Origin: Candidatus Eremiobacteraceae bacterium
Lineage (GTDB): Bacteria > Vulcanimicrobiota > Vulcanimicrobiia > Eremiobacterales > Eremiobacteraceae
NCBI GenBank assembly: GCA_035710745.1
Contig: DASTCX010000025.1
Span: forward strand, 186,001-250,000
Direction of reading: 5' to 3'
DNA: 64,000 bases
The notes under the pieces were generated by a model. It was not told the origin of the DNA. It did not search any database and worked only from the letters and a program-made list of their open reading frames with translations. Each line of letters starts with the position of its first letter. Position 1 is the first letter of the stretch. Positions 1 through 64,000 of the stretch are shown piece after piece. Position numbers and translations under genes: made by a program.

Positions 1-723
1 CTTGTATTGCATGTACTGGCCCATATTGCCGATGACGCCCATGCCGGTGCGCTCGTCGATGACCTTCTGCACTTCATCCGGCGGCGTGATCGCGTTGATG
101 AGCAAGTCGACGAGTTCGACGCCGTATTGGCCGAAGTCGTCTTTGACGCGCGCCTTCGCGGCAGCGTCCAAAGCGTCGTATGACTTCGGCAGGTCGAGGA
201 TGCTCTTGAGCGTCTCGCCGAGCAGGTTGTTCAGCCGCGAGACGATCGCGTTGCGAAAGAAATCGGCGAGCGCATCGCTCGTGTAGACGTTCTGCGTGCC
301 GACGATCTTGTTGACGAACAGTTGCGCATCAGTTACTCGGACGCTGAAGACGCCGTACGCGCGCAGGCGCACCATCGAGAACTCGGCATCGCGGAAGAGG
401 ATCGGCTCGGCGGTGCCCCAGTGCAGATTCGTGAAGACCTTCTGGTTGACGAAGTACACCTCGGCTTGGAACGGCGACGTGCCGCCGAACGGCATCGACA
501 GCAAGCCGGTTATGAGCGGTAGGTTCTGCGTCGCAAGCGTGTAGCGGCCCGGACCGAACGTGTCGAGCGCGCGACCGTCGCGGAAGAACACCGCTGCCTG
601 GCTCTCCTGGACGATGAGCTGGCTGCCCCATTTGATGTCGGTCGATCCCGTCTCCGGCCACCGGTGCACGATCTGCTGACCGGTATTGTCGAAGAATTCG
701 ATGACGGATAAGCCGAGTGCCAT
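1..723 (-). CDS. SPFH-domain protein (YdjI / virion-core-like family), 3' end outside window
   Basis: The first 241 codons of an SPFH (stomatin/prohibitin-like) protein run off the left edge, so the C-terminus is not seen. The protein begins MALGLSVIEFF and contains FFRDGRALDTFGPGRYTL near residue 48, then VYFVNQKVFTNLHWGT, typical of the soluble SPFH family annotated as YdjI or 'virion core protein'. The ATG at 723 has a GGGAGG ribosome site 8 bases upstream. These proteins assemble on membranes and are often tied to envelope stress, but no precise role is known. It follows the 771-1388 gene on the same strand, with one palindromic repeat between them. The family call is good; the function is open. 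Confidence 0.8.
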   Translation of the reverse strand, partial: MALGLSVIEFFDNTGQQIVHRWPETGSTDIKWGSQLIVQESQAAVFFRDGRALDTFGPGRYTLATQNLPLITGLLSMPFGGTSPFQAEVYFVNQKVFTNLHWGTAEPILFRDAEFSMVRLRAYGVFSVRVTDAQLFVNKIVGTQNVYTSDALADFFRNAIVSRLNNLLGETLKSILDLPKSYDALDAAAKARVKDDFGQYGVELVDLLINAITPPDEVQKVIDERTGMGVIGNMGQYMQYK

Positions 724-734
724 TTGGTCCTCCC

Positions 735-760
735 GGTCGAGCTAAAGCTCGACCGCTACA
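735..760. repeat. Intergenic palindromic repeat, copy 1
   Basis: Core GGTCGAGCTAAAGCTCGACC at 735-754 followed by GCTACA. It lies inside an operon, directly 5' of the Shine-Dalgarno of the SPFH gene, so the hairpin would form in the mRNA leader of that gene. Confidence 0.9.
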
Positions 761-770
761 ACAGATATCG

Positions 771-1388
771 TTATGGGGTGGGCAGGCCATCGAAGAGGTG
801 CTTGCGGCCTTCGAAGCGGCGGTCGAACTCCGCCGTCAGCCCATCGAGCTTCGCGAGCGCGCTGCGCAGTGCTGTCGGATCAGCTGCGCCCTGCTCGACC
901 TCACCGACGCCCGATTCGAACTTCCCCAGCTCACCCATGAGCGCCGTATCGTACGCGTAGATCTTTGCGAGTTCGGTATCGCCCATCTGGACGCGGTCGA
1001 ACACGGCCGCATAGCCATAGTCCGCAAAGCGCATGCGGTCGATCAAGCGGCTGAGGCGACGCGAGCTCTGGTCGATGAGCGCAACGCCGTCGAGGCTGCC
1101 GCTTCGCGAAAGCGTGTCGACGACCGCGTCGAGGCGGCCGCGCACGTTCGTCAGCCGCTCGCCGATGACGGCACGCAACTGCTTATCTGCGATGCGACGG
1201 TCTTCGGTCGACTTGTAGCCGGCGAAGCCCGGCACGAAGCTCGCGAGTGTTGAGAGAGCCTCGTTCAAAGAAGGCAGACGCGATTCGAATTCGTGCACGC
1301 GTTCGCCCAGGCTCGGGCCCGGCGCGACCGTCGGCGTCGCAGGAACGGCCGAGGCGATTTGTCCTTGGCCCGATGCTTGATCTTCCAT
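771..1388 (-). CDS. Conserved-looking helical protein of unknown function, paired with SPFH gene
   Basis: I do not recognise this 205-residue protein. The first 30 residues are rich in A, P, T and Q and look disordered. The rest is mostly charged and predicted helical (LGERVHEFESRLPSLNEAL, LRAVIGERLTNVRGRLDAV), so a coiled-coil or bundle protein is likely. There are no membrane segments and no cysteines. I chose the ATG at 1388 because GGAG sits 8 bases upstream; another ATG at 1409 would add seven residues. It is upstream of, and co-directional with, the SPFH gene, which suggests the two proteins work together, but that is inference. Confidence 0.7.
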   Translation of the reverse strand: MEDQASGQGQIASAVPATPTVAPGPSLGERVHEFESRLPSLNEALSTLASFVPGFAGYKSTEDRRIADKQLRAVIGERLTNVRGRLDAVVDTLSRSGSLDGVALIDQSSRRLSRLIDRMRFADYGYAAVFDRVQMGDTELAKIYAYDTALMGELGKFESGVGEVEQGAADPTALRSALAKLDGLTAEFDRRFEGRKHLFDGLPTP

Positions 1389-1465
1389 ATGATGCTCCGT
1401 CCGCTCCATCGGCGCGTGGTTGTGCAGCGCCGCCTACGTGGTATATCGTCCCGGACGATTCAAGG

Positions 1466-2497
1466 TTACATCGCTACCGCGAGTTCTTCGTGATCCTCGG
1501 CACCGCGTTCCGCCGGCTGGGTCGCGCGTGCCTCGTCGAGGAGCACGCGTACCGCATCCGGGTCGGGCGCCTTGTTGATGCGCTCGCGCATGCTCCCCGC
1601 GTCGCGGATCCCCTTGACGTACCAGCCGAGATGTTTGCGCATCTGGAGAAGTCCCGATCGTTCGCCGTAGCGTTCGATCATCGCGTCGAAGTGCTCGCGC
1701 GCGAAGTCGATGCGCTCTGCGATCGTCGGCGGTGCAGGCACAGCCTTGCCGCGCATCGCCGCGGCGATATCGCGGATTAGCCAAGGATTGCCGAGCGCGG
1801 CGCGACCGACCATGATCGCGTCGGCGCCGGTCTCGCGCAATCGCATCATCGCCTCCTCGGGAGACGACACGTCGCCATTACCGATGACCGGCACGTGCAG
1901 CGCCTCTTTCAAACGCGCGACGTGCTCCCACTTCGCGGACGGTTTGTAGAACTGTTTACCGTAGCGGCCGTGCAACGTGAACGCGTCGATCCCGACCGCT
2001 TCAGCGCGCTTCGCGATCTCGATGAAGGTGAAGTTCTCCGCATCCCAACCGAGGCGCATCTTGCACGTGACCGGTGCGCGCTTCACGGCCTTGCGCACGG
2101 CGTCGCAGATGGCGACGGCGAGGTCCGGATCGCGAAGGATCGCGGCACCGTCGCCGCCCTTCGTGATCTTCGGCGCCGGGCAGCCGAAGTTGATGTCGAC
2201 GATGTCGGCACCGCATTCCTCGACGAATGCCGCGGCCTCCGCCATGATCGCGGGGTCGCTCCCGTGCAGCTGGACCGATGTCGGCCGCTCGTCGTCGTAG
2301 ACCTCGATCATCTCGAGCGTGCGGCGGTTCATGCGCACGAGCGAGTTCGCCGAGACGAATTCGCTCACGGTGAGGCCGAGCCCGAAACGTTTGAACAAGC
2401 GGCGGAACAGCGCGTCGGTGACGCCTGCCATCGGTGCTAGAGCCAGCGGCGGGTCGATTTCGAACGACCCGATGCGCAAAACCGGTGTCACGGCCAT
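1466..2497 (-). CDS. dusB: tRNA-dihydrouridine synthase (DusB family)
   Basis: Flavoenzyme that reduces uridines of the tRNA D-loop to dihydrouridine using NAD(P)H. The 343-residue protein shows the family signature APMAGVTD at residues 21-28, the catalytic cysteine in INFGCPAPK (Cys106), a KMRLGWD strand near 150 and GNGDV and MVGRAALGNPW for the FMN phosphate. The ATG at 2497 is chosen because GGAGGG lies 7 bases upstream; a longer form from 2542 has no such site. The gene runs towards the 771-1388 gene and may be co-transcribed with it. The fit to the family is full length. Confidence 0.95.
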   Translation of the reverse strand: MAVTPVLRIGSFEIDPPLALAPMAGVTDALFRRLFKRFGLGLTVSEFVSANSLVRMNRRTLEMIEVYDDERPTSVQLHGSDPAIMAEAAAFVEECGADIVDINFGCPAPKITKGGDGAAILRDPDLAVAICDAVRKAVKRAPVTCKMRLGWDAENFTFIEIAKRAEAVGIDAFTLHGRYGKQFYKPSAKWEHVARLKEALHVPVIGNGDVSSPEEAMMRLRETGADAIMVGRAALGNPWLIRDIAAAMRGKAVPAPPTIAERIDFAREHFDAMIERYGERSGLLQMRKHLGWYVKGIRDAGSMRERINKAPDPDAVRVLLDEARATQPAERGAEDHEELAVAM

Positions 2498-2559
2498 GTC
2501 GAACCCTCCGATTCGCGCACCCGCCATTGGTGGCCTGGGCACCCTGGCAAGACCGCGGT

Positions 2560-2586
2560 GGTCGAGCTAAAGCTCGACCGCTACAG
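2560..2586. repeat. Intergenic palindromic repeat, copy 2
   Basis: Core GGTCGAGCTAAAGCTCGACC at 2560-2579, with GACCGCGGT on the left and GCTACAG on the right. It lies between the divergent dusB and M20 amidohydrolase genes, in the only promoter-bearing gap there. Confidence 0.9.
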
Positions 2587-2633
2587 TTTCTGGCCCCGAG
2601 GTGTGAGCCCGCCGTCATCCCGAACGAATCGCC

Positions 2634-3836
2634 ATGCCATCATCGACCGTCATCGTGCCGCCGGACGTCACGCGCGACGTCATCGAGTTGCGACGCAACA
2701 TCCATCGCCACCCGGAACTCGGTTTCGAAGAGGTGCGCACCGCTGCGATCGTCGCCGATCGTCTCGAGCGCCTCGGCTACGAAGTGCGCACGAAGATCGG
2801 CGGGACCGGCGTCGTCGGCATCATGCGCTCGAAGCGTCCGGGGCGCACGATACTCTTGCGCGCCGACATGGATGCGCTTCCGATCCAAGAGGAAACCGGA
2901 TTGGCGTTCGCATCCGCGAGCGACGGCAAGATGCACGCCTGCGGACACGACGGTCACGTCGCGATCTTACTCGGCGCCGCTCAGATCATCGCACAGCGAC
3001 AAGACGAACTCTCCGGCACGATCGTGCTCTGCTTCCAGCCAGCCGAAGAAGGCAAGGGGGGAGCGCGCGAGATGATCCGCGACGGCGTGCTCGAGGACCC
3101 GCACATCGATCGCGTCTACGGCTTGCACTTGCTCTCGCAGGCACCGAGCGGCGTCATCCGCGTTCGCCCGGGTCCTGTGATGGCGTCGAGCGATTCGATC
3201 GAGATCACGATCCACGGCAAAGGCGGCCACGGCGCAGCGCCGCACGAGACGAACGACCCGATCCTCACCGCAGCGCACTTCATCACCGCGGTCCAGAGCA
3301 TCGTGAGCCGGAAGGTCGAACCGGTCGAACCTGCCGTCGTGACGATCGGCGCGATCCACGGCGGCACGATCCATAACGTCATCCCCGACGACGTCCGGCT
3401 GCTCGGCACCGTGCGAGCGTTCTCGCCGGAAGTCCGCGCGCAGATGGAGCCGCGCATCAAGACGATTCTACACGGTTCGTGCGAGGCGCACGGTGCGACC
3501 TACGACCTCGACTATCAATGGCGCTACCCGGTGACGGCGAACGACCCCGACGAAGCGGCGTACGTGCGTGCGCTCGCGACGCGCATCCTCGGCGAAGAGC
3601 GATCTGAGGACATGCGGCCGACGATGGGCGCCGAAGATTTTTCGTTCATGCTCGAACAGCGGCCTGGATGCTTCTTCTTCCTCGGCACGCAATGCGACGA
3701 GAGCACGTCGGCGCCGCATCACAACGCACGCTTTTCGATCGATGAAGCGGCGCTCGAGATAGGCGTCCGGATGATGGTCGCGCTCGCGCTCGACGCGCCT
3801 GCACCCGCGGCTGAGGCTGAAGCCAAGCCGAAATGA
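2634..3836 (+). CDS. M20 family metal-dependent amidohydrolase (hippurate / N-acyl-amino-acid hydrolase type)
   Basis: A 400-residue member of the M20D group that hydrolyses N-acyl amino acids, hippurate or indole-acetyl conjugates. Visible motifs are RNIHRHPELGFEE (residues 21-33), LLRADMDALPIQE (75-86) and the metal ligands in HACGHDGH (101-108), followed by FQPAEEGKGGA with the catalytic glutamates and MGAEDFSFM near residue 350. The internal lid domain (GGHGAAPHETNDPI) is present. The length is normal for the family. It has no signal peptide, so it is cytoplasmic. Its stop overlaps the next gene by ATGA. The exact substrate cannot be read from sequence. Confidence 0.92.
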   Translation: MPSSTVIVPPDVTRDVIELRRNIHRHPELGFEEVRTAAIVADRLERLGYEVRTKIGGTGVVGIMRSKRPGRTILLRADMDALPIQEETGLAFASASDGKMHACGHDGHVAILLGAAQIIAQRQDELSGTIVLCFQPAEEGKGGAREMIRDGVLEDPHIDRVYGLHLLSQAPSGVIRVRPGPVMASSDSIEITIHGKGGHGAAPHETNDPILTAAHFITAVQSIVSRKVEPVEPAVVTIGAIHGGTIHNVIPDDVRLLGTVRAFSPEVRAQMEPRIKTILHGSCEAHGATYDLDYQWRYPVTANDPDEAAYVRALATRILGEERSEDMRPTMGAEDFSFMLEQRPGCFFFLGTQCDESTSAPHHNARFSIDEAALEIGVRMMVALALDAPAPAAEAEAKPK

Positions 3837-4408
3837 AGACCGTCGTCCGCTGGATCGGCGCGGTCATCGGCCTCCTCGTCTTCGTCTTGATCGTCGCGAT
3901 CGCGATCGGCACGGGGCTCCCGATCGCGCACATCGCGTCGTGCTCGGCACAGTATCGGCAATCGCCCGCGACGCTCTTCGCGACCGTCGAAGACGATGCG
4001 TCATCTCCGAGTTGGCGCAGCGACGTCCGGGAGGTTCACTCCGAAACCGCAACCGTGGGCCGAACGAGGTGGGTCGAGACGTACAAGAACGGCCAGACGC
4101 TGACGTATCTCGAATTTGGCGACCGCAATATCTCGGGCAAGTATTTGGAACGGGATATCGCCGACCCGACCCTGCCGTTCGGTGGAGGCTGGAAATACAG
4201 GTTCGATCCGAGCGGTGGCGGCACGGTTGTGACGATCAGGGAGGCCGGGTGGATCTACAATCCGATGTTCAGATTTGTCGAGCAGTTCTTCACGGGCTAC
4301 ACTTCGACGATAAAGACGTATCTGACCGATCTCGGCCGAAAGTACGGGGAGTCCCCTGCGATAACGTGCACCGTCACGACGTACGCGAACCGCCCCGAAG
4401 ATATGTAA
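3833..4408 (+). CDS. Membrane-anchored SRPBCC (START-like) protein
   Basis: A 191-residue protein with one N-terminal transmembrane segment (about residues 8-28, VIGLLVFVLIVAIAIGTG). A globular part follows that reads like the polyketide cyclase/START fold (SRPBCC): SPATLFATVEDDASSPSWRSDV, then alternating strands and a final long helix. Such domains bind small hydrophobic ligands. It starts in an ATGA overlap with the amidohydrolase gene, so it is translated with it. The fold assignment is moderate and no function is proposed. Confidence 0.7.
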   Translation: MKTVVRWIGAVIGLLVFVLIVAIAIGTGLPIAHIASCSAQYRQSPATLFATVEDDASSPSWRSDVREVHSETATVGRTRWVETYKNGQTLTYLEFGDRNISGKYLERDIADPTLPFGGGWKYRFDPSGGGTVVTIREAGWIYNPMFRFVEQFFTGYTSTIKTYLTDLGRKYGESPAITCTVTTYANRPEDM

Positions 4409-4411
4409 GAT

Positions 4412-4981
4412 CTACGCCGAGCTTCTCTTAATACGTCGCGCGAAGGCGGCGAGGGCGACAACAAGCTCGACGACCTGTTGGCGCGTCGTCTCATCGGTCA
4501 GCCGCCCATCGGCGTCGAATTTCTCACGCGCACGTGCGACGTGCACTTGCGGGTCGTTGAGGAACCACTGATCGGTGAACCCGGCGACCGTCCGGATCGC
4601 GATCTGCATCCGCACCGTGCCGAACCCGCCGGTCGACGCGCCCATGATCGCGGTCGGTTTGTGCTCGAGCACACCGTCTTCGCGCGACGCCCAGTCGAGT
4701 ACGTTCTTTGTCACCGCCGGGATCGACCAATTGTATTCGGGCGACGCGATGAGCAGCGCATCGGCGGAACGGATGGCATCGCGCAGTCGCTTCACGGACG
4801 GCAACGGGTGCTCGTCGCTATCGAGGTCATCGTTGAACAGCGGCACGTCGTCGATATCGAACGGCACGACCTTGATCTCCGGCGGCGCGAGCTCGACCGC
4901 CGCGCGAAGGAGCATCCGATTGTACGATCCCTTGCGAAGGCTGCCGGCGAACGCGGCGATCGAGACGACGTCGTCGCTCAT
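4412..4981 (-). CDS. NADPH-dependent FMN reductase family protein
   Basis: A 189-residue flavodoxin-like reductase that would transfer electrons from NAD(P)H through FMN to quinones, azo compounds or metal ions. The N-terminal FMN phosphate loop is FAGSLRKGSYNRML (residues 10-23). The family motifs ASPEYNWSIPAVTKNVLDW and GASTGGFGTVR are intact. The start codon ATG at 4981 overlaps the coaX stop (ATGA), making it the last gene of the coenzyme A operon. The family is clear; the substrate is not. Confidence 0.88.
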   Translation of the reverse strand: MSDDVVSIAAFAGSLRKGSYNRMLLRAAVELAPPEIKVVPFDIDDVPLFNDDLDSDEHPLPSVKRLRDAIRSADALLIASPEYNWSIPAVTKNVLDWASREDGVLEHKPTAIMGASTGGFGTVRMQIAIRTVAGFTDQWFLNDPQVHVARAREKFDADGRLTDETTRQQVVELVVALAAFARRIKRSSA

Positions 4982-5811
4982 GCCTTTCCTTTCGCGGTGC
5001 CGATCGTCACATCGACAGAATCGCCGCTCGCGCGATCTGTCGTCGCCCAATGGTATAGACCGTCGAGGACGAGCCGCTGATCGACCCGATCGATCGCCTT
5101 CGTGTGCGGCGCGATGAGCTCGGCAAGGCCGCCGGTGGCTACGACGGTCGGTTTCGGGGCGCCGAGTTCCGTGGCGATCCGGCCGATCAGATATTCGGCT
5201 TGCCCGACAAATCCGAAGATGATGCCCGACTGGAGCGAGCTCACCGTGTCGGTGCCGATCGCCGCGGGCGGCAGGACAAGCGGCACGTCGAAAAGCTTCG
5301 CGGCGCGCGAGACGAGCGCGTCGACGGAGATCTCGACACCTGGCGCGATCGCAGTACCGGCGTAGCGGCCTTGCGAGTCGATCGCAGCGAACGTCGTCGC
5401 CGTGCCGAAGCCGACGACAATGAGCGGCGCCCCGTACTTCTCGACGGCGCCGATCGCACCGGCGATGAGATCCGCGCCGAGTTCGGCCGGGCGCGCGGCG
5501 ATCACCGGCATGAGCGTTTGGCGCGCTGCTGAGATGAACTCCCCCGTACATCCGAAGTAGCGGTGCGACAGCTCCGATATCGACCTATAGAGCGGCGGCA
5601 CGACGCTCGCGACGACGACGCGTTTGATCGCGGACCGTGCGATGCCGCTGATGCGCATCGCTCCGTCGACGAGTCCGGCGAGTTCGTCGCCGGTCTGTCG
5701 TCTGTCCGTGACCGAGCGCCATGTGTGGAGGAGCGTGCCTGCGGCGGCGCCGTCGGTCTCGAAGACGCCGAACTTGACGTTCGTGTTCCCGGCTTCGATC
5801 GCGAGCAGCAT
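4978..5811 (-). CDS. coaX: Type III pantothenate kinase
   Basis: Phosphorylates pantothenate to 4'-phosphopantothenate, the first committed step of coenzyme A synthesis. The 277-residue protein has the phosphate loop AGNTNVKFGVF (residues 7-17), SVVPPL, GADLIAGAIGA and GFGTATTFAAID. Three positions deviate from the usual family pattern: Glu replaces Asp before AGNT (residue 6), the residue after GAD is Leu instead of Arg, and Gly replaces Asp in the usual DFGTATT. Overall length and order of motifs are normal. It sits between coaBC and the flavin reductase. The pathway context makes the call strong despite these substitutions. Confidence 0.9.
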   Translation of the reverse strand: MLLAIEAGNTNVKFGVFETDGAAAGTLLHTWRSVTDRRQTGDELAGLVDGAMRISGIARSAIKRVVVASVVPPLYRSISELSHRYFGCTGEFISAARQTLMPVIAARPAELGADLIAGAIGAVEKYGAPLIVVGFGTATTFAAIDSQGRYAGTAIAPGVEISVDALVSRAAKLFDVPLVLPPAAIGTDTVSSLQSGIIFGFVGQAEYLIGRIATELGAPKPTVVATGGLAELIAPHTKAIDRVDQRLVLDGLYHWATTDRASGDSVDVTIGTAKGKA

Positions 5812-5814
5812 GCG

Positions 5815-7041
5815 TCAGGCGCGATCCCGCAATGCGGCGACCCGATCGAGCACCGCACGCGCGATCGTCGACTTCGGTGCCCGCGAGATCGCCTCGCGGC
5901 CGCCATCGCCCCAAAGGATGACGACCTCGTTGTCGTCTGCCGCGAAGCCGCCCATCGGACCGCCGATCCGGTTGACGACGATGCAGTCCAGGCCTTTACG
6001 TTCGAGCTTCTCACGGCCGGCTTTTTCGATGCCGTCCGTCTCGGCGGCGAAACCGACGACGAAGCACCCGCGCGGGCGATGCTCGGCGACGTCAGCGATG
6101 ATATCGGGATTGCGAGCGAGCTCGAGCGCGAGTTCGGCTGCGTCCTTCTTCACTTTGCCCGCAGCGACGACCGCCGGACGGAAATCTGCGACGGCAGCTG
6201 CGCCGACGAACACCGTCGCCCCGCCGATATGCTCGAGCACGGCGGCGTGCATCTCGCGCGCCGTCGTCACGCGGACGACATCGACGCCGGCAGGCGCTCG
6301 CAGGTGCGTCGGCCCGCTGATCACCGTGACGCGGGCGCCGCGCGCGCGCGCCTCGCTCGCGATCGCGTACCCCATCTTGCCCGTCGACGGATTCGACAAG
6401 AAACGAGCGGGGTCGGCGAATTCGCGCGTCGGTCCGGCGGTGACGACGACGACGTCGCCGGACATCGACGCGGTTCGCGCGAGCACGACTCCGGCGGCTT
6501 CGGTGATCTCGTCTTCCTCAGCAAGCCGGCCTTCGCCGATCTCGCCGCATGCCAAAAAGCCCGATCCCGGCGAAACGAACTCGTAGCCGCGACTCTGCAA
6601 GGTCTCGATGTTGCGCTGCGTCGGCTCCGCCTCGTACATCGCCGTGTTCATCGCGGCCGCGACGAGCACCGGGTTGCGCGTCGCGAGCGCGCACGTCGAC
6701 AAGAGATCGTCCGCGATGCCGTGCGCGAGTTTCGCAAGCGTGTTCGCAGTCGCGTTGAGGATGAGGAAGAGTGACGACTTGCGGACGAGCGAGATATGCG
6801 CCACTTGCCAGGCAGTGCCGGCGTCGAACATCTCGGTGTGGACGTCGTTTCCCGACAGCGCCTGGAAGGTGAGCGGCGTGACGAAGCGCTGCGCGGCGGC
6901 GGTCATGATGACGTGCACGTCGGCTCCGGCTTGGCGTAGCTTGCTGACGACGCCCGCGCACTTGTAGGCCGCGATGCCGCCGCATACGCCGACGAGGATC
7001 GTGCGGCCCGCGAAGGTGGAAGGCCGGTCGAAGTCGCTCAT
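5815..7041 (-). CDS. coaBC: Bifunctional phosphopantothenoylcysteine synthetase/decarboxylase
   Basis: Joins cysteine to 4'-phosphopantothenate (CoaB, C-terminal half) and decarboxylates the product to 4'-phosphopantetheine (CoaC, N-terminal half). The CoaC part shows ILVGVCGGIAAYK, ATANTLAKLAHGIADDLLS, PAMNTAMY and the active-site cysteine in GFLACGEIGEGR. The CoaB part starts with TAGPTREFADPARFLSNPS and carries GKVKKDA. I chose the ATG at 7041 (MSDFDRPSTF) because it leads directly into the flavoprotein domain and clears the upstream panC stop. The total of 408 residues is typical. Confidence 0.95.
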   Translation of the reverse strand: MSDFDRPSTFAGRTILVGVCGGIAAYKCAGVVSKLRQAGADVHVIMTAAAQRFVTPLTFQALSGNDVHTEMFDAGTAWQVAHISLVRKSSLFLILNATANTLAKLAHGIADDLLSTCALATRNPVLVAAAMNTAMYEAEPTQRNIETLQSRGYEFVSPGSGFLACGEIGEGRLAEEDEITEAAGVVLARTASMSGDVVVVTAGPTREFADPARFLSNPSTGKMGYAIASEARARGARVTVISGPTHLRAPAGVDVVRVTTAREMHAAVLEHIGGATVFVGAAAVADFRPAVVAAGKVKKDAAELALELARNPDIIADVAEHRPRGCFVVGFAAETDGIEKAGREKLERKGLDCIVVNRIGGPMGGFAADDNEVVILWGDGGREAISRAPKSTIARAVLDRVAALRDRA

Positions 7042-7079
7042 GGTGGAAATATCATGTTTGTCGGGGCCGCTTGCTCGTC

Positions 7080-7916
7080 CTATGCCGAGCGGAGCTTCAT
7101 ATTGTCTATGAGACGCGTCGTTCCGCAAAAGGCGGCGCCGACCGCGAGCAGATCGGCGTGACGTGGGACCGCGTCGAGCGGCACGAAATCCGCGGGATCG
7201 ACGACCGCCAGATAGTCCTGCTTCAACGCGCCGAGCTCCGCCGATGCGGCGCGCGAGACGGCGCCGATGTCCGTCGCCCCCCGCTCCAGCGTTTCGACGA
7301 TGAGTCGCAGCGCGCGCGAAAGACCGACCGCGTCGCGGCGTTGCACGTCGCTCAGGCGTCGATTACGCGATGAGATCGCGAGACCGTCGCTTTCGCGCAC
7401 GGTCGGGCACGCGATGATCTCGACTGGAAGATCGAAGTCGCGCACCATGCGGCGCACGACTGCGAGCTGCTGCGCGTCCTTCTCTCCGAAGTACGCGCGG
7501 TCGGGCGTCACGAGCGAGAAGAGCTTCAGCACGACGGTCGCGACGCCGGCAAAATGACCTGGCCGGCTCTCGCCCTCGAGGTGCGTCGCGACTTCGCCGG
7601 GCTGCACGCGCGTCTGCGAACCGGCAGGATACATCTCGTCGACGGTCGGCGCGAAGAGCACGTCGCACGACACGCGTTCGAGCAGCGCCGAATCATCTTC
7701 GGGCGTGAGCGGATATTGCGCCAGATCCTCGTTCGGTCCGAACTGGAGCGGGTTGACGAAGATCGATGCGACGACCGTCGCGTTCTCGTCGCGAGATCTC
7801 TTGAACAGCGATTCGTGCCCGGCGTGGAGCGCGCCCATGGTCGGCACGAGTGCGACAGGCGATCTCAGCGAGTTGCGCACGGCGCGCAGCTCGGCCGCGG
7901 TACGGCAGATGTGCAT
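7080..7916 (-). CDS. panC: Pantothenate synthetase
   Basis: Condenses pantoate and beta-alanine with ATP to pantothenate. The 278-residue protein shows the nucleotide-binding PTMGALHAGHESL (residues 25-37), IFVNPLQFGPNEDL, GEKDAQQLAVVRRMV and the loop SSRNRRLS. All usual motifs are present and length is standard. It is preceded by panB with three bases between them and followed by coaBC. No panD (aspartate decarboxylase, the beta-alanine source) is present anywhere in the window. Confidence 0.96.
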   Translation of the reverse strand: MHICRTAAELRAVRNSLRSPVALVPTMGALHAGHESLFKRSRDENATVVASIFVNPLQFGPNEDLAQYPLTPEDDSALLERVSCDVLFAPTVDEMYPAGSQTRVQPGEVATHLEGESRPGHFAGVATVVLKLFSLVTPDRAYFGEKDAQQLAVVRRMVRDFDLPVEIIACPTVRESDGLAISSRNRRLSDVQRRDAVGLSRALRLIVETLERGATDIGAVSRAASAELGALKQDYLAVVDPADFVPLDAVPRHADLLAVGAAFCGTTRLIDNMKLRSA

Positions 7917-7919
7917 GCG

Positions 7920-8762
7920 TCAGGAAGTGGGAGAGCTCTCGCCGGCCGGTTTCGAGCGGTGCGGCGCGTGCGCCCCGACTTCGTGCTCGGGCGCTGGGAA
8001 CGCGTTCGAGCGGATCTCGTCGATGTGCGTGCGCACCGCCGTCAAGCCGGTTTCGTAGAACGATGCGTATCGTTTGGCGTGGCGCGGCAGATAGCCGGTC
8101 GAGAGCCCGAGCACGTCGTTGATCACGCTCACCTGGCCGTCGCAGTGCGGGCCGGCGCCGATGCCGATCGTCGCAGCGCCGATCGTCCGCGAGATCTCGG
8201 CGGCGAGCGGCGACGGTACGCACTCGAGCACGATCGAGAAACAGCCGGCCAGGTCGAGCGCGATCGCGCTCTTGAGGATCGAAGCTGCGGAGGCCTCGGT
8301 CTTGCCCTGGGCGCGGAAACCGCCGAGCGCATTCACCGATTGCGGGGTGAGGCCGAGGTGACCCATGACGGGGATGCCCGCGTGGACCAGGCGCGCGACA
8401 AGGGCCGGATCGTCACCCTCGAGCTTGACGGCGTTCGCACCGCCCTCTTTCAGGAAACGGCCCGCATTGCTGACGGCTTCGTCGTGCCCCGCCTGATACG
8501 ACATGAATGGCATGTCGCCGATGACGAACGCGCCTTTCGCCCCGCGGACGACGCAGCGCGTGTGATAGAGCATCTCGTCCATCGTGATCGGCAGGGTCGA
8601 GTCGTAGCCGGCAAAGACCATCGCCGCGGAATCGCCGACGAGGATCGCATCGATGCCGGCCGCGTGGACCATCGCCGCGGTCAGCGCGTCGTACGCGGTG
8701 ATGACCGCGATTTTCTCTCCCCGCCGTTTCTTTTCAGCGAACGTCTGGATGGTGGTCGGCAT
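7920..8762 (-). CDS. panB: 3-methyl-2-oxobutanoate hydroxymethyltransferase
   Basis: Transfers a one-carbon unit from methylene-tetrahydrofolate to alpha-ketoisovalerate to make ketopantoate. The 280-residue TIM-barrel enzyme shows ITAYDALTAAMVHAAGID near the start, then VGDSAAMVFAGYDSTLPIT, GDMPFMSY, AVKLEGDD and GHLGLTPQ. The ATG at 8762 is fixed by a TGATG junction with the FHA gene stop. No pantoate reductase (panE) is next to it. Confidence 0.96.
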   Translation of the reverse strand: MPTTIQTFAEKKRRGEKIAVITAYDALTAAMVHAAGIDAILVGDSAAMVFAGYDSTLPITMDEMLYHTRCVVRGAKGAFVIGDMPFMSYQAGHDEAVSNAGRFLKEGGANAVKLEGDDPALVARLVHAGIPVMGHLGLTPQSVNALGGFRAQGKTEASAASILKSAIALDLAGCFSIVLECVPSPLAAEISRTIGAATIGIGAGPHCDGQVSVINDVLGLSTGYLPRHAKRYASFYETGLTAVRTHIDEIRSNAFPAPEHEVGAHAPHRSKPAGESSPTS

Positions 8763-9067
8763 CAGGCTCTCCCGGAAACGTCCAAAACGCGTAGCATCGT
8801 CGAACCGACGCGGAACGGATGACCGAGTTGCAACCGCACGGGCGTTTCGATCGCTTGCCCGCCGACGATCGTGCCGTTGCTGCTGCCCGCATCGGCGAGC
8901 ACGACCTCGCCGTTGTCGACGGTGACGCTGGCGTGGCGCCGCGAGACGGAGCGATCGGTCGTCAACGCGGCTTGCGCGACGTGTTCGTCTCGGCCGATCG
9001 TGATGTCCCGTTCGAAAGGCCATCGTTTTCCGTCGAGCGGTCCGTTCATCGCTTCGATGATATACAT
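8762..9067 (-). CDS. FHA-domain protein (phosphothreonine-binding)
   Basis: A 101-residue stand-alone forkhead-associated domain that would bind phosphothreonine peptides. Key motifs are TIGRDEH (residues 23-29), SVSRRHASV and GSSNGTIV, which form the phosphopeptide pocket, so the domain looks functional. The chosen ATG at 9067 (MYIIEAMNGP) starts directly before the first strand; an ATG at 9157 or a TTG at 9181 would add a basic tail that does not look like protein. It is the first gene before panB and shares a TGATG junction with it. No Ser/Thr kinase gene is nearby. Confidence 0.82.
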   Translation of the reverse strand: MYIIEAMNGPLDGKRWPFERDITIGRDEHVAQAALTTDRSVSRRHASVTVDNGEVVLADAGSSNGTIVGGQAIETPVRLQLGHPFRVGSTMLRVLDVSGRA

Positions 9068-9211
9068 AGATAATCGCGTTTCGTGCCGCCGGAAACGAAC
9101 TCCCTCGGCTGGGTCGAGGCGGTGCTCCTGGAGCCTAGTCTCTGCCGCGGCGGACATATTTTTCGCACGAAGCGGCGACAAAAGCCCTAATCTTATCCTG
9201 CCGCCGAGCCG

Positions 9212-9520
9212 ATGGTGTTAGAAGGAAACACCGCGCGACCCATGGGCGTCGACCGGCCGGCTGGTCTAGCCGCCTCGGCGCCGGAGAACTTTTGGGTGGA
9301 CGATCAAGAAACCGTGAACGATCTCCAAGATTCCAGCTTGCTCGACATCGACCCCGACGCGCTCCGCGAAGCGGAGAAGGTCTTCGCGCAAGGCATTCTC
9401 GACACGATGTCCGGCAAGGAAGTCGCGAAGGCGACCTATGAGGACACGCGCGTCGTCGTCATCATGGCCGACGGCAGCGAATACTATTTCTACGGGTTCA
9501 TGGGCGAATCGCGCGCGTAA
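9212..9520 (+). CDS. Small hypothetical protein
   Basis: I do not recognise this 102-residue acidic protein. The last third (TYEDTRVVVIMADGSEYYFYGF) has a beta-hairpin look, and the middle (DPDALREAEKVFAQGILDTMSGKEVAKA) is helical. There is no signal peptide or membrane segment. The ATG at 9212 has no clear ribosome site; the ATG at 9242 has GAAGGA about 15 bases upstream and may be the true start. It is divergent from the FHA gene and ends just before a palindromic repeat with a T tract. Confidence 0.6.
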   Translation: MVLEGNTARPMGVDRPAGLAASAPENFWVDDQETVNDLQDSSLLDIDPDALREAEKVFAQGILDTMSGKEVAKATYEDTRVVVIMADGSEYYFYGFMGESRA

Positions 9521-9561
9521 GGGCTCCCGTATCTGAGATCGCGATCAGGAAATGCCGCGGC

Positions 9562-9595
9562 GGTCGAGCTAAAGCTCGACCGCTACGGTTTTTTG
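9562..9595 (+). repeat. Palindromic repeat, copy 3, doubling as a terminator
   Basis: Core GGTCGAGCTAAAGCTCGACC at 9562-9581, then GCTACGGTTTTTT on the plus strand. The hairpin plus T tract would end transcription of the 9212-9520 gene. Confidence 0.8.
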
Positions 9596-9602
9596 GGGGA
9601 CT

Positions 9603-9956
9603 CTAGTTCGTGCGACGAGCCTCTTGGTGGTCGACGAATTCCGCGATGAGCGAGCGGTCGCGCGGGTCGAGGGACGTGAACGCGATCCCGTGATGGAACT
9701 TCTGCTCGTTGCGCTGGAAGAAGCTGAGCACGACTCGGCCGCGGGCGAGGATGCCGCGGTCGGCGGCCGGCAGCCTGAACTTCAAGTTGACGTTCGAGCG
9801 CGGGGGCAAGTCGTAGGACGCGACGAGCCTCATGCCGCCTGCGCCGAGATCGAAAACCGCGCCGTCGTGAGGCGCCGCCTCGCCCTCGAGCGAGAACTCA
9901 ACCGGCAAAGAGACCTCGACTCTGACGTATTGCCGCCGATGCATGTCGCCCGTCAT
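9603..9956 (-). CDS. PilZ-domain protein
   Basis: A 117-residue single-domain PilZ protein. The cyclic-di-GMP motif RRQYVRVEV (residues 7-15; usual form RxxxR) is followed by the second signature FDLGAGGMRL (usual D/NxSxxG; here D-L-G-A-G-G, with Gly for Ser). Such proteins bind c-di-GMP and act on motility or polysaccharide machinery. The ATG at 9956 overlaps the stop of the upstream gene (ATGA). Ligand binding is uncertain because of the Ser to Gly change. Confidence 0.8.
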   Translation of the reverse strand: MTGDMHRRQYVRVEVSLPVEFSLEGEAAPHDGAVFDLGAGGMRLVASYDLPPRSNVNLKFRLPAADRGILARGRVVLSFFQRNEQKFHHGIAFTSLDPRDRSLIAEFVDHQEARRTN

Positions 9957-10312
9957 GCGAGGAGTGTTCGAGCGCGGCGCCGATGCGCCTGCCTGCGCTT
10001 GCGCTTGACGTGTGTTCTCGCTCGCTTGATACTCGGGCGGGAGCGCTGCGGCTTGACCGCGAGGAGTCTGAAGACATGAGTTATCTTTCGCCCATCGATT
10101 CGGCACAGGTCTATTTCGAGCCGCTCGACGTCGATGAAGACGAGCGGCCTCGATGCGATCCTGACGACGATCGAGGCCGTGACCGGTTCGACCGTGATCG
10201 ACCCGACGATATGCGTGCCGACCGACGGGAGCGCTTCGATCGCCTCGAAGACGCGCGGGAACGCTTCGAGCGATTCGAGCGCGGTCGGCTCGATGATCAG
10301 CCGGGGCCACAC
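9953..10312 (-). CDS. Small hypothetical protein with basic tail, coupled to PilZ gene
   Basis: A 119-residue protein I do not recognise. The first 80 residues look folded (RLIIEPTALESLEAF, HIVGSITVEPVTASIVVRI, LVFIDVERLEIDLCRI). The last 30 are almost all Arg, Lys, His and Ala, which could bind RNA or an acidic partner. It starts with GTG at 10312, 19 bases after the PLP-protein stop, and ends in an ATGA overlap with the PilZ gene. These junctions support it as a real gene of the operon. Confidence 0.6.
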   Translation of the reverse strand: MWPRLIIEPTALESLEAFPRVFEAIEALPSVGTHIVGSITVEPVTASIVVRIASRPLVFIDVERLEIDLCRIDGRKITHVFRLLAVKPQRSRPSIKRARTHVKRKRRQAHRRRARTLLA

Positions 10313-10331
10313 CCGCTTCCGAGGCTGTGAC

Positions 10332-11597
10332 TTAAGCTGCGCCGACCGCGGCCGCGGCGCTCGTCACAGCGATGATCCCGTGGACGAAATCCATGCCGCC
10401 CTGGAGATACACCTCGAACGGTTCGCGCAGCGGCGCATCACACGACAGCTCCAGCGTCGATCCAGTGATGAAAGCGCCGCCTGCCATGATGACTGGATCC
10501 GCATACCCCGGAACCTCGCCAGGTTCCGGGCGCGCGCGCGAGTTCACCGGCAGCATGCGCTGCAAGCCGTGTGCGAAGCGCTCGAGCCGCTCGCGCGATC
10601 CGAGCCGGATCGCTTGGATGATGTCTGTCCGCTCATCGCCGCACTGCGGATCGACCTCGTAGCCGAGCTTCGAGAACAACGCCGCTGCGAAATCCATCGT
10701 CCTGAGGCTATCAGAGACCGTTCGTGGTGCGCGGTGAAGGCCCGCGTACATCGACCGCACTGCCTCAAGGCTCGGCCCGATCCTCGAGCCGAGTCCCGGC
10801 GCGAAGACGTGCTCGGCGATGCGCTCGATCGCATCGCGCGATCCCGCGACGTACGCGCCCGTCACCGCCATGCCGCCGCCCGGGTTCTTGATGAGCGACC
10901 CTACCACGACGTCAGCGCCCACGGCGCACGGCTCGCGCGATTCGACGAACTCGCCGTAGCAATTGTCGACGACGACCACCGCTTTGGGGCTGTGCCGTTT
11001 CGCAAGCGCGACCAACCGTGCTATCTCGTCGATCGACGCGCTCGGCCGCGGCGCGTAACCGCGCGAGCGCTGGATGAAGACGACGGCGGGCCCGTGGACG
11101 AGCGCCGCGATCATCGCTTTTTCGTCGAGGCTCGCGCCGGGGGCCCACGCGACCTCGACGTACCGCTGCCCGCCCGGGCGCAACGCGCGCGGATGGCCGG
11201 TGAGCGCGAGCGTAAGCGTGTCGTACGGCCTGCCGGTGAGCGAACAGATGATGCCGTCGGCGCCGGCGAGCGCGGCGATGCTCGCGACGATCGCCTGGGT
11301 TCCGCTCGTGAGCTGGACCCGTGCGAGCGCTGCCTCCGCGTCCATGAGGCGGGCGAGGATCGCCTCGTACGCTTCTCGGCCGAAGTCGTGATAGCCATAA
11401 CCGATCGTGCCTTGTAGGTGCGCATCGGTGATGCCGACATCAGAGAATGCCCTGACCGTCTTCGCCGTAAGCGCGACCGAGTGGGCGGCGCGCTTGTTCC
11501 AGGCCGGAATGGCGGTCTCGCACGCCGCAAGGGCGAGCCGGACGATATCGTCGGGTAGGTCGAAACCGGTTAGAGCAGTGCGGAGCGGATCGATCAC
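10332..11597 (-). CDS. PLP-dependent methionine gamma-lyase family protein ('aluminum resistance protein')
   Basis: A 421-residue fold-type I PLP enzyme of the family annotated as aluminum resistance or methionine gamma-lyase-like. Visible features are GYGYHDFGREAYE, the phosphate loop LTSGTQAI, VDNCYGEFVE and the Schiff-base lysine in GSLIKNPGGG. The end TAVTGAYVAG-GGMDFVHGIIAV is also family-like. The start is GTG at 11597, fixed by a GTGA overlap with the upstream permease stop. The family likely acts on sulfur amino acids or C-S bonds, but its physiological reaction is not settled. Confidence 0.88.
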   Translation of the reverse strand: MIDPLRTALTGFDLPDDIVRLALAACETAIPAWNKRAAHSVALTAKTVRAFSDVGITDAHLQGTIGYGYHDFGREAYEAILARLMDAEAALARVQLTSGTQAIVASIAALAGADGIICSLTGRPYDTLTLALTGHPRALRPGGQRYVEVAWAPGASLDEKAMIAALVHGPAVVFIQRSRGYAPRPSASIDEIARLVALAKRHSPKAVVVVDNCYGEFVESREPCAVGADVVVGSLIKNPGGGMAVTGAYVAGSRDAIERIAEHVFAPGLGSRIGPSLEAVRSMYAGLHRAPRTVSDSLRTMDFAAALFSKLGYEVDPQCGDERTDIIQAIRLGSRERLERFAHGLQRMLPVNSRARPEPGEVPGYADPVIMAGGAFITGSTLELSCDAPLREPFEVYLQGGMDFVHGIIAVTSAAAAVGAA

Positions 11598-13021
11598 TGC
11601 GTCGAGCGCTCCGGATGCATCTCTTGGTCGCGCTCCTGATCGCGAATCGCCTCCGCTTCTCGGAGCAGACGGTTCTGCTCGGACGGCTCGGCGACCACCG
11701 CCTTCTCGTAGGCGCGGAAGAACGGCGCGTAGATGATCGCGCCGATCGCGATATTGATGAAGACGAGGACGATCGCCCGCCAGTCGCCGGCCGTCGTCAG
11801 CCACGCCGTCACGAACGACGGAAAGACCGGTGGCAAATAGACGATCGTATGACCGATTAGGTTCAGCCACGTCGCGAGATACGTGACAGTCGCGAGGACG
11901 AGCGGCACGAGCAAGAACGGGATCGTCAGGCTCGGGTTCATGACGAGCGGCACGCCGAAGATGATCGTCTCGTTGACGTTCCAGACCGTCGGCAGGATCG
12001 ACGCGATCGCGAGCTTGCGCAGCCGTGCGACGCGCGAGCGGAGCATGACGAGCGTCAGCGGCAGCGTCGCGCCGGACCCGCCGGGGAAGTAGAATATGGA
12101 CAACATGATCGTGACGATGTGCGGCGGCGCTTGATGCGCCGCGACGGCTTGGCTGTTCTCGTCGAGCGCTTTCAAGAAGACCGGCGTCACGATGCCGGAC
12201 AGGAACGCCGGGCCGTGAACGCCGGCGGTCCACAGCAGCGTCTGGAAAAAGACGACCAGGAGCAGGCCGGGCAACGTGTCGCTCGCGCTGACCAGCGGAC
12301 GGATGACGGTGAGCAGGACATCGCCGAGCGTCACGTGTGCGAGCGCGAGACCGCCGAAGACGATGGCGACCGCGAGCGCGCCCACCGCGTCGGCGGCGAT
12401 CACGTTAGAGATGTATTTACGAGCGAACCGAAGCGCTTCGCCCGTCGCGAGCGTCGTGACGAGGCCGAGCAAGATGCTCGTCGACGAAATCGCGCCGAGT
12501 TCGACCGCGAGGTTGTCGGCGAGCGGCCACTTGAGTCCGGAGGCGAATGCGCCGAGGCTGACGACCCACGCGAGCGGACGATTGAAGCCGAAAGCGCGCG
12601 CGAGCCGGTCGGCGAGCAGCGCGCTGAGCACGACGCCCATCGCGCCGAAGCCGACGTGGTAGGCGGCGAAAAAGCGGTTCGAGAGGCTTGTGAACGACGC
12701 GCCGAGCGTCGGTTCCGGGGGCGTGAAGAACGCGACGATCGTCACCGCTATCAAGCCGGCGAACGACGGGCCCATCGCGACGCGCACGGCCGCGACGTGC
12801 GGCTCTTCGGCGATGCGATGAAGAACGGGGAATAGCCGCGACTCGATCGACGCGATGAATGCCTCGACGCCGGTCCTGCGCTCGCGCGCGCTCGCTGTCG
12901 TCGTTAGCTCCGGTCCGCGGCGAGCTGTTTTGCCGCAGCGCGGCGCGACGCGGCCGCGACGAATGAGGCGAAAAGGCGACGGCTCGGTTCGTCGGCGCCG
13001 ACGAGTTCCTCCGGATGCCAT
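11594..13021 (-). CDS. PTS EIIC-like (cellobiose/lactose family) membrane permease, start uncertain
   Basis: A polytopic membrane protein with about ten hydrophobic segments and the hallmarks of the CelB/LacE EIIC fold: VHGPAFL, PGGSGATLPLTLVML and NVNETIIFGVPLVMNP (usual N-x-x-E-P-I-I-F-G-L-P; here T replaces P). Homology begins near VEAFIASIESRLFPVL, at about position 12868. The only ATG, GTG or TTG start in frame is at 13021; it would overlap the C26 gene by 118 bases and add an Arg-rich tail. A rare start codon near 12870-12900 is possible. No EIIA, EIIB, HPr or EI genes are in the window, so sugar phosphorylation is doubtful. The tail is hydrophilic (EKAVVAEPSEQNRLLREAEA). Confidence 0.78.
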   Translation of the reverse strand: MASGGTRRRRRTEPSPFRLIRRGRVAPRCGKTARRGPELTTTASARERRTGVEAFIASIESRLFPVLHRIAEEPHVAAVRVAMGPSFAGLIAVTIVAFFTPPEPTLGASFTSLSNRFFAAYHVGFGAMGVVLSALLADRLARAFGFNRPLAWVVSLGAFASGLKWPLADNLAVELGAISSTSILLGLVTTLATGEALRFARKYISNVIAADAVGALAVAIVFGGLALAHVTLGDVLLTVIRPLVSASDTLPGLLLVVFFQTLLWTAGVHGPAFLSGIVTPVFLKALDENSQAVAAHQAPPHIVTIMLSIFYFPGGSGATLPLTLVMLRSRVARLRKLAIASILPTVWNVNETIIFGVPLVMNPSLTIPFLLVPLVLATVTYLATWLNLIGHTIVYLPPVFPSFVTAWLTTAGDWRAIVLVFINIAIGAIIYAPFFRAYEKAVVAEPSEQNRLLREAEAIRDQERDQEMHPERSTQ

Positions 13022-13659
13022 TGCACGCCGACGAAGAACGGGTGCTCGCCGCGGAGCTCGTACGCCTCGACGATCCCATCTCGCGCGTGCGCAACGGGTT
13101 CGAGCCCGTGTGCGACCCGGCGCACGGCCTGATGGTGCAGCGAATTGACGCGCATCGCAGACGAGCCGGCGATCTCGGCGAGTTTCGAGCCGACCTTCAG
13201 GTCGACTTCGTGTGTCGTCTCGTGCCGGCCGAAATCGGGCGTCTGCTCGTGGCGCAATCGTAGGCCGTTCGCGGCGTCGTATTGATCGGCGATGTCTTCG
13301 TAGAGCGTGCCGCCGAGAGCGACGTTGACGACCTGCATGCCGCGGCAGATCGCGAACATCGGCAGTCCGGACCGTTTGGCGATGCGGGCAGCTTCGAGTT
13401 CGAGCGCGTCGCGCCGAGGATCGGCGACGTCGACGCTCGGGTGCGGCCTTCCGCCGTACGCCGCCGGATCCACGTCGGTGCCGCCCGGCAGCAGGATCCC
13501 GTCGAACGCCAAGAGCGTTTCGGCAAGGCTCGAATGACCGGCGCCGTCGATGAGGATCGGCTCTCCGCCCGCTGCCGTGACCGCGTCGCGGTACTTCTTG
13601 CGTGCGCCGGGAGCGGACGCCTCACCCGGGTTGACGGTGACCGCAATCCTCGGTCTCAT
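12904..13659 (-). CDS. Class I glutamine amidotransferase-like hydrolase (peptidase C26, PuuD-like)
   Basis: A 251-residue gamma-glutamyl hydrolase of the C26 family, related to gamma-glutamyl-GABA hydrolase. The nucleophile cysteine is in FAICRGMQVVNVALGG, preceded by ILLPGGTDVDPAAYGG, and the His-Glu pair is in GVQWHPEELV near the C-terminus. It lacks a signal peptide. The gene leads the operon that includes the EIIC-like and PLP genes and follows the lexA terminator. The substrate (gamma-glutamyl-polyamine, gamma-Glu-GABA or other) is not evident. Confidence 0.9.
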   Translation of the reverse strand: MRPRIAVTVNPGEASAPGARKKYRDAVTAAGGEPILIDGAGHSSLAETLLAFDGILLPGGTDVDPAAYGGRPHPSVDVADPRRDALELEAARIAKRSGLPMFAICRGMQVVNVALGGTLYEDIADQYDAANGLRLRHEQTPDFGRHETTHEVDLKVGSKLAEIAGSSAMRVNSLHHQAVRRVAHGLEPVAHARDGIVEAYELRGEHPFFVGVQWHPEELVGADEPSRRLFASFVAAASRRAAAKQLAADRS

Positions 13660-13695
13660 CGCGCTTGACGTTAGACGCGGGTCTCGGGCTTGCCT

Positions 13696-13730
13696 CGAAA
13701 AATGAAGCGGCCGCGTCTCATGCGCGGCCG
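13696..13730 (-). terminator. Rho-independent terminator of lexA
   Basis: On the minus strand a stem CGGCCGCG / CGCGGCCG with a seven-base loop is followed by CTTCATTTTT. It lies 31 bases past the lexA stop. Confidence 0.8.
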
Positions 13731-13760
13731 GCTCCCGATGGAGATGCTCTCAGCGCCGCT

Positions 13761-14363
13761 TCAAAGCTTTCGTATGATGGCCGAGACCTTGCCGACGATG
13801 TCCACGTTGTCCGTGTAGATCGGTTCCATATACTTGTTCTGCGGCTGCAGGCGGACGCGATTGTCTTCCTTATAGAACGACTTCACCGTCGCTTCGCCGT
13901 CGATCATCGCGACGACGATCTCGCCGTTGTTCGCGATCTTCTGCGGGTTGACGAGGATGAGGTCGCCGTCGAGGATGGCGGCGTCGACCATCGACTCGCC
14001 CTTGACGCGGAGCATGAACGACCCGGAGTTTCGGACGAGGCTGGCAGGCAGCGCGAATTCTTCTTCGATATTCTCGGCGGCCGTGATCGGCACGCCGGCG
14101 GCGACGCGGCCGATGATCGGCACGGTGATGACGTCGCGGGCGACGGAATCGGACTCGGATGTGAGGGCGCGGGGCTTGGTCGGATCGCGCTTGATGAGCC
14201 CCTTCTTCTCGAGCGTACGCAGATGGCACTGGACGGTCGAGCTCGACGACAGTCCGACGCGTTCGCCGATCTCGCGGACTGACGGCGGATAGCCGTGCTC
14301 GCGCGTGAAGTCTTTGATGACGTCGAGTATGGCTTGCTGCCTTGGCGTCGTCTTGCGATCCAC
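13761..14363 (-). CDS. lexA: LexA, SOS repressor
   Basis: Represses DNA-damage genes and cleaves itself when RecA filaments form. The 200-residue protein has the winged helix (YPPSVREIGERVGLSSSSTVQCHL, residues 25-48), the cleavage bond Ala89-Gly90 in GRVAAGVP, the catalytic Ser124 in VKGESMVD and Lys161 in EATVKSFY. All parts needed for autocleavage are there. The start is GTG at 14363. Its promoter at 14476-14504 is overlapped by an SOS box, so it should regulate itself. It is divergent from a LysM gene, as lexA-yneA is in Bacillus. Confidence 0.97.
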   Translation of the reverse strand: MDRKTTPRQQAILDVIKDFTREHGYPPSVREIGERVGLSSSSTVQCHLRTLEKKGLIKRDPTKPRALTSESDSVARDVITVPIIGRVAAGVPITAAENIEEEFALPASLVRNSGSFMLRVKGESMVDAAILDGDLILVNPQKIANNGEIVVAMIDGEATVKSFYKEDNRVRLQPQNKYMEPIYTDNVDIVGKVSAIIRKL

Positions 14364-14475
14364 GGGAGTCTACCGCCCTTTCATCTTAACGCCGCTGCGG
14401 GACAAAAGAGCCGCCCTCAAGGGCGACCCTGGAGCGGGCTAGCGTAAACGCAGCCCGACACGCCGAGTAATTGGG

Positions 14476-14504
14476 ATTCTACCACATCGACGTCCCGGAT
14501 GCAA
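14476..14504 (-). promoter_or_regulatory. lexA promoter
   Basis: Minus strand -35 TTGCAT (14504-14499), 17-base spacer, -10 TAGAAT (14481-14476). The -35 overlaps the SOS box at 14502-14515, the expected layout for autorepression. Confidence 0.6.
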
Positions 14505-14515
14505 ACATCTGTTCG
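14502..14515. promoter_or_regulatory. LexA operator (SOS box) 1
   Basis: CAAACATCTGTTCG. It matches the Gram-positive SOS consensus CGAACATATGTTCG at 12 of 14 bases and overlaps the lexA -35 element. Confidence 0.8.
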
Positions 14516-14523
14516 ACAATCTC

Positions 14524-14552
14524 TTGACAGCCCAGGTGGGCGGCGATAAGAT
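14524..14552 (+). promoter_or_regulatory. Promoter of the yneA-like gene
   Basis: Perfect -35 TTGACA at 14524-14529, 17-base spacer, -10 TAAGAT at 14547-14552. It is flanked by one SOS box on each side. Confidence 0.75.
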
Positions 14553-14560
14553 TAGGGCGA

Positions 14561-14574
14561 CAAACATATGTTCG
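14561..14574. promoter_or_regulatory. LexA operator (SOS box) 2
   Basis: CAAACATATGTTCG, differing from the Gram-positive SOS consensus at one base. It lies at the predicted transcription start of the yneA-like gene, where LexA would block initiation. Confidence 0.85.
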
Positions 14575-14603
14575 AAACACGCCACTCACAGAGGAATGGA
14601 CCC

Positions 14604-14897
14604 ATGTTCCGGTACCGCCGCACCCAGCGGGTCTCGCTGATTCCCTTTATCCAGGCCCTCTCCCTCGTGCTGGTGTTCGCCCTGCCGACCATCTGGGGGG
14701 CCCGTATTTACGCATCCAGCCCGACGCATTATGACAAGGTCGTCGTGCAGCCCGGAGACACCGTTTGGAGTCTCGTCGCTCGGCGCGCGAAGGCCGGGTC
14801 GGACGTCGCCGAAGCCGCCTACGACGTCTCGTCGATCAATCACCTCGCGGCCGGCAAACAACTCCATCCGGGCGAGGTCCTGCTAATACCGCGCTGA
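14604..14897 (+). CDS. YneA-like SOS-regulated membrane LysM protein
   Basis: A 97-residue protein with a short basic N-terminus, one membrane anchor (about residues 12-32) and a LysM domain (45-96) containing VVVQPGDTVWSLVARRA and LHPGEVLLIPR. LysM binds peptidoglycan, so the bulk faces the cell wall. The architecture and the position divergent from lexA match Bacillus YneA, the SOS cell-division inhibitor. Two SOS boxes flank its promoter. I chose the ATG at 14604 (AGAGG upstream); the ATG at 14568 lies inside the second SOS box. Division arrest is inferred from architecture and context, not from sequence identity. Confidence 0.8.
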   Translation: MFRYRRTQRVSLIPFIQALSLVLVFALPTIWGARIYASSPTHYDKVVVQPGDTVWSLVARRAKAGSDVAEAAYDVSSINHLAAGKQLHPGEVLLIPR

Positions 14898-14919
14898 TCC
14901 AGCGCTAATCAAGACGATC

Positions 14920-14947
14920 AGGGGTCGCACGAGCGGCCCCTTTTTTC
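14920..14947 (+). terminator. Rho-independent terminator of the yneA-like gene
   Basis: Stem GGGGTCGC / GCGGCCCC (one G-U pair) with loop ACGA, followed by six T's and CTT. It starts 23 bases after the stop codon. Confidence 0.85.
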
Positions 14948-15098
14948 TTGTCCGACGTCTGTCGTTTCCGGCGTACCTCGCCTTGCTGGTCCGACGGCGG
15001 CTATGGTATCCTTGTCGGGTGCCTGCTACGGCGGCCGGCGGCCCGGTAAGTCAAGGGGCTGCTGCCGCACGCGAATACCGGAAGGAGCACACACGTCC

Positions 15099-15368
15099 GT
15101 GGCACTCAAAAAAGATCAGAAGTCGTCGGTGATCGGCCGCTTCGGCCGCAAAGAAAACGACACCGGATCGGCGGAAGTCCAAGTCGCTCTGCTCACCGAG
15201 TCGATCAACGAGTTGACCGAGCACCTCAAGGTGCACAAGAAAGACCATGCGAGCCGTCGCGGTCTTCTCATGAAGGTAGGCAAGCGCCGCAGTCTGCTGA
15301 GATATCTCGAAAAAGCGGACCTCGAGCGTTATCGCGCGATCGTCAGTAAGCTCGGCCTGCGTCACTAA
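15099..15368 (+). CDS. rpsO: 30S ribosomal protein S15
   Basis: Primary 16S rRNA-binding protein of the small-subunit platform. The 89-residue length is exactly that of S15, with [43 protein letters not shown] and [13 protein letters not shown]. The start is GTG at 15099, preceded by GGAAGGAG (15080-15087). A possible promoter (TTGCTG at 14983, TATCCT at 15007) lies upstream. It is followed by pnp, the usual rpsO-pnp order. Confidence 0.97.
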
Positions 15369-15448
15369 GCGCGCGCTGTCCCTAGGGATAGGCCGGCCTA
15401 GCTCAGAAACAAGAACCCGCATCATCAAAATCAGCAAAAGAAAAGCGT

Positions 15449-15454
15449 AGGAGG
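15449..15454 (+). promoter_or_regulatory. Ribosome binding site fixing the TTG start of pnp
   Basis: AGGAGG lies 9 bases before TTG at 15464 but 27 bases before the first ATG at 15482, so TTG is the likely start. Confidence 0.75.
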
Positions 15455-15463
15455 AACCCCTTT

Positions 15464-17584
15464 TTGCCAGAGTCCGTCAGCATGGAGCTGGGCGGGCGCA
15501 CTCTCACCATGGAAACCGGTGAGCTCGCGCGCCAAGCCAGCGGCTCCGTCTTTATCCGTTATGGCGATACGTGCGTCTTGTGCGCCGCGACCGCCAGTGC
15601 AGGCCCCCGCGAGGGCGCAGATTTCTTCCCCCTCACCGTGGACTACGAAGAGCGCATGTACGCCGCCGGAAAGATCCCGGGCGGTTTCATCAAGCGTGAA
15701 GGCAGGCCGTCCGAAAAGGCGACGCTCACCGCTCGCCTCATCGACCGTCCGATCAGACCGCTTTTCGCCGACGGTTTCCGTAACGACATCCACATCGTCT
15801 GCACGATCCTCTCGATCGATCCCGAGATCGACCCCGATGTCGTCGCATTGACCGGCGCGGGCGCCGCGCTCGCGCTCTCGGACATCCCGTTCGAATATCC
15901 GGTCGCGGGCGTCCGCGTCGGTCTCATCGACGGGCGCTACGTCATCAATCCGACGCGGACCGAACTCGAGTCGAGCACGCTCGACATGATCATCGCCGGC
16001 ACATCCGACGCGGTGATGATGGTCGAAGGCGGCTGCAAGGAGATCTCCGAGGACCAATTCCTCGGCGGTGTCGAGGCAGGTCACGCGGCCATCAAAGACA
16101 TCCTCGAGCAGACGCGCAGTCTGGTCGCCCGCGCCGGCAAGAAGAAGCGGACGTTCCCGCTCTTCAACCCGTCGGCCTCGATGCGTCAGTTCGTCGACGA
16201 GGTCTTCGGGCACGACATCGCGCGCGCCATGCGGATCACGTCGAAGACCGAACGCAATCGCGCCTTCGAAACGATCTCGCGCGAGGAGGCTCGCAGCCGC
16301 ATCGCCGGTCATCCGCTCGAGGCGGAGCTTCGGCCGCTGCTCGACGACGGACGCAATCACGACTTCGACAAGTGCGTGAAGGCACGCGAAGAGGAAGAGC
16401 TGCGGGTCATGGTCGTCGACGAAGGGCTGCGCCCCGACGGCCGCAAGCTCGATGAGATCCGCCCGATTTCGTGCCGGACGAGCGTCGTCCCGCGCACGCA
16501 CGGCTCGGCGCTCTTCACGCGCGGCGAGACGCAAATCTTCACGGCGGCGACGCTAGGCTCGATCTCCGACGAGCAGCGCGTCGATGGACTCTTGCCGCAA
16601 TACTTCAAGCGCTACATGCACTACTACAACTTCCCGCCGTACTCGGTCGGCGAGACCCGTCCGATGCGCGGCCCCGGCCGGCGCGAGATCGGTCACGGCT
16701 GGCTTGCCGAGCGTGCGCTCGTGCCGATGCTGCCGCCTCAAGACGAGTTCCCGTACACGCTGCGGCTCGTCTCCGAGACCTTCGAGAGCAACGGGTCGTC
16801 GTCGATGGGCTCCGTCTGCGCGAGCACGATGGCGCTCATGGACGCTGGTGTGCCGCTGCGCAAGCACGTCGGCGGCGTCGCGATGGGCCTCGTCCTCAAA
16901 GACGGCGCGTACTCGGTGCTCACCGACATCCAAGGCCTCGAAGACGCTCTCGGCGAGATGGACTTCAAGGTCGCGGGAACTGTCGACGGCATCACGGCCG
17001 TCCAGATGGATATCAAAGTCCGCGGCATCACGATCGAGATCATGCGGCGCGCGATGGCTCAGGCCCGTGAAGGCCGCATGTTCATCATCGGCAAGCTCAA
17101 GGAGACGATCCCGAGTCCGCGGCGCTCGCTCTCGCACTTCGCGCCTCGGATGTTCGTGCTCGAGATCCATCCCGACAAGATCAAAGACATCATCGGGCCA
17201 GGCGGCAAGGTGATCAACAAGATCGTCGCCGATACCGGCGCGAAGATCGACATCGAGAACGACGGCCGCGTCTTCATCGCATCGCCGGACGCCGAAGCGG
17301 GCGAGAAGGCGAAGCGGATGGTCGAGGATATCGCACGCGATGTCGAGGTCGGCGAGATCTACACGGGCGTCGTCAAGCGGATCATCACGATCGGCGCGTT
17401 CGTCCAGATCCTGCCTGGCAAAGAAGGTCTCGTCCACATCTCGCAGCTCGCCAACCATCGCGTCAACCGCGTGGAGGACGAGGTACAGGTCGGCGATGAG
17501 ATCCAGGTGCGCGTCGCCGAGATCGACCATCAAGGCCGCATCAACCTGACGCGCAAGGGTCTGCTGGAAACCGCCAACAACTAG
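15464..17584 (+). CDS. pnp: Polynucleotide phosphorylase
   Basis: Phosphorolytic 3'-5' exoribonuclease of mRNA decay and the degradosome. The 706-residue protein has two RNase PH domains (about residues 12-145 and 320-540; FTRGETQIF, SNGSSSMGSVCASTMALMDA), a linking helical domain, a KH domain (IKDIIGPGGKVINKI near 565) and a C-terminal S1 domain (GEIYTGVVKRI, GLVHISQLA). Full length and colinear with the family. It begins with TTG, decided by the AGGAGG at 15449. It is terminated by a palindromic repeat with a T tract at 17603-17637. Confidence 0.97.
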   Translation: MPESVSMELGGRTLTMETGELARQASGSVFIRYGDTCVLCAATASAGPREGADFFPLTVDYEERMYAAGKIPGGFIKREGRPSEKATLTARLIDRPIRPLFADGFRNDIHIVCTILSIDPEIDPDVVALTGAGAALALSDIPFEYPVAGVRVGLIDGRYVINPTRTELESSTLDMIIAGTSDAVMMVEGGCKEISEDQFLGGVEAGHAAIKDILEQTRSLVARAGKKKRTFPLFNPSASMRQFVDEVFGHDIARAMRITSKTERNRAFETISREEARSRIAGHPLEAELRPLLDDGRNHDFDKCVKAREEEELRVMVVDEGLRPDGRKLDEIRPISCRTSVVPRTHGSALFTRGETQIFTAATLGSISDEQRVDGLLPQYFKRYMHYYNFPPYSVGETRPMRGPGRREIGHGWLAERALVPMLPPQDEFPYTLRLVSETFESNGSSSMGSVCASTMALMDAGVPLRKHVGGVAMGLVLKDGAYSVLTDIQGLEDALGEMDFKVAGTVDGITAVQMDIKVRGITIEIMRRAMAQAREGRMFIIGKLKETIPSPRRSLSHFAPRMFVLEIHPDKIKDIIGPGGKVINKIVADTGAKIDIENDGRVFIASPDAEAGEKAKRMVEDIARDVEVGEIYTGVVKRIITIGAFVQILPGKEGLVHISQLANHRVNRVEDEVQVGDEIQVRVAEIDHQGRINLTRKGLLETANN

Positions 17585-17602
17585 CGCCACCCATCGCTCT
17601 GT

Positions 17603-17637
17603 AGCGGTCGAGCTTTAGCTCGACCGTTCTTTTTTCT
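17603..17637 (+). terminator. pnp terminator built from a palindromic repeat (copy 4)
   Basis: Hairpin AGCGGTCGAGC-TTTA-GCTCGACCG followed by TTCTTTTTTC, 19 bases after the pnp stop. Confidence 0.8.
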
Positions 17638-17753
17638 GGGAGCAGTCGAGATCTATCTCGACCGTTCTTTTTTCTGGGAGCGGTCGAGATTTATCTCGAC
17701 CGCCGCGGTCTTACACGAGAAGAGAATGGAGCGGTCGACCTTCACGGTCGACC
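17606..17753. repeat. Cluster of four palindromic repeats (copies 4-7)
   Basis: Cores at 17606-17625 (inner arm AGC), 17644-17663 (AGAT, first arm base A instead of G), 17682-17701 (AGAT) and 17733-17753 (ACC, five-base loop). The first two are each followed by TTCTTTTTTCTGGGAGC, so that piece was duplicated with the hairpin. Each copy remains self-complementary although the inner bases differ. The rest of the 223-base gap between pnp and the next gene holds nothing else recognisable. Confidence 0.9.
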
Positions 17754-17807
17754 GCCGCGGCCTTTCCAGCGCGGAATTATCGCACCCGGTGTGAAAGCAA
17801 CGAGTTG

Positions 17808-18326
17808 ATGAGGCGCGTAACGTTTTTCGCGATCGCCGCGATCGCTATCATGTGCGGTTCCTGCTCGAAGCTCGTGCGTTCGAGGCCGCCGGCGTGTTGC
17901 GCTGCGCCCGGCTACTCGCGCACGCAGGTCGAAGCCGTACTCGGAAAGCCGTCGCCGCCGGAGCCGTCGTCGAAATTCCACCCGTATCCATCACCGCCGC
18001 CCGACGCGCCGATCTACACGACGGAGCACGGCTACCTCACCGTTCACTATGCCGGCGTCAACGGTCTGGCGACGCGCTTCTCGATGGATTTCTACGAGGG
18101 CAAAGCGCCCGACGACGCTTTCTCGATCACGTCGGCGTATCTACCGGACGATGCCGTCGACCTGAAGGCCGACGTCGTCGGAAAGACCGCGAACATACAC
18201 GTCTATCGAAGCGCGAAGCTCGCGAAGGCTCTGCCAGCGAGTCATGGTATGTTGTACGTCGAGTGCAAAGGGCCACAGCCCGCGATGTTGTGTTATACCA
18301 CCGACGTCATGTTAGGCGCGCCGTAA
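17808..18326 (+). CDS. Putative lipoprotein of unknown function
   Basis: A 172-residue exported protein. The N-terminus MRRVTFFAIAAIAIMCGSCS is a signal peptide ending in a lipobox-like Cys region (Cys at 16 and 19 of the ATG form). The start of the mature part (CCAAPGYSRTQVEAVLGKP) recalls small bacterial outer-membrane lipoproteins of the SmpA/BamE kind, where an R/S-x-x-V-x-x-x-L-G-x-P motif is common, but the similarity is short. The ATG at 17808 has no strong ribosome site; a TTG at 17805 is in frame. The gene is flanked by four palindromic repeats upstream and three downstream. Confidence 0.65.
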   Translation: MRRVTFFAIAAIAIMCGSCSKLVRSRPPACCAAPGYSRTQVEAVLGKPSPPEPSSKFHPYPSPPPDAPIYTTEHGYLTVHYAGVNGLATRFSMDFYEGKAPDDAFSITSAYLPDDAVDLKADVVGKTANIHVYRSAKLAKALPASHGMLYVECKGPQPAMLCYTTDVMLGAP

Positions 18327-18341
18327 CGCAGCGGTCGCGCC

Positions 18342-18468
18342 GGTCGAGATAAATCTCGACCGCTCCCAGATCCATTGGCTAAACCGCGCCGGTCGAGATG
18401 AATCTCGACAGCTCCCAGATCCATTGGCTAAACCGCGGCGGTCGAGATGAATCTCGACCGCTCCCTAT
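18342..18468. repeat. 49-bp tandem repeat carrying palindromic element (copies 8-10)
   Basis: Two full 49-base units (18342-18390, 18391-18439) and a partial third (18440-18468). Each unit is a palindrome (cores 18342-18361, 18391-18410, 18440-18459; inner arm AGAT) plus the spacer CTCCCAGATCCATTGGCTAA and ACCGC. The second core has an A for C near its end. It sits between convergent genes. Confidence 0.9.
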
Positions 18469-18488
18469 TTGTGCCGCGCGAGGTCGAT

Positions 18489-19892
18489 TTAAAGTAGGCC
18501 GGCGGCCCGCTCGAGGGTCACGAGCGCGGATTGAACGGCTGCTTGTGCTGTGACGTACTGCGTCTTCGCCTGCGTGTCGGCGAGCAGCGCGTCGGATAGC
18601 TCCAGCGACGTTCCGACACCGGCTTGGAAACGGATGCGCGTGACGCGCAGATCTTCTGCCGCCGACGACTGCGCCGAGCGCGCAGCCGCGAGCTGCGCCT
18701 GCGACGCGACGTAGTTGAGATACGCTTGTCGCGCCTCGAGATCGACGCCGTTCTGCAACTGCTTCAGATTGATCTGGGCTTTATCGACTTCTGCCTGGGC
18801 CTGGGCCACTTCGCCGTGCGTCATACCGCCGTCGAACAGCTTCCACGTTACGCTCAATGTCTCGGAAAGTTGCGGCTGCTTGATGTTCTCGAAGTTAGGC
18901 GTCAGGCCGGCGTTTTGGATCTGGAGCGCAAGGGTCGGAAGCGTGCCGGCGCGCGCGGCCTTGACGGCATCCGCCGCGATCGTCACGGCGTCGGCCGACG
19001 ACGCGAGCTCCGGCCGCTTCGATCGAGCGTCCGCGAGGATCTGACCGAGGGTGAATGACGGCACCGCGGTGTTGAGATTCTCCGTCGGCTGGATATCACT
19101 GCCGAGATCGATGTTGAGCGTGTTCGCAAGGTCCGCGTTCGCGAGCGCCGCTTCGTTGTCGGCCTGAACGGATTGCACTTGCGTGTTGGCGAGCGTCACT
19201 TGCTCGCGCAGGACGTCCGCTCGCGCCGCCGTGCCCGCGTTTAACTGCTGTTCGGCGAGCTTCTCATCATCGCGCGCGACGAGCACCGCTTGATCCGCGA
19301 TCGAGGCTCGATGCTGCGCCGCCAGCAGCGCGAAATACTTGGTGGTCGTCTCGTTGATGACGTCGGCACGCGTCGCAGCGACGCCGTTTTGCGCCGAGGC
19401 GAACCCCGCCGCAGCCTCGCCGATCTCGGCTTCGACCGCGCCGCCGCTATAGATCGCCCATTGGATCGTCTCGGAGATACTATTGTAGTTCGTCGCCGAG
19501 ATCGGAAACTTCACCGGCCCCTTCGGCGACGGGAACACGAAGGCGCCCGCGCTCTCAGTATGCTGGCGTGCAGCGGAAGCGGTGAGGGAGGGTACCTTGC
19601 CTGCGCTCGCCGTGACGACGCGCGCAGCCGCTGCCTTCTGATCGGCGAGCGCCGCTTGATAGGTCAGATTGTTGGCCGCAGCAAGCGCCAGCGCATCGGC
19701 GAGCGTCATGCGGACGAGCGGTCCGTTCGATCCGGCGGTCGCCGACGACGTCGGCATCGACGCCGGCGTCGGTGATGCCGTCGGCGAGGCTTGCGGCGAG
19801 GGCGCCGCATGTCCGGCGGCGATGGCAGGCTTGGGATGAGCGGCGAAGGTCAAGCCGCTCGCGATGAGCGCAACGGCCAAGGCAACGCGCAT
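18489..19892 (-). CDS. TolC-family outer membrane efflux protein
   Basis: A 467-residue outer-membrane channel subunit of type I secretion or RND/MFS efflux systems. A signal peptide (about residues 1-25, MRVALAVALIASGLTFAA) is followed by a low-complexity A/P/S/T stretch. Two copies of the outer-membrane efflux repeat follow, with long helices (RADVLREQVTLANTQVQSV, QAQAEVDKAQINLKQL). The ATG at 19892 is preceded by GGGGGGA. No membrane-fusion or inner-membrane pump gene is adjacent. The presence of this protein argues for an outer membrane. Confidence 0.92.
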   Translation of the reverse strand: MRVALAVALIASGLTFAAHPKPAIAAGHAAPSPQASPTASPTPASMPTSSATAGSNGPLVRMTLADALALAAANNLTYQAALADQKAAAARVVTASAGKVPSLTASAARQHTESAGAFVFPSPKGPVKFPISATNYNSISETIQWAIYSGGAVEAEIGEAAAGFASAQNGVAATRADVINETTTKYFALLAAQHRASIADQAVLVARDDEKLAEQQLNAGTAARADVLREQVTLANTQVQSVQADNEAALANADLANTLNIDLGSDIQPTENLNTAVPSFTLGQILADARSKRPELASSADAVTIAADAVKAARAGTLPTLALQIQNAGLTPNFENIKQPQLSETLSVTWKLFDGGMTHGEVAQAQAEVDKAQINLKQLQNGVDLEARQAYLNYVASQAQLAAARSAQSSAAEDLRVTRIRFQAGVGTSLELSDALLADTQAKTQYVTAQAAVQSALVTLERAAGLL

Positions 19893-19927
19893 GTCGGGCG
19901 ATCCCCCCAAAAGTTGTGTCGAAAGGG

Positions 19928-20263
19928 TCAGGCGGCGGCTCGCGCCGGCGGTCCGAGTTTGAACACTCTGGCCAACGCGGTGACCTCGAGGACCCGTCGT
20001 ATCCGCGGACTCGCGGTCTCGACCTTGATGTCGCCCCCGCGCTCGCGCACGCGCCGAAGCGCGACGATCAGCGATGCGAGGCCCGACGAGTCGAGGAATC
20101 CGACGCGATCGAGGTCGAGCGTCACGTCCAGACGCCCCGACGCGATGTGCGTTTCAAGGGCGCGGCGCACCACCCTCGCCCCGTCCGCATCGAGATCTCC
20201 GGTCAGTGCGAGATGGAGAGCTCGGGGATCCGAGGCTGTTTGCGAATCTATTCTCAAGGCCAT
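19928..20263 (-). CDS. STAS-domain anti-sigma factor antagonist
   Basis: A 111-residue SpoIIAA/RsbV-like protein. The phosphorylatable serine lies in RVGFLDSSGLASLIVALR (Ser59 or Ser60), flanked by LALTGDLDADGAR and RIRRVLEVTALARVF. Members bind an anti-sigma kinase and are switched by phosphorylation. No partner kinase or sigma factor gene is nearby. It lies 35 bases upstream of the TolC-family gene on the same strand and may share its transcript. The start is ATG at 20263. Confidence 0.87.
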   Translation of the reverse strand: MALRIDSQTASDPRALHLALTGDLDADGARVVRRALETHIASGRLDVTLDLDRVGFLDSSGLASLIVALRRVRERGGDIKVETASPRIRRVLEVTALARVFKLGPPARAAA

Positions 20264-20373
20264 TGCCCTTACTGGGCCTCCGAAAAACCATTTACGTTGG
20301 CGGTTGAATGTATACCAGCGAATTGTTAAGCGGTTGACTTTCTCCTTCTATATTCATAAATTGTCCCGCAAAG

Positions 20374-20406
20374 CAAAAGACCACCGGCGCTTCTCGCACC
20401 GGCGGC
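20374..20406 (-). terminator. Rho-independent terminator
   Basis: On the minus strand a G-U-rich stem (CCGCCGGTGC / GCGCCGGTGG, loop GAGAA) is followed by TCTTTTGC. It lies 26 bases past the stop of the 20432-20872 gene. The A-C mismatches on the plus strand become G-U pairs only on the minus strand, which fits the direction. Confidence 0.7.
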
Positions 20407-20431
20407 CTCGAGATCGCCCGTAGGCGAATTC

Positions 20432-20872
20432 TTAGAGCTTGGCGTTTATGACCGCGTCGACGCCGACGCCGTACACCCGCTTGAACCCCTTGAGCGGGTT
20501 GAGGCTGTCGATCGGGATGAGGACGCTGCCCCGCCAGACGTTGTTGTTCCACTCGAACGCGAGCGAGCCCACGGCCTGCACGCGGTCGACCGCGTATGCC
20601 GGACCGCTCACCTGCGCGGCTCCGACGTACGTGCCCGTGCCCGTCTGCAGGATCGGCACGACCTTCGTCTTGCCCTCGTTCGCGATATGGTTCGTCAGAA
20701 GCAGGTTGTCGAGGAAGCTGTTCAGCGGTCCGGCGATGAGCTTCACGCCGTAGATGCCTGCCGCGCCCGTCAACACCTTGTTGACGAACGAGTCAGCGTT
20801 CGCAACCGTTAGCGGCGCCACCGCCATGGTGGCGGTCATCATCAAAGCGGCGATGGTCGTCTTCAGTTTCAC
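20432..20872 (-). CDS. Small exported hypothetical protein
   Basis: A 146-residue protein with a clear signal peptide (MKLKTTIAALMMTATMAVAP, cleavage probably after NADS or ANA). The mature part has hydrophobic stretches (VLTGAAGIYGVKLIAGPLNSF) and ends in short strands (WRGSVLIPIDSLNP, RVYGVGVDAVINAKL). No family recognised. It begins with GTG at 20872, with AAAGGAGA 10 bases upstream, and has its own terminator at 20374-20406. It is transcribed away from ubiD. Confidence 0.72.
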   Translation of the reverse strand: MKLKTTIAALMMTATMAVAPLTVANADSFVNKVLTGAAGIYGVKLIAGPLNSFLDNLLLTNHIANEGKTKVVPILQTGTGTYVGAAQVSGPAYAVDRVQAVGSLAFEWNNNVWRGSVLIPIDSLNPLKGFKRVYGVGVDAVINAKL

Positions 20873-21033
20873 GTGGATGCCGTCTCCTTTACGCGGGCTG
20901 AGCAGCGGAGCGCCGCCCGGCGTTCGCTATATCATGCCCGTTCTTTCGTCATCCTAGACAACGTTTCACGCATCCTTCGAGTTCCGCGCACGGACGCGCC
21001 GGGACATGTTTCGCGAGGCTTTCAATCCGCCCG

Positions 21034-22518
21034 ATGAGAACGCACGGAGCCGTGTACGCCAACCTGCGCGAGTTCGTCGACGACATGCGACGGCGCGGCG
21101 AACTCATCGAGGTCGCGGCACCGGTCGATCCCAAGCTCGAGATCGCGGAGATCGCAGACCGCTGCGTCAAGAGTCAGAGCGGCGGCCCTGCCCTGTTGTT
21201 CACCGCTGTCCGCGGCTCGACGATGCCCCTGCTCATAAACGCCCTCGCGACGCGCGGCCGCATGTCCGCGGCGCTCGGCGTCGGCGGTCTCGACGAGCTC
21301 GGCGACAAGGTCCGCCATATCCTGACCACGCTCCAACCCGGCGGCGGATCGGCGCTGAGCAAGCTGTTCGAGCTCAAAGATCTCGCGGGCATCATGCCCA
21401 AGACGGTCCGCAACGCGCCGTGCCAGGAAGTCGTCCTCGAAGGCGACGCAGTCGACCTCACGTCGCTGCCGGTGATCACGTGCTGGCCGCAAGACGGCGG
21501 ACCGTTCATCACGCTGCCGCTCGTCTTCACGAAGCATCCGCAAACCGGATCGCAAAACGTCGGCATGTATCGCATGCAGGTCTACGATCGAAATACGACC
21601 GGCATGCACTGGCAGCGGCACAAGCACGGGCGCGAACATCAAGACGCTTCTAAGCGCGACGCGCGCATGCCGGTCGCAGTCGCCATCGGCACCGAGCCGA
21701 TCGTGACGTACACCGGCTCGGCTCCGCTGCCCGCGAACATCGACGAGATGCTACTCGCCGGTTTTCTCCGCGGCAAAGCGGTGCCGATGGTGGCGTGCAA
21801 GACCGTCGATCTGCAGGTGCCCGCTGAAGCCGAGGTCATCCTCGAAGGGTACGTCGACAACGCCGAGCTGCGCATCGAAGGACCGTTCGGCGATCACACC
21901 GGCGTGTACACGCCGCCCGAGCCGTTCCCCGTCTTCCACGTCACGTGCATGACGCGGAGGCGCTCGCCCATCTATTGGACGACCATCGTCGGCAAGCCGC
22001 CGATGGAAGACCAGTGGCTCGGCAAGGCGACGGAACGCCTCTTCCTTCCGTTATTGCAGCAGATGCTTCCCGAGGTCGTCGACTACAACTTGCCGGTCGA
22101 AGGGGGCTTCCAAAACCTCGTGCTCGTGTCGGTGCGCAAGCGCTATCCCGGTCAAGCGAAGAAGGTCATGTACGCGCTTTGGGGCCTAGGACATATGATG
22201 ATGCTGACGCGCAACATCGTCGTCGTCGATGACGATGTCGACGTCCAGAACGTACGCGACGTCGCGTGGACCGCGCTCAACAATGTCGATGCAGGACGCG
22301 ATCTCGTTTTCGCACCGGGGCCGGTCGACCACCTCGACCATGCCGGACCTATGCCGCTGCTCGGCACGCGCCTCGGTATCGACGCGACGCGCAAAGGGCC
22401 CGAGGAGGGCTACATGCGCGGCTGGCCTGAAACCGTCGTCATGTCGCAAAGCGTGAAGGACGACGTCGCTCGCCGTTGGAGCGAATTCGGGCTAGCGGGC
22501 GTCGTCGATATCAGATGA
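21034..22518 (+). CDS. UbiD-family prenyl-FMN-dependent decarboxylase
   Basis: A 494-residue decarboxylase that would use prenylated FMN (from UbiX, not in the window) to decarboxylate an aromatic acid in quinone synthesis. Family features include LREFVDDMRRRGELIEV, MYRMQVYDRNTTGMHWQRHKHG, EGPFGDHTGVYTPPEPFPVFHV and DDDVDVQNVRDVAWT. The gene is coupled to ubiA by ATGA, and menG and a polyprenyl synthase lie in the same region, so a role in menaquinone synthesis (chorismate or futalosine branch, MqnL-like) is likely. It could also act on another aromatic acid. Confidence 0.92.
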   Translation: MRTHGAVYANLREFVDDMRRRGELIEVAAPVDPKLEIAEIADRCVKSQSGGPALLFTAVRGSTMPLLINALATRGRMSAALGVGGLDELGDKVRHILTTLQPGGGSALSKLFELKDLAGIMPKTVRNAPCQEVVLEGDAVDLTSLPVITCWPQDGGPFITLPLVFTKHPQTGSQNVGMYRMQVYDRNTTGMHWQRHKHGREHQDASKRDARMPVAVAIGTEPIVTYTGSAPLPANIDEMLLAGFLRGKAVPMVACKTVDLQVPAEAEVILEGYVDNAELRIEGPFGDHTGVYTPPEPFPVFHVTCMTRRRSPIYWTTIVGKPPMEDQWLGKATERLFLPLLQQMLPEVVDYNLPVEGGFQNLVLVSVRKRYPGQAKKVMYALWGLGHMMMLTRNIVVVDDDVDVQNVRDVAWTALNNVDAGRDLVFAPGPVDHLDHAGPMPLLGTRLGIDATRKGPEEGYMRGWPETVVMSQSVKDDVARRWSEFGLAGVVDIR

Positions 22519-23378
22519 ACGGCCTGCGTCTCTTCCTTCAAGAGATCAAGATCGAGCACACGCTGTTCGCGTTGCCGTTCGCCTACGCGGGTGCCTTGCT
22601 CGCCGCGCGCGGCGTGCCGAGCGCGCATGTGCTCGTATGGATTACGCTCGCGGTGCTCGGCGCCCGGACCGCTGCGATGTCGGCGAACCGGCTGCTCGAC
22701 GCGAAGATCGACAAGAAGAACCCGCGCACGGCCGGGCGCGCCGTCGCCTCCGGCAAGCTGAAGGCTTCGACGATGATCGTCGCGATCGTCGCCGGCCTCG
22801 TGCTGCTGACGATCGCGGCATACGAGCTCAATCCGCTGTGTCTCGCGCTTCTCCCGATCGGCGCGGCCGGCGTCATCATCTACCCGCTCGTCAAGCGCTG
22901 GACGTGGGCGGTGCACTTCGTCCTCGGCGCCGTCGATGCGCTCGCACCGCTCGGCGCGTGGATCGCCGTCACCGGACGCTTCGAGCCCGGCGCATGGCTG
23001 CTCTTCGGGGCCGTCACCGTGTGGGTCGCCGGCTTCGATATCCTGTACGCATTGATGGATCACGACTTCGACGTCGCCGAAGGGATCAGGTCGATCCCCG
23101 CGCGCTTCGGATCGGCCGCCGGCCGCTTCGTGCCGCAGCTGCTCCACGCACTGCTCGTCATCGCGCTCGCAGCGCTCGGCATCCTGACGCACGTCGGCGC
23201 CCTCTACTACGTCGGCGTGGCCGCCGCGCTCGCCTTGCTCGTCTACGAACTCTCGCTCATCCGGCGTCGACGCGATGTCTTCGCGCTCAACGCCGCGGTC
23301 TTCAACGCCAACATGGCGTTTTCGGTCGTCTTTCTCATCAGTACTGCGGCGTCGATCGCAGTGCGAGGTGCGCTGTGA
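22515..23378 (+). CDS. ubiA: UbiA-family prenyltransferase (MqnP-like)
   Basis: A 287-residue membrane enzyme that attaches an isoprenoid chain to an aromatic ring. It shows about eight hydrophobic segments and the two aspartate motifs, NRLLDAKIDKKN (near residue 69) and DHDFDVAEG (near 182), that bind Mg-diphosphate. SANRLLD and NPRTAGRA are typical of the 4-hydroxybenzoate/MqnP branch. It starts in an ATGA overlap with ubiD. Together these two may carry out steps of menaquinone synthesis; the exact acceptor is inferred. Confidence 0.9.
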   Translation: MNGLRLFLQEIKIEHTLFALPFAYAGALLAARGVPSAHVLVWITLAVLGARTAAMSANRLLDAKIDKKNPRTAGRAVASGKLKASTMIVAIVAGLVLLTIAAYELNPLCLALLPIGAAGVIIYPLVKRWTWAVHFVLGAVDALAPLGAWIAVTGRFEPGAWLLFGAVTVWVAGFDILYALMDHDFDVAEGIRSIPARFGSAAGRFVPQLLHALLVIALAALGILTHVGALYYVGVAAALALLVYELSLIRRRRDVFALNAAVFNANMAFSVVFLISTAASIAVRGAL

Positions 23379-23395
23379 TAGATAGGAGCCTACCT

Positions 23396-24592
23396 GTGGT
23401 ACGACGTCGCCGACGGATGCGCCGCGGCTTGTTCGCTGCTGCGCTCGTGGCATGCTGCTGCGCCGCGCCGGCCGCGTCGCTCGCCGATTTCGAGCCGTAT
23501 ACGAAGGTCATCACGATCTCGCTCGTCGCGCCGCTATCGGGTGACGAACGTCAGCTCGGCATCGACTTGAGCAACGGCGTCAACCTCGCGGTCGACGAGA
23601 CGAACGAGAGCCGTTCGCTCACCGATTTCGGATGGAAGGTCCAGACCTTCGACGATCAGGCGGATCCCGGCATCGCGCTTCAGGAGGCGCAGTTCGCGCT
23701 CGTCGATCCGACCGTCGGCTTCGTCATCGGCCACGTCGGCGCCGAAGAGACCAACTTCGCGCTGCAGACGTATCACGAACAAGAGATGCCGCTCATCATA
23801 CCGACGCAGCCGTACTTCCAGCTGACGCAGCACGGTTACGACAACGTCTTCCGTCTTTGCCCGACCGACGTCGAAGAAGGGACCCAGGCGGCGAAGTACG
23901 CGGAGAAGACGCTCAAAGCGAAGTTGGTCACGGTCGTCTACGTCAAAGACCAGTTCGGCGTCGACAGCGCGCTTGGCTTTCAGAACTACGCGGCCTCCGG
24001 AAAGACGACGAAGACCGACGGCATCGGCGTCGACGTCGACATGAAGTCGGACAAGGATATCGTCGCTGCGGTCAAGGCGGACGCTCCGGACGTCCTATAC
24101 TTCAGCGGCCCGGGCGCGAAACTGCAAAAAGTCCTCGCCGACATCCGCGCGGCAGGCATCACCGCGCCGGCGATCGCGAATGACGGTTTCTACGATCCGG
24201 CTTCGCTCAAGGCGGCGGGAAGCGCCTCCGATGGGATGCTCGTGACGTCATGCGTGCCGCCGCTCGACCTCATGCCGACGGCGCAGGTGTTCGTGCATCA
24301 TTATCAGGCGCGCTACGGGCAGCCGTCGTCGTTCGCGTTGTTCGGCTACGTCGCCGCACAGATAGCGATCGCGGCCGCGAAGCAGATCCACACGGCCGAT
24401 CACCTTCAGATCGACCGCGAGCTCTCGGTGGGGACATTCGAGACGATCATCGGACAGATCTCGTTCCAGCGCGGCGGCGACGTCTTCGAGCCTGACGTCT
24501 ACTTCTACAAGGCCTCGAGCGGACAGCTCAAATACGACTCGGCATCCGTGCCGAATCCGCTCATAATCTCCCGTCAGAACAGCGGTGGTTAG
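23396..24592 (+). CDS. ABC-type branched-chain amino acid (Leu/Ile/Val-type) substrate-binding protein
   Basis: A 398-residue periplasmic binding protein of the type I Leu/Ile/Val family. A very basic N-terminus and hydrophobic stretch (RRGLFAAALVACCCAAPAAS) form the signal peptide. It then shows ISLVAPLSGDERQLGIDLSNG, DQADPGIALQEAQ, VGFVIGHVGAEET and FVHHYQARYG. The start GTG at 23396 has AGGAG 7 bases upstream; another GTG at 23375 overlaps the ubiA stop. No ABC permease or ATPase is adjacent, so the partner complex is elsewhere or it serves as a sensor. Confidence 0.88.
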   Translation: MVRRRRRMRRGLFAAALVACCCAAPAASLADFEPYTKVITISLVAPLSGDERQLGIDLSNGVNLAVDETNESRSLTDFGWKVQTFDDQADPGIALQEAQFALVDPTVGFVIGHVGAEETNFALQTYHEQEMPLIIPTQPYFQLTQHGYDNVFRLCPTDVEEGTQAAKYAEKTLKAKLVTVVYVKDQFGVDSALGFQNYAASGKTTKTDGIGVDVDMKSDKDIVAAVKADAPDVLYFSGPGAKLQKVLADIRAAGITAPAIANDGFYDPASLKAAGSASDGMLVTSCVPPLDLMPTAQVFVHHYQARYGQPSSFALFGYVAAQIAIAAAKQIHTADHLQIDRELSVGTFETIIGQISFQRGGDVFEPDVYFYKASSGQLKYDSASVPNPLIISRQNSGG

Positions 24593-25446
24593 GGTCGTTT
24601 CGCCGCGAAGCGCTTGAGGCCGGGCGCGCTTCCCGCGCTCGAGCCGATGGGCTCCAGATGCGCGGCGGCGACCATCGCCCTCACCGCGACTTCCTTATAA
24701 TACTGGCGGCTGCGCGAGAACTCGCGGACGTGGCCGTCGGATGGCACGACGAAGTGCCGGAAGACGTCGGCGCTCGCTTCGGCATCGTAAACGCGCTCGT
24801 CGAGCTGCAGGTGCGGGCCGTCGGCGAACATCGACTCGTCGCCCGAGACGAACTGCCACGAACGCTCGTCCGCGCGCGACGCCACATCGGCGTCGGCATA
24901 TTCGAAGACGAATCGGCCGCCGGGCACGAGCGCGCGTCCGACGATCGCGAGGATCTCTGACGCGTCACTCGGGCTGAAGTCGCTGAAGCCGCCACAGGTC
25001 AGATACGCGCCGTCGTACGCGTCTTCGAACGAGATACGCTTCACGTCGAGCAGGCGGAAATCGATCGTCAAGCCGAGGTTCTTCGCCGTCTCGCGAGCGA
25101 GCTGGACCGCGCCGGGACCGACATCGATGCCGGTCGCACGTCGTCCGCGCAGAGCCATCGCGATCGCGTGGCGGCCGTTGCCGGAGCAGAGATCGAGCAC
25201 GCTCGCCTTGGGCGCGCACTGCAACAGCGCGCAGAGCGCATCGACTTCTTCGCCGGTCTCTTGCATGCCGTAGAGCGACTGGTAGTTCGCGCGCCGCACG
25301 AAGCGTGCGGAGAAATCCTCGTCACGCCACGGGAAAGCGTCGGCGTCGACCCACGGTTTCGGCCGTTCCTTGCGATCCGCGACTGCTTGCATGAGCGCCT
25401 GCGGCGGACTCGTCGTGCCGTTGGTCGCCTTGATATCGATCGCCAT
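24589..25446 (-). CDS. Class I SAM-dependent methyltransferase
   Basis: A 285-residue methyltransferase. Motif I is VLDLCSGNGRHAIAMALRG (about residues 84-102), followed by ATGIDVGPGAVQLA and the acidic loop FRLLDVKRISFEDAYDGAYLTCGG. It has a long N-terminal extension with KPWVDADAFPWRDEDFSARF. The C-terminal part (HFVVPSDGHVREFSRSRQYY) would form the substrate lid. It is convergent with the binding-protein gene (4-base overlap) and 150 bases downstream of hemD. The substrate is not evident. Confidence 0.85.
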   Translation of the reverse strand: MAIDIKATNGTTSPPQALMQAVADRKERPKPWVDADAFPWRDEDFSARFVRRANYQSLYGMQETGEEVDALCALLQCAPKASVLDLCSGNGRHAIAMALRGRRATGIDVGPGAVQLARETAKNLGLTIDFRLLDVKRISFEDAYDGAYLTCGGFSDFSPSDASEILAIVGRALVPGGRFVFEYADADVASRADERSWQFVSGDESMFADGPHLQLDERVYDAEASADVFRHFVVPSDGHVREFSRSRQYYKEVAVRAMVAAAHLEPIGSSAGSAPGLKRFAAKRP

Positions 25447-25596
25447 CTCTTGCGCTTGCTCCAGAATACGCGCCGCAATCGCGACGCGAAGCCCATACTC
25501 GATTCATCGGAGAGGCGGAGGGCCGACCGCGCTACAGCGGTTGGCAGGCGCGCGTATGTGTGACGCCGCGCACGCCCTGCGGTATGGCGAGCCATA

Positions 25597-26364
25597 TCAA
25601 CTTGAAGCGGCGCCCTCGTAGTAGCGGCACAGCTCTTCGACGAGACCGTCGACGGTCGACCGCTCCGGGGTCAGCTCGACGTGCAGCCCGGCGCGACGCG
25701 CTTCAGTTTCGGTGATCGGCCCGATGCAAACGATAAGTTTGCCTCTCAGCTTCGACGGTGCGAGGTCGCCGCCGAGACCGATGACGAGCGAGCGCACGGC
25801 GCTCGCGGATGCGAGCGTGACGACGTCGACGTGCGCGATGCGTGCGTCGAAGTCCGCGGGCGCCTGTAAGACCGTCGAGTACGCGGCGACCGCCGTGACC
25901 TCGAAACGCGCGAGCTTGAGACGGTGGGCGAGCACGGGGCGCGCATCCTCGGCCTGTACGAGGAGCACGCTCGATCCGGGCGACGCCGCGTCGACGAGCG
26001 CTTGGGCGATCGCTTCGGCGACGTAGCGCGAAGGGACGACGTGCGGCGGCCTGCCGAGGAGGGTCGCGACGGCCTCCGAGGTCGCAGGTCCGATCGCTGC
26101 GATATGCGGGTTGACGCCGAGCGAACGCTTGCGGCGGCGCGCGAACGATTCGACGCCGCTGACGCTCGTGAAAACGATCCACGCGAAATCGTCGGCAGCG
26201 TCGATCGCCTCTTGCAGCGCGCGCTCGTGCGGCGGAGGACCCAAGTGGATGAGCGGTACGACGTCGACGGCGGCGCCTCGACCCTCGAGAAGGTCGATGA
26301 GCTCGCGCGCATGATCGGCGGAGCGCGTCACCATGACTCGGACGCCGGCGAGGGGCAGAGGCAC
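25597..26364 (-). CDS. hemD: Uroporphyrinogen-III synthase
   Basis: Cyclises hydroxymethylbilane to uroporphyrinogen III. The 255-residue protein is bilobal with poorly conserved sequence, but shows VMVTRSADHARELIDLLEGRGA, VFTSVSGVESF, AAIGPATSEAV, VTLASASAVRSL and IVCIGPITETEARRAG, all typical of HemD. The GTG start at 26364 lies 4 bases past the hemA stop. It is the last heme gene of the minus-strand operon. Confidence 0.9.
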   Translation of the reverse strand: MPLPLAGVRVMVTRSADHARELIDLLEGRGAAVDVVPLIHLGPPPHERALQEAIDAADDFAWIVFTSVSGVESFARRRKRSLGVNPHIAAIGPATSEAVATLLGRPPHVVPSRYVAEAIAQALVDAASPGSSVLLVQAEDARPVLAHRLKLARFEVTAVAAYSTVLQAPADFDARIAHVDVVTLASASAVRSLVIGLGGDLAPSKLRGKLIVCIGPITETEARRAGLHVELTPERSTVDGLVEELCRYYEGAASS

Positions 26365-26368
26365 TCGC

Positions 26369-27688
26369 TTATCGCGCCGGCGGCGCGAAGGTCGTGGAGA
26401 ACCGGCGCTCGATCTGCTCTTCCATCGACGCGAGGTCGACGAGCTTGTTGAGGGCATCGGCGGGATCGCCGGCCTGCGTCGCGGACGCCGCCGTTTCTCG
26501 CAGCTTCGTCAGCGGCTCGTGGAGGAGCTTGTTGATGATGCCGATGCTCGCTTGGACGATGGCGGCACGCTGGGCTTCGTCGAGCTCCGGGCGGCTGGCG
26601 AACAGCCTCTCGATCTCGTTCGTCCGGATCCGCTCGGCGCGCGTGCGAAGCCTCGCGATGAGCGGCACCGCGGCACGCGATTGGTACCAGCGCAAGAACT
26701 CGCGCGACAGCTCGTCGACGATCGCTTCGACGGCCGGTACCGCCGCTTTGCGGCCACCGATATGTTCGTCGACGACGACTCGCAGGTCGGCGAGCTCGAG
26801 CACGTCGACGCCGCCGATCGAACGAGCGCCAGGATCGACGTCGTGCGGCGCGCCGATGTCGACGATGAGCAGCGGGCGCCCAGGCCTTGTCGTCATCGCA
26901 GTGGCGATATCCGCCGTCGTGACGAGGTGCGCCCCGCTGCCGACCGCTGTCACCGCGAGATCGGCATCGGCGAGCGCTTCGCAGAGCGCGTCGAAGGGAA
27001 GTGCGCGCGCGCCGATCTCAGACGCGATGGTTTGCGCGCGAGCGAGCGTCCTATTGACGATCGCGATGCGTCCGGCACCGCGAGCGGCGAGATGCCGCGC
27101 AACGGTCGTTCCCATCTTGCCGGCTCCGACGACGACGGCGGACGCGCCTCGCAGATCGACCCTTCGCGAAGCGAGCTCCACGGTGGCGGCGCCGAGCGAG
27201 ACGACGTCGCTGCCGATGGTCGTTTCGGTCCGCGCGCGTTTGCCCGCTCGCAATGCGGTGCGGAAGAGCCGGTTGAGATGACTTCCCATCGTGCCGGCCG
27301 CTTGCGCCGCTGCGAGTGCGCCCTTCACCTGCGCCATGATCTCCGCTTCGCCGATGAGCATCGAATCGAGACCGCTCGCGACGCGGAGCAATTGGGCGAC
27401 GGCGTCGGCGCCGAGCAGCGTGTAGAGGTACTTGTCGAAATCCTCGACGCGCATGGCGCGATACGTCGTGAGGAAATCCTTGATTTCGCCGACGCCCGTC
27501 TCGAAGTCGGCGACCTCGGCATAGATCTCAAGCCGGTTGCACGTCGCGACGATCGCCGCTTCGCGGACGCCGGAGTAATCGCGCAGCGCGCCGAGCGCTT
27601 CGGTCACGCGTTGCGCGGGAAACGCGTGGCGGTCGCGGACTTCGGGCGGTGCTGTCTTGTGGCTGAGGCCGAGGACGACGATGGGCAT
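26369..27688 (-). CDS. hemA: Glutamyl-tRNA reductase
   Basis: Reduces glutamyl-tRNA to glutamate-1-semialdehyde with NADPH, the first step of the C5 heme pathway. The 439-residue protein starts MPIVVLGLSHKTAPPEVRD, has the catalytic Cys50 in VATCNRLEIYA, IGEAEIMAQVKGAL, the NADPH-binding VVVGAGKMGTTVARHL and LLIVDIGAPHDVDP. The C-terminal dimerisation helix is present. The ATG at 27688 has AGAAGG 14 bases upstream. The gene lies between rex and hemD. Confidence 0.96.
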   Translation of the reverse strand: MPIVVLGLSHKTAPPEVRDRHAFPAQRVTEALGALRDYSGVREAAIVATCNRLEIYAEVADFETGVGEIKDFLTTYRAMRVEDFDKYLYTLLGADAVAQLLRVASGLDSMLIGEAEIMAQVKGALAAAQAAGTMGSHLNRLFRTALRAGKRARTETTIGSDVVSLGAATVELASRRVDLRGASAVVVGAGKMGTTVARHLAARGAGRIAIVNRTLARAQTIASEIGARALPFDALCEALADADLAVTAVGSGAHLVTTADIATAMTTRPGRPLLIVDIGAPHDVDPGARSIGGVDVLELADLRVVVDEHIGGRKAAVPAVEAIVDELSREFLRWYQSRAAVPLIARLRTRAERIRTNEIERLFASRPELDEAQRAAIVQASIGIINKLLHEPLTKLRETAASATQAGDPADALNKLVDLASMEEQIERRFSTTFAPPAR

Positions 27689-27726
27689 GATCGCGTGGCG
27701 GCCTTCTGGTCGGCTATTTCCTTTCC

Positions 27727-28416
27727 CTAGCCCAGTTGGCTGGTGAGAATCGACAATTCCGACGCAAGATCGATGGCTCGAAGCGCGACGCCGTGCGGCA
27801 ATTTCAACGCCGCCGGCGCGAAATTCAGCAACGCGGTGACGCCGCACGCGACGAGGCGGTCGGCGATCGCCTGCGCGGCCGGCGCAGGCACCGTGATGAT
27901 GCCGATGCTGCAGCCGAGCACGGGCAAGACGCGCTCGAGATCATCGACGTGACTGATGCGCACGCCGTGCCACTGCGTGCCGACGATCGCCTCGTCGTTG
28001 TCGAAGATGCCGGCGATGTGGAACTTCTCTTCGCGGTACTCGAGATAGGCGGCCAGCGCGTGACCGAGATAGCCGAAACCCACGATCGCGAGGCGCCAGT
28101 CGCGGTCGAGCCCAAGGACGCTTGCGAGCCGGCGCACGAGGACGACGACATCGTAGCCTTGCCCGCGGCGGCCGATCTTGCCGACATGCGACAGGTCCTT
28201 GCGCACTTGCGTCGACGATATGCCGCGACCGACGCGGCGCGAAAGCTCTGATGACGTCAGCATCTGCTTGCCTGCGCGCAGCGCATCTTCGAGCGCTCGA
28301 TGATAGAGGAAGAGGCGAGGCAGGCTGATGACGACGACGCTCGAGGCACGCTTGCGTTTCGACGGCGATCGCGACGGCGACGGCGGTCTTCGGTCCGGCT
28401 TGCGCCGCTGGGTCAC
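27727..28416 (-). CDS. rex: Redox-sensing transcriptional repressor Rex
   Basis: Binds DNA when NADH is low and releases it when NADH rises, controlling respiratory and fermentative genes. The 229-residue protein has the N-terminal winged helix (LPRLFLYHRAL, LTSSELSRRVGRGISSTQVRKDLS) and the Rossmann domain (LAIVGFGYLGHALAAYLEY, HIAGIFDNDEAIVGT, IITVPAPAAQAIADRL). The basic tail at the start comes from the GTG at 28416, two bases after the hemL stop. Its position inside the heme operon suggests that heme or respiration is a target. No clear Rex palindrome (TTGTGA...TCACAA) was found nearby. Confidence 0.93.
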   Translation of the reverse strand: MTQRRKPDRRPPSPSRSPSKRKRASSVVVISLPRLFLYHRALEDALRAGKQMLTSSELSRRVGRGISSTQVRKDLSHVGKIGRRGQGYDVVVLVRRLASVLGLDRDWRLAIVGFGYLGHALAAYLEYREEKFHIAGIFDNDEAIVGTQWHGVRISHVDDLERVLPVLGCSIGIITVPAPAAQAIADRLVACGVTALLNFAPAALKLPHGVALRAIDLASELSILTSQLG

Positions 28417-28417
28417 A

Positions 28418-29719
28418 TCAGCGTACCGCGATCGCTGCGAGCGACTCGCGAGCCGCCGTGAGCGTGCGCTCGACGTCGTCGTCGCTGTGCGCGGCCGACA
28501 AGAACGCGGCTTCGTATTGCGACGGCGCCAGGTAGACGCCGCGGTCGAGCATCGCGTGGAAATACTTGGCGAAAGCCGCCGTATCCGACGTTTTCGCAGA
28601 CGCAAGATCGGTGACGGGATTCGCGTTGAAGAACAACCCCCACATCGAGCCGATGCGATCTATCTGCGCGGGGACGCCGGCTTTCGCGAACGTGTCGCGC
28701 AGCCCGGAGACGAGCGCGCTGCCGATTCGATCGATATGTTCGTACGCGTCGCCGTCGCGCAGCGCGCGCAGCTGCGCGGCGCCGGCGGCCATCGCAAGCG
28801 GGTTGCCTGACAGCGTTCCAGCTTGATAGACGTCGCCGCTCGGCGCGAGCCGCTCCATGATCTCGCGTTTGCCGCCGATCGCCGCGACCGGCAAGCCGGC
28901 GCCGATGACCTTGCCCAGACACGTGAGATCGGCTTCGATCCCGTAGATCGATTGCGCCGATCCGTAGTGGAGGCGAAAGCCGGTCATGACCTCGTCGGCG
29001 ATGAGCAGCGCGCCGGCTTGCGACGTCAGCGCACGCAGCCGTTCGAGATAGCCTGGCGACGGCGGGATGAAGCCCATGTTGCCGGCGACCGGTTCGACGA
29101 TGACCGCTGCGATCCGTTCGCCGTGCTTCGCGAACGCTGCGCCCGTGCTGTCGTCGTCGTTGTAGGGGACGACGATCGTGTCGGCGGCTGTGGCCGCCGT
29201 GACGCCGGGAGCGTCGGGAATGCCGAGCGTCAGCGCGCCCGAACCGGCTGAGACGAGCAGCGGATCGGCGTGCCCGTGATAACATCCGGCGCATTTGACG
29301 ATCTTGTCGCGCTTCGTCCATGCGCGTGCGAGCCGGATGGCGGTCATGCACGCCTCGGTGCCCGAGCTGACGAAACGCACCATATCGATCGCCGGGATGG
29401 CGTCGATGACGAGCGCAGCGAGGTCGACCTCGTACGGCGAAGGCGCACCGAACGACGTGCCGTCGCGAGCGGCTCGTTCGATCGCTTCGACGATCTCCGG
29501 GGCGGCGTGGCCGAGCATGATCGGCCCCCACGACAGCACGTAGTCGACGTACTCGCGGCCATCGACGTCGTAGATCTTCGACCCAGCCGCGCGCGCGATG
29601 TAGCGTGGCGTGCCGCCGACGGCACGGAACGCGCGCACGGGCGAGTTGACTCCTCCGGGCGTCAGACGGACGGCGGCGGCGTGAAGGGCTTCCGATCGAC
29701 TCGTCGGGATCGATGTCAC
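28418..29719 (-). CDS. hemL: Glutamate-1-semialdehyde 2,1-aminomutase
   Basis: PLP enzyme that converts glutamate-1-semialdehyde to 5-aminolevulinate. The 433-residue protein shows LTPGGVNSPVRAFRAVGG, FVSSGTEACMTAIRLAR, KCAGCYHGHAD, ADEVMTGFRLHYG and the PLP lysine in CLGKVIGAGLPVAA. Start GTG at 29719 overlaps the mobA stop (GTGA). Length and motifs are standard. Confidence 0.97.
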   Translation of the reverse strand: MTSIPTSRSEALHAAAVRLTPGGVNSPVRAFRAVGGTPRYIARAAGSKIYDVDGREYVDYVLSWGPIMLGHAAPEIVEAIERAARDGTSFGAPSPYEVDLAALVIDAIPAIDMVRFVSSGTEACMTAIRLARAWTKRDKIVKCAGCYHGHADPLLVSAGSGALTLGIPDAPGVTAATAADTIVVPYNDDDSTGAAFAKHGERIAAVIVEPVAGNMGFIPPSPGYLERLRALTSQAGALLIADEVMTGFRLHYGSAQSIYGIEADLTCLGKVIGAGLPVAAIGGKREIMERLAPSGDVYQAGTLSGNPLAMAAGAAQLRALRDGDAYEHIDRIGSALVSGLRDTFAKAGVPAQIDRIGSMWGLFFNANPVTDLASAKTSDTAAFAKYFHAMLDRGVYLAPSQYEAAFLSAAHSDDDVERTLTAARESLAAIAVR

Positions 29720-30324
29720 GGACGAAACACCTCGTAGTCTGGCCGGGTGTTCACGTTGGCGAGGCGCGCTTCATCTTGCGGTCGCACGGCGAAGCGCAGG
29801 ACGCGCAAAGAGTCGATCATCGCGCTGACGCGTCTGCGACCCGACGCGAGCACGACGGATCCCGCGCGAACGACTGCTGACGTCGCGTAGAGCGCGGCGA
29901 GCGGCTCGATATCGCCGTTCGACCATACCGGCACGACCGCTTCGGGCTGCTCGCCCAGCCGTGCGTCGTACGCCCTTTCGAGATCATCGACGAACGACGC
30001 GTCGAGGTCCGGCAGATCGCCCGCCGCGGCGAAGAAAAGCGGCGTACTCAGCGTCGACGCGACGGTGACGATCGCCCCGAGCGGACCGGCGTCGGCGAGG
30101 TCGTCGAAGATGATGGGAGCGTCGACCTTCGCGGCGAGCGACGGCTCGAGCGGGCCGCGTGCGCTGACGACGCACGGCCGTCTGCCGTCGACGAGGCGAC
30201 GGTACACGCGCACGAGCATCGGTTCGCCTTCGATAGCTAAAGAGAGTTTACCGGGCAGACGCGTGGCGCTGCCGCCCGCGAGCAGGACGATCGTCGTGCG
30301 CGCCGCTGCGGACGCGCCGCTCAC
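29716..30324 (-). CDS. mobA: Molybdenum cofactor guanylyltransferase (MobA-like)
   Basis: Transfers a nucleotide to molybdopterin to make the dinucleotide cofactor. The 202-residue protein has the nucleotidyltransferase loop VLLAGGSATRLPGKLSLAIEG (usual LAGGxSxRMGxDK) and AAAGDLPDLDASF, the metal-binding Asp. It is coupled to hemB on one side and hemL on the other by GTGA overlaps, an unusual place for a Moco gene. Some related proteins act on other nucleotides, so the exact cofactor is inferred. Confidence 0.78.
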   Translation of the reverse strand: MSGASAAARTTIVLLAGGSATRLPGKLSLAIEGEPMLVRVYRRLVDGRRPCVVSARGPLEPSLAAKVDAPIIFDDLADAGPLGAIVTVASTLSTPLFFAAAGDLPDLDASFVDDLERAYDARLGEQPEAVVPVWSNGDIEPLAALYATSAVVRAGSVVLASGRRRVSAMIDSLRVLRFAVRPQDEARLANVNTRPDYEVFRP

Positions 30325-31364
30325 CGCTGCGCTTTCGCCAGCCGCGTCGCTACCGACCGTGCGAAATACGTGATGATGATCGAGGCGCCCGCGCGTTTGC
30401 AGGAGACGAGCAGTTCGTCGACAGCCCGCTCTTCGTCGAGCCAGCCGCGCGCAGCGGCCGCCTTGATCATCGAATACTCGCCGCTCACGTTGTAGACGGC
30501 GACCGGTACGTTCACCGCGCGACGCACGTGAACCACGACGTCGAGATACGACAGCGCCGGCTTGACGAGCACGATGTCGGCGCCCTCGGCGACGTCGAGC
30601 AGGGCTTCCTTCACCGCCTCGCGTGCGTTCGGCGGATCCATCTGATGCGTGCGCCGGTCGCCGAACGCGGGCGTCGAGCCCGCTGCCTCGCGGAACGGAC
30701 CGTAGAACGCCGACGCGTATTTCACGGCGTACGACATGATCGCGGTTTCTAGGTGCCCGTCGCGGTCGAGCGCCGCACGGATGGCGGCGACGCGGCCGTC
30801 CATCATGTCGGATGGCGCGACGATGTCGACGCCGCACTGCGCGTACGAGAGCGCGCCGCGCGCGAGGAGCGCGACGCTCCGGTCGTTGTCGATCTCGCCG
30901 TCTGGGGTCAAGAGTCCGCAATGGCCGTGCGACGTGTACTCGCAGCCGCACAGGTCGGCGATGAGGAGCAGTTCGGGCAAGGCAGACTTGATCGCGCGGA
31001 TCGCTCGCTGCACCGGTCCGTCGTCACGATCGAGCCACGAAGCGGTGTCGTCTTTTTCGGGCGGAATGCCGAAAAGGATGACCGCCGGAATTCCCGACGC
31101 CGCGCAAGCGCGCGCCTCTTCGACCGCACGATCGACGGAGAACTGTTTGACTCCCGGCATCGAGGCGATATCGCGCTCGACGCCTTCACCCGGCACGACG
31201 AAGAGCGGCTGCACGAGATCCGACGCGGAGACCCGGTGTTCGGCGGTGAGGCGACGCATCGCGGCGGTGCGGCGAAGACGCCGCGGCCGGATCGTCGGCA
31301 CGGGCAGGGCTCCTGCGTCGCCGAGAACGCTTTCCGTTTTCGCGGGATCGAACGTCGAACTCAT
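30321..31364 (-). CDS. hemB: Delta-aminolevulinic acid dehydratase (porphobilinogen synthase)
   Basis: Condenses two 5-aminolevulinates to porphobilinogen. The 347-residue protein shows LVQPLFVVPGEGVE, VILFGIPPEKDD, the zinc-cysteine loop CGCEYTSHGHCG, the substrate lysines in YAVKYASAFYGPFR and LVKPALSYLDVV, and VYNVSGEYSMIKAA. The Cys-rich loop marks the zinc-dependent type. Start ATG at 31364 overlaps the hemC stop (ATGA). Confidence 0.97.
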   Translation of the reverse strand: MSSTFDPAKTESVLGDAGALPVPTIRPRRLRRTAAMRRLTAEHRVSASDLVQPLFVVPGEGVERDIASMPGVKQFSVDRAVEEARACAASGIPAVILFGIPPEKDDTASWLDRDDGPVQRAIRAIKSALPELLLIADLCGCEYTSHGHCGLLTPDGEIDNDRSVALLARGALSYAQCGVDIVAPSDMMDGRVAAIRAALDRDGHLETAIMSYAVKYASAFYGPFREAAGSTPAFGDRRTHQMDPPNAREAVKEALLDVAEGADIVLVKPALSYLDVVVHVRRAVNVPVAVYNVSGEYSMIKAAAARGWLDEERAVDELLVSCKRAGASIIITYFARSVATRLAKAQR

Positions 31365-32314
31365 ATGCCTTTCACGACCATCGTGCGGAACTGATCGACA
31401 AGCGCGCGGCCTCCGGCTTCAAGCATCTCATCGGCGAGAGCTTCGGCGGCGGCGACGGCCGACACTTCGTCAGCCGCGTCGATGCGTGCGCTTCGTCGCA
31501 CGGACGAGCTGCCGTCGGTCGCGGCGATGACGGCCTCGATCGTGCAATCGGATCCGCGGACGGCTGCGTTGACACCGATCGGCAGGAGGCACCCGCCTCC
31601 CATGCGGCGCAAGAAGGCGCGCTCGATCGTCACCTCGCGCGCGCTTTGAGCGTGATCGAGCGCCTTCAGCAAGGACGCCATCTCCGCATCGTCCGCCCGG
31701 CACTGCGCGCAGATAGCACCCTGGCCCGCGGGCGGCGTCATGACACCGAGCGCGAGCGGTGTTCCGCCGCCGACCGTCTCGAGCAGTCCGGCGCGCCGCA
31801 ATCCGGCGAGCGCGAGGATCGCGGCATCGAATTCGCCTTCGAGCACTTTTCGCACGCGCGTGTCGACGTTGCCGCGGATGTCGCGCACCTCGACGTCGGG
31901 TCGCGCCGCGAGGACGAGCGCTTGCCGGCGAAGAGAGCTCGTGCCGACGACCGCCGATGCGGGGAGCGCGGCGAGTCCTCGGAACGCGTTGTCCTTGCTG
32001 ATCAAAACGTCACGCGGATCCTCACGCTCGAGCACGGCAGCGTTGCGGAGTTCGGCAGACTGGTCGGTCGGGAGATCCTTCATCGAATGGACGGCGACGT
32101 CGGCACGGCCGTCGAGCAGCGCTGCTTCGAGCTCTTTGACGAACACGCCGTCGCCGCCGATCTGAATCAGGCTGCGATCGGTGACGCGATCGCCGCGCGT
32201 CGACACGGTGACGACCTGCGTGGCACGTCCGAGCGCTTCGAGCGGCTCAGCGACCGCTCGCGCCTGGATGAGCGCGAGGCGGCTTGCGCGCGTGGCGATG
32301 CGTATCGTCTGCAT
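31361..32314 (-). CDS. hemC: Hydroxymethylbilane synthase (porphobilinogen deaminase)
   Basis: Joins four porphobilinogens into hydroxymethylbilane. The 317-residue protein starts MQTIRIATRASRLALIQA and shows GDGVFVKELEAALLDG, AVHSMKDLPT, LRRQALVLAARPD and the Cys that holds the dipyrromethane cofactor in MGGGCLLPIGVNA. The ATG at 32314 has AAAGGAAG 7 bases upstream. First gene of the heme operon; the 89 bases to the divergent glycosyltransferase gene must hold the promoter. Confidence 0.97.
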   Translation of the reverse strand: MQTIRIATRASRLALIQARAVAEPLEALGRATQVVTVSTRGDRVTDRSLIQIGGDGVFVKELEAALLDGRADVAVHSMKDLPTDQSAELRNAAVLEREDPRDVLISKDNAFRGLAALPASAVVGTSSLRRQALVLAARPDVEVRDIRGNVDTRVRKVLEGEFDAAILALAGLRRAGLLETVGGGTPLALGVMTPPAGQGAICAQCRADDAEMASLLKALDHAQSAREVTIERAFLRRMGGGCLLPIGVNAAVRGSDCTIEAVIAATDGSSSVRRSARIDAADEVSAVAAAEALADEMLEAGGRALVDQFRTMVVKGI

Positions 32315-32403
32315 GTCCGGCTTCCTTTCTTCGCGCACGCACACGCGCCCCGTTGGACTTACTGAAAGGACTTCGCTCCGTCCCGTCGACAAGAGCCCGC
32401 ATC

Positions 32404-34029
32404 GTGAAGCAAGAAGCGCGGCCGAGCGACAGGCGCTCGCAAGTCTTCGTTTTTCTGACGCTCGCGTTCTTAGCCGCGCTCTATTCGGTGCGGTTGGGCG
32501 CGGGGAGTCTGTGGGATAACAGCGAGCCTCAGTACGGCGAGATCGTGAAGGAGATGCTCCGGTCGGGCGACTGGCTGACGCTCCACAAAGATCTGCAACC
32601 TTGGTACGTCCATCCGCCGCTCTGGTTCTGGACGGCGGCGCTTTCGGCGAAGATCTTCGGCCTCACCGAATTCGCGCTTCGATTTCCATCCGCGGTCTTC
32701 GGCGTCGCGAGCGGATACGCGATCTATCTTGCCGGTCGAAGGCTCTACGGCGAGACCACAGGCATTGTCGCCGCGCTCGCCCTCGGGGTCGGGCTCGAGT
32801 TCCTCGTCATGTCGCGCCTGGCGATCCAAGACACGATGCTCGTTTGCGCGATGACGGTCTCGACGTTCTGGGGCTGGTTCGCGCTGCGCGATAGCGACTC
32901 GAAAGCGCTGTGGATCGCGGCGATCGCGACCGCGCTCGGCACGCTCATCAAAGGCCCGGTCGCGCTCGTCCTTCCGGGGCTCACGCTCATCGCATGGGCG
33001 GCGTGGACGCGCAGCTGGAAATCTTTCGCCGGTCTGCCGTGGCTCGGCGCGATCTCCCTGTACGTCGTCATCGCGGGTGCGTGGTTCGCAGCTGAGACAG
33101 CGGCGCGCGGACCGCACTTCTTATACGCATACTTCGGGCTCTCGAACGTCAGCCGTTTCCTTTCCCCGTACGAGAATCAGCCGGGCCCCATCTACTATTA
33201 CGTTCCGATCCTCATCGTCGGCTTCTTCCCGTTCATCGCGTTCGTTCCGCAAGCGCTCGCACGCGCGTGGCGCTCGGGAGGCGAGGACGGAAAATTCCTC
33301 ATAGCAGCCGCGGTCGTGCCGTTCGTCTTCTTCTCCATAGCGCAGACGAAGCTGCCGAACTATATCGAGGCGTCATTCCCCGCGCTGTCGATCATGACCG
33401 GCGAGACGATCGCCAACGCGATCGCGCAGCGCTCGATGCGGTCGTTGCGCGGGGCGCTCTTCGCGCTCATCGCGGCTGTAGTCGTGCTTGCCGCCGGTGT
33501 GTACTTCTACGGCCATGCGCACGCGAGCGGATTGATGGTTACCCTCAGCCCGTCGCTTGCGCTCTTAGGCTGGCTCATCGTGCCGATCGCGGTGTTAACC
33601 TTCGTGCTGGCTATACGCCTCGACCGACCGTGGATCGCGCCGCTCGGACTCAGCACGATGATGGCGGCGTTTATCGGCGTCGTCGTCTTCTCGATTCTCC
33701 CGCAGATCGAGGCGACTGCCAAGCCGATGAAAGCGATGTCCGCCGATGTCATGCGTGTCTGGCGTCCGGGCGAGCGCATCTGCTTCGATGGCGTCCATCA
33801 AGGTTTTTCCTTGGACTACTACACGAACGGCCCGCCCATCACGAGCGTCGGACACAACACCGACGATGTCCCCCCGCGCCGCTACTTCGCGACGCCGCAA
33901 CCCGCCGTGTGCGTGGTATCACCGGATGCGTACACCGATCTGACGGACCGCGGCATCAAACTTGCGCTCGTCGAAAAGACGCCGACCCTGTGGCTCGTGA
34001 CCTACGACAAGTCGATCACGATTCACTGA
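32404..34029 (+). CDS. ArnT/PMT-like membrane glycosyltransferase (GT-C fold)
   Basis: A 541-residue polytopic protein with about 12 hydrophobic segments. The first loop holds the catalytic-type acidic motif LWDNSEPQYGEIVKEML and the downstream HPPLWFWTAAL, as in ArnT and protein O-mannosyltransferases. These move a sugar from a lipid phosphate carrier to lipid A or protein outside the inner membrane. The hydrophilic C-terminus (about 110 residues) lies outside. GTG at 32404 is the likely start; the upstream in-frame stretch looks non-coding. The acceptor is not evident. It is divergent from hemC. Confidence 0.82.
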   Translation: MKQEARPSDRRSQVFVFLTLAFLAALYSVRLGAGSLWDNSEPQYGEIVKEMLRSGDWLTLHKDLQPWYVHPPLWFWTAALSAKIFGLTEFALRFPSAVFGVASGYAIYLAGRRLYGETTGIVAALALGVGLEFLVMSRLAIQDTMLVCAMTVSTFWGWFALRDSDSKALWIAAIATALGTLIKGPVALVLPGLTLIAWAAWTRSWKSFAGLPWLGAISLYVVIAGAWFAAETAARGPHFLYAYFGLSNVSRFLSPYENQPGPIYYYVPILIVGFFPFIAFVPQALARAWRSGGEDGKFLIAAAVVPFVFFSIAQTKLPNYIEASFPALSIMTGETIANAIAQRSMRSLRGALFALIAAVVVLAAGVYFYGHAHASGLMVTLSPSLALLGWLIVPIAVLTFVLAIRLDRPWIAPLGLSTMMAAFIGVVVFSILPQIEATAKPMKAMSADVMRVWRPGERICFDGVHQGFSLDYYTNGPPITSVGHNTDDVPPRRYFATPQPAVCVVSPDAYTDLTDRGIKLALVEKTPTLWLVTYDKSITIH

Positions 34030-34033
34030 CGAT

Positions 34034-34163
34034 GCGCTTGCCCCGAGAGTGTCGCTCTCGCGGGCACGCGGCTAATCGGGAAATATTTACCTTCCGCCGC
34101 TGTCTTCGACGGCTTTCGCCGTCTCAGAACACCCGCTTAGAGCGGCACCCTCGGGGCGTGCGC
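34034..34163. other. Candidate structured RNA or complex terminator between convergent genes
   Basis: The gap 34030-34265 has no gene. Arms at 34034-34047 and 34150-34163 can pair at 12 of 14 positions (13 with G-U on the plus strand). Inside is a three-part hairpin: 34096-34101 with 34141-34146, 34102-34107 with 34127-34132 (five of six), and 34108-34113 with 34118-34123. The last has a GAAA loop when read on the minus strand. A second hairpin (34039-34066) uses the same bases as the outer left arm, so the two folds exclude each other. Another perfect hairpin (GGCGCC-GAAA-GGCGCC) is at 34222-34237. There is no T tract, so a simple terminator is not obvious, and I do not recognise an RNA family. 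Confidence 0.35.
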
Positions 34164-34265
34164 TTGCTCATATAAGCCGCTGCCGGCGCACCCGCGAGGG
34201 GGCCAAAAGCGGGGCTTGTGAGGCGCCGAAAGGCGCCGAACAGAGCGGCGTAGGTGCGTCGGCGT

Positions 34266-35195
34266 CTATTTGTATGAGTGCAGGCCGCTGATCCAGATAT
34301 TGACGCCGAAATAGCAGAACAACACGACGCCGAATCCCGCGATCGACATCCACGCGAGACGCGTGCCGCGGAACGACGGGCGCGTGTGCAAGTGGAGGTA
34401 GGCGGCGTACCAGATCCAGCACGTCAGCGCCGCGAGTTCCTTCGGATCGTTCTGCCAGTAGCTGCCCCACGCGTCGTGCGCCCATAGCGATCCGAGAATG
34501 ATCCCGACAGTCAGCAATATCTCGCCGATGGCGATGACGCGATACGTGATGACCTCGAGCGCACCCGATGCCGGCACGAGGTCGAGCCAATCGAGCCACG
34601 CGGGGCGGGCCGCTGCGACGGCGGCCCCGACGGACTTCCCGGCCCCCGCGAGGGCACTGTCTTCGTCGTGCTTCTTCAATAGATAAAGGATGCTCGTGGA
34701 GAAACCGATGAGGAAGGCAGCATACGCGGCGAGCACGACGGGGACGTGGTAGTAGATCCAATAGTTGTTCTGCAGCGAGGGGACAAGCGGCTCGAGTCCC
34801 TTGTTCCACCCCTGACCGTAGGCGAGCAGCGCATCGGTGACCGAAAGGACGATCGGCCCGGCGAACCAGATATTGAATCGCCACCCGAAGATGAGGAAGA
34901 GCGCGACCGAGAGCAGCGCGACGACCGACAACGATCCGTAGAGGTCGTTCCACGGCACGTGGCCGCTGTATACCCAGCGGATGCCGAGGCTCGCCACCTG
35001 GCAACCGAGACCGGCGGCCGCTAGGATCGCGCCGCCGGCGGCGGTCGGGCGGTTGCGGAAGAACCAGTACGCGACAAACACGGCGGCCGCGAGCACGTAG
35101 AGAACGATCGCGACGTGATACCACGCCATGTATGCCGCGACGTGCGCGTCCGCGAGCCCTTGAGCGTTCGTGTTGTATTGCGAGTAATCAGGCAT
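34266..35195 (-). CDS. ccsB: Cytochrome c biogenesis protein CcsB/CcsA (heme handling)
   Basis: A 309-residue membrane protein of System II that carries heme across the membrane for attachment to apocytochrome c with Ccs1. It has about eight membrane segments. The tryptophan-rich heme motif is WGSYWQNDPKELAALTCW; the family usually has W-x-W-D-P-K-E, so the second Trp is Asn here. Conserved His residues (YYHVPVVLAAYA, AYLHLHTR) are present. The ATG at 35195 overlaps the ccs1 gene by eight bases. Confidence 0.92.
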   Translation of the reverse strand: MPDYSQYNTNAQGLADAHVAAYMAWYHVAIVLYVLAAAVFVAYWFFRNRPTAAGGAILAAAGLGCQVASLGIRWVYSGHVPWNDLYGSLSVVALLSVALFLIFGWRFNIWFAGPIVLSVTDALLAYGQGWNKGLEPLVPSLQNNYWIYYHVPVVLAAYAAFLIGFSTSILYLLKKHDEDSALAGAGKSVGAAVAAARPAWLDWLDLVPASGALEVITYRVIAIGEILLTVGIILGSLWAHDAWGSYWQNDPKELAALTCWIWYAAYLHLHTRPSFRGTRLAWMSIAGFGVVLFCYFGVNIWISGLHSYK

Positions 35196-36588
35196 ACGCC
35201 GTCTCCACCGCATCTTGCGCGGGTTCGTCATCGCCGGTCTCGAGCGTCCGCCCGAGCCCGTCGAGCAGTTGTTTGAATTCACCCTCGTAAATCGTGTTGC
35301 CCTTCGTCGTCGTCGCAGCGACGTCGACGACCGGCCCGCGCGCGTCGCGACGCGTCCGCACGTACAGCTTGATCGGAACGAAGAAGAGAGCCATGACGAA
35401 GCCCGTGACGAGCACCGCCGCGCCGAGTCCGACGAAGCCCTCACCCGGATCGCGACGATAGGTCAAGCCAGTCCACGCGATCGGCGGACGTGCCGTGAGA
35501 GAATAGCCGTCGCCGACGTCGACGGTCTTGCCGATGGGTACGAGAAGCGGCCGCGATGTCGTCGGCACGTTGTCGTGGATGACCCACATCGCGTACTCGT
35601 CGGTCTTCGGCAGCGGCACGCCGAGGGGGACCTGCGACGGATCCGATGGTCCGAGCAGCGTGACGTAGTCGATCTCGCGGCTCGTGCCCGGCAAGAACAC
35701 CTGATCGCCCGGCATGAGCCGCCCCGCGCCTGAGAGGCTGATAGGTTTGCCGTTGCGCGTCAGGTCGATGCGGCCGCCGAAGCCGTACGACGCCTGGTAG
35801 AAATAGACGCCCGACTTCGTCTGGAACGGATGGTTGACGATGATGTCGGTCTTGGTCGTCACACCGTCTTCGATGACGCCCACGTCGGACTCGAACTTCG
35901 ACGCTTGATAGAACGTGCCGCTCGGCGTCTCGACGGGCTGGAACGTGGCGGTGAACTTGTCGAGATGGACCGCGAGGCCCCGTTGCTGCTCTACCGCGGA
36001 CGTCGCGCCGTCGAAGATCTGCAGTTCGCCTTTGAAACCGGCGAGCCACCCGAGGAACACGCCGAATGCGATGATCGCGAACCCGAGGTGCGCGACGAGA
36101 ACGCCGTATCGCGCCCACTTATTCTTGTCGCCGAAGAGCCAGCGCGTACCGTCGACGTCGAGCGATCGTAACGCGAACCCGCGCTTACGTAAGAACTGCT
36201 CGGTTCGCTCGACGGTCGCGTCTCCGGCTCGCGACGGCGCGCTTCCGTGCAATCCGAACGCTTCGATCATCACCGCGCGATCCTTCGGAAAGCGCTTCGG
36301 GATGACGCGCCGGAAAGTGCACACGGTCATCGACACGAGCAAGAGCACGATGAGCGAGAAGTACGGGATCGAATGGAGCACGGTATCGAGATGGAGGCGC
36401 AAGATGAGATTCGCGACCGCAGCCGGATACATGTCGTAGTAGTGCTGCGGATCGTCGTTCTGGTCGACGATCGTGCCGATCGTCGTCATCACCGCCCAGA
36501 TCAGGAACACGACGACCGGAAAAAGCACGTTGCTCAAGACGTCGAGCAGCTCGTCGACGAACGTCCGCTTCGCAACGGCGGTCTTCAC
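35188..36588 (-). CDS. resB: Cytochrome c biogenesis protein Ccs1/ResB
   Basis: Partner of CcsB in System II. The 466-residue protein has transmembrane segments near residues 18-38, 75-92 and 165-185, a large extracytoplasmic domain (IFDGATSAVEQQRGLAVHL, GVYFYQASYGFGG) and a last membrane segment near 390-410 (VGLGAAVLVTGFVMALFFVPIKLYV). Order and topology fit ResB. It starts with GTG at 36588 in a GTGA overlap with the tatC stop. The C-terminal tail has no clear homology. Confidence 0.92.
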   Translation of the reverse strand: MKTAVAKRTFVDELLDVLSNVLFPVVVFLIWAVMTTIGTIVDQNDDPQHYYDMYPAAVANLILRLHLDTVLHSIPYFSLIVLLLVSMTVCTFRRVIPKRFPKDRAVMIEAFGLHGSAPSRAGDATVERTEQFLRKRGFALRSLDVDGTRWLFGDKNKWARYGVLVAHLGFAIIAFGVFLGWLAGFKGELQIFDGATSAVEQQRGLAVHLDKFTATFQPVETPSGTFYQASKFESDVGVIEDGVTTKTDIIVNHPFQTKSGVYFYQASYGFGGRIDLTRNGKPISLSGAGRLMPGDQVFLPGTSREIDYVTLLGPSDPSQVPLGVPLPKTDEYAMWVIHDNVPTTSRPLLVPIGKTVDVGDGYSLTARPPIAWTGLTYRRDPGEGFVGLGAAVLVTGFVMALFFVPIKLYVRTRRDARGPVVDVAATTTKGNTIYEGEFKQLLDGLGRTLETGDDEPAQDAVETAYA

Positions 36589-37367
36589 GCTATCCTCGGG
36601 AGCTTCGGCTGCGCGATGCGCACGACAGCGACGCTCAACACGTAGAGCGCGAGCAGCGGAAGTGCGAGCAGCGCCATCGTCATGGGGTTGCCGTCAGGCG
36701 CTGCTATGCCCGCGGCGATGAAGATGACGAGCGTCGCATGGCGCCATTTGTCGGTGAGCATCTTCGCGTTGATGATGCCGACGCTCGCGAGGATGGCCGC
36801 CAGGATCGGCAGCTGGAACATGACCGCGAATATCCCGAGCATGAGCGTGATGAAGCCGACCGTCGGCTCTAGTTGATACGTGTCGACGAGGCCGGCGGAT
36901 TGGTTGAGCTGCATGAGCGCGTGCAGCACGAACGGCAGGACGACGAAACCGCAGAAGGCGATGCCGGCGGCGGACATGAGAAACGAGAGCAGTACGTACA
37001 AGGGCACGCGCGTGCGCAAGCGTCGGTCGAGCGCCGGCGCGACGAAAGCATAGACCTCGTAGAGCACGACGGGCATCGCGACGACGACTCCGATGAGCAG
37101 CGACAGCTTGATGTAGACGCGGATCGTCTCCGCCGGCGAGAACACGTGCAGCTGGATGCCCGCGAGGAAATAGCGCTCGACAAACCCGAGGAACGCGGGC
37201 ATGAGTGGAAATGCGACGAGCGATGCGACGCCGACCGCGGCGATCGCGATGAGCAGGCGCGTTCGAAGCTCGGCGAGATGCTCGGTGAACGTCATCTCGA
37301 CATCGTCGCCCGGCGGGCGCAACGGAGGTGGCCCGGGCTTGGAGGGCGGCACGGTCGCGGTCGTCAT
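36585..37367 (-). CDS. tatC: Sec-independent protein translocase TatC
   Basis: The Tat receptor that binds twin-arginine signal peptides of folded proteins. The 260-residue protein has an N-terminal cytosolic stretch with MTFTEHLAELRTRLLIAI (usual F-x-x-H-L-x-E-L-R-x-R) and six hydrophobic segments, including LYEVYAFVAPAL (usual P-x-x-x-Y-Q-x-W-x-F-x-x-P-G-L) and FELPxLxxxL-like FQLPILAAIL. ATG at 37367. It is followed by ccs1 and preceded by tatA, so cofactor-bearing exported proteins and heme export are linked in one operon. Confidence 0.94.
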   Translation of the reverse strand: MTTATVPPSKPGPPPLRPPGDDVEMTFTEHLAELRTRLLIAIAAVGVASLVAFPLMPAFLGFVERYFLAGIQLHVFSPAETIRVYIKLSLLIGVVVAMPVVLYEVYAFVAPALDRRLRTRVPLYVLLSFLMSAAGIAFCGFVVLPFVLHALMQLNQSAGLVDTYQLEPTVGFITLMLGIFAVMFQLPILAAILASVGIINAKMLTDKWRHATLVIFIAAGIAAPDGNPMTMALLALPLLALYVLSVAVVRIAQPKLPRIA

Positions 37368-37399
37368 TTAAGCTCTAGGGCGGCTGGAGCAGCCGGCGT

Positions 37400-37633
37400 C
37401 TATTGCTGCGGCGGCTGTGAAGTCGGAGCGGCCGGCGGCGCCGCGGGCGGCTGAGTCTGGTCTTGGGGCGGCTGCGGCGCGTTTTGTCCGCGCGAACCCG
37501 CTTCGAATTCTTTTCTCGCCTCACCCATCGAGCGAGCGAGCTTCGGGATCTTGTCCGCGCCGAACAGCAAGACGCCGAGTCCCACGATGATTATGATGAT
37601 CGGAGCGTCGATGATGGCGAAAAATGGCGTCAT
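37400..37633 (-). CDS. tatA: Twin-arginine translocase subunit TatA/E
   Basis: A 77-residue pore subunit of the Tat system. One N-terminal membrane helix (about residues 7-24) is followed by the FGADKIPKLARSMGEARKEFEAG amphipathic helix with the FGxxKIPxLARxxG signature. The tail is rich in proline and glutamine. It lies 32 bases upstream of tatC. The helix has an Asp at residue 9 (IIDAP) where most TatA have Glu or Gln. Confidence 0.9.
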   Translation of the reverse strand: MTPFFAIIDAPIIIIIVGLGVLLFGADKIPKLARSMGEARKEFEAGSRGQNAPQPPQDQTQPPAAPPAAPTSQPPQQ

Positions 37634-37664
37634 GGCTGTTCTTCCCTTTCAGCGCCGCTGGAGC

Positions 37665-37685
37665 GCTCGACCTTCACGGTCGTCC
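37665..37685. repeat. Degenerate palindromic repeat, copy 11, at a gene end
   Basis: GCTCGACC-TTCAC-GGTCGTCC, with two mismatches in the arms relative to other copies. The stop codon of the polyprenyl synthase (37674-37676) lies in its loop, so the repeat supplies the last two residues and the stop. Confidence 0.75.
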
Positions 37686-38687
37686 GATTTCCGTCAACGA
37701 GCGCGCGAGCGCGGAGAGTTCGTCGCGCGCCTCGGACGGCGCGAGAGCGAGGAGGGCGGTCTCGGCGGCGCTCGCGTAGCGTTCGATCGACGCAGTCGTC
37801 AGCTCGACAGCTCGGCCGTTGCGGATCGCCTCGACGACCGCCGCGAGGTCGTTTTCAGCTTCGGGCGCACCCGCGTCGTCGTGCGCGAACAGCCTATCGA
37901 CCGCGGCGCGTACCGGCGGTCCGCCTGAACGTAGCGCGTTGATGAGCGGCAGCGTCACTTTCTTCTCGCGGAGGTCCGAACCGGCCGGTTTGCCGAGGGC
38001 GTTCTCATCGGCGATCGCGTCGAGCAGATCGTCGCGCACCTGGAACGCCATGCCGAACGACCAGCCGTATGCGCGCAGCGCCTTCACGCGCTGCATGTCG
38101 CGGACGTCGGCGCCGCCGTGCCCCCGCTTCGCCGCGACTGCGACGATGGCGCCGCATTCGGCGCACGCGGCGAACAGTTCGGCGGTCTTCTTGCCGATGA
38201 TCTCCGCGTACGCGGACTCGGGCAGATCTGCCTTCCCTTCCGCGCGCAGCTGGCGCACCTCGCCGTTGCAGATCTCGGCGAGCATCGCCGCGAGGATCGT
38301 CGGCACCGGCTGCGGATACGACTGGGTGACCTTCTTGAACACCCATGAAAAAAGATAGTCGCCGGCGAGAACCGAGAAGCGATTGCCGAACGCACGGTTC
38401 GTCGACCGCACGCCGCGCCGCACGTCTGCGTTGTCGACGACGTCATCGTGGATGAGCGTCGCGACGTGGATCATCTCCATGTATGCGGCGAGGACCGCAT
38501 CTTCGGTCGCGCCGGACTCGCACGCCCGGCTCGAGAGCATCGTGATGCGCGGCCGCAGATGCTTGCCGCCGGCATCGAGCATCTCTGCGACGGCAGCGGC
38601 GATGTGCGCGTTCTCCGCCGAGAGCTCCTCGCGGACGAATTCCTCGATGACCGTCGCGATCGTCGCACGCGCGCTCGTCTCGATCAC
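37674..38687 (-). CDS. Polyprenyl diphosphate synthase (octaprenyl/heptaprenyl type)
   Basis: Makes the long isoprenoid tail for menaquinone by adding isopentenyl units. The 337-residue protein shows GKHLRPRITML, the first Asp-rich motif LIHDDVVDNADVRRG (about 78-92), DYLFSWVF, GEVRQL, and the second motif FQVRDDLLDAIAD (about 215-227) with GSDLREKKVTLPLI. Start GTG at 38687 overlaps the menG stop. The 3' end is inside a degenerate palindromic repeat. The chain length cannot be told from sequence alone. Confidence 0.93.
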   Translation of the reverse strand: MIETSARATIATVIEEFVREELSAENAHIAAAVAEMLDAGGKHLRPRITMLSSRACESGATEDAVLAAYMEMIHVATLIHDDVVDNADVRRGVRSTNRAFGNRFSVLAGDYLFSWVFKKVTQSYPQPVPTILAAMLAEICNGEVRQLRAEGKADLPESAYAEIIGKKTAELFAACAECGAIVAVAAKRGHGGADVRDMQRVKALRAYGWSFGMAFQVRDDLLDAIADENALGKPAGSDLREKKVTLPLINALRSGGPPVRAAVDRLFAHDDAGAPEAENDLAAVVEAIRNGRAVELTTASIERYASAAETALLALAPSEARDELSALARSLTEIGRP

Positions 38688-39418
38688 GGTGCTACCGCTT
38701 CGGGCGCGCGTGCGGGCGGTGCGACCGGCGCTTTCGCTTTCGTGCCGACGTGCAGCGCCGCGACGCCGCCCATGAGCGGCACGAAGCGGACGGCAGCGAA
38801 CCCATTCGTTTCGAACAGCGCGGCGAGCGCGTCGGCGTCGGGAAAGTTGACGAGCGACTGCGGCAGGTAGCGATACGCGGCGGCATCGCCGCCGATGATG
38901 CGACCGATCAGCGGCACCATGCCGTAGAAGTACGCGTAGAACGCGCGCCGCATGAGCGGGTTGCGCGGCTTGCTCACTTCGAGGTTAACGAACGACGCAC
39001 CCGGCTTGAGGACGCGAGCGATCTCTCGCAGGCAAGCGCCGATGTCGACGACGTTGCGCATCGAAAAACCCATCGTCGCGCCGTCGAACGATGCGTCGGC
39101 GAAGGGCAGATGAAGGACGTCGCCCTCGTTGTACTCGACGTTCGTCGCACTCGTATGCGCGCGAGCGATCTCGAGCATCTGCGGCGTGAAGTCGACCCCG
39201 ATGACGCTGCCGGTGCTCGTTCGAGCCGCGAGATCTCGCGTCAACGCACCGGTGCCGCAGCAGAGGTCGATGAGGCGGGCGTCGCGAGAGATATCGAGGC
39301 ACGCGACCGCTTTGCGGCGCCAGACGGCGTCGATTCCGCCGGTCATCACCGTATTGACGAGGTCGTACCGACCGGCGATCCGCCCGAACATCTCGCGGAC
39401 GCCGCCGCCTTTGTCCAT
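38684..39418 (-). CDS. menG: Demethylmenaquinone / 2-polyprenyl-6-methoxyphenol methyltransferase
   Basis: Methylates the quinone ring in the last step of menaquinone synthesis. The 244-residue UbiE/MenG protein shows MFGRIAGRYDLVNTVMTGGID, the SAM motif LIDLCCGTGALTRDLA, GVDFTPQMLEIA, GDVLHLPFADASFD and MGFSMRNVVDI. It is coupled to the polyprenyl synthase. Because no ubiquinone-only genes are seen, menaquinone is the likely product. Confidence 0.94.
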   Translation of the reverse strand: MDKGGGVREMFGRIAGRYDLVNTVMTGGIDAVWRRKAVACLDISRDARLIDLCCGTGALTRDLAARTSTGSVIGVDFTPQMLEIARAHTSATNVEYNEGDVLHLPFADASFDGATMGFSMRNVVDIGACLREIARVLKPGASFVNLEVSKPRNPLMRRAFYAYFYGMVPLIGRIIGGDAAAYRYLPQSLVNFPDADALAALFETNGFAAVRFVPLMGGVAALHVGTKAKAPVAPPARAPEAVAP

Positions 39419-39517
39419 TCGTCACCAATTGGTGCGGCCTAAAGGCTATTCCTGGCGTTGAAAGGCCGGCCGCGCGCGGGTCGTAGACACGCGTCGCAGC
39501 GCGCGTGACTAGCGGGC

Positions 39518-40393
39518 ATGTCACGACTTTCAGTGCACATCGGCTCGGACGCGCGCGCTGTGTTATGCGAGGCGTTCGACAGCGCGCGGACGTCGATCGA
39601 TGCGGAATTCTACAGCATCGGCGACAGCGAGGTCGTCGCTCGACTCAACGATGCCGCACGACGCGGTGTCCGAGTGCGCGTCACGCTCGAAGGCGACACG
39701 CATCGCTATCGTGGGCCGCGGGCTGTCGAACCCGCAGATGCCGTCATCCGCGGCGCGCTCGACGATGAGATCGACGTCGTCATCTCGCGGCGGCCGCATG
39801 CGCTCGTCCATGGAAAGGCCGCTGTCGTCGATCACCGCATCGCATTCGTCGCGACCGCGAACGCGACGCCGACAGGCTTCGACGCGCCGGGCGAAGTCGC
39901 GATCGAGGATCGCGACCGCCTCGACGTGCGCGCGGTCTTGCGCGAGATCGACGATGCTGCGTCGGGCGATCCCGTTCATCCGCACTTGCGCGACGCGCTC
40001 CGGGTCCTCTTCGCTTCGCCGCGCGATCTTCGCGTCGCGAGCGAAGATCTCTCGGACTGGCGCACGGTCGCTTGGCTCGTCCACCGCGCGCATGCCGGCC
40101 GCCACGATCGCGTTCTCATCGGACAACCGGCATCACGCAGCGCCAGCGAGATGTTGAAGCGGCTGACCGGTGCCGGCGTCGACGTGCGCGCTCCGAGCGC
40201 AGGTTACATGCACGAGAAGCTCGTCGACGACGGCGAATGCACGTATGTCGGTTCGGCGAACCTCACCCGCAACGGTATCGACGAGTCGTACGAGGTCGGC
40301 GTGGTCGCCCCGCGCGGTGACTTCATCGACGGCGGGTCGTCGCTGCGCGCCGACTTCGATCGCCGCTGGTCTGGTGCCCAACGGATCGGCTGA
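39518..40393 (+). CDS. Phospholipase D-like (HKD) protein
   Basis: A 291-residue protein with two HxK motifs of the phospholipase D superfamily. The first is HALVHGKAAVVDHR (near residue 90), followed by ATANATPTG. The second is MHEKLVDDGECTYVGSANLTRNGIDESYEV near residue 230, which is complete with Asn and Glu. The superfamily includes lipid-acting enzymes, nucleases and tRNA 3'-end or DNA-repair proteins; no signal peptide is present, so it is cytoplasmic. It is divergent from menG and has no tight partner. Confidence 0.87.
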   Translation: MSRLSVHIGSDARAVLCEAFDSARTSIDAEFYSIGDSEVVARLNDAARRGVRVRVTLEGDTHRYRGPRAVEPADAVIRGALDDEIDVVISRRPHALVHGKAAVVDHRIAFVATANATPTGFDAPGEVAIEDRDRLDVRAVLREIDDAASGDPVHPHLRDALRVLFASPRDLRVASEDLSDWRTVAWLVHRAHAGRHDRVLIGQPASRSASEMLKRLTGAGVDVRAPSAGYMHEKLVDDGECTYVGSANLTRNGIDESYEVGVVAPRGDFIDGGSSLRADFDRRWSGAQRIG

Positions 40394-40437
40394 CTCTAAG
40401 AGGCGACTAGCGCCCCAACCCTTGAACGTACGCGGCG

Positions 40438-41316
40438 ATGGAGACGGTCGTCGAAGTCGAACATGCCTCAAAGCGTTTCGGCGCGACGCTCGCACTCGAT
40501 CGCGTCGACTTGCGGCTGAGCCGCGGCGAAGTCGTCGCGCTCCTCGGACCGAACGGCGCAGGCAAGACGACGCTCGTGTCGCTCGTACTCGGCTTGCGCA
40601 AGGCGAACGAAGGCTCGACGCGCACCTTCGGCATGGATCCGCGCGACCGGCGTGCGCGCTCGCGCACCGGCGTCATGCTTCAAGGATCGGGGCTGCCGAA
40701 CTTCCTTCGGGTCGGTGAAGTCGTCGATCTCTTCCGATCGTACTATCCGCATCCGATCGATCGCGCGAAAGCGCTCGAGATCGCCGGGCTTGCCGACAAA
40801 GCGACGGCCATGCTCGTGACGCTTTCCGGCGGTCAGCTGCAGCGGCTCTATTTCGCGCTCGCCGTCTGCGGCGATCCCGAAGCGCTCTTCTTGGACGAGC
40901 CGACCGTCGGTCTCGACGTGGAGGCGCGTCGGTCGTTCTGGGCGCATCTTCGACAATTCGTCTCGGGCGGCCGGACGCTGCTGCTGACGACGCACTACCT
41001 CGAAGAAGCGGACGCGATCGCCGACCGCATCGTCGTCATCAACGCCGGCCGCATCGTCGCGGATGCTTCGCCGGCGGCGCTCAAGTCGAGCGTGCGCAAC
41101 AAACGCGTCTCGTTCGAGACCGACGGCGTTCTCGACCTCCAAGGCCTGCCGATCGCCCGGGTCGTGTCGAGCGGACCGCGCGTCGAATTGGTCACGTCCG
41201 AACCCGAAGCGGTGCTAGGCAAGCTCTTCGCACGTGGGTGCGCCATCCGGAACCTCGAGGTCGCGGGCGCGACGCTCGAAGAGGCGGTCGTCGGCCTGAC
41301 CGCGCGGGGCCGATGA
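40438..41316 (+). CDS. ABC transporter ATP-binding protein (DrrA/CcmA-like)
   Basis: A 292-residue ATPase. Walker A is GPNGAGKTTLVSL (about 37-49), the signature is LSGGQLQRL, Walker B is EALFLDEPTVGLD and the switch His is in TTHYLEEADAIADR. The C-terminal stretch (SSVRNKRVSFETDG) is typical of drug or antibiotic exporters of the ABC-2 class. Its stop overlaps the permease start (ATGA). Substrate unknown. Confidence 0.93.
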   Translation: METVVEVEHASKRFGATLALDRVDLRLSRGEVVALLGPNGAGKTTLVSLVLGLRKANEGSTRTFGMDPRDRRARSRTGVMLQGSGLPNFLRVGEVVDLFRSYYPHPIDRAKALEIAGLADKATAMLVTLSGGQLQRLYFALAVCGDPEALFLDEPTVGLDVEARRSFWAHLRQFVSGGRTLLLTTHYLEEADAIADRIVVINAGRIVADASPAALKSSVRNKRVSFETDGVLDLQGLPIARVVSSGPRVELVTSEPEAVLGKLFARGCAIRNLEVAGATLEEAVVGLTARGR

Positions 41317-42098
41317 CGATGGCGGCGACGCGAGAGCTCGCGCCGATCGGTCAGATCACCGTCGCGCAGGCGCGATCTGAGTTCCTCCGCCTCATCCGCG
41401 TACCGGCTTTCAGCGTGCCGTCGATCATCTTCCCGATCATGTTCTACGCGCTGTTCGGGTTGCCGTTCGCGCACGAAATGGTGAACGGCGTGTCGATCGC
41501 CGTGTACGCGCTCGCATCGTTCGGCGCCTATTCCGTCATCAACGTCGCGATGTTCTCGTTCGGCATCACCGTCGCGAACGACCGCGGCGAGAAGACGACG
41601 GTCCTGATGCGAGCGACCCCGCTTCCGCCGATCGCCTATCTGGGCGGCAAAGCGATCGCGACCCTCGCCTTCGCAGCCATCGCCGTCGGCGCGCTGCTCG
41701 CATTCGGCGCGATCGCCGGCGGTATCCATCTCGCGGCAATCGCATGGCTGACGCTCGGCGTCCGTCTGCTGGCCGGCGTCTTCCCGTTCATCACGCTCGG
41801 GTTCGCGGTCGGATACCTCGCCGGGCCGACGTCTGCGGTGGCGATCCTTCAGATGATAAGTCTGCCGATGTCATTCGCCTCGGGACTCTTCATCCCGATC
41901 GGCGTGTTGCCGGCCTGGATCCGCACGATCGCGATCTACCTGCCCGCGTATCATTTCGGCGTGCTCGCGCGGTCGACGCTCGCTCCGCCGACCGAGCCGC
42001 TCGCGACGACCCTGGCCTGGCTCGCGGGCTACACCGTGGTGTTCTTATTTGTCGCGATCCGCGCGTACTATAGAGAAGAGACGAAGACGTTCGGCTAG
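41313..42098 (+). CDS. ABC-2 type transporter permease
   Basis: A 261-residue membrane protein with six hydrophobic segments and the ABC-2 look (SVPSIIFPIMFYALFGLPF, LMRATPLPPIAYLGGKAI, ISLPMSFASGLFIPIGVLPAWI). It works with the ATP-binding protein to export a small molecule, lipid or drug. Start ATG at 41313 in an ATGA overlap; an ATG at 41319 is an alternative. No regulator or accessory gene is adjacent. Confidence 0.92.
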   Translation: MTMAATRELAPIGQITVAQARSEFLRLIRVPAFSVPSIIFPIMFYALFGLPFAHEMVNGVSIAVYALASFGAYSVINVAMFSFGITVANDRGEKTTVLMRATPLPPIAYLGGKAIATLAFAAIAVGALLAFGAIAGGIHLAAIAWLTLGVRLLAGVFPFITLGFAVGYLAGPTSAVAILQMISLPMSFASGLFIPIGVLPAWIRTIAIYLPAYHFGVLARSTLAPPTEPLATTLAWLAGYTVVFLFVAIRAYYREETKTFG

Positions 42099-42120
42099 CC
42101 AGTCAACGCTAAAATGGAGC

Positions 42121-42192
42121 GGTCGACCTTCATGGTCGACCGCCGCGGTCTTACGATTGAAGGCCCGTCACCGGTCGAGCTAAAGCTCGACC
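42121..42192. repeat. Two palindromic repeats of different type (copies 12, 13)
   Basis: Copy 12 core at 42121-42141 (arms GGTCGACC / GGTCGACC with loop TTCAT), followed by GCCGCGGTC. Copy 13 core GGTCGAGCTAAAGCTCGACC at 42173-42192, followed by GCTACA. They lie between the convergent ABC permease and tatD genes and could end transcription from both sides. Nothing else is seen in the 128-base gap. Confidence 0.9.
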
Positions 42193-42226
42193 GCTACAAA
42201 AGCGCCTAGCCGAATTGATCGACGGC

Positions 42227-43003
42227 TCAAAGCGTCGGGAATAGCCGGCGCGCGTTCGAGGCCGTCGCTTGCGCGATCGCGTTGACGCTTACGCCGCGCA
42301 ATTCGGCGAGCCGCGCACACGTCAACGCGATGTATGCCGGCTCGTTGCGTTTTCCGCGGTGCGGCGCCGGCGTCATGTACGGACAATCAGTCTCGAGGAC
42401 GAGGCGTTCAAGGGGCAGCCGCGCCGCCGCGTCGTGCAGCGCTTCTGCCTTCTTGAATGTGACCGCGCCGCCGATCCCGAGATAGACGTCGAATTCGTCG
42501 ATCAGCGCTTTGCCGAAATCGTACGCGCCGGTGAAACAGTGGACGACGGCGCGCCGGTCTCGCGCGTAATAGCGCCGCAAGTGCTCGACGAGGTCGTCTT
42601 CCGATTCGCGGCAATGGATGATCGTCGGCTTCGATAGCTCACCCGCGAGCTCGAGCTGACGCGCGAAGACCTCGCGTTGGACGTCGCGCGGCGAGAAGTC
42701 GTAGTGGTAATCGAGTCCGCATTCACCGATGGCGACGACGCGCGCACCGCGCGCAAGGGCGGGGAGCCAGCTCATGTCGCCCGCGCTCGATGCGAGATGC
42801 GGATGCACTCCGACTGCCGGCAGCACCGCGTCATAGCGCACCGCAAGGTCGAGCGTCGCGCGGCTCGTCGCTTCGTCTTGGCCGGCGCAGACGATGCGAC
42901 CGACCCCCGCCGCTGCCGCACGAGCAAGCACATCGTCGAGATCGGAACTGTATTCCGAGCCGTCGAGATGCGCGTGCGTATCGACGAGGACGGGCTGGTT
43001 CAA
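42227..43003 (-). CDS. tatD: TatD-family metal-dependent hydrolase / DNase
   Basis: A 258-residue TIM-barrel enzyme, probably a 3'-5' DNase or RNase. Metal ligands are seen in DTHAHLDG (residues 7-14), AIGECGLDYHYDFSPRDVQREVF, PTIIHCRE, VVHCFTGAY and VLETDCPYMTPAPHRGKRNEPAYI. I chose the TTG at 43003 because it overlaps the metG stop as TTGA, in line with other pairs in this genome; the longer GTG start at 43036 would overlap metG by 37 bases. Confidence 0.93.
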   Translation of the reverse strand: MNQPVLVDTHAHLDGSEYSSDLDDVLARAAAAGVGRIVCAGQDEATSRATLDLAVRYDAVLPAVGVHPHLASSAGDMSWLPALARGARVVAIGECGLDYHYDFSPRDVQREVFARQLELAGELSKPTIIHCRESEDDLVEHLRRYYARDRRAVVHCFTGAYDFGKALIDEFDVYLGIGGAVTFKKAEALHDAAARLPLERLVLETDCPYMTPAPHRGKRNEPAYIALTCARLAELRGVSVNAIAQATASNARRLFPTL

Positions 43004-44697
43004 CGGCGCTCGCTGCCCGCGAAGCGCGAGGACCACGCGGCGACGTCTTCGGGCAACACTTTCTTGAAGAGCACGCCTGGGTCATCGACCGGCGAACCAG
43101 TCGTCGCGAGCCGCAACTCGGCAGCGAAATCATCGGGAAGCCAGCGCGACGAGGCGGGATCGACGCGGAGCGCGCGCAGTACCCGGGCCCCGGTGTCCGG
43201 GATGAACGGCAGCGAGGCCGTCGCGAAGATGCGGATGAGGTTGATCGAAACCGCGAGCACGTGAGCGGCGGCGGCGCGCTCGGCCTTGATCGCCTTCCAC
43301 GGCGCCGTCCGGTCGAGATAGATGTTGCCCGACGCCCACATCGCCTTGAGCGATTGGACGGCTTTGCGGAATTGAAGCGATTCGAGCGATGCTGTCAGCG
43401 CGCCGCCGTGCTCTCGCAACCCTTCGAGCAGATCGTTCTCTTCAGTCGTCGCCCTGCCGTACTCGGGGACCTTCGCGTCGAAATGCATCGCGACGAGCTT
43501 GACGACGCGGTTGACGAAGTTGCCGAACGTGTCGGCGAGATCTTTGTTGACGGTGTCGGCGAAGATCTCCCAAGTGAAGGTCGCGTCCGCGCCTTCGGGC
43601 GCGTTCGCCATGAGCTGATAGCGCCAGTAGTCCGCCGGGAGCAGTTCGAGCGCATCGGCCATGAAGACGCCGCGCTTGCCGCTCGTCGAGAACTTGCCCC
43701 CGTAATAGTTGAGCCAGTTGAAACCCTTGACGAAATCGACGAGCTTCCATGGTTCGCCCGATCCCATGATCGTCGCCGGGAACGTCACCGTGTGGAACGG
43801 GATGTTATCTTTCGCCATGAATTGGACGTAGCGGACATCGGCCGGGTCGACCCACCACGACTTCCAGTCGCGACCTGCGGGCTGCGCGTCCGACCACTCC
43901 TTCGTCGCACCGATGTACTCGATCGGCGCGTCGAACCACACGTAGAAGACCTTGTTCTCGAAGCCCGGCCGGTCGACGGGGATGCCCCAGTGGAGATCGC
44001 GCGTGATCGAGCGGTCCTTGATGCCCTCGTCGAGCCACTTGAGCGCGATCGACCGTACGAGGACGGGCCAATCCTCATGCTGCTCGATCCATGGGCGCAG
44101 CCGGTCGGTCATGAGCGACTGTCGCAAGAACAGGTGCTTCGTCTCGCGCATCTCGAGCTCGGTCGAGCCGGAAACTGAAGACCTAGGGTCGATCAGATCG
44201 CCGGGTTCGAGCAGGTTCGTGCAGTTCTCACACTGATCGCCTCGTGCGGCCGTATAGCCGCAGTGCGGACACGTGCCGACGACGTAGCGGTCGGGCAAGA
44301 AGCGATTCTCGGCGACCGAGAACATCTGGAGGGTCGTGCGCTCTTCGATGAGGCCGTTGCGCTCGAGCATGTCGGCGAAATGCTTGGTCAGCTCGTGGTT
44401 TTGCGGCGACGAGCTGCGCCCGAAGTGGTCGAATGCGAGGAAGAAACCTTCGCACAATCCCTTGAGGACTGCATGCTGTTTGCGGCAGTATTCGGAGACC
44501 TCGAGCCCGGCGTTGAGCGCGGCGAGCTCCGCCGGCGTGCCGTGTTCGTCGGTGGCGCAGATGTAGAGCACGTCCTCGCCGCGCAGCCGCAAGAACCGCG
44601 CGTAGACGTCTGCGGGCAGCATCGAACCCACGAGGTTGCCGAGATGTTTCGCGTCGCTGATGTACGGCAGCGCGCTCGTGATGAGATAGCGGGGCAT
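43000..44697 (-). CDS. metG: Methionyl-tRNA synthetase
   Basis: Charges tRNA-Met. The 565-residue class I enzyme has a HIGH-like motif in SDAKHLGNLVGSML (about 14-27), a zinc knuckle CPHCGYTAARGDQCENC near 135-151 and the KMSKS-like KFSTSGKRGVFM near 337. The anticodon-binding helical domain follows. There is no C-terminal EMAP/tRNA-binding domain. Start ATG at 44697. The gene lies downstream of rsmI and upstream of tatD. Confidence 0.96.
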   Translation of the reverse strand: MPRYLITSALPYISDAKHLGNLVGSMLPADVYARFLRLRGEDVLYICATDEHGTPAELAALNAGLEVSEYCRKQHAVLKGLCEGFFLAFDHFGRSSSPQNHELTKHFADMLERNGLIEERTTLQMFSVAENRFLPDRYVVGTCPHCGYTAARGDQCENCTNLLEPGDLIDPRSSVSGSTELEMRETKHLFLRQSLMTDRLRPWIEQHEDWPVLVRSIALKWLDEGIKDRSITRDLHWGIPVDRPGFENKVFYVWFDAPIEYIGATKEWSDAQPAGRDWKSWWVDPADVRYVQFMAKDNIPFHTVTFPATIMGSGEPWKLVDFVKGFNWLNYYGGKFSTSGKRGVFMADALELLPADYWRYQLMANAPEGADATFTWEIFADTVNKDLADTFGNFVNRVVKLVAMHFDAKVPEYGRATTEENDLLEGLREHGGALTASLESLQFRKAVQSLKAMWASGNIYLDRTAPWKAIKAERAAAAHVLAVSINLIRIFATASLPFIPDTGARVLRALRVDPASSRWLPDDFAAELRLATTGSPVDDPGVLFKKVLPEDVAAWSSRFAGSERR

Positions 44698-44703
44698 TCG
44701 CCG

Positions 44704-45561
44704 TCAATTGCCCTCGCGAGCGTCCAAAGCCTTGCCTGCGATGCGGTGCGCGAGCGCGTAGAGGCGCTTGCGATTCGATCCGGTCGCCGAGGCGATCGCG
44801 TCGGCTGCGAGCCTCGGACGCACGCCGCGTTCGACGAGCATTTCGACCGCCGCGTCTGCGCGTGCGTCCGCCTCGGCGTCGCCTGATGGCGAAGGCGCGC
44901 CGTCCATCACGACGACGAACTCGCCGCGCGGTTCCTCGGACAGCACGCGCAGCGCCGAGGCCGCGTCGCCCTCGATATGCTCCTCAAAGCGCTTTGTGTA
45001 TTCGCGCAGCACGAAGACGCGCCGCCCCGGCAACTCGCTCGCGATGTCGACGAGCAGTGCGCGCACGCGCGTCGGTGCCTCGTACCAGATCACGGCCGCG
45101 GTCTCTCGTGCGAATGCGGCGACATGTGAGCGCCTCGCGCCCGGCGAGCGCGGTGGAAAGCCCTCGAACCGGAAGCGCGTGACGTCGAAGCCGGACAGGA
45201 CGGCGGCGCTGACGCATGCGCTCGGACCCGGTAGAACTTCGACGGCGGCACCGGCCGCCCGCGCAGCACGCACGAGTTCGACGCCGGGATCTGAGATGCC
45301 GGGCATGCCTGCGTCCGTGACGACCGCGATCGTCTTACCGTCTTTGAGTATCCGCGCCGCCTCGTTGAGCCTGCGCGCTTCGACCCGCTCGTGGAATGAC
45401 CGGACCGGTTTGTCGACCTCGTAGCGTCGCAACAGCGTTTCCGACACTCGCGTGTCCTCTGCGAAGATGAAATCGCACTCACGCAGACAGCGGAGCACGC
45501 GAAGCGTCACGTCTTCGAGGTTGCCGAGCGGGGTCGGACAGAGCACGAGGCGTCCGGTCAT
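44704..45561 (-). CDS. rsmI: 16S rRNA (cytidine1402-2'-O)-methyltransferase
   Basis: Methylates C1402 of 16S rRNA in the decoding centre. The 285-residue protein has the YraL/RsmI signature: LVLCPTPLGNLEDVTLRVL, DFIFAEDTRVSETLL, AVVTDAGMPGISDPG, EVLPGPSACVSAAVLSGF, FEGFPPR and FVLREYTKRFEEHIEG. The ATG at 45561 begins right at the first strand; the upstream in-frame stretch looks non-coding. metG follows after six bases. Confidence 0.95.
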   Translation of the reverse strand: MTGRLVLCPTPLGNLEDVTLRVLRCLRECDFIFAEDTRVSETLLRRYEVDKPVRSFHERVEARRLNEAARILKDGKTIAVVTDAGMPGISDPGVELVRAARAAGAAVEVLPGPSACVSAAVLSGFDVTRFRFEGFPPRSPGARRSHVAAFARETAAVIWYEAPTRVRALLVDIASELPGRRVFVLREYTKRFEEHIEGDAASALRVLSEEPRGEFVVVMDGAPSPSGDAEADARADAAVEMLVERGVRPRLAADAIASATGSNRKRLYALAHRIAGKALDAREGN

Positions 45562-45613
45562 GCTCGCAGATTGTCCACAGGTCCGGCATTCCCCCCGGAA
45601 GAAATGCGATGTC

Positions 45614-46045
45614 ATGGAACCGCTCGATCTTTCAAAGGCCCCGCCGCGCTCTCCGCATTTGGAGCTCGACGGACTCGTCATGATGCCGCGCACGATCGAC
45701 AAGCTGCGCGCGACGCTGCCCGGCGGCGTCTCGGGCAGCTATCGCGTTCGCGGCATGAGCCTACGGCTGCTGGAATGGCTCGGCGTCGAGGAAGACGCCA
45801 TCCGCGAAGCCGTCGCACAGGCGAAGACGGATGACGACGTCGCCGTGTGGCTGCGCGGTCGCGTCGATACGACGAAGTATTCGGAATTCAACCGCCGCAT
45901 GCTCGATCGAAGCACGGATGACGTCGACAAGGAAGCGTTCTTCGAGACGTATCCCTGGATGCGCGAGCGCGGCTTCATGCGGCTCTTCGACGTCATGCTC
46001 GAAGATGACCGGATGTCGTTCGCCGGCACGCCCTCCGCGGGCTAG
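45614..46045 (+). CDS. DUF5069 protein
   Basis: A 143-residue protein matching DUF5069 in pattern: APPRSPHLELDGLVMMPRTIDKLRATLPG, LLEWLGVEEDAI, DDVAVWLRGRVDTTKYSEFNRRML and a small C-terminal helix. No catalytic motif, cysteine or membrane segment is visible. The family is widespread but uncharacterised. I chose the ATG at 45614. The 3' end overlaps the sulfotransferase gene by CTAG. Confidence 0.8.
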   Translation: MEPLDLSKAPPRSPHLELDGLVMMPRTIDKLRATLPGGVSGSYRVRGMSLRLLEWLGVEEDAIREAVAQAKTDDDVAVWLRGRVDTTKYSEFNRRMLDRSTDDVDKEAFFETYPWMRERGFMRLFDVMLEDDRMSFAGTPSAG

Positions 46046-46995
46046 CCCCGCGCAGACGTCGTTTCGACGGCTGCGTCTTCCTTGCACACGTGCTCGAGCC
46101 CGAAGCGCTTGACGATCTCCATTGCGCCACGTATCTCGTGCGCAGTCATCGCTTCGCGCCACGACGGCATGTCGCGGCTCGCTTTGCGCTTGGGGCCATC
46201 TCTGCCGAGGAACGTCGTCGCCGATCGTCGCGTCGATCGCTCGAGCGCACGTATGTCGAACGGCTTGCCGATGAACGTGAAGATGCGGCGGAATTCGGCC
46301 TCGCGGTCGGCGACTATCTTCTCGTAGTCGACGAAACACGCTTCACGGTCCGTCATTTGCCGTTGCGGCACGATGTTCTCGACGCACCAGTCGACGACGT
46401 GCCCTTCGATCTCCGTCCGCGCGCCGGCCATGATATCGCGAAAGGGTTCCAGGTGGTCAGTCATGAGCGCAGGTTGGTTGAAATAGACGTCGCGTTTGCG
46501 GACGCGCCAGTGCGCCCGGCATCGTGAGTACGCGACTGCGAGCGGATGTCTGCGGATGTAGACGACCGGCATCCCCGCGAAGCGCCGGATGATCCACGCG
46601 AGCATGAGCGTGCAGCGGTCGTCTTTGACCAAGCGCTTGCGTGCGATGACGCGTCGGTTCGAATTGTCTGCCCACGGCGACCGGACGCGCCCTTCGAGGA
46701 TCGATCGCACCGCATCGAAATATTCATCGCCGTCTTCGTCGGGCCGGATGTATTGGAGCCGGGCGAAATGGCGGACCACCTTGACGTGCTCGCGCGTGAA
46801 GGGTTCGCCGATGTAGCGGTAGGCGTTGTCGTAGTTGATGACGTCCGCGAGCCACGTCGTGCCGCTACGGCCAGAGCCCGCCAGAAGTACGGTCGCGCGA
46901 TGGTCCGGATTGACGTCGAGATAGAAAGAGTGTTGGATAGCGGAGATCCGTCGACGTATCCGCGCGCCGAGCGTGTTGCGATAGAAATAGCTCAT
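46042..46995 (-). CDS. Sulfotransferase-family protein
   Basis: A 317-residue PAPS-dependent sulfotransferase. The 5'-phosphosulfate loop is LLAGSGRSGTTWLADVI (about 37-53), and the 3'-phosphate region is VVYIRRHPLAVAYSRCR near residue 146. EPFTREHV and a tryptophan-rich middle are typical of carbohydrate or lipid sulfotransferases. It has no signal peptide. It could modify a cell-surface sugar; no sulfate activation genes are adjacent. Start ATG at 46995. Confidence 0.85.
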   Translation of the reverse strand: MSYFYRNTLGARIRRRISAIQHSFYLDVNPDHRATVLLAGSGRSGTTWLADVINYDNAYRYIGEPFTREHVKVVRHFARLQYIRPDEDGDEYFDAVRSILEGRVRSPWADNSNRRVIARKRLVKDDRCTLMLAWIIRRFAGMPVVYIRRHPLAVAYSRCRAHWRVRKRDVYFNQPALMTDHLEPFRDIMAGARTEIEGHVVDWCVENIVPQRQMTDREACFVDYEKIVADREAEFRRIFTFIGKPFDIRALERSTRRSATTFLGRDGPKRKASRDMPSWREAMTAHEIRGAMEIVKRFGLEHVCKEDAAVETTSARG

Positions 46996-47111
46996 CGATA
47001 CCGCTTCCGGAGCGAGACCGTATCGGGGCTTCTTCCGCTCGCGGTGGGCGTCCTATACGCCTGGTAAGGCGGCGGCGGGATTGGTCTACGGATTGCGCGG
47101 ATTCTCAGGCT

Positions 47112-47690
47112 GTGACCCTCGAGCTCGTCAATACGATCGCCTCGGTCGCTACGACTCTCATTGTCGCAGCGGCTGCCGTCGCGGCGCTCGTGCAGCTGCG
47201 TCACCTGCGGGCGCAGAACCAGATCAGCGGCCAGCTCGCGCTGCGCCAGATCCTCCTCGATCGCGATATGTTCGAGGCAGTCGGGCGCGCCCGCCAAGAA
47301 GTGCCCGAGCTCATGAAAGAGCCGGCCTTCAGACGTTACGTCGCCGACTACCATCTCGGTCTCGCCGCAGACAACGAGCGTTACGACTCGCTGTATGAAG
47401 ACATCTTGGTCGTCGGACGCAACCTCGAGAACATCGGCAACATGATCCGCAACGGCCTCACCGATGCGCGCATCTTCGTCGAGCAGTACTCGCCGCTCGT
47501 CATGATCGCATGGGATGCGATCGAACCGCTGCTCCGGATCCGCCGCGCAGCGACCCGCTCCGATAGCGATTGGGAGGATTTCGAGTACCTCACCGTGCTT
47601 GCGCGACGCTGGACGGCAGAGAAGAGCTCGGCATATCCCGCGGGCGTCGAGCGCATCCTTCCGCCACACTCAGAACTGGACCGAGACTAA
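47112..47690 (+). CDS. Single-pass membrane protein (DUF4760-like)
   Basis: A 192-residue protein with one N-terminal membrane segment (about 6-25, VNTIASVATTLIVAAAAVAAL) and a cytosolic helical part containing LRHLRAQNQISGQLALRQILLDRDMF. This is the layout of the DUF4760 group, whose role is unknown. GTG at 47112 is the start; the ribosome site is weak. It is followed by a hairpin that may end its transcript. Confidence 0.7.
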   Translation: MTLELVNTIASVATTLIVAAAAVAALVQLRHLRAQNQISGQLALRQILLDRDMFEAVGRARQEVPELMKEPAFRRYVADYHLGLAADNERYDSLYEDILVVGRNLENIGNMIRNGLTDARIFVEQYSPLVMIAWDAIEPLLRIRRAATRSDSDWEDFEYLTVLARRWTAEKSSAYPAGVERILPPHSELDRD

Positions 47691-47734
47691 GAATCAAGGA
47701 TTCAAGGACACCCGCCCCGCACCATGACGTCGTA

Positions 47735-47776
47735 AAGCAAAGACCGGGCGATAGGAACGCCGGTCCGCTTTTGCTT
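47735..47776 (+). terminator. Long hairpin, probable terminator
   Basis: AAGCAAA...ACCGG-G-CG loops to CG-CCGGT...TTTGCTT, with both outer (7 bp) and inner (7 bp) stems and a short T run in the outer arm. It ends four bases before the GGAGG ribosome site of the next gene, so an attenuator role is possible. Confidence 0.5.
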
Positions 47777-47790
47777 CAGCGGAGGCCGAA

Positions 47791-49593
47791 TTGGCGACGC
47801 CAGGTGCCAGCTTTGAAGATCAACGCTCGCGGTCGCGACGGATCATTCGAATAGTCGTCGTCATCGGCTTGGTCGCGTCTGTCCTCGCGGTATCTCTTCC
47901 CGGATTGCTGCCGGCTATGCGCGACAACGGCACGATCTTGAACCTCGGTTTCGACTATGCAGGCCGTGTACAAAGCCTCGACGCGGTCAGCGGTCGATCG
48001 GGGTTACGTGTTGGCGATCGCGTGATACTGCACGGTTTCACGCTCAAAGAGTGGGAGCAGCTCACCATGGGCGTGCCGATGGCGATCGGCGAGACGATCC
48101 CACTCACCGTCGAACGCGACGCCCGAATCGTTGACATCGAGATCAAGGCCGACACCGTGAGCGGTTGGCCGACCTATTTGGTATACTTGATCAAGACGCT
48201 TTCGCAGGTGACGTATCTCATCGTCGCATGTGGGTTGGTGCTGCGCAAACCCAGCCGGTTGACGTGGAGCTTCTTCGCGCTCGCTTTCGGCTATGCGGCG
48301 GACATCACGCAGCCATGGTTTTGGCGTAGCCCTGCGGCCTCGCTTCCCATGCTGTGGTGGGCGCAGCTCTACAATGGCGTCGCCATCACGCCCGGCGCGC
48401 TGCTCATCTTTGCGGCCTCCTTCCCAGGCCAGACGAGCGGCTTGTTCTGGCGCATCGTCGATCGGACGGGCATTCCGGTCAACGTGATCTTGACGTTGCA
48501 GAACGTGGTTTTTTACGTAGCAGGCGTGGCCGGATCGGCGTTGGCGTTTCCGGCGTTGGTCGCTCCGTTGTGGTCGTTTGCAACGCTCGTCGGAGTCCTC
48601 ATGGTGGTGATCGCCTACTGGAGCAGCGTTGCCGATCAGCGTCAACGTCTGAAGTGGGTCATCTTCGCGTTCATCGTGTCCTACCTCGAGCGCGCGTTTG
48701 TCACGTATGTGGATTTTACCGGCGGTCTCTGGCCTCCGGCGTGGTCGAGCGCGGGGTTCACTCCTGACGCGCTCGCGATCGTCAACGTCCTCGTGCCGGT
48801 CACCGTGGCATACGCAGTTCTCAAGCATCGCGTGCTCGACATCAATTTCGTGTTCAGCCGTGCGCTCGTCTACGGCATCATCACGTCGCTTGTCGTCGGA
48901 GCGTTCGCTTTGATCGACTTCGTGCTCTCGAAGGAGCTCGAACAGCACCAGCTCGCGGTGGCGGTGGAAGTCGTCTTCGCGATCGGATTCGGTTTTGGGC
49001 TCAACGGCATCCACAAGCAGGTCGACGCGTTCGTCGATCGCATTCTTTTCCGCAGCCGCCACATGGCGGAAAGGACGATCGAACGCGTCGCGGCAGGCTT
49101 GCCCCACGTGACGTCCGCGCGTGCGGTCGACGAAACGCTCGCGGAGGACCCTACGCGTACCCTCAACCTTCTCTCCGCGGCGGTATTCGTTCGCGACGAG
49201 TCCGGAGCGTTTGCCCGGCGATCCGCGGTCGGTTGGACCGACGGCGGAAGCACGAAGATCGATGCGGACGACCCGCTTATCGTCAACCTGCTGGGAGAAT
49301 TTGGAACGATGCCGTTGAGCGAGGTGCGGCAAGGATCGGCTAGTCTTCCTACAGGGGTTGGCGCGCCGGCCATCGCCGTGCCGATGTTCGTCCGCCACCA
49401 GCTTCTGGGTTTCGTGCTCTACGGAGCACACGCGAGCGGCGAGGACATCGACCCGGACGAACGGCGCTTGCTCGAGCGGCTTGCGCACGCCGCCGCGGCC
49501 ACGTACGACCACATCGACTCAGAATCCGCGCGCACCAAACTTCGCGAGATTTCGCAGGAACTCGCCGTGTTGAAAGCCTCAGCGCGCGCGTAG
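47791..49593 (+). CDS. ComP-like membrane sensor with PDZ and GAF-type domains but no kinase domain
   Basis: A 600-residue protein. After an N-terminal membrane segment (about 18-42) there is an extracytoplasmic PDZ-like domain (VSGRSGLRVGDRVILHG, 65-85). Seven or eight membrane segments follow (about 130-400), and then KHRVLDINFVFSRALVYGI, which is the linker seen in ComP-type and related membrane histidine kinases. The C-terminus (about 420-590) looks like a GAF domain (VFVRDESGAFARR, IAVPMFVRHQLLGFVLYG, LLERLAHAAAATYDHI). No H-box, N-box or G-box is present. TTG at 47791 is the start, with GGAGG 5 bases upstream. Confidence 0.75.
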   Translation: MATPGASFEDQRSRSRRIIRIVVVIGLVASVLAVSLPGLLPAMRDNGTILNLGFDYAGRVQSLDAVSGRSGLRVGDRVILHGFTLKEWEQLTMGVPMAIGETIPLTVERDARIVDIEIKADTVSGWPTYLVYLIKTLSQVTYLIVACGLVLRKPSRLTWSFFALAFGYAADITQPWFWRSPAASLPMLWWAQLYNGVAITPGALLIFAASFPGQTSGLFWRIVDRTGIPVNVILTLQNVVFYVAGVAGSALAFPALVAPLWSFATLVGVLMVVIAYWSSVADQRQRLKWVIFAFIVSYLERAFVTYVDFTGGLWPPAWSSAGFTPDALAIVNVLVPVTVAYAVLKHRVLDINFVFSRALVYGIITSLVVGAFALIDFVLSKELEQHQLAVAVEVVFAIGFGFGLNGIHKQVDAFVDRILFRSRHMAERTIERVAAGLPHVTSARAVDETLAEDPTRTLNLLSAAVFVRDESGAFARRSAVGWTDGGSTKIDADDPLIVNLLGEFGTMPLSEVRQGSASLPTGVGAPAIAVPMFVRHQLLGFVLYGAHASGEDIDPDERRLLERLAHAAAATYDHIDSESARTKLREISQELAVLKASARA

Positions 49594-49602
49594 GCTCTGT
49601 CC

Positions 49603-52035
49603 TTATTGCCAAAACGTGCGAATTAGCAAGTGTGTACCGTCCGTCTCCCCTTCGACTCCACCGTCCAGGTCGGTCCGATAGATCCTCGCGCCGGCGTCGC
49701 GGAGGGCGGCTAGCGTGTGCGGGCTTGGATGGCCGAAGACGTTGTGCAGGCCGCACGAGATAATCGCGACTTCCGGATGGACGGCCGCGAGGAACGCCGG
49801 CGTCGACGAGTATGCGCTGCCGTGGTGACCGACCTTAAGGATGTCGGCTCGCAAATCGGCGGTTCCGTGCGAGAGCAGCCGCGCCTCCGCCTCCGACTGC
49901 GCATCGCCGGTCAATAGGATCGCCGTCCTCGCGAACTCGACGCGCAGCACGACCGAGTTGTTGTTGATATCCGATGAGGATCCCGTGATGAGCGGGAGTT
50001 CGGGTTCGAGAATCGTCACGTGCGTCGTCCCGCCGAGATCGAACGATTCGCCGCGCCGCGCGACCCGATATCGGACGTGACGTTGGCGCACGACATCCAG
50101 AGCCCGTTGGTACGCCGGACCGCCGTAAAGTTGGGCGGAGTCGTACAAGACGCCGACGTTCTCGCGCGCCAAGATGACCGGGAGACCGCCTGCATGATCA
50201 CCGTGCGGATGCGTCAGAACGACCGCATCGAGATGGAGCACCCAGTGCCGCAGGAGGAACGGCATGACCGTTCGCGTGGCGATGACGTCGCCGATCGGCT
50301 GCGCGACGACCTTGTTCGATCCGCTACGCTCGAGCCTTCCACCGCCGTCGACAAGCATCGCGTGCATGCCCGGTGCGCGCACGAGGATGCAGTCGGCTTG
50401 GCCGACATCGATGGCGTCGACGCGAAGGTCGGGATCGAGCGCCTCCTTGATACCGGGCGCGACATACATAAGGGCGAGCATAGCGGCAGCCGGCGCGGCC
50501 CAGCGGATGATGTGTTGCCGCCGCGAGGGATCGCGCAGTGTCCATGCAGCGCCGGCGAGCGCGACCCAATAGAGGACGAGAAAGGCATGCGTTGGCGGCG
50601 GCACGTCGACGTGCGCGTGCGGAAGCGACGCGAACTTGTCGACGACGGCGATCATGAGCGACAGCATCCACCACGCGAGATTCGAAAACGGCGCGAGCAA
50701 TGGCGGGCAGACGGCGGTTGCCGTCAGCAACGCGCCGCCGAGCGCCATGACGATGCCGACGAGCGGCACGACGACGAGGTTCGCAAGAACCGCCCAGGGC
50801 GTGAACGCATCGAAATAGAGCGCTTGGAACGGCCACATCGCGATCTGCACGGCGAGGCTTGTCCGAGCGAGCTCGATGATACGGGCCGGCATGCCGCAGT
50901 CGTCGTTCAGACCTGCGTCGCGCAATGCGGGCGAGAGAAGCGCGATGCCGCTGACGCAGGCGAACGACATAGAAAAGGAAGGCGAGAGCAGTGCGAGCGG
51001 ACGCGGCAGCGCGACCGCGAATGCTGCCGCGGCCAGAACCGCCGACGCCGATCGGCCGCGCCCCGATTCGTAGGCGACGGCGCCTGCGGTGAGCATCGTC
51101 GCGGCCCGGATCGTTGGTATGTGAAGGCCGGCGAGCGCGGCGTAGCCCCACGACGCGCAGATGACGATGGCGGTGCGCACCAAGCGCGGGATCGGCAGAC
51201 GGACGAGCAGCCACGTGACGAGCGCGGCGAAGATCCCGAGGTGTAGTCCGGCGGTCGTCAGGACATGGACGGTGCCCGTATCGGAGAACTCTTGGCGCAA
51301 AGCGGCGGGAAGCTGCCCACGGTCGCCCCACAAGATGCCTTCGAGAACCGTCGCCTCGAGCGGCGGCAGACGCGCCTCGACCGCGTGCGCGCAGGCAAGA
51401 CGCAATCGGCTCATCCACGCCTCCCAACCAGGAGCGTCGCCGAGCGGTTTGACGTCGTAGGCCGACGGAGCCGCGAGGATGACGCGGACGCCTTGTTCGG
51501 CGAGCTCGTCACGCTCGGCCGGCTCGCCGTCATTGCGCGCACCGTCCGGCATGCTCAGCCTAGCGCGAACGAGTACGAGCTGACCGGCGAGCCGGTCCGG
51601 GCGCGCTAGCGACGGAAAATCGAGAAGTGCTACTTCTCCTCGCAAAGCCGCGGCTGCCGCGCTGCGCGGCGCATCGACGGCGACGATGCGGGCCCGCGTC
51701 GTTAGCCCGCTCGCCGTCGGCCGGGGCCGATCGACGACGACGACCCGCGCGATGACATGATGCTCGCCGAGCGGCGCGAACGGCAGGTCGACGCGTTCTC
51801 TAAGCGCGAGAGCGGCGCAGGTCGTACCGACGATGAACGCGGCGGAGATCGTGATCGCGAGCGGACGCAGTTCGCGCCTGGCGAGCGACGTCGCTGCGGC
51901 GATCGAAGCGAGCGCCGCGAACATCTCGATCCACGTATGGATGCCCGCCGAAATAGCGATGACGCCGAGCGCATACGCACCGAACGAGATCGCGAATGCG
52001 TGCGCGCGATATGCGGCGGAGAAAAACGCTTCCAC
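49603..52035 (-). CDS. comEC: ComEC/Rec2 DNA-uptake channel
   Basis: Membrane channel that brings single-stranded DNA into the cell during natural transformation. The 810-residue protein has an N-terminal soluble/OB region, the competence domain with membrane helices (VLTTAGLHLGIFAALVTWL, ALAGLHIPTIRAATM) and a C-terminal metallo-beta-lactamase-like domain (VLTHPHGDHAGGLPVIL, LVDGGGR, ILLTGDAQSEAEARLL, LKVGHHGSAYSS). All zinc-type residues of the nuclease domain are present. Start GTG at 52035. comEA is 4.5 kb away on the other strand. Confidence 0.95.
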   Translation of the reverse strand: MEAFFSAAYRAHAFAISFGAYALGVIAISAGIHTWIEMFAALASIAAATSLARRELRPLAITISAAFIVGTTCAALALRERVDLPFAPLGEHHVIARVVVVDRPRPTASGLTTRARIVAVDAPRSAAAAALRGEVALLDFPSLARPDRLAGQLVLVRARLSMPDGARNDGEPAERDELAEQGVRVILAAPSAYDVKPLGDAPGWEAWMSRLRLACAHAVEARLPPLEATVLEGILWGDRGQLPAALRQEFSDTGTVHVLTTAGLHLGIFAALVTWLLVRLPIPRLVRTAIVICASWGYAALAGLHIPTIRAATMLTAGAVAYESGRGRSASAVLAAAAFAVALPRPLALLSPSFSMSFACVSGIALLSPALRDAGLNDDCGMPARIIELARTSLAVQIAMWPFQALYFDAFTPWAVLANLVVVPLVGIVMALGGALLTATAVCPPLLAPFSNLAWWMLSLMIAVVDKFASLPHAHVDVPPPTHAFLVLYWVALAGAAWTLRDPSRRQHIIRWAAPAAAMLALMYVAPGIKEALDPDLRVDAIDVGQADCILVRAPGMHAMLVDGGGRLERSGSNKVVAQPIGDVIATRTVMPFLLRHWVLHLDAVVLTHPHGDHAGGLPVILARENVGVLYDSAQLYGGPAYQRALDVVRQRHVRYRVARRGESFDLGGTTHVTILEPELPLITGSSSDINNNSVVLRVEFARTAILLTGDAQSEAEARLLSHGTADLRADILKVGHHGSAYSSTPAFLAAVHPEVAIISCGLHNVFGHPSPHTLAALRDAGARIYRTDLDGGVEGETDGTHLLIRTFWQ

Positions 52036-52156
52036 GCAGCGACATCACCACGCGCGCATCGCGCGTCCAGCGCGACGATCGCCGTCCGAGGAACGTTCAT
52101 AGGGTACGGGGAAGAAGTATGCCCAGCCGTATGCTCTCGAGAAAGGAACGCGCTAC

Positions 52157-52225
52157 GTGGACACTCTCGTCGTCGTGCTCTTAGTTCTGATCCTGCTGGC
52201 TGTGACGGGTCACCTACACCTCTAA
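52157..52225 (+). CDS. 22-residue hydrophobic membrane peptide
   Basis: A short reading frame: GTG at 52157, with AAAGGA 9 bases upstream, and TAA at 52223-52225. The peptide MDTLVVVLLVLILLAVTG plus HLHL is one membrane helix with a negative N-terminus and a histidine-containing end. It resembles in kind the small single-helix proteins seen in many bacteria, but I cannot place it in a family. It lies between comEC and the sugar epimerase. Ribosome site and clean hydrophobicity support it; conservation is not known. Confidence 0.5.
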   Translation: MDTLVVVLLVLILLAVTGHLHL

Positions 52226-52287
52226 TCGCCGGTCTTCACCACTCGCCGCGATAGGCGGCCGATCTGGGTCGTGGGCCCGGGGTCTCC

Positions 52288-53223
52288 ATGCGCATCCTTG
52301 TGACCGGCGGTGCGGGCTTCATCGGTTCGCACGTCGTCGACGAATGCATCGCCGCCGGACACGATGTCTCGGTCGTCGATAACTTCTGGCAACACGGCGG
52401 CGGACGGCGTGCCAATCTCAACGCCAAGGCGAAGCTCCACGAGATGGACATCCGCGACAAGGATGTCCGTCAGGTCATCCGCTCGTTTCGCCCGGACGTC
52501 GTGAGCCACCACGCCGCACAGCATAGCGTCGCGATATCGACCTCCGATCCGGACTACGACGCGGACGTCAACATCCGTGGGCTCGTCAACATCCTCGAAG
52601 GCTGCGCGGCCAACGCCGTCAAGAAGGTCGTCTTCGCTTCGTCGGCCGCGACATACGGCACGCCGCAATACTTACCGATCAACGAGACGCACCCGCAACT
52701 CCCCGAATCGCCTTACGGCATCACGAAGATGGCCGCCGAGCACTACCTCCGCTACTATGCCGCTTCGAAGGGCCTCGCGTTCACCGCGCTCCGCTACGGC
52801 AACGTCTACGGACCCCGCCAAGATCCGAACGGTGAGGCCGGCGTCATCGCGATCTTCACCGGGCGGATCATCCGCGGCGAGCCGATCCGCGTCGACTGGG
52901 ATGGCGAGCAGCGCAAGGATTACGTCTTCGTGGGCGACGTCGCTCGCGCGAACGTCATCGCGCTGACGCAAGGCAAAGACGACGTCTTCAACATCGGAAC
53001 CGGCATCGGGACCTCGGTGAACTCACTGCACGCCGCGATCTCGTCCGCGGTGGGCCGCGACGTCGACGTCGTCCATGCGCCGAAGCGCCCGGGCGACGTG
53101 CGCACGTGCATCTTCGCGATCGACAAAGCGCGCGAACAGCTCGGCTGGGAACCGACGACGGCGCTCGCAGAGGGCATCGCGAAAACCGCGGCCTACTTCA
53201 AGAGCGCGACGACCGCCTCGTAG
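52288..53223 (+). CDS. NAD-dependent sugar epimerase/dehydratase (UDP-glucose 4-epimerase type)
   Basis: A 311-residue extended short-chain dehydrogenase. The NAD loop is ILVTGGAGFIGSHVVDE (residues 3-19), followed by DIRDKDV, VSHHAAQHSVAIS, the catalytic SSAATYG and SPYGITKMAAEHYLRYY (Tyr-x-x-x-Lys) and LRYGNVYGPRQDPNGEAGVIAIF. It would epimerise or dehydrate a nucleotide sugar for surface polysaccharide. The exact sugar is unclear. Its 3' end overlaps the convergent hydrolase gene by 31 bases. Confidence 0.93.
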   Translation: MRILVTGGAGFIGSHVVDECIAAGHDVSVVDNFWQHGGGRRANLNAKAKLHEMDIRDKDVRQVIRSFRPDVVSHHAAQHSVAISTSDPDYDADVNIRGLVNILEGCAANAVKKVVFASSAATYGTPQYLPINETHPQLPESPYGITKMAAEHYLRYYAASKGLAFTALRYGNVYGPRQDPNGEAGVIAIFTGRIIRGEPIRVDWDGEQRKDYVFVGDVARANVIALTQGKDDVFNIGTGIGTSVNSLHAAISSAVGRDVDVVHAPKRPGDVRTCIFAIDKAREQLGWEPTTALAEGIAKTAAYFKSATTAS

Positions 53224-54005
53224 AACGCTTCTGGCCGCTCTACGTACGTCATGTGACCTGAACGCGGGATCAGCACGAGCTTCGAATCACGTATCCCTGC
53301 TTGGAGCTCGCGCCCGGCCTCGGGCGGACAGATGAAGTCGCTTTCACCCGTCACGATCAGCGTCGGTGCCGTGACAAGTTGCAGATCCGCGCGAAGGTCG
53401 GTAGACAGGAACTCGTCCTCGTTGAAGTAGCGCAGCGCGTCGGCGTTGCATGGATGTGCCGCGAGCAGATCGACCCAACGCCTCGCGCGTTCGCCGTATT
53501 CGTGGAAGTATAGAGGCATTTCTCGAGCGACGACGCGGGCGAGTGCGGCGTCGTCTTCGTACTCGCCGGCTTGCTCTTGACGCAACGCATCGAGCGCATC
53601 CGGCAGCCACGGCTCGCCTTTGCTCGCATCGACCTTGCGTGCGAGCGCCGCTTCCACGTCGGACGAGAATCGCGCGGCCGTGCTCGCGAGCACGAGGCCA
53701 CTCACTTTTCCCGGATGCCGAGCGGCGAATCGCTGCGCGACGAGTCCGCCGTGGGAAAAGCCTAGCAGGAGCGATGGCTCTTCGATGAGTTCGGCGAGAT
53801 CGGCGACGTATTCGTCGAGGGCGTACGCCCTCGGATCGCTCGGCTTCGGCGTCGCACCCGTGCCGCGCGGATCGACGTACGCGACTTCAAACGCGCGTTC
53901 GAGCCCGCCGAAATCTGGATAGAACTCGGCCGAGCTCAAGCCAGGCCCGCCGGGGTGGGCGTACAGCCTCGGCCCCTTACCGCGATACGACACCGCGAGC
54001 TTCAC
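53193..54005 (-). CDS. Alpha/beta hydrolase (proline iminopeptidase-like)
   Basis: A 270-residue serine hydrolase. The oxyanion region is HPGGPGLSSAEF (about 17-28), the nucleophile is in LLGFSHGGLVAQ (about 80-91) and the acid is in VTGESDFICPPEAG, with the His in PRSGHMTYVERPEAF. HPGGPG resembles the HGGPG of proline iminopeptidases. The start is GTG at 54005, 13 bases after the leuS stop, so it follows leuS in a transcript. Substrate unknown. Confidence 0.87.
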   Translation of the reverse strand: MKLAVSYRGKGPRLYAHPGGPGLSSAEFYPDFGGLERAFEVAYVDPRGTGATPKPSDPRAYALDEYVADLAELIEEPSLLLGFSHGGLVAQRFAARHPGKVSGLVLASTAARFSSDVEAALARKVDASKGEPWLPDALDALRQEQAGEYEDDAALARVVAREMPLYFHEYGERARRWVDLLAAHPCNADALRYFNEDEFLSTDLRADLQLVTAPTLIVTGESDFICPPEAGRELQAGIRDSKLVLIPRSGHMTYVERPEAFYEAVVALLK

Positions 54006-54018
54006 GAATGCTCCGGCG

Positions 54019-56502
54019 TCATCCGACGACGATGTTGAGCAATCTGTCGGGCACGAAGATCTTCTTGCGGACGGATTTGCCGTCGATCTGAGCGGCGACG
54101 GTCGAGACGGTCATGGCCTTCTCGAGCACCGCGTCTTCGGTCGAACCCGGCGGCACCTCGACGACGCCGCGCCACTTGCCGTTCACTTGGACGACGACCT
54201 CGATAGCGTCGCGCCTTAGCGCGGCCTCGTCGGCCCCGGGCCACCTCTGTAAGTGAATGCTTTCCCGATGACCCGTGCGCTCCCACAGCTCTTCGGCGAT
54301 GTGCGGCGCGAACGGCGCGAGCAGCAGGAGCAGCATGCGCAGGCCCTCGCAGAACGCCGGCGATGACGCCGCATCCTCACGACCTGCGGCGTATTTCTCG
54401 ACCGCGTTGAGCAGCTTCATGATCGACGAGACGCACGTGTTCAGGTGGCGCCGTCCCTCGAACTCGTCCGTGATCGACTTGATCGTCGAATGGGTGACGA
54501 AGCGCAGGTCCGACTCATCGGCGGAAAGCGACGCATCGACACGTGGTCCCTCCCTCGCGACCGCCTCGGCGTTGCCGAGAACGAGCCGCCACACGGAAGC
54601 GAGGGTGCGCGTCACCCCCGCGATACCCGCCGTCGACCACGGGAAATCCGCGTCCGGCGGTCCGGCGAACATCTCGAACATGCGCAGCGCATCTGCGCCG
54701 TAGCGCTCGACGGTCTCATCGATGCCGACGACGTTGCCGCGCGACTTGCTCATCCGCAAGCCGTTCTCGCCCAACACCGAACCCTGGTTGAATAAACGCG
54801 TGAACGGCTCGTCGCCCGGGACGAGGCCTTCTTCGGCCAGCACCTTATAGAAGAAACGCGAGTAGAGCAAGTGGAGCACCGCGTGCTCGGCGCCGCCGAT
54901 GTATTGGTCGATCGGCGCCCAGTAGCGCGCAAGATCGACACGCCACGCGACTTCATCGTCGTGCGCGTCGAGATAGCGCAAATAATACCAAGACGAGCAC
55001 ATGAAGGTGTCCATCGTCTCGTGCTCGCGCGTCGCCGGGCCGTCGCCCAGCGGGCACGTCGTATTCATGAAGGACGGCACGTGCTCGAGCGGACTGCCCG
55101 CGACGCCCGTGAACGGCGCGTCGTCCGGCAGCCGGACGGGCAATGCGTCATCGGCGACCGGCACGAGCCCGTGATTCGGACAGTTGACGAACGGGATCGG
55201 CGCACCCCAATAGCGTTGGCGCGATATGAGCCAGTCGCGCAGCTTGTAGTTGACCGTCTGTTCGCCGACGCCGCGTTCGATGAGCAGCTCGGCGATCGCT
55301 TTGCGCGCCTGTTCGCTCGTGAGACCGGAGAACTCGCCGCTATCGACGAGCACGCCGTCGTCGACGAACGACGTGTCGCCGATCTTCTCATGCCCACCGG
55401 CAACCGGCACGATCACCGTCGCGACGCGCAAGCCATGCGCGTGCGCGAATTCGAGATCGCGTTGATCGTGCGCGGGAACGCCCATCACCGCGCCGGACCC
55501 ATATGTCGCGAGGACGTAGTTCGTCACCCAGATCGGCACGCGCTCGCCGGTGAGCGGATGGAGCGCGTAGGCGCCTGAGAAAACGCCCTGCTTCTCCATC
55601 GTGCGCTCGAGCTCGGTCCGATCCTTCGTCGCGGCGACGAACGCGCGAACGTCGTTCGCCTCGCTCGTGCCGCGGATGATCTCTTCGACGAGTGGATGCT
55701 CGGCCGCGATCGCGATGAACGTCGCGCCGTAGACCGTGTCGAGGCGCGTCGTGAAGACCGAGATCGACTCATCCAGACCTTCAACGGCGAACGAGAAGGT
55801 GACGCCCTCGCTGCGACCGATCCAGTTGCGCTGCATCGTTCGCACGCGCTCCGGCCAGCCGTCGAGGTGGTCGATGCCGGCGAGCAATGCGTCCGCGTAC
55901 GCCGTGATCTTGAAGAACCATTGGTTGAGAAGCCGGCGCTCGACGACGGACCCGCAGCGCCAACAGACCCCGCCTTCGGCCTGTTCGTTCGCGAGCACGG
56001 TTTTATCGACCGGGCACCAATTGACCGGGGCTTCCTTCTTATACGCGAGCCCGCGGCGGTACATCGATAAGAAGAGCCATTGCGTCCACCGGTAGTACTC
56101 GGGGTCCGACGTGTCGACTTCGCGAGTCCAATCGTACGACGTGCCGAGCATGCGCACTTGGCGCCGCATGTTCCCGATGTTCGACTCGGTCCATACGCGC
56201 GGCTGGATGCCACGCTGGATCGCAGCATTTTCCGCCGGCAGCCCGAACGCGTCCCAACCCATCGGGTGGAGCACGTTGAATCCGCGCATGCGGAGGAAGC
56301 GCCCGATGACGTCGCCGAGCGTGTAGTTGCGCGCGTGGCCGACGTGAAGATCGCCGCTCGGATACGGCAGCATCTCGAGCAAGTAGAATTTAGGCTTGTC
56401 GGCGCGCTCGACCGCCCGGTTCTGGCCGCTGTCCTCCCACGCGCGCTGCCACTTCGGCTCGATCGTCCGAGGTTCGTACGGCGGGATCTCCTTCGATGCC
56501 AT
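54019..56502 (-). CDS. leuS: Leucyl-tRNA synthetase
   Basis: Charges tRNA-Leu. The 827-residue class I enzyme has the HIGH motif in PSGDLHVGHARNYTLGD (about 47-63), a zinc knuckle (CWRCG), the CP1 editing domain (TRLDTVYGATFIAIA), and KMSKS in GLRMSKSRGNVVG near 595. The anticodon-binding and C-terminal domains are complete. The ATG at 56502 (MASKEIPPYEP) is chosen; the upstream extension has no ribosome site and lacks homology. Confidence 0.97.
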   Translation of the reverse strand: MASKEIPPYEPRTIEPKWQRAWEDSGQNRAVERADKPKFYLLEMLPYPSGDLHVGHARNYTLGDVIGRFLRMRGFNVLHPMGWDAFGLPAENAAIQRGIQPRVWTESNIGNMRRQVRMLGTSYDWTREVDTSDPEYYRWTQWLFLSMYRRGLAYKKEAPVNWCPVDKTVLANEQAEGGVCWRCGSVVERRLLNQWFFKITAYADALLAGIDHLDGWPERVRTMQRNWIGRSEGVTFSFAVEGLDESISVFTTRLDTVYGATFIAIAAEHPLVEEIIRGTSEANDVRAFVAATKDRTELERTMEKQGVFSGAYALHPLTGERVPIWVTNYVLATYGSGAVMGVPAHDQRDLEFAHAHGLRVATVIVPVAGGHEKIGDTSFVDDGVLVDSGEFSGLTSEQARKAIAELLIERGVGEQTVNYKLRDWLISRQRYWGAPIPFVNCPNHGLVPVADDALPVRLPDDAPFTGVAGSPLEHVPSFMNTTCPLGDGPATREHETMDTFMCSSWYYLRYLDAHDDEVAWRVDLARYWAPIDQYIGGAEHAVLHLLYSRFFYKVLAEEGLVPGDEPFTRLFNQGSVLGENGLRMSKSRGNVVGIDETVERYGADALRMFEMFAGPPDADFPWSTAGIAGVTRTLASVWRLVLGNAEAVAREGPRVDASLSADESDLRFVTHSTIKSITDEFEGRRHLNTCVSSIMKLLNAVEKYAAGREDAASSPAFCEGLRMLLLLLAPFAPHIAEELWERTGHRESIHLQRWPGADEAALRRDAIEVVVQVNGKWRGVVEVPPGSTEDAVLEKAMTVSTVAAQIDGKSVRKKIFVPDRLLNIVVG

Positions 56503-56572
56503 AGGTCGGCTGTTACAATGCGCCCCGGCAGTTGCCCTTGACGCGATGATGACGGCAAGGGAGTCTAGCGGC

Positions 56573-57274
56573 ATGGAACGCTTCAAGCCGTACGCGCGGT
56601 GGGCCGCGGTCATCGCCGGTGCCGTCGCTCTCGCTTTTGCGTACTTCGCGCCGCACCGGACAGACTCGGTCGTCGTCGCCGACGACTCGCCGCCGCCGCC
56701 GCAAGCGATCGCCTCCGCGGAAGTCGCCGCGACTGCATCCCCTTCGCCGGGCGAAATCGCGGTCTACGTCTGCGGGGCGATCCGCCACGTCGGCGTCTTC
56801 CGATTGTCGCCTGGTTCGCGAGTCGTCGACGCGGTCGCTCAAGCCGGCGGTCTCGCTGGCGATGCCGATCCGGAGGCGATCAATCTCGCCGAGCCGCTCG
56901 TCGACGGCATGAAGATCGACGTGCCGAAGAAGGGCGCGCGTCCTTCGACCTATTCATTCGGCGGCGGTGGCGCGACTTACGACCTTGCGTCGACCGGCGC
57001 AAGCGCGACGGGTTCGAGTTCGCACCGCTCGACGCACCACCGAAGCAGCGGCCGCTCCGGTGCGGCGAAACTCCAGCCGGGTGAGACGGTCGACGTCAAT
57101 ACGGCCGGCGAGAGCGAGCTCGAACGGCTGCCTGGAGTCGGCCCGAGCCTCGCGCGCCGGATAATCGAGTACCGCGAGGCGAATGGCCTCTTCGGAACGC
57201 CGGATGATCTCCAGAACGTCTCCGGCATCGGGCCGAGCAAGTACGCCAAGATGGAAGCCTTCGTCCGCGTCTGA
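56573..57274 (+). CDS. comEA: ComEA-like DNA-binding competence protein
   Basis: A 233-residue DNA receptor of the transformation machinery. An N-terminal membrane anchor (about 8-28) is followed by a SLBB domain (VYVCGAIRHVGVFRLSPGSRVVDAVAQAGGL, 64-95), a Gly/Ser/His-rich linker and a C-terminal helix-hairpin-helix domain (VDVNTAGESELERLPGVGPSLARRIIEYRE, VSGIGPSKYAKM). The ATG at 56573 has AAGGGAG 9 bases upstream. It is divergent from leuS. With comEC nearby, natural competence is likely. Confidence 0.93.
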   Translation: MERFKPYARWAAVIAGAVALAFAYFAPHRTDSVVVADDSPPPPQAIASAEVAATASPSPGEIAVYVCGAIRHVGVFRLSPGSRVVDAVAQAGGLAGDADPEAINLAEPLVDGMKIDVPKKGARPSTYSFGGGGATYDLASTGASATGSSSHRSTHHRSSGRSGAAKLQPGETVDVNTAGESELERLPGVGPSLARRIIEYREANGLFGTPDDLQNVSGIGPSKYAKMEAFVRV

Positions 57275-57324
57275 AGACATCCGAGACGCGCGCTAGCGCG
57301 TATCTACGGGCGGAGGTACGGCTC

Positions 57325-57831
57325 ATGTCAAGATCGCTCGCCCTTGCCGCCCTGTGCTCGCTCTTCTTATCTCCTCCGACCGGCGCCCAGGCTTCTACCA
57401 CTAACCTCGACACCGTCTTGTCGTCGCACGACTGGCTCAACGGTCACGTGAGCGAGTCCGATGTCCGAGGCAAGGTCGTCCTCGTCGATTTCTACACGTT
57501 CGAGTGCATCAATTGCCAGCACGTCGAACCGAACTTGCGCAAGCTCTATCGCGACACTCGGCGTGACGACCTCGTCGTCATCAGCGTCCACAGCCCGGAG
57601 ACGCCGTTCGAACGCGATCGTTCGAACCTAAAGGCTTCGATCGCCTCGCAAGGCATCGCGTGGCCGGTCGTCGTCGACAACGGCTTTGCTGTTTGGAATG
57701 CGTACGGTGTGTCAGCATGGCCGACGCAGCTCATCTTCGACCGACACGGCGAACTCGTCAAGACGATCGTCGGGGAAGGTCAGGACGACGATGTGAACAG
57801 CACCGTCCGCGAACTCATCGCCCAGAAGTAG
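57325..57831 (+). CDS. Secreted thioredoxin-like (TlpA/ResA-type) protein
   Basis: A 168-residue exported thioredoxin-fold protein. The signal peptide is about residues 1-23 (SLALAALCSLFLSPPTGAQA). The redox pair is in FYTFECINCQHVEPNL (C-I-N-C, near 58-61), and the cis-proline is in GVSAWPTQLIF. It could reduce disulfides for cytochrome c maturation or act in general thiol exchange. The ATG at 57325 has GGAGG 9 bases upstream, and the gene ends with a clear terminator. C-I-N-C is unusual compared with C-P-x-C. Confidence 0.88.
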   Translation: MSRSLALAALCSLFLSPPTGAQASTTNLDTVLSSHDWLNGHVSESDVRGKVVLVDFYTFECINCQHVEPNLRKLYRDTRRDDLVVISVHSPETPFERDRSNLKASIASQGIAWPVVVDNGFAVWNAYGVSAWPTQLIFDRHGELVKTIVGEGQDDDVNSTVRELIAQK

Positions 57832-57832
57832 T

Positions 57833-57858
57833 AGGCCGAGCGAAGCTCGGCTATTTTT
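57833..57858 (+). terminator. Rho-independent terminator
   Basis: GCCGAGC-GAA-GCTCGGC followed by TATTTTT, directly after the thioredoxin-like gene. It also lies just past the stop of the convergent molybdopterin gene. Confidence 0.9.
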
Positions 57859-57861
57859 CCG

Positions 57862-58614
57862 TTAGATCCCGGCGAACCACTCGTAGCCCTGGTCCTCCCA
57901 GTAGCCGCCGTTTCCGAGCATCCCGCCAAGCCCTGCGACGACTTCGATGCGCTGAACGTACTTCGCGCTCTTGTAGCCGAGCTGCGTCGGCACTTTGAGT
58001 CTGATCGGCGCGCCGTTCTCGACCGGGATCGGCTTGTCGTTGAGGTCGTACGCAAGCAGCGCTTGCGGGTGCGCGGCCTGACGCATGTCGAGCGACTCGT
58101 AGTACGCCTCGCCCGCGCCATCTTGATCCATGCAATGAAAGACGACGTAGCGCGCTTTCGACTGCGGCGAGCTCTCGGAGAGGACGTCGCGCAGCAGCAC
58201 GCCGGTCCACTTCCCGATGACGCTCCATCCCTCGACGCAATCGTGGCGCGTCACTTGCGCGACGCGCGGGAATGAACGGCGCAGCGTGTCGAGGTCGTAC
58301 GATTTCGGCGTGTCGACAAGGCCCGTGACGAACAGCCGGTAGCCATGCCACGCTCTACGGCTCCACGCGACGTAGTCGGGCGTCGATGGCGGATCGAACC
58401 CGTTCTGGCGAAAGACGGGCGAGATCGCCGATTCTGCGTACTCGCGCGCCATCGGCTGACCCGCCCCGAGCAGCGCAAGGTCGAGACGCTCGGGCAGCTC
58501 GAGCACGCGATGGAAGCTCGCATTCTCGGTGAGGTTCGTCGCGATACCCGCGCAACCGGCGAGCGTCGTCGTTCCGACGAGCGCGAGAAATCCGGCGCGA
58601 TGCATTTTTCTCAC
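57862..58614 (-). CDS. Molybdopterin-dependent oxidoreductase (sulfite oxidase / MsrP-like fold)
   Basis: A 250-residue protein with the sulfite-oxidase molybdopterin domain. The Mo-ligand cysteine is in TRHDCVEGWSVIGKWTGVLL, and VLRDVLSESSPQ and APIRLKVPTQLGYKSAKYVQRIEV are typical. The N-terminus has a lipobox (LAGCAG, Cys at about 18 of the GTG form) and RAGFLALVG but no clear twin-arginine pair. The start GTG at 58614 overlaps the cytochrome b stop as GTGA. It probably takes electrons from or gives them to that cytochrome at the membrane. Substrate unknown. Confidence 0.88.
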   Translation of the reverse strand: MRKMHRAGFLALVGTTTLAGCAGIATNLTENASFHRVLELPERLDLALLGAGQPMAREYAESAISPVFRQNGFDPPSTPDYVAWSRRAWHGYRLFVTGLVDTPKSYDLDTLRRSFPRVAQVTRHDCVEGWSVIGKWTGVLLRDVLSESSPQSKARYVVFHCMDQDGAGEAYYESLDMRQAAHPQALLAYDLNDKPIPVENGAPIRLKVPTQLGYKSAKYVQRIEVVAGLGGMLGNGGYWEDQGYEWFAGI

Positions 58615-59504
58615 GACGATCCCTCTTCGGTTGGCGGGGTTGGCGGCGGTTCGTCGTTCGGCGGCGTTTCTGCGACGGGCGGGGCTGCCGATGCCGGCGC
58701 GCTGACCGACGCGGTGCTGAACGCCAGCTCGGGCTCGACGACGAACCAGCCGGTGATCATCGATCGTAGGTTGTTCCAAACGCCCGTGAGCGCGACCATC
58801 GAGATGTGCACGACGAAGAACGCCATGAGGGCGATCATGCCGCCGAAGTGCCAGATGCGAGCGAATTGTCTCCCGCCGAACATCGCCGGCAGCCACGGCG
58901 CCCATGAGTCGACCGACGGTCCGAGGGCGAGGCCGGAAAGAATGATGATCGGTGCGACGATGAAGACGACGCCGAAGTACGACAGCTTTTGCATCGGGTT
59001 GAGATGCGCGCGCGGTTTGACGCGCCAAGGCAAGAGATGCGCTTTCAGCGCGGCCGGCAATGCTCGTAAGTCGGCGAGCGTCGGTCGCAGATCGAACGCC
59101 CACCTCGCGTAAAGGACGGCGCAGATGACGAAGACCCAGGCGAAGAACAGATGCCATCTGCGGCCGTCCGCGAGGTCTTGATACGCGGGAATCGTCGCCC
59201 ACGACGGAAACGCGCGGACGGTTTCTACGCCCTGACCGTCCGGCCCGTAGCCGAGGACGTGCGTCGTATAGAACCGCCGGCCGCCCACTTGCACCCAGCC
59301 TTCAGGGCTATCCATATCCGCGGAACCGGTGATGGACAACACCGGGCTTTGAAAAGTCGAGGCGTCGGACGCGTACAGTGCGGGATGCGCGTTGAATATC
59401 TGCATGCCGCTCATCGCGAGCACGAACAGCGCGAGCGCGCTCACCCAGTGCGTGAGCCGCACGACGATGGGATGACGGTATATCTTTTGCTTCATGGGTG
59501 CCAT
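58611..59504 (-). CDS. Cytochrome b561-type membrane subunit (PF01292-like)
   Basis: A 297-residue diheme-type cytochrome b. Four membrane segments are seen: near residue 18-38 (RLTHWVSALALFVLAMSG), 110-128 (WHLFFAWVFVICAVLYARW), 170-190 (LSYFGVVFIVAPIIILSGLAL) and 215-235 (IALMAFFVVHISMVALTGV). Histidines in RLTHW, GRRWHLF and VVHISM are candidate heme ligands. It has a long C-terminal Pro/Ala-rich tail. It is coupled to the molybdopterin gene, so the two form a membrane redox complex linked to the quinone pool. Confidence 0.88.
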   Translation of the reverse strand: MAPMKQKIYRHPIVVRLTHWVSALALFVLAMSGMQIFNAHPALYASDASTFQSPVLSITGSADMDSPEGWVQVGGRRFYTTHVLGYGPDGQGVETVRAFPSWATIPAYQDLADGRRWHLFFAWVFVICAVLYARWAFDLRPTLADLRALPAALKAHLLPWRVKPRAHLNPMQKLSYFGVVFIVAPIIILSGLALGPSVDSWAPWLPAMFGGRQFARIWHFGGMIALMAFFVVHISMVALTGVWNNLRSMITGWFVVEPELAFSTASVSAPASAAPPVAETPPNDEPPPTPPTEEGSS

Positions 59505-59557
59505 CGCGGTCGTCCGTCCATCAGAAAGCTATACGTCCGGCAGCGGTTCCCGGATGC

Positions 59558-59836
59558 CTAGTTGCGGGCTCGCCGTTTTCGCTTCCCAAGCCGCTTGACG
59601 GAGACGTTGAGCTTCTTGACCGCCGAATTGACATGCGATTTGACGATGCCGCGCACGATCGATTCGACCTCGCGCCGCTCCGGATACGTCCCCATGTATG
59701 GAAGCACGCCGAGCACGACGCCGCACGACGTACATGCGACGGTCGTCACGCGCAGCGTGCCGCCGGCACGCTCTTCGCGCGCGCGAAACGGCACCGCTTT
59801 GAGACAATGCGGGCACTTCCGCTTGAAGATCTCCAT
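59558..59836 (-). CDS. Zinc-ribbon protein
   Basis: A 92-residue protein with a four-cysteine zinc ribbon (CPHC at residues 8-11 and CTSC near 35-38). A helical stretch follows (RREVESIVRGIVKSHVNSAVKKL) and the tail is very basic (KRLGKRKRRARN). It may bind nucleic acid. No homologue recognised. ATG at 59836 is the best start, though no ribosome site is seen. It is divergent from the transglutaminase-like gene, 63 bases away. Confidence 0.65.
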   Translation of the reverse strand: MEIFKRKCPHCLKAVPFRAREERAGGTLRVTTVACTSCGVVLGVLPYMGTYPERREVESIVRGIVKSHVNSAVKKLNVSVKRLGKRKRRARN

Positions 59837-59899
59837 GCGATGGTTTTCAAGGAGCGCATAGCGGAACCCCCGTCGCGCACAGCGAACGACTAAGCCCCA

Positions 59900-60664
59900 G
59901 TGGCCGACGCAATGCACGGTTTCAGCGCTCGCGAGTTGCGGACGCTCCGAAGCCTGAAGACGCCAGCTGGGGTCCAGCGGCTGCTGAACGCGCTGAGCTA
60001 CCACGACGCCGATACTGCGTGGTCTCCGCGTCGCGTCTTGCGCGAAGGCACCGGACACTGCCTCGAGGGCGGCATTCTCGCGGCAGCGGCTCTACGGGCG
60101 ATCGGGCACCCGCCGCTCATCCTCGACCTCGAAGGCGAAAAAGACGACGACCACATCATCGCCGTCTATCGCGAGCGCGGCCACTGGGGCGCGGTCTCGA
60201 AGTCGCACTTCAACGGGCTGCGCGAGCGGCCGCCCATCTTCCGGACGCTCCGCGAGCTCGCGCTCACATACTTCGAGGACTACTACAACGGGCGCGGCGA
60301 GCGGACGCTGCGCAGATATTCGCGCCCGATCGACCTATCGCGCTTCGATCATCTCGATTGGATGACGACCGAACGCCCGATCTGGTTCGTGCCGCGCTAT
60401 CTCGTCGAAGAGGCAAAGCACATCCCGCTCATTTCGCGGGCGCAAGCGAAATCGCTCGTCCGCCTCGACCGCTTGTCTATCCAGGCCGGCCTCATCGGCT
60501 ACGACCACTCGCACATGTTCGCGAACGGCAAGTCGATATACGCCGAGCTCGCGCACACCGACCCGCGGACGAACGGTCCCAAACGAAGCGCGACCGCTTC
60601 GAAAGACAATGGAGCGGCCGAGCTTTACGCTCGACCGCCGCGGTCTCGCTCGAAGCCGACATAG
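59900..60664 (+). CDS. Transglutaminase-like cysteine hydrolase family candidate
   Basis: A 254-residue protein. GTGHCLEGGILAAAALRAIGHPPLIL (about 50-75) places a Cys at the start of a helix, and DDDHIIAVYRERGHWGAVSKS (about 82-102) gives a His in a strand, as in transglutaminase/arylamine-transferase folds. A third catalytic residue is not certain. The last 15 or so residues come from a palindromic repeat at 60614-60639 that has run into the gene, so the original C-terminus is probably near DNG at about residue 237. Start GTG at 59900; an ATG at 59912 is possible. Confidence 0.68.
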   Translation: MADAMHGFSARELRTLRSLKTPAGVQRLLNALSYHDADTAWSPRRVLREGTGHCLEGGILAAAALRAIGHPPLILDLEGEKDDDHIIAVYRERGHWGAVSKSHFNGLRERPPIFRTLRELALTYFEDYYNGRGERTLRRYSRPIDLSRFDHLDWMTTERPIWFVPRYLVEEAKHIPLISRAQAKSLVRLDRLSIQAGLIGYDHSHMFANGKSIYAELAHTDPRTNGPKRSATASKDNGAAELYARPPRSRSKPT

Positions 60665-60707
60665 CGAGCTGCAAGGTCGTCTGCGGTCGACCGTAAAGGT
60701 CGACCGC
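60614..60707. repeat. Two palindromic repeats (copies 14, 15) at the 3' end of a gene
   Basis: Copy 14 core at 60616-60636 (GGCCGAGC-TTTAC-GCTCGACC, one arm mismatch) is translated as part of the upstream gene. Copy 15 core at 60685-60705 (GGTCGACC-GTAAA-GGTCGACC) lies past the stop codon. Both are flanked by GCGG/CCGC, and copy 14 is followed by the CGCGGTC tail seen after copies 6 and 12. Confidence 0.88.
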
Positions 60708-60723
60708 TCCACCTTTGACCAGA

Positions 60724-61758
60724 TCAGCCGCGGAGCGCGGCGACCGCGCGGTCGACGTCTTCATCGGTGTTGTACAAATGGAACGATAGCCGGACACGGC
60801 CGGCGCGCACCGACGCGCGGATGCCAGATTCAAGGAGCTTGCGGAAATCCGCGCGCGCATCCATATAGACGATAGGCGAGACGGGTTCCGGCAACGACAA
60901 AGCGGAGCAGAATCGCCGAGCCAGCCGCATGTCGTGCGCCTCGATCGAGGCGATGCCGATCTTATCTATGACCCCGAGCGCCGCAGCCGTACCCAACCAA
61001 GAGAACCAGGCGGGTGACGTGTCAAGCCGGCGCGCGGTGGTCCGCGAGATCCGGTTTGGCAGACCGAAGAGGTTGCCGTTCGGATCGTCCGTCGCCCACC
61101 AACCTGCGTGGAGCGGCCGAATCGAATCGAGTCGATCACGCCGCACCGCCATGAATGCGCTTCCCCGCGGCGAGAGCAGCCACTTGTATGCGTGGCAGAC
61201 GTAGAAATCTACCTCGCGCGCGCTCGTGTCGAGCCATCCGCACGCCTGCGTGCCGTCGACGCAAAGCATCGATCCCTTCGCGCGACATCGAGCCGCGAGC
61301 AGATCGAGATCGATCACAGCGCCGCTGTGCGCTTGGACGTGACTGACCGCGACGATCGCGAACGTGCCGTCGATCGCATCGATCAACTCGTCGAGCGGAA
61401 CGCTGCGCACCTCGATCCGGCGGTCCTCATGGACCGTCCACGGAAAAAGCGTCGATGCGAAGTCGTTCTCTGCCGTGAGCACGCGTGCGCCGTCCGGCAA
61501 CGACGCGGCGATGAGCCCGATGAGCTCCGACACGGTTGCGCCGCACGTGACGTCTGATGCGTCGACGTTGACTAGCTTTGCGAAGGTCGCTCGCGCTCGC
61601 TCGGTCGCCGCCTCCCAGTCTTCTTCCCCGGTCCGGCCGGTGCGCCAATCGGCGAGCGCCGCGATCATCGCGTCGTGCGCGGGCCGCGGCGGAAGACCGA
61701 ATGTCGCCGTGTTCAGATAGGTTCCGTTCTGTTCGAAGAGATCCGCATCGAATTCCAT
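60724..61758 (-). CDS. Class V aminotransferase (cysteine desulfurase/isopenicillin epimerase-like)
   Basis: A 344-residue fold-type I PLP enzyme. It shows YLNTATFGLPPRPAHDAM at the N-terminus, VTCGATVSELIGLIAASL (phosphate cup), AVSHVQAHSGAVIDLDLLAARCRA, CVDGTQACGW and the PLP lysine in CHAYKWLLSPRGSAFM. It lacks the long cysteine loop of IscS/SufS, so a desulfurase role is not certain; the small family of isopenicillin-N-epimerase-like aminotransferases fits better. The ATG at 61758 (MEFDADLFEQ) is chosen. Substrate unknown. Confidence 0.88.
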   Translation of the reverse strand: MEFDADLFEQNGTYLNTATFGLPPRPAHDAMIAALADWRTGRTGEEDWEAATERARATFAKLVNVDASDVTCGATVSELIGLIAASLPDGARVLTAENDFASTLFPWTVHEDRRIEVRSVPLDELIDAIDGTFAIVAVSHVQAHSGAVIDLDLLAARCRAKGSMLCVDGTQACGWLDTSAREVDFYVCHAYKWLLSPRGSAFMAVRRDRLDSIRPLHAGWWATDDPNGNLFGLPNRISRTTARRLDTSPAWFSWLGTAAALGVIDKIGIASIEAHDMRLARRFCSALSLPEPVSPIVYMDARADFRKLLESGIRASVRAGRVRLSFHLYNTDEDVDRAVAALRG

Positions 61759-61803
61759 GCGCGCCGCATTCCACACGGTGGCGGCCGATGCTTCGATGCG
61801 GCT

Positions 61804-61840
61804 GCAAGAAAGCGAGGCCGCCCGGGTCCGGCGGCCTCGC
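61804..61840 (-). terminator. Rho-independent terminator
   Basis: Minus-strand stem GCGAGGCCGCC / GGCGGCCTCGC (loop GGACCCG region) followed by TTTCTTGC. It ends the exported glycine-repeat gene, 22 bases after its stop. Confidence 0.88.
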
Positions 61841-61861
61841 GCTGGTGTTAGAACGCTCGCG

Positions 61862-63049
61862 TTAGTGCGGCCGGGACTTGTTGATCTTGATCTTGGGTAT
61901 CGCGATATGCGCGACGGGCGCCTTCGGCATAATCGACGCCGCCTGCGCCTTGCTCATCACCGTCATTCGCGCGCTAGCGTTGCCGACGGTCGACGCGTAG
62001 ATGTGGTAGTCGAAGTCGAGCGAACCGCGACCGCCTTGCACTTCACGCACGACGAATCCGGTCGGGCTCTTGCTGGCGACGTACAGGCCACGCGTATCGC
62101 CGTCAGGCGTCAACATGACCTGATACGTCCTGCGCGTGTCGATCGCTTGGGCGAACGCCGCATCGAGCTGGACTGTGGCAACCCCTCCCACGAGGTGCGT
62201 GGTGCCGTTGTCCTCGATCGTCGGCGACGTCGACTCCGAGGAGAACGCGGTCGCTACGCTGCCGCCGCGCGTGCGCAAGAAGTTGCCGTACCCGCCAGTG
62301 ATGAACAAGTCACCGGCGCAGTCGACGTACATGAGGTTGTTGCCGTTCTGGTCGGTCGCGACGAACGGAAACCCGGCTCCCGAGTTGCAGTCTGGGGCGC
62401 GGCCGATGATGCCGATGTACGACCCCTGGATATCTGCGCCGTTGCCGCCGGAGTTGACGCCGACATAGGGTTCTAGGCCGACACCGCCTGCGTCCGTCTC
62501 TGCGATGATCGCCGGGCCCGTGCTCCCGAGGGCGAACAAGGCCGCCGAGTTGCTCTCCGAGATGGCGATCACGCCGACACCCGAACTGCTCGCACCTTCG
62601 ACACCCCAGAAGCTGCTTGAAAAGCCCTCGACGCCGACGCCGCTCGAACTCTGGCCCTCGACGCCGACGCTGTTGCCGCTGTAGCCAAAGGTGCCAAATG
62701 TCGCGCCCGTACCCGTGACGCCTGCGGCGTTCATCGATATGCCGTTGACGCCGTTACCGCCGACCGATTGACCGAGAACGCCGTTGCCGAATTGCGTCGC
62801 GGATCCGATGACGCCCGAACCGAACGGCGAACTATTCGTGTTGATGCCCCTGACACCCGGACCGAGGCCGGTGTTCTTATACGTCTGACAGGGCCTCGTG
62901 TTCGTGCACTTGATGACGGCGTTCGGATCGACGGCCCCTTGGCCGACGACAGCCGATGCCGGAGAGAGCGCTAGGCCGCCGGCAAGTACGCCCGCCGCAC
63001 CGACGACGATCGCCGCGCTCATCATCGGGCGCAAAGAAATCGTACGCAT
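61862..63049 (-). CDS. Exported glycine-repeat (predicted beta-helix) protein
   Basis: A 395-residue secreted protein. Signal peptide at about 1-33 (MRTISLRPMMSAAIVVGAAG..., cleavage after ASA). Residues about 55-210 hold short repeats around G-V-x-G (GPGVRGINTN, GNGVNGISMN, GVGVEGFSSS, GVEGASSSGVGV) that would make a parallel beta-helix or fibre. The C-terminal domain (TYQVMLTPDGDTRGLYVASKS, GFVVREVQGGRGSLDFDYHIYAS) matches the end domain of similar repeat proteins seen in soil bacteria. The ATG at 63049 has AGGAGAT 5 bases upstream. The role may be surface adhesion or matrix; this is inferred. Confidence 0.78.
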   Translation of the reverse strand: MRTISLRPMMSAAIVVGAAGVLAGGLALSPASAVVGQGAVDPNAVIKCTNTRPCQTYKNTGLGPGVRGINTNSSPFGSGVIGSATQFGNGVLGQSVGGNGVNGISMNAAGVTGTGATFGTFGYSGNSVGVEGQSSSGVGVEGFSSSFWGVEGASSSGVGVIAISESNSAALFALGSTGPAIIAETDAGGVGLEPYVGVNSGGNGADIQGSYIGIIGRAPDCNSGAGFPFVATDQNGNNLMYVDCAGDLFITGGYGNFLRTRGGSVATAFSSESTSPTIEDNGTTHLVGGVATVQLDAAFAQAIDTRRTYQVMLTPDGDTRGLYVASKSPTGFVVREVQGGRGSLDFDYHIYASTVGNASARMTVMSKAQAASIMPKAPVAHIAIPKIKINKSRPH

Positions 63050-63212
63050 TGGTATCTCCTCATTTTCAGGGTGACAGCGCGGCAACGCAAATGGCCAGAA
63101 AAGGCCGGCGATCGGCCGGGCTGTTGCCCGCTCTCATACGCCTGCCGCGGTTCATCTCCCGTTCATGGGCCGGCCTGGATTCGAATGCTCTAGTAGAGTG
63201 AGGGTGCGCCTG

Positions 63213-64000
63213 TCAGCGGGTGAGGAGACCTGCGTCTATGACGATCTGCGCGCCGGTGATGTACCGCGCCCGGTCCGACGTGAGGAACAGCACTGCTTCT
63301 GCGACGTCGCGCGTCTCGATCCAGGGAACGTCGAGCAAATTGCCGGCCGAGCGTTCGGCAACGGCTCGCGGCGTGAGCCCCTCGAGCGCTGCGAGACCGT
63401 CGTTCATCGGCGTGTCGACGCCCGTCGGATGGATCGAGTTGACGCGGATCCCGTAGGGCGCGAGCTCGATCGCCATCGATTTCGTCAAGCCGGTGAGCCC
63501 CCACTTCGAAGCGGCGTAGTGGCTCAGCCGATTCATGCCGCGCAAGCCGGCGATCGACGAGTTGTTGATGATGACGCCGCTGCGCCGCTCGATCATCGAC
63601 GGAACGACATGCTTTGCGACCAACCAGCAGCCTTTGAGGTTGATGTCGAGCATCGCATCCCACTCCGACTCGGTCAGTTCGTGCACGAGGCCGTACGCGC
63701 AGATCCCCGCATTGTTGAAGAGCACGTCGATCCGTCCCCACGCGCGAAGCGCGCGCTCGGAGGCATCATGCACCGCGCCTTCGTCGCGCACGTCGGCGGC
63801 GACAGCGATGCAGTCGACTCCGAACGCCTCAGTTTCGCGCACGAGCGCGTCGAGGTCCGCCTGGGTACCGAGCGGATAGCCGGGGTTGCTGAGTTGGCGC
63901 GCGACATCGAGCGCGAGCACGTTCGCTCCCGCTCGGGCGAACGCGAGCGCCACCGCCCTTCCTTGCCCGTGCGCCGCGCCGGTGATGAAGGCGGTTTGGC
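63213..64000 (-). CDS. Short-chain dehydrogenase, mycofactocin-coupled type, 5' end outside window
   Basis: At least 262 residues of an NAD(P)-dependent SDR; the start lies beyond the right edge. The cofactor loop is TAFITGAAHGQGRAVALAFA (T-G-x-x-x-G-x-G). Between the second strand and third helix there is an extra stretch of about 28 residues (VARQLSNPGYPLGTQADLDA...), as in the mycofactocin-coupled SDR subgroup, where it buries the nicotinamide cofactor. The catalytic Ser is in NNSSIAGLRG and the Tyr-x-x-x-Lys is in HYAASKWGLTGL. The substrate, probably an alcohol or ketone, is not known. Confidence 0.85.
   Translation of the reverse strand, partial: QTAFITGAAHGQGRAVALAFARAGANVLALDVARQLSNPGYPLGTQADLDALVRETEAFGVDCIAVAADVRDEGAVHDASERALRAWGRIDVLFNNAGICAYGLVHELTESEWDAMLDINLKGCWLVAKHVVPSMIERRSGVIINNSSIAGLRGMNRLSHYAASKWGLTGLTKSMAIELAPYGIRVNSIHPTGVDTPMNDGLAALEGLTPRAVAERSAGNLLDVPWIETRDVAEAVLFLTSDRARYITGAQIVIDAGLLTR

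Follow-up and report, generated by a model that had tools for sequence, protein, structure and literature searches.

The gene at positions 47791 to 49593 of the window, the 64,000-nucleotide stretch of DNA that was analysed, encodes a multi-pass membrane receptor that stops shortly after a cytoplasmic GAF domain, and its product is not a histidine kinase. The absence of an output domain is a trait of the whole family, not an oddity of this gene. Among the three readings offered in a preliminary description (a decoy receptor, a partner for a separate kinase, or a new sensor type), the last is the best, because the kinase-free state marks the entire family. In bacteria, the annotation of multi-pass sensors usually follows the enzyme that they carry, and kinase-free receptor genes are easily overlooked, since Pfam sees mainly their PDZ and GAF pieces. 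Here, a whole class appears to have retained and multiplied the sensor and dropped the enzyme, and selection still maintains the cytoplasmic GAF domain. A literature search with little coverage of subscription journals found no description of this receptor family.

Organization of the Receptor Gene

The features of the locus are as follows (coordinates in the window, strand, feature, basis).

47112..47690, +, DUF4760 gene upstream of the receptor gene, with a gap of ~100 nt (Pfam)
about 47735..47776, +, inverted repeat 5' of the receptor gene, statistically ordinary (read from the sequence)
47781..47785, +, GGAGG, Shine-Dalgarno-like, 5 nt ahead of the TTG (read from the sequence)
47791..49593, +, kinase-free receptor gene, 600 aa, TTG start (one open frame)
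47848..47910, +, first membrane segment (TM1), ~residues 20-40, N-terminus inside (family hydropathy peak at 22-36, K/R-rich N-terminus)
47923..48156, +, extracytoplasmic PDZ-like domain, ~residues 45-122 (PDZ_6 in the family; weak PDB and NCBIfam matches)
48184..49005, +, membrane segments 2-10, ~residues 132-405 (hydropathy of 128 members and K/R pattern; the third is a weak shoulder)
49021..49155, +, conserved linker with an FRxRHxAE motif, residues 411-455 (mean consensus share 0.48)
49156..49497, +, GAF domain, residues 456-569, family signature LYGxHxxGxDxDPDE (Pfam GAF_3; family consensus)
49507..49590, +, C-terminal tail, probably helical, residues 573-600, where the output domain begins in relatives (low-confidence models)
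49603..52035, -, comEC, convergent neighbour, outside the system (Pfam; co-occurrence test)

The TTG start with its strong GGAGG had been correctly recognized in the preliminary description. The long hairpin reported ahead of it is present but not notable: compared with 200 shuffles, the folding of this stretch has a z of -1.20 (25/200 shuffles being equally good), and no terminator was called there.

GAF_3 (E 1.6e-7) is the sole Pfam family found in the window protein at E ≤ 0.001, and its score of 32.3 bits, against a curated cut-off of 27, identifies a GAF domain. It is followed by ~30 residues and the stop codon, with no kinase match, in agreement with the GAF-terminated protein described earlier. 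The PDZ-like domain that had also been proposed is weak in the window protein alone, with phmmer matches to the PDZ chains of site-2 proteases in the PDB (E 0.013-0.57), a match to the NCBIfam RseP model over residues 65-124 (E 0.0039), and no Pfam PDZ model at E ≤ 0.05; it is clear at the family level, PDZ_6 being found in 39/56 members (Pfam, E ≤ 0.05). Antibody chains in the PDB sequence search (E 0.6-0.8) were taken as chance matches. Structure models from a five-sequence alignment are of low confidence (mean pLDDT of 45.6 for the full protein and 54.7 for the GAF end), and the PDZ-like region is the highest-confidence part of the poor full-protein model.

The mean hydropathy profile of the 128 members in the alignment has its maxima near residues 30, 142, 200, 235, 265, 298, 335, 367, and 395. 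A weak shoulder at 156-157 was read as the start of one extra segment, the third, with which a helix predicted at 156-171 in the low-confidence model agrees; the last small peak (535-536) falls within the GAF domain. In the family alignment, the scored loops switch between K/R-rich and K/R-poor, and the short loop at ~345-357 has a K/R-rich consensus, though it was not scored as a loop. A topology with the N-terminus inside, the PDZ domain outside, ten segments, and the GAF domain inside fits; from hydropathy alone, the count may be nine, given how faint the shoulder of the third segment is. The earlier estimate of seven to eight segments is unsupported, hydropathy and the K/R pattern giving about ten. 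The tail ends differ from member to member, and no conserved C-terminal peptide was seen in the family.

Absence of an Enzymatic Output

The fetched loci contained 141 distinct family frames, of which 131 are full-length (the 10 others were left out). In 127 of these 131 members, 0-31 residues follow the model match, which leaves no room for a kinase. Another member (L136) has 73 residues past the match, in which no further domain was found, and three have 708, 708, and 736. Domain content was read in an alignment of 56 members, with three fused members left out, together with L067, whose long frame has its extra length at the N-terminal side only. Pfam (E ≤ 0.05) detected kinase families in 0/56 members, and curated 7TM sensor models such as HisKA_7TM also matched 0/56. 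The 13 Pfam families found in these members include no receiver, GGDEF, SpoIIE, or MCP signalling domain; BLH_phosphatase appeared once (0.0029) and was taken as stray. A histidine-kinase profile, run downstream of 119 members in three frames, gave nothing at E ≤ 0.01; in the six frames of window positions 47001-53000, it had a single match, with an E of 0.5.

As 127/131 members end alike, with no kinase in the 56 scanned or downstream of the 119, the lack of output characterizes the family as a whole. HisKA and HATPase_c are absent after the membrane part of the window protein, which is thus no ComP-type histidine kinase, and Pfam found no wHTH or BTAD in it, so that it is no SARP-type regulator either.

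Distribution and Origin of the Family

Besides the window copy, its genome carries eight further copies that are complete or nearly so, including a fused one, and two adjacent, apparently degenerate fragments of another (L050; G000 contig C7 2336-2718). The receptor has a match (E ≤ 0.001) in 49/61 genomes, its own included, with up to 22 matches in one genome, fragments counted. In a scan of the phylum with the 56-member profile, which scored 8 candidates per genome, 99/149 genomes matched at E ≤ 1e-10, all of them in one class (listed as the own genome or the same genus, family, or class), for which at least 117 genomes are listed; some are matched by a shortened or GAF-end form only (e.g., G017, G029, G034, G057, G106, G107, and G130). 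At E ≤ 1e-8, seven more genomes of the class match, as do three from other classes of the phylum, the latter over PDZ-sized stretches only. A tblastn search of the receptor against plasmids gave no match, and a scan of genome contigs for close relatives gave 4 loci, all from Eremiobacterota/Eremiobacteria. L009 and L040 (G045, of the same class as the own genome, G000) were taken as one gene because of their equal frame length and score.

The tree was built from 57 in-class sequences out of 134 (a named set, to which 45 were added at random) and from 20 of the 30 outside-class ones. The window copy clusters with L042 from its own genome and L052 from the same genus (support 0.968); its best match in another genome, among the matches listed, has 41% identity. 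The split between in-class and outside-class sequences has a support of only 0.633, and the 57 in-class sequences with L227, a SpoIIE form, are grouped at 1.0. Two or more family genes are adjacent in nine loci. Seven receptors (L051:37-11220) and five receptors (L138:120-8206) lie in operon-like rows on one strand, counting partial genes at contig ends; in many, the start overlaps the preceding stop, and several have PAMExL/P-like tails.

Outside the phylum, 68 genomes match at E ≤ 1e-8; the 27 with the best E-values were examined, and the top 30 of their 50 matches were taken as loci (for L229 and L240, the frame that follows an internal stop was used). A catalytic output was read by Pfam in 28/30: HisKA/HATPase in 12, SpoIIE in 13, HD_5 in 2, and guanylate cyclase in 1. 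No catalytic domain was seen in the other two: L215 has a frame truncated by the end of its contig, and L237, at 361 aa, consists of the PDZ and membrane part only. The preliminary description had asked whether all homologues might have kinases; outside the class, 12/30 are indeed histidine kinases, but within it the count is 0/56. The similarity of the receptor to outside-class kinases and phosphatases is full-length over PDZ, membrane part, and GAF, which places it in their PDZ-TM-GAF receptor module, and the best outside-class loci match the near-whole receptor model (L211, E 5.7e-54; L212, E 1.4e-51). More distant homologues match from the membrane part onward only, some without a PDZ match, and some match HisKA_7TM. 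The enzyme domains attach where the kinase-free receptors stop. Since 28/30 outside homologues have the enzyme and the in-class members stop short of it, it seems that this class dispensed with the enzymatic output and expanded the receptor in number.

As a separate observation, four PDZ-TM-GAF-SpoIIE phosphatases from outside the phylum (L212, L213, L214, and L217) share the sensor, and their membrane part has no Pfam match.

Fused Relatives and Proposed Output

Three of the 131 full-length members carry a long arm after the GAF domain, ending in wHTH-BTAD of the SARP type: L048 and L066 from one genus, and L065 from another. BTAD scores over its cut-off in all three (barely so in L065), Trans_reg_C under it in all three, and these rare fusions form one clade (support 0.991). 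In our reading, the arm resembles MalT/AfsR proteins, which are regulators of the wHTH-BTAD/STAND type; MalT models of Pfam gave no match on it. Among 32 arm-related frames, 16 have a P-loop motif, and many of the remainder are cut short; the 32 include two of the fusions and one TM-GAF form.

Shortened forms point in the same direction. L277:3751-6573 combines one membrane segment, the family GAF, the same long arm, wHTH, and BTAD, and is possibly a small membrane-bound transcription factor. Five others (L271:2967-5870, L272:2738-5734, L273:1042-4155, L274:2897-5992, and L275:2166-5105) have two membrane segments, the family GAF, a STAND-like ATPase, and TPR; an NTPase model passes its cut-off in just two of them, L273 and L275, and all five are apparently membrane-tethered STAND proteins. 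No kinase fusion was seen in the class, its fusions being to BTAD or STAND-like modules.

We give about even odds to an explanation in which the window protein, as a receptor without a kinase, signals through its GAF end to a separate regulator that may be of the STAND/SARP type. A ligand bound by the PDZ loop or by the membrane domain would change the GAF/tail dimer, which would then bind or release a separate cytoplasmic regulator without any phosphorylation. STAND/SARP-type regulators would be the likeliest partner class for this copy, because the same GAF is fused to such modules within the class. Natural fusions may in this way suggest the signal's destination: could a sensor of the ComP type control a STAND/SARP regulator with no phosphotransfer involved?

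No partner in trans was seen in 112 receptor loci or through the BTAD count correlation over 61 genomes. A SARP-type gene lies divergently next to the receptor in 2/112 loci (L069 and L167), and at a distance of 3 genes in L068 and 5 genes in L157, the chance level of which was not computed. Receptor and BTAD gene counts are not significantly correlated (rho 0.21, p 0.099); therefore, a simple pairing is unsupported. More tentatively, and with less than an even chance, the class of Eremiobacterota may have kept a ComP/SpoIIE-type sensor, dropped its enzyme, expanded the sensor to as many as ~20 matches in a genome, and connected it anew to STAND/SARP regulators, mostly in trans and at times by fusion. 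If true, this would be a phosphorylation-free pathway from receptor to transcription, with interchangeable receptors, including those in operon-like rows.

Genomic Context and Alternative Outputs

Neighbours were analysed by simple ORF calling in 112 loci (1034 genes), grouped into BLAST clusters, one member of each being scanned with Pfam. The genes scanned near the window receptor are DUF4760, sulfotransferase, comEC, epimerase, and hydrolase. Only small neighbour clusters were found over the 112 loci, and a family-wide operon partner was rejected. DUF4760-type genes occur in 6/112 receptor loci, the window locus included (chance level not computed); TP_methylase is upstream on the same strand in 3, and an aldo-keto reductase is divergent next to the receptor in 5.

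The comEC gene does adjoin the receptor gene, as had been pointed out, but the two are convergent, with 9 nt between their stop codons, and no functional link was found. Over 61 genomes, 43 have both genes, 6 the receptor only, 11 comEC only, and 1 neither (Fisher p = 1), so that the co-occurrence check suggested earlier gave no signal and the association was rejected. One genome (G044) has 22 receptor matches and no comEC match, and no other receptor lies beside comEC among the matches listed, the closest being ~7 kb away (G031 contig C8, by eye).

The receptor could instead serve a separate histidine kinase, its GAF end docking on a soluble or hybrid kinase, as chemoreceptors do on CheA or RetS on GacS. 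The kinase present in cis in 12/30 outside-class homologues speaks for this, and so do the 23 HATPase_c matches of the own genome (22 over the cut-off, and not necessarily all kinases), alongside 29 Response_reg matches (26 over the cut-off). With both kinases and receivers encoded in this genome, a kinase might act in trans. However, only one kinase-like gene was found among the 1034 genes (in L157, three genes from the receptor and on the opposite strand), with a profile that gave 13 matches in the outside-class control frames; the HATPase_c match nearest to a receptor on the same contig of the own genome is ~19 kb away, and the in-class fusions are to other modules. The separate kinase proposed in the preliminary description has candidates in the genome but hardly any in the loci, and we regard this reading as rather doubtful.

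A local regulation of a neighbouring transporter or channel, instead of transcription, is unlikely. It would account for the amino-acid-permease-type gene directly upstream on the same strand in seven loci (L026, L032, L034, L037, L063, L102, and L111; an eighth is further off), with gaps of -40 to 5 nt and a start overlapping the stop in 4/7, which possibly form transporter-receptor pairs, and for the MscS-type gene upstream on the same strand in four. These are, however, just 7 and 4 of 112 loci, and the window copy has the DUF4760 gene upstream and no transporter.

Conservation

In the 14 closest of 171 pairs, dN/dS is 0.07-0.19 over the whole match and 0.02-0.24 over the last 150 residues: the family is under purifying selection. 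The mean consensus share is 0.34 in the membrane core, 0.39 in the PDZ region, 0.49 in the last two segments, 0.48 in the linker, 0.47 in the GAF domain, and 0.32 in the tail. As the sensor is more variable, and the GAF domain and linker more conserved, this suggests varied inputs converging on one shared kind of output.

These values speak against the decoy reading, in which the protein would bind its signal and send nothing. The lack of an output domain in 128/131 members is compatible with such a sink, the cytoplasmic end of which would be expected to decay, whereas the GAF domain and linker are more conserved than the membrane core and kept by selection. Given also the large family and its relatives with DNA-binding or ATPase outputs, we find a decoy very improbable.

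A frameshift or assembly error removing a kinase, the earlier worry, has practically no chance of being the explanation: nothing was found to support it, the common end of 127/131 members and the kinase-free downstream frames of 119 speak against it, and the comEC stop codon lies 9 nt past that of the receptor.

Comparison with Known Systems

The layout closest to that of the receptor is the one of ComP. In published work, ComP of Bacillus amyloliquefaciens is modelled with ten transmembrane helices, a PDZ-fold domain between the first and the second, both termini inside, and an alpha/beta part between the membrane and the kinase (PMC9620489). The comparison with a ComP-like multi-pass sensor, made at the outset, was apt: the two share ten membrane segments (the third being weak in the receptor), a PDZ domain in the first extracytoplasmic loop, termini that are both inside, and an alpha/beta part after the membrane, as compared by layout and not by alignment. 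ComP continues into HisKA and HATPase, whereas the receptor stops.

By sequence, the PDZ-TM-GAF kinases and SpoIIE phosphatases from outside the class (e.g., L211 and L212) match the receptor almost entirely, but carry HisKA and HATPase or SpoIIE after the GAF domain. With SARP/AfsR- and MalT-type regulators, three fused members share the wHTH-BTAD end, and relatives of their arm often have a P-loop; the fusions differ in having the multi-pass receptor and GAF in place of the P-loop domain, and the window copy is without the arm. Chemoreceptors (MCPs) are comparable in the way they work only, as kinase-free receptors in many copies with a presumed common output, and their signalling domain is not among the families found in the receptors.

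PrsK, the histidine kinase of XrtA/PEP-CTERM systems (TIGR02916), is another relative, its model matching 10/56 members (best E 1.9e-9). The receptors lack its kinase half, and the window protein has no TIGR02916 match at E ≤ 0.01. By analogy, the receptor may function as a ComP or PrsK would if its front half were joined to a different back end.
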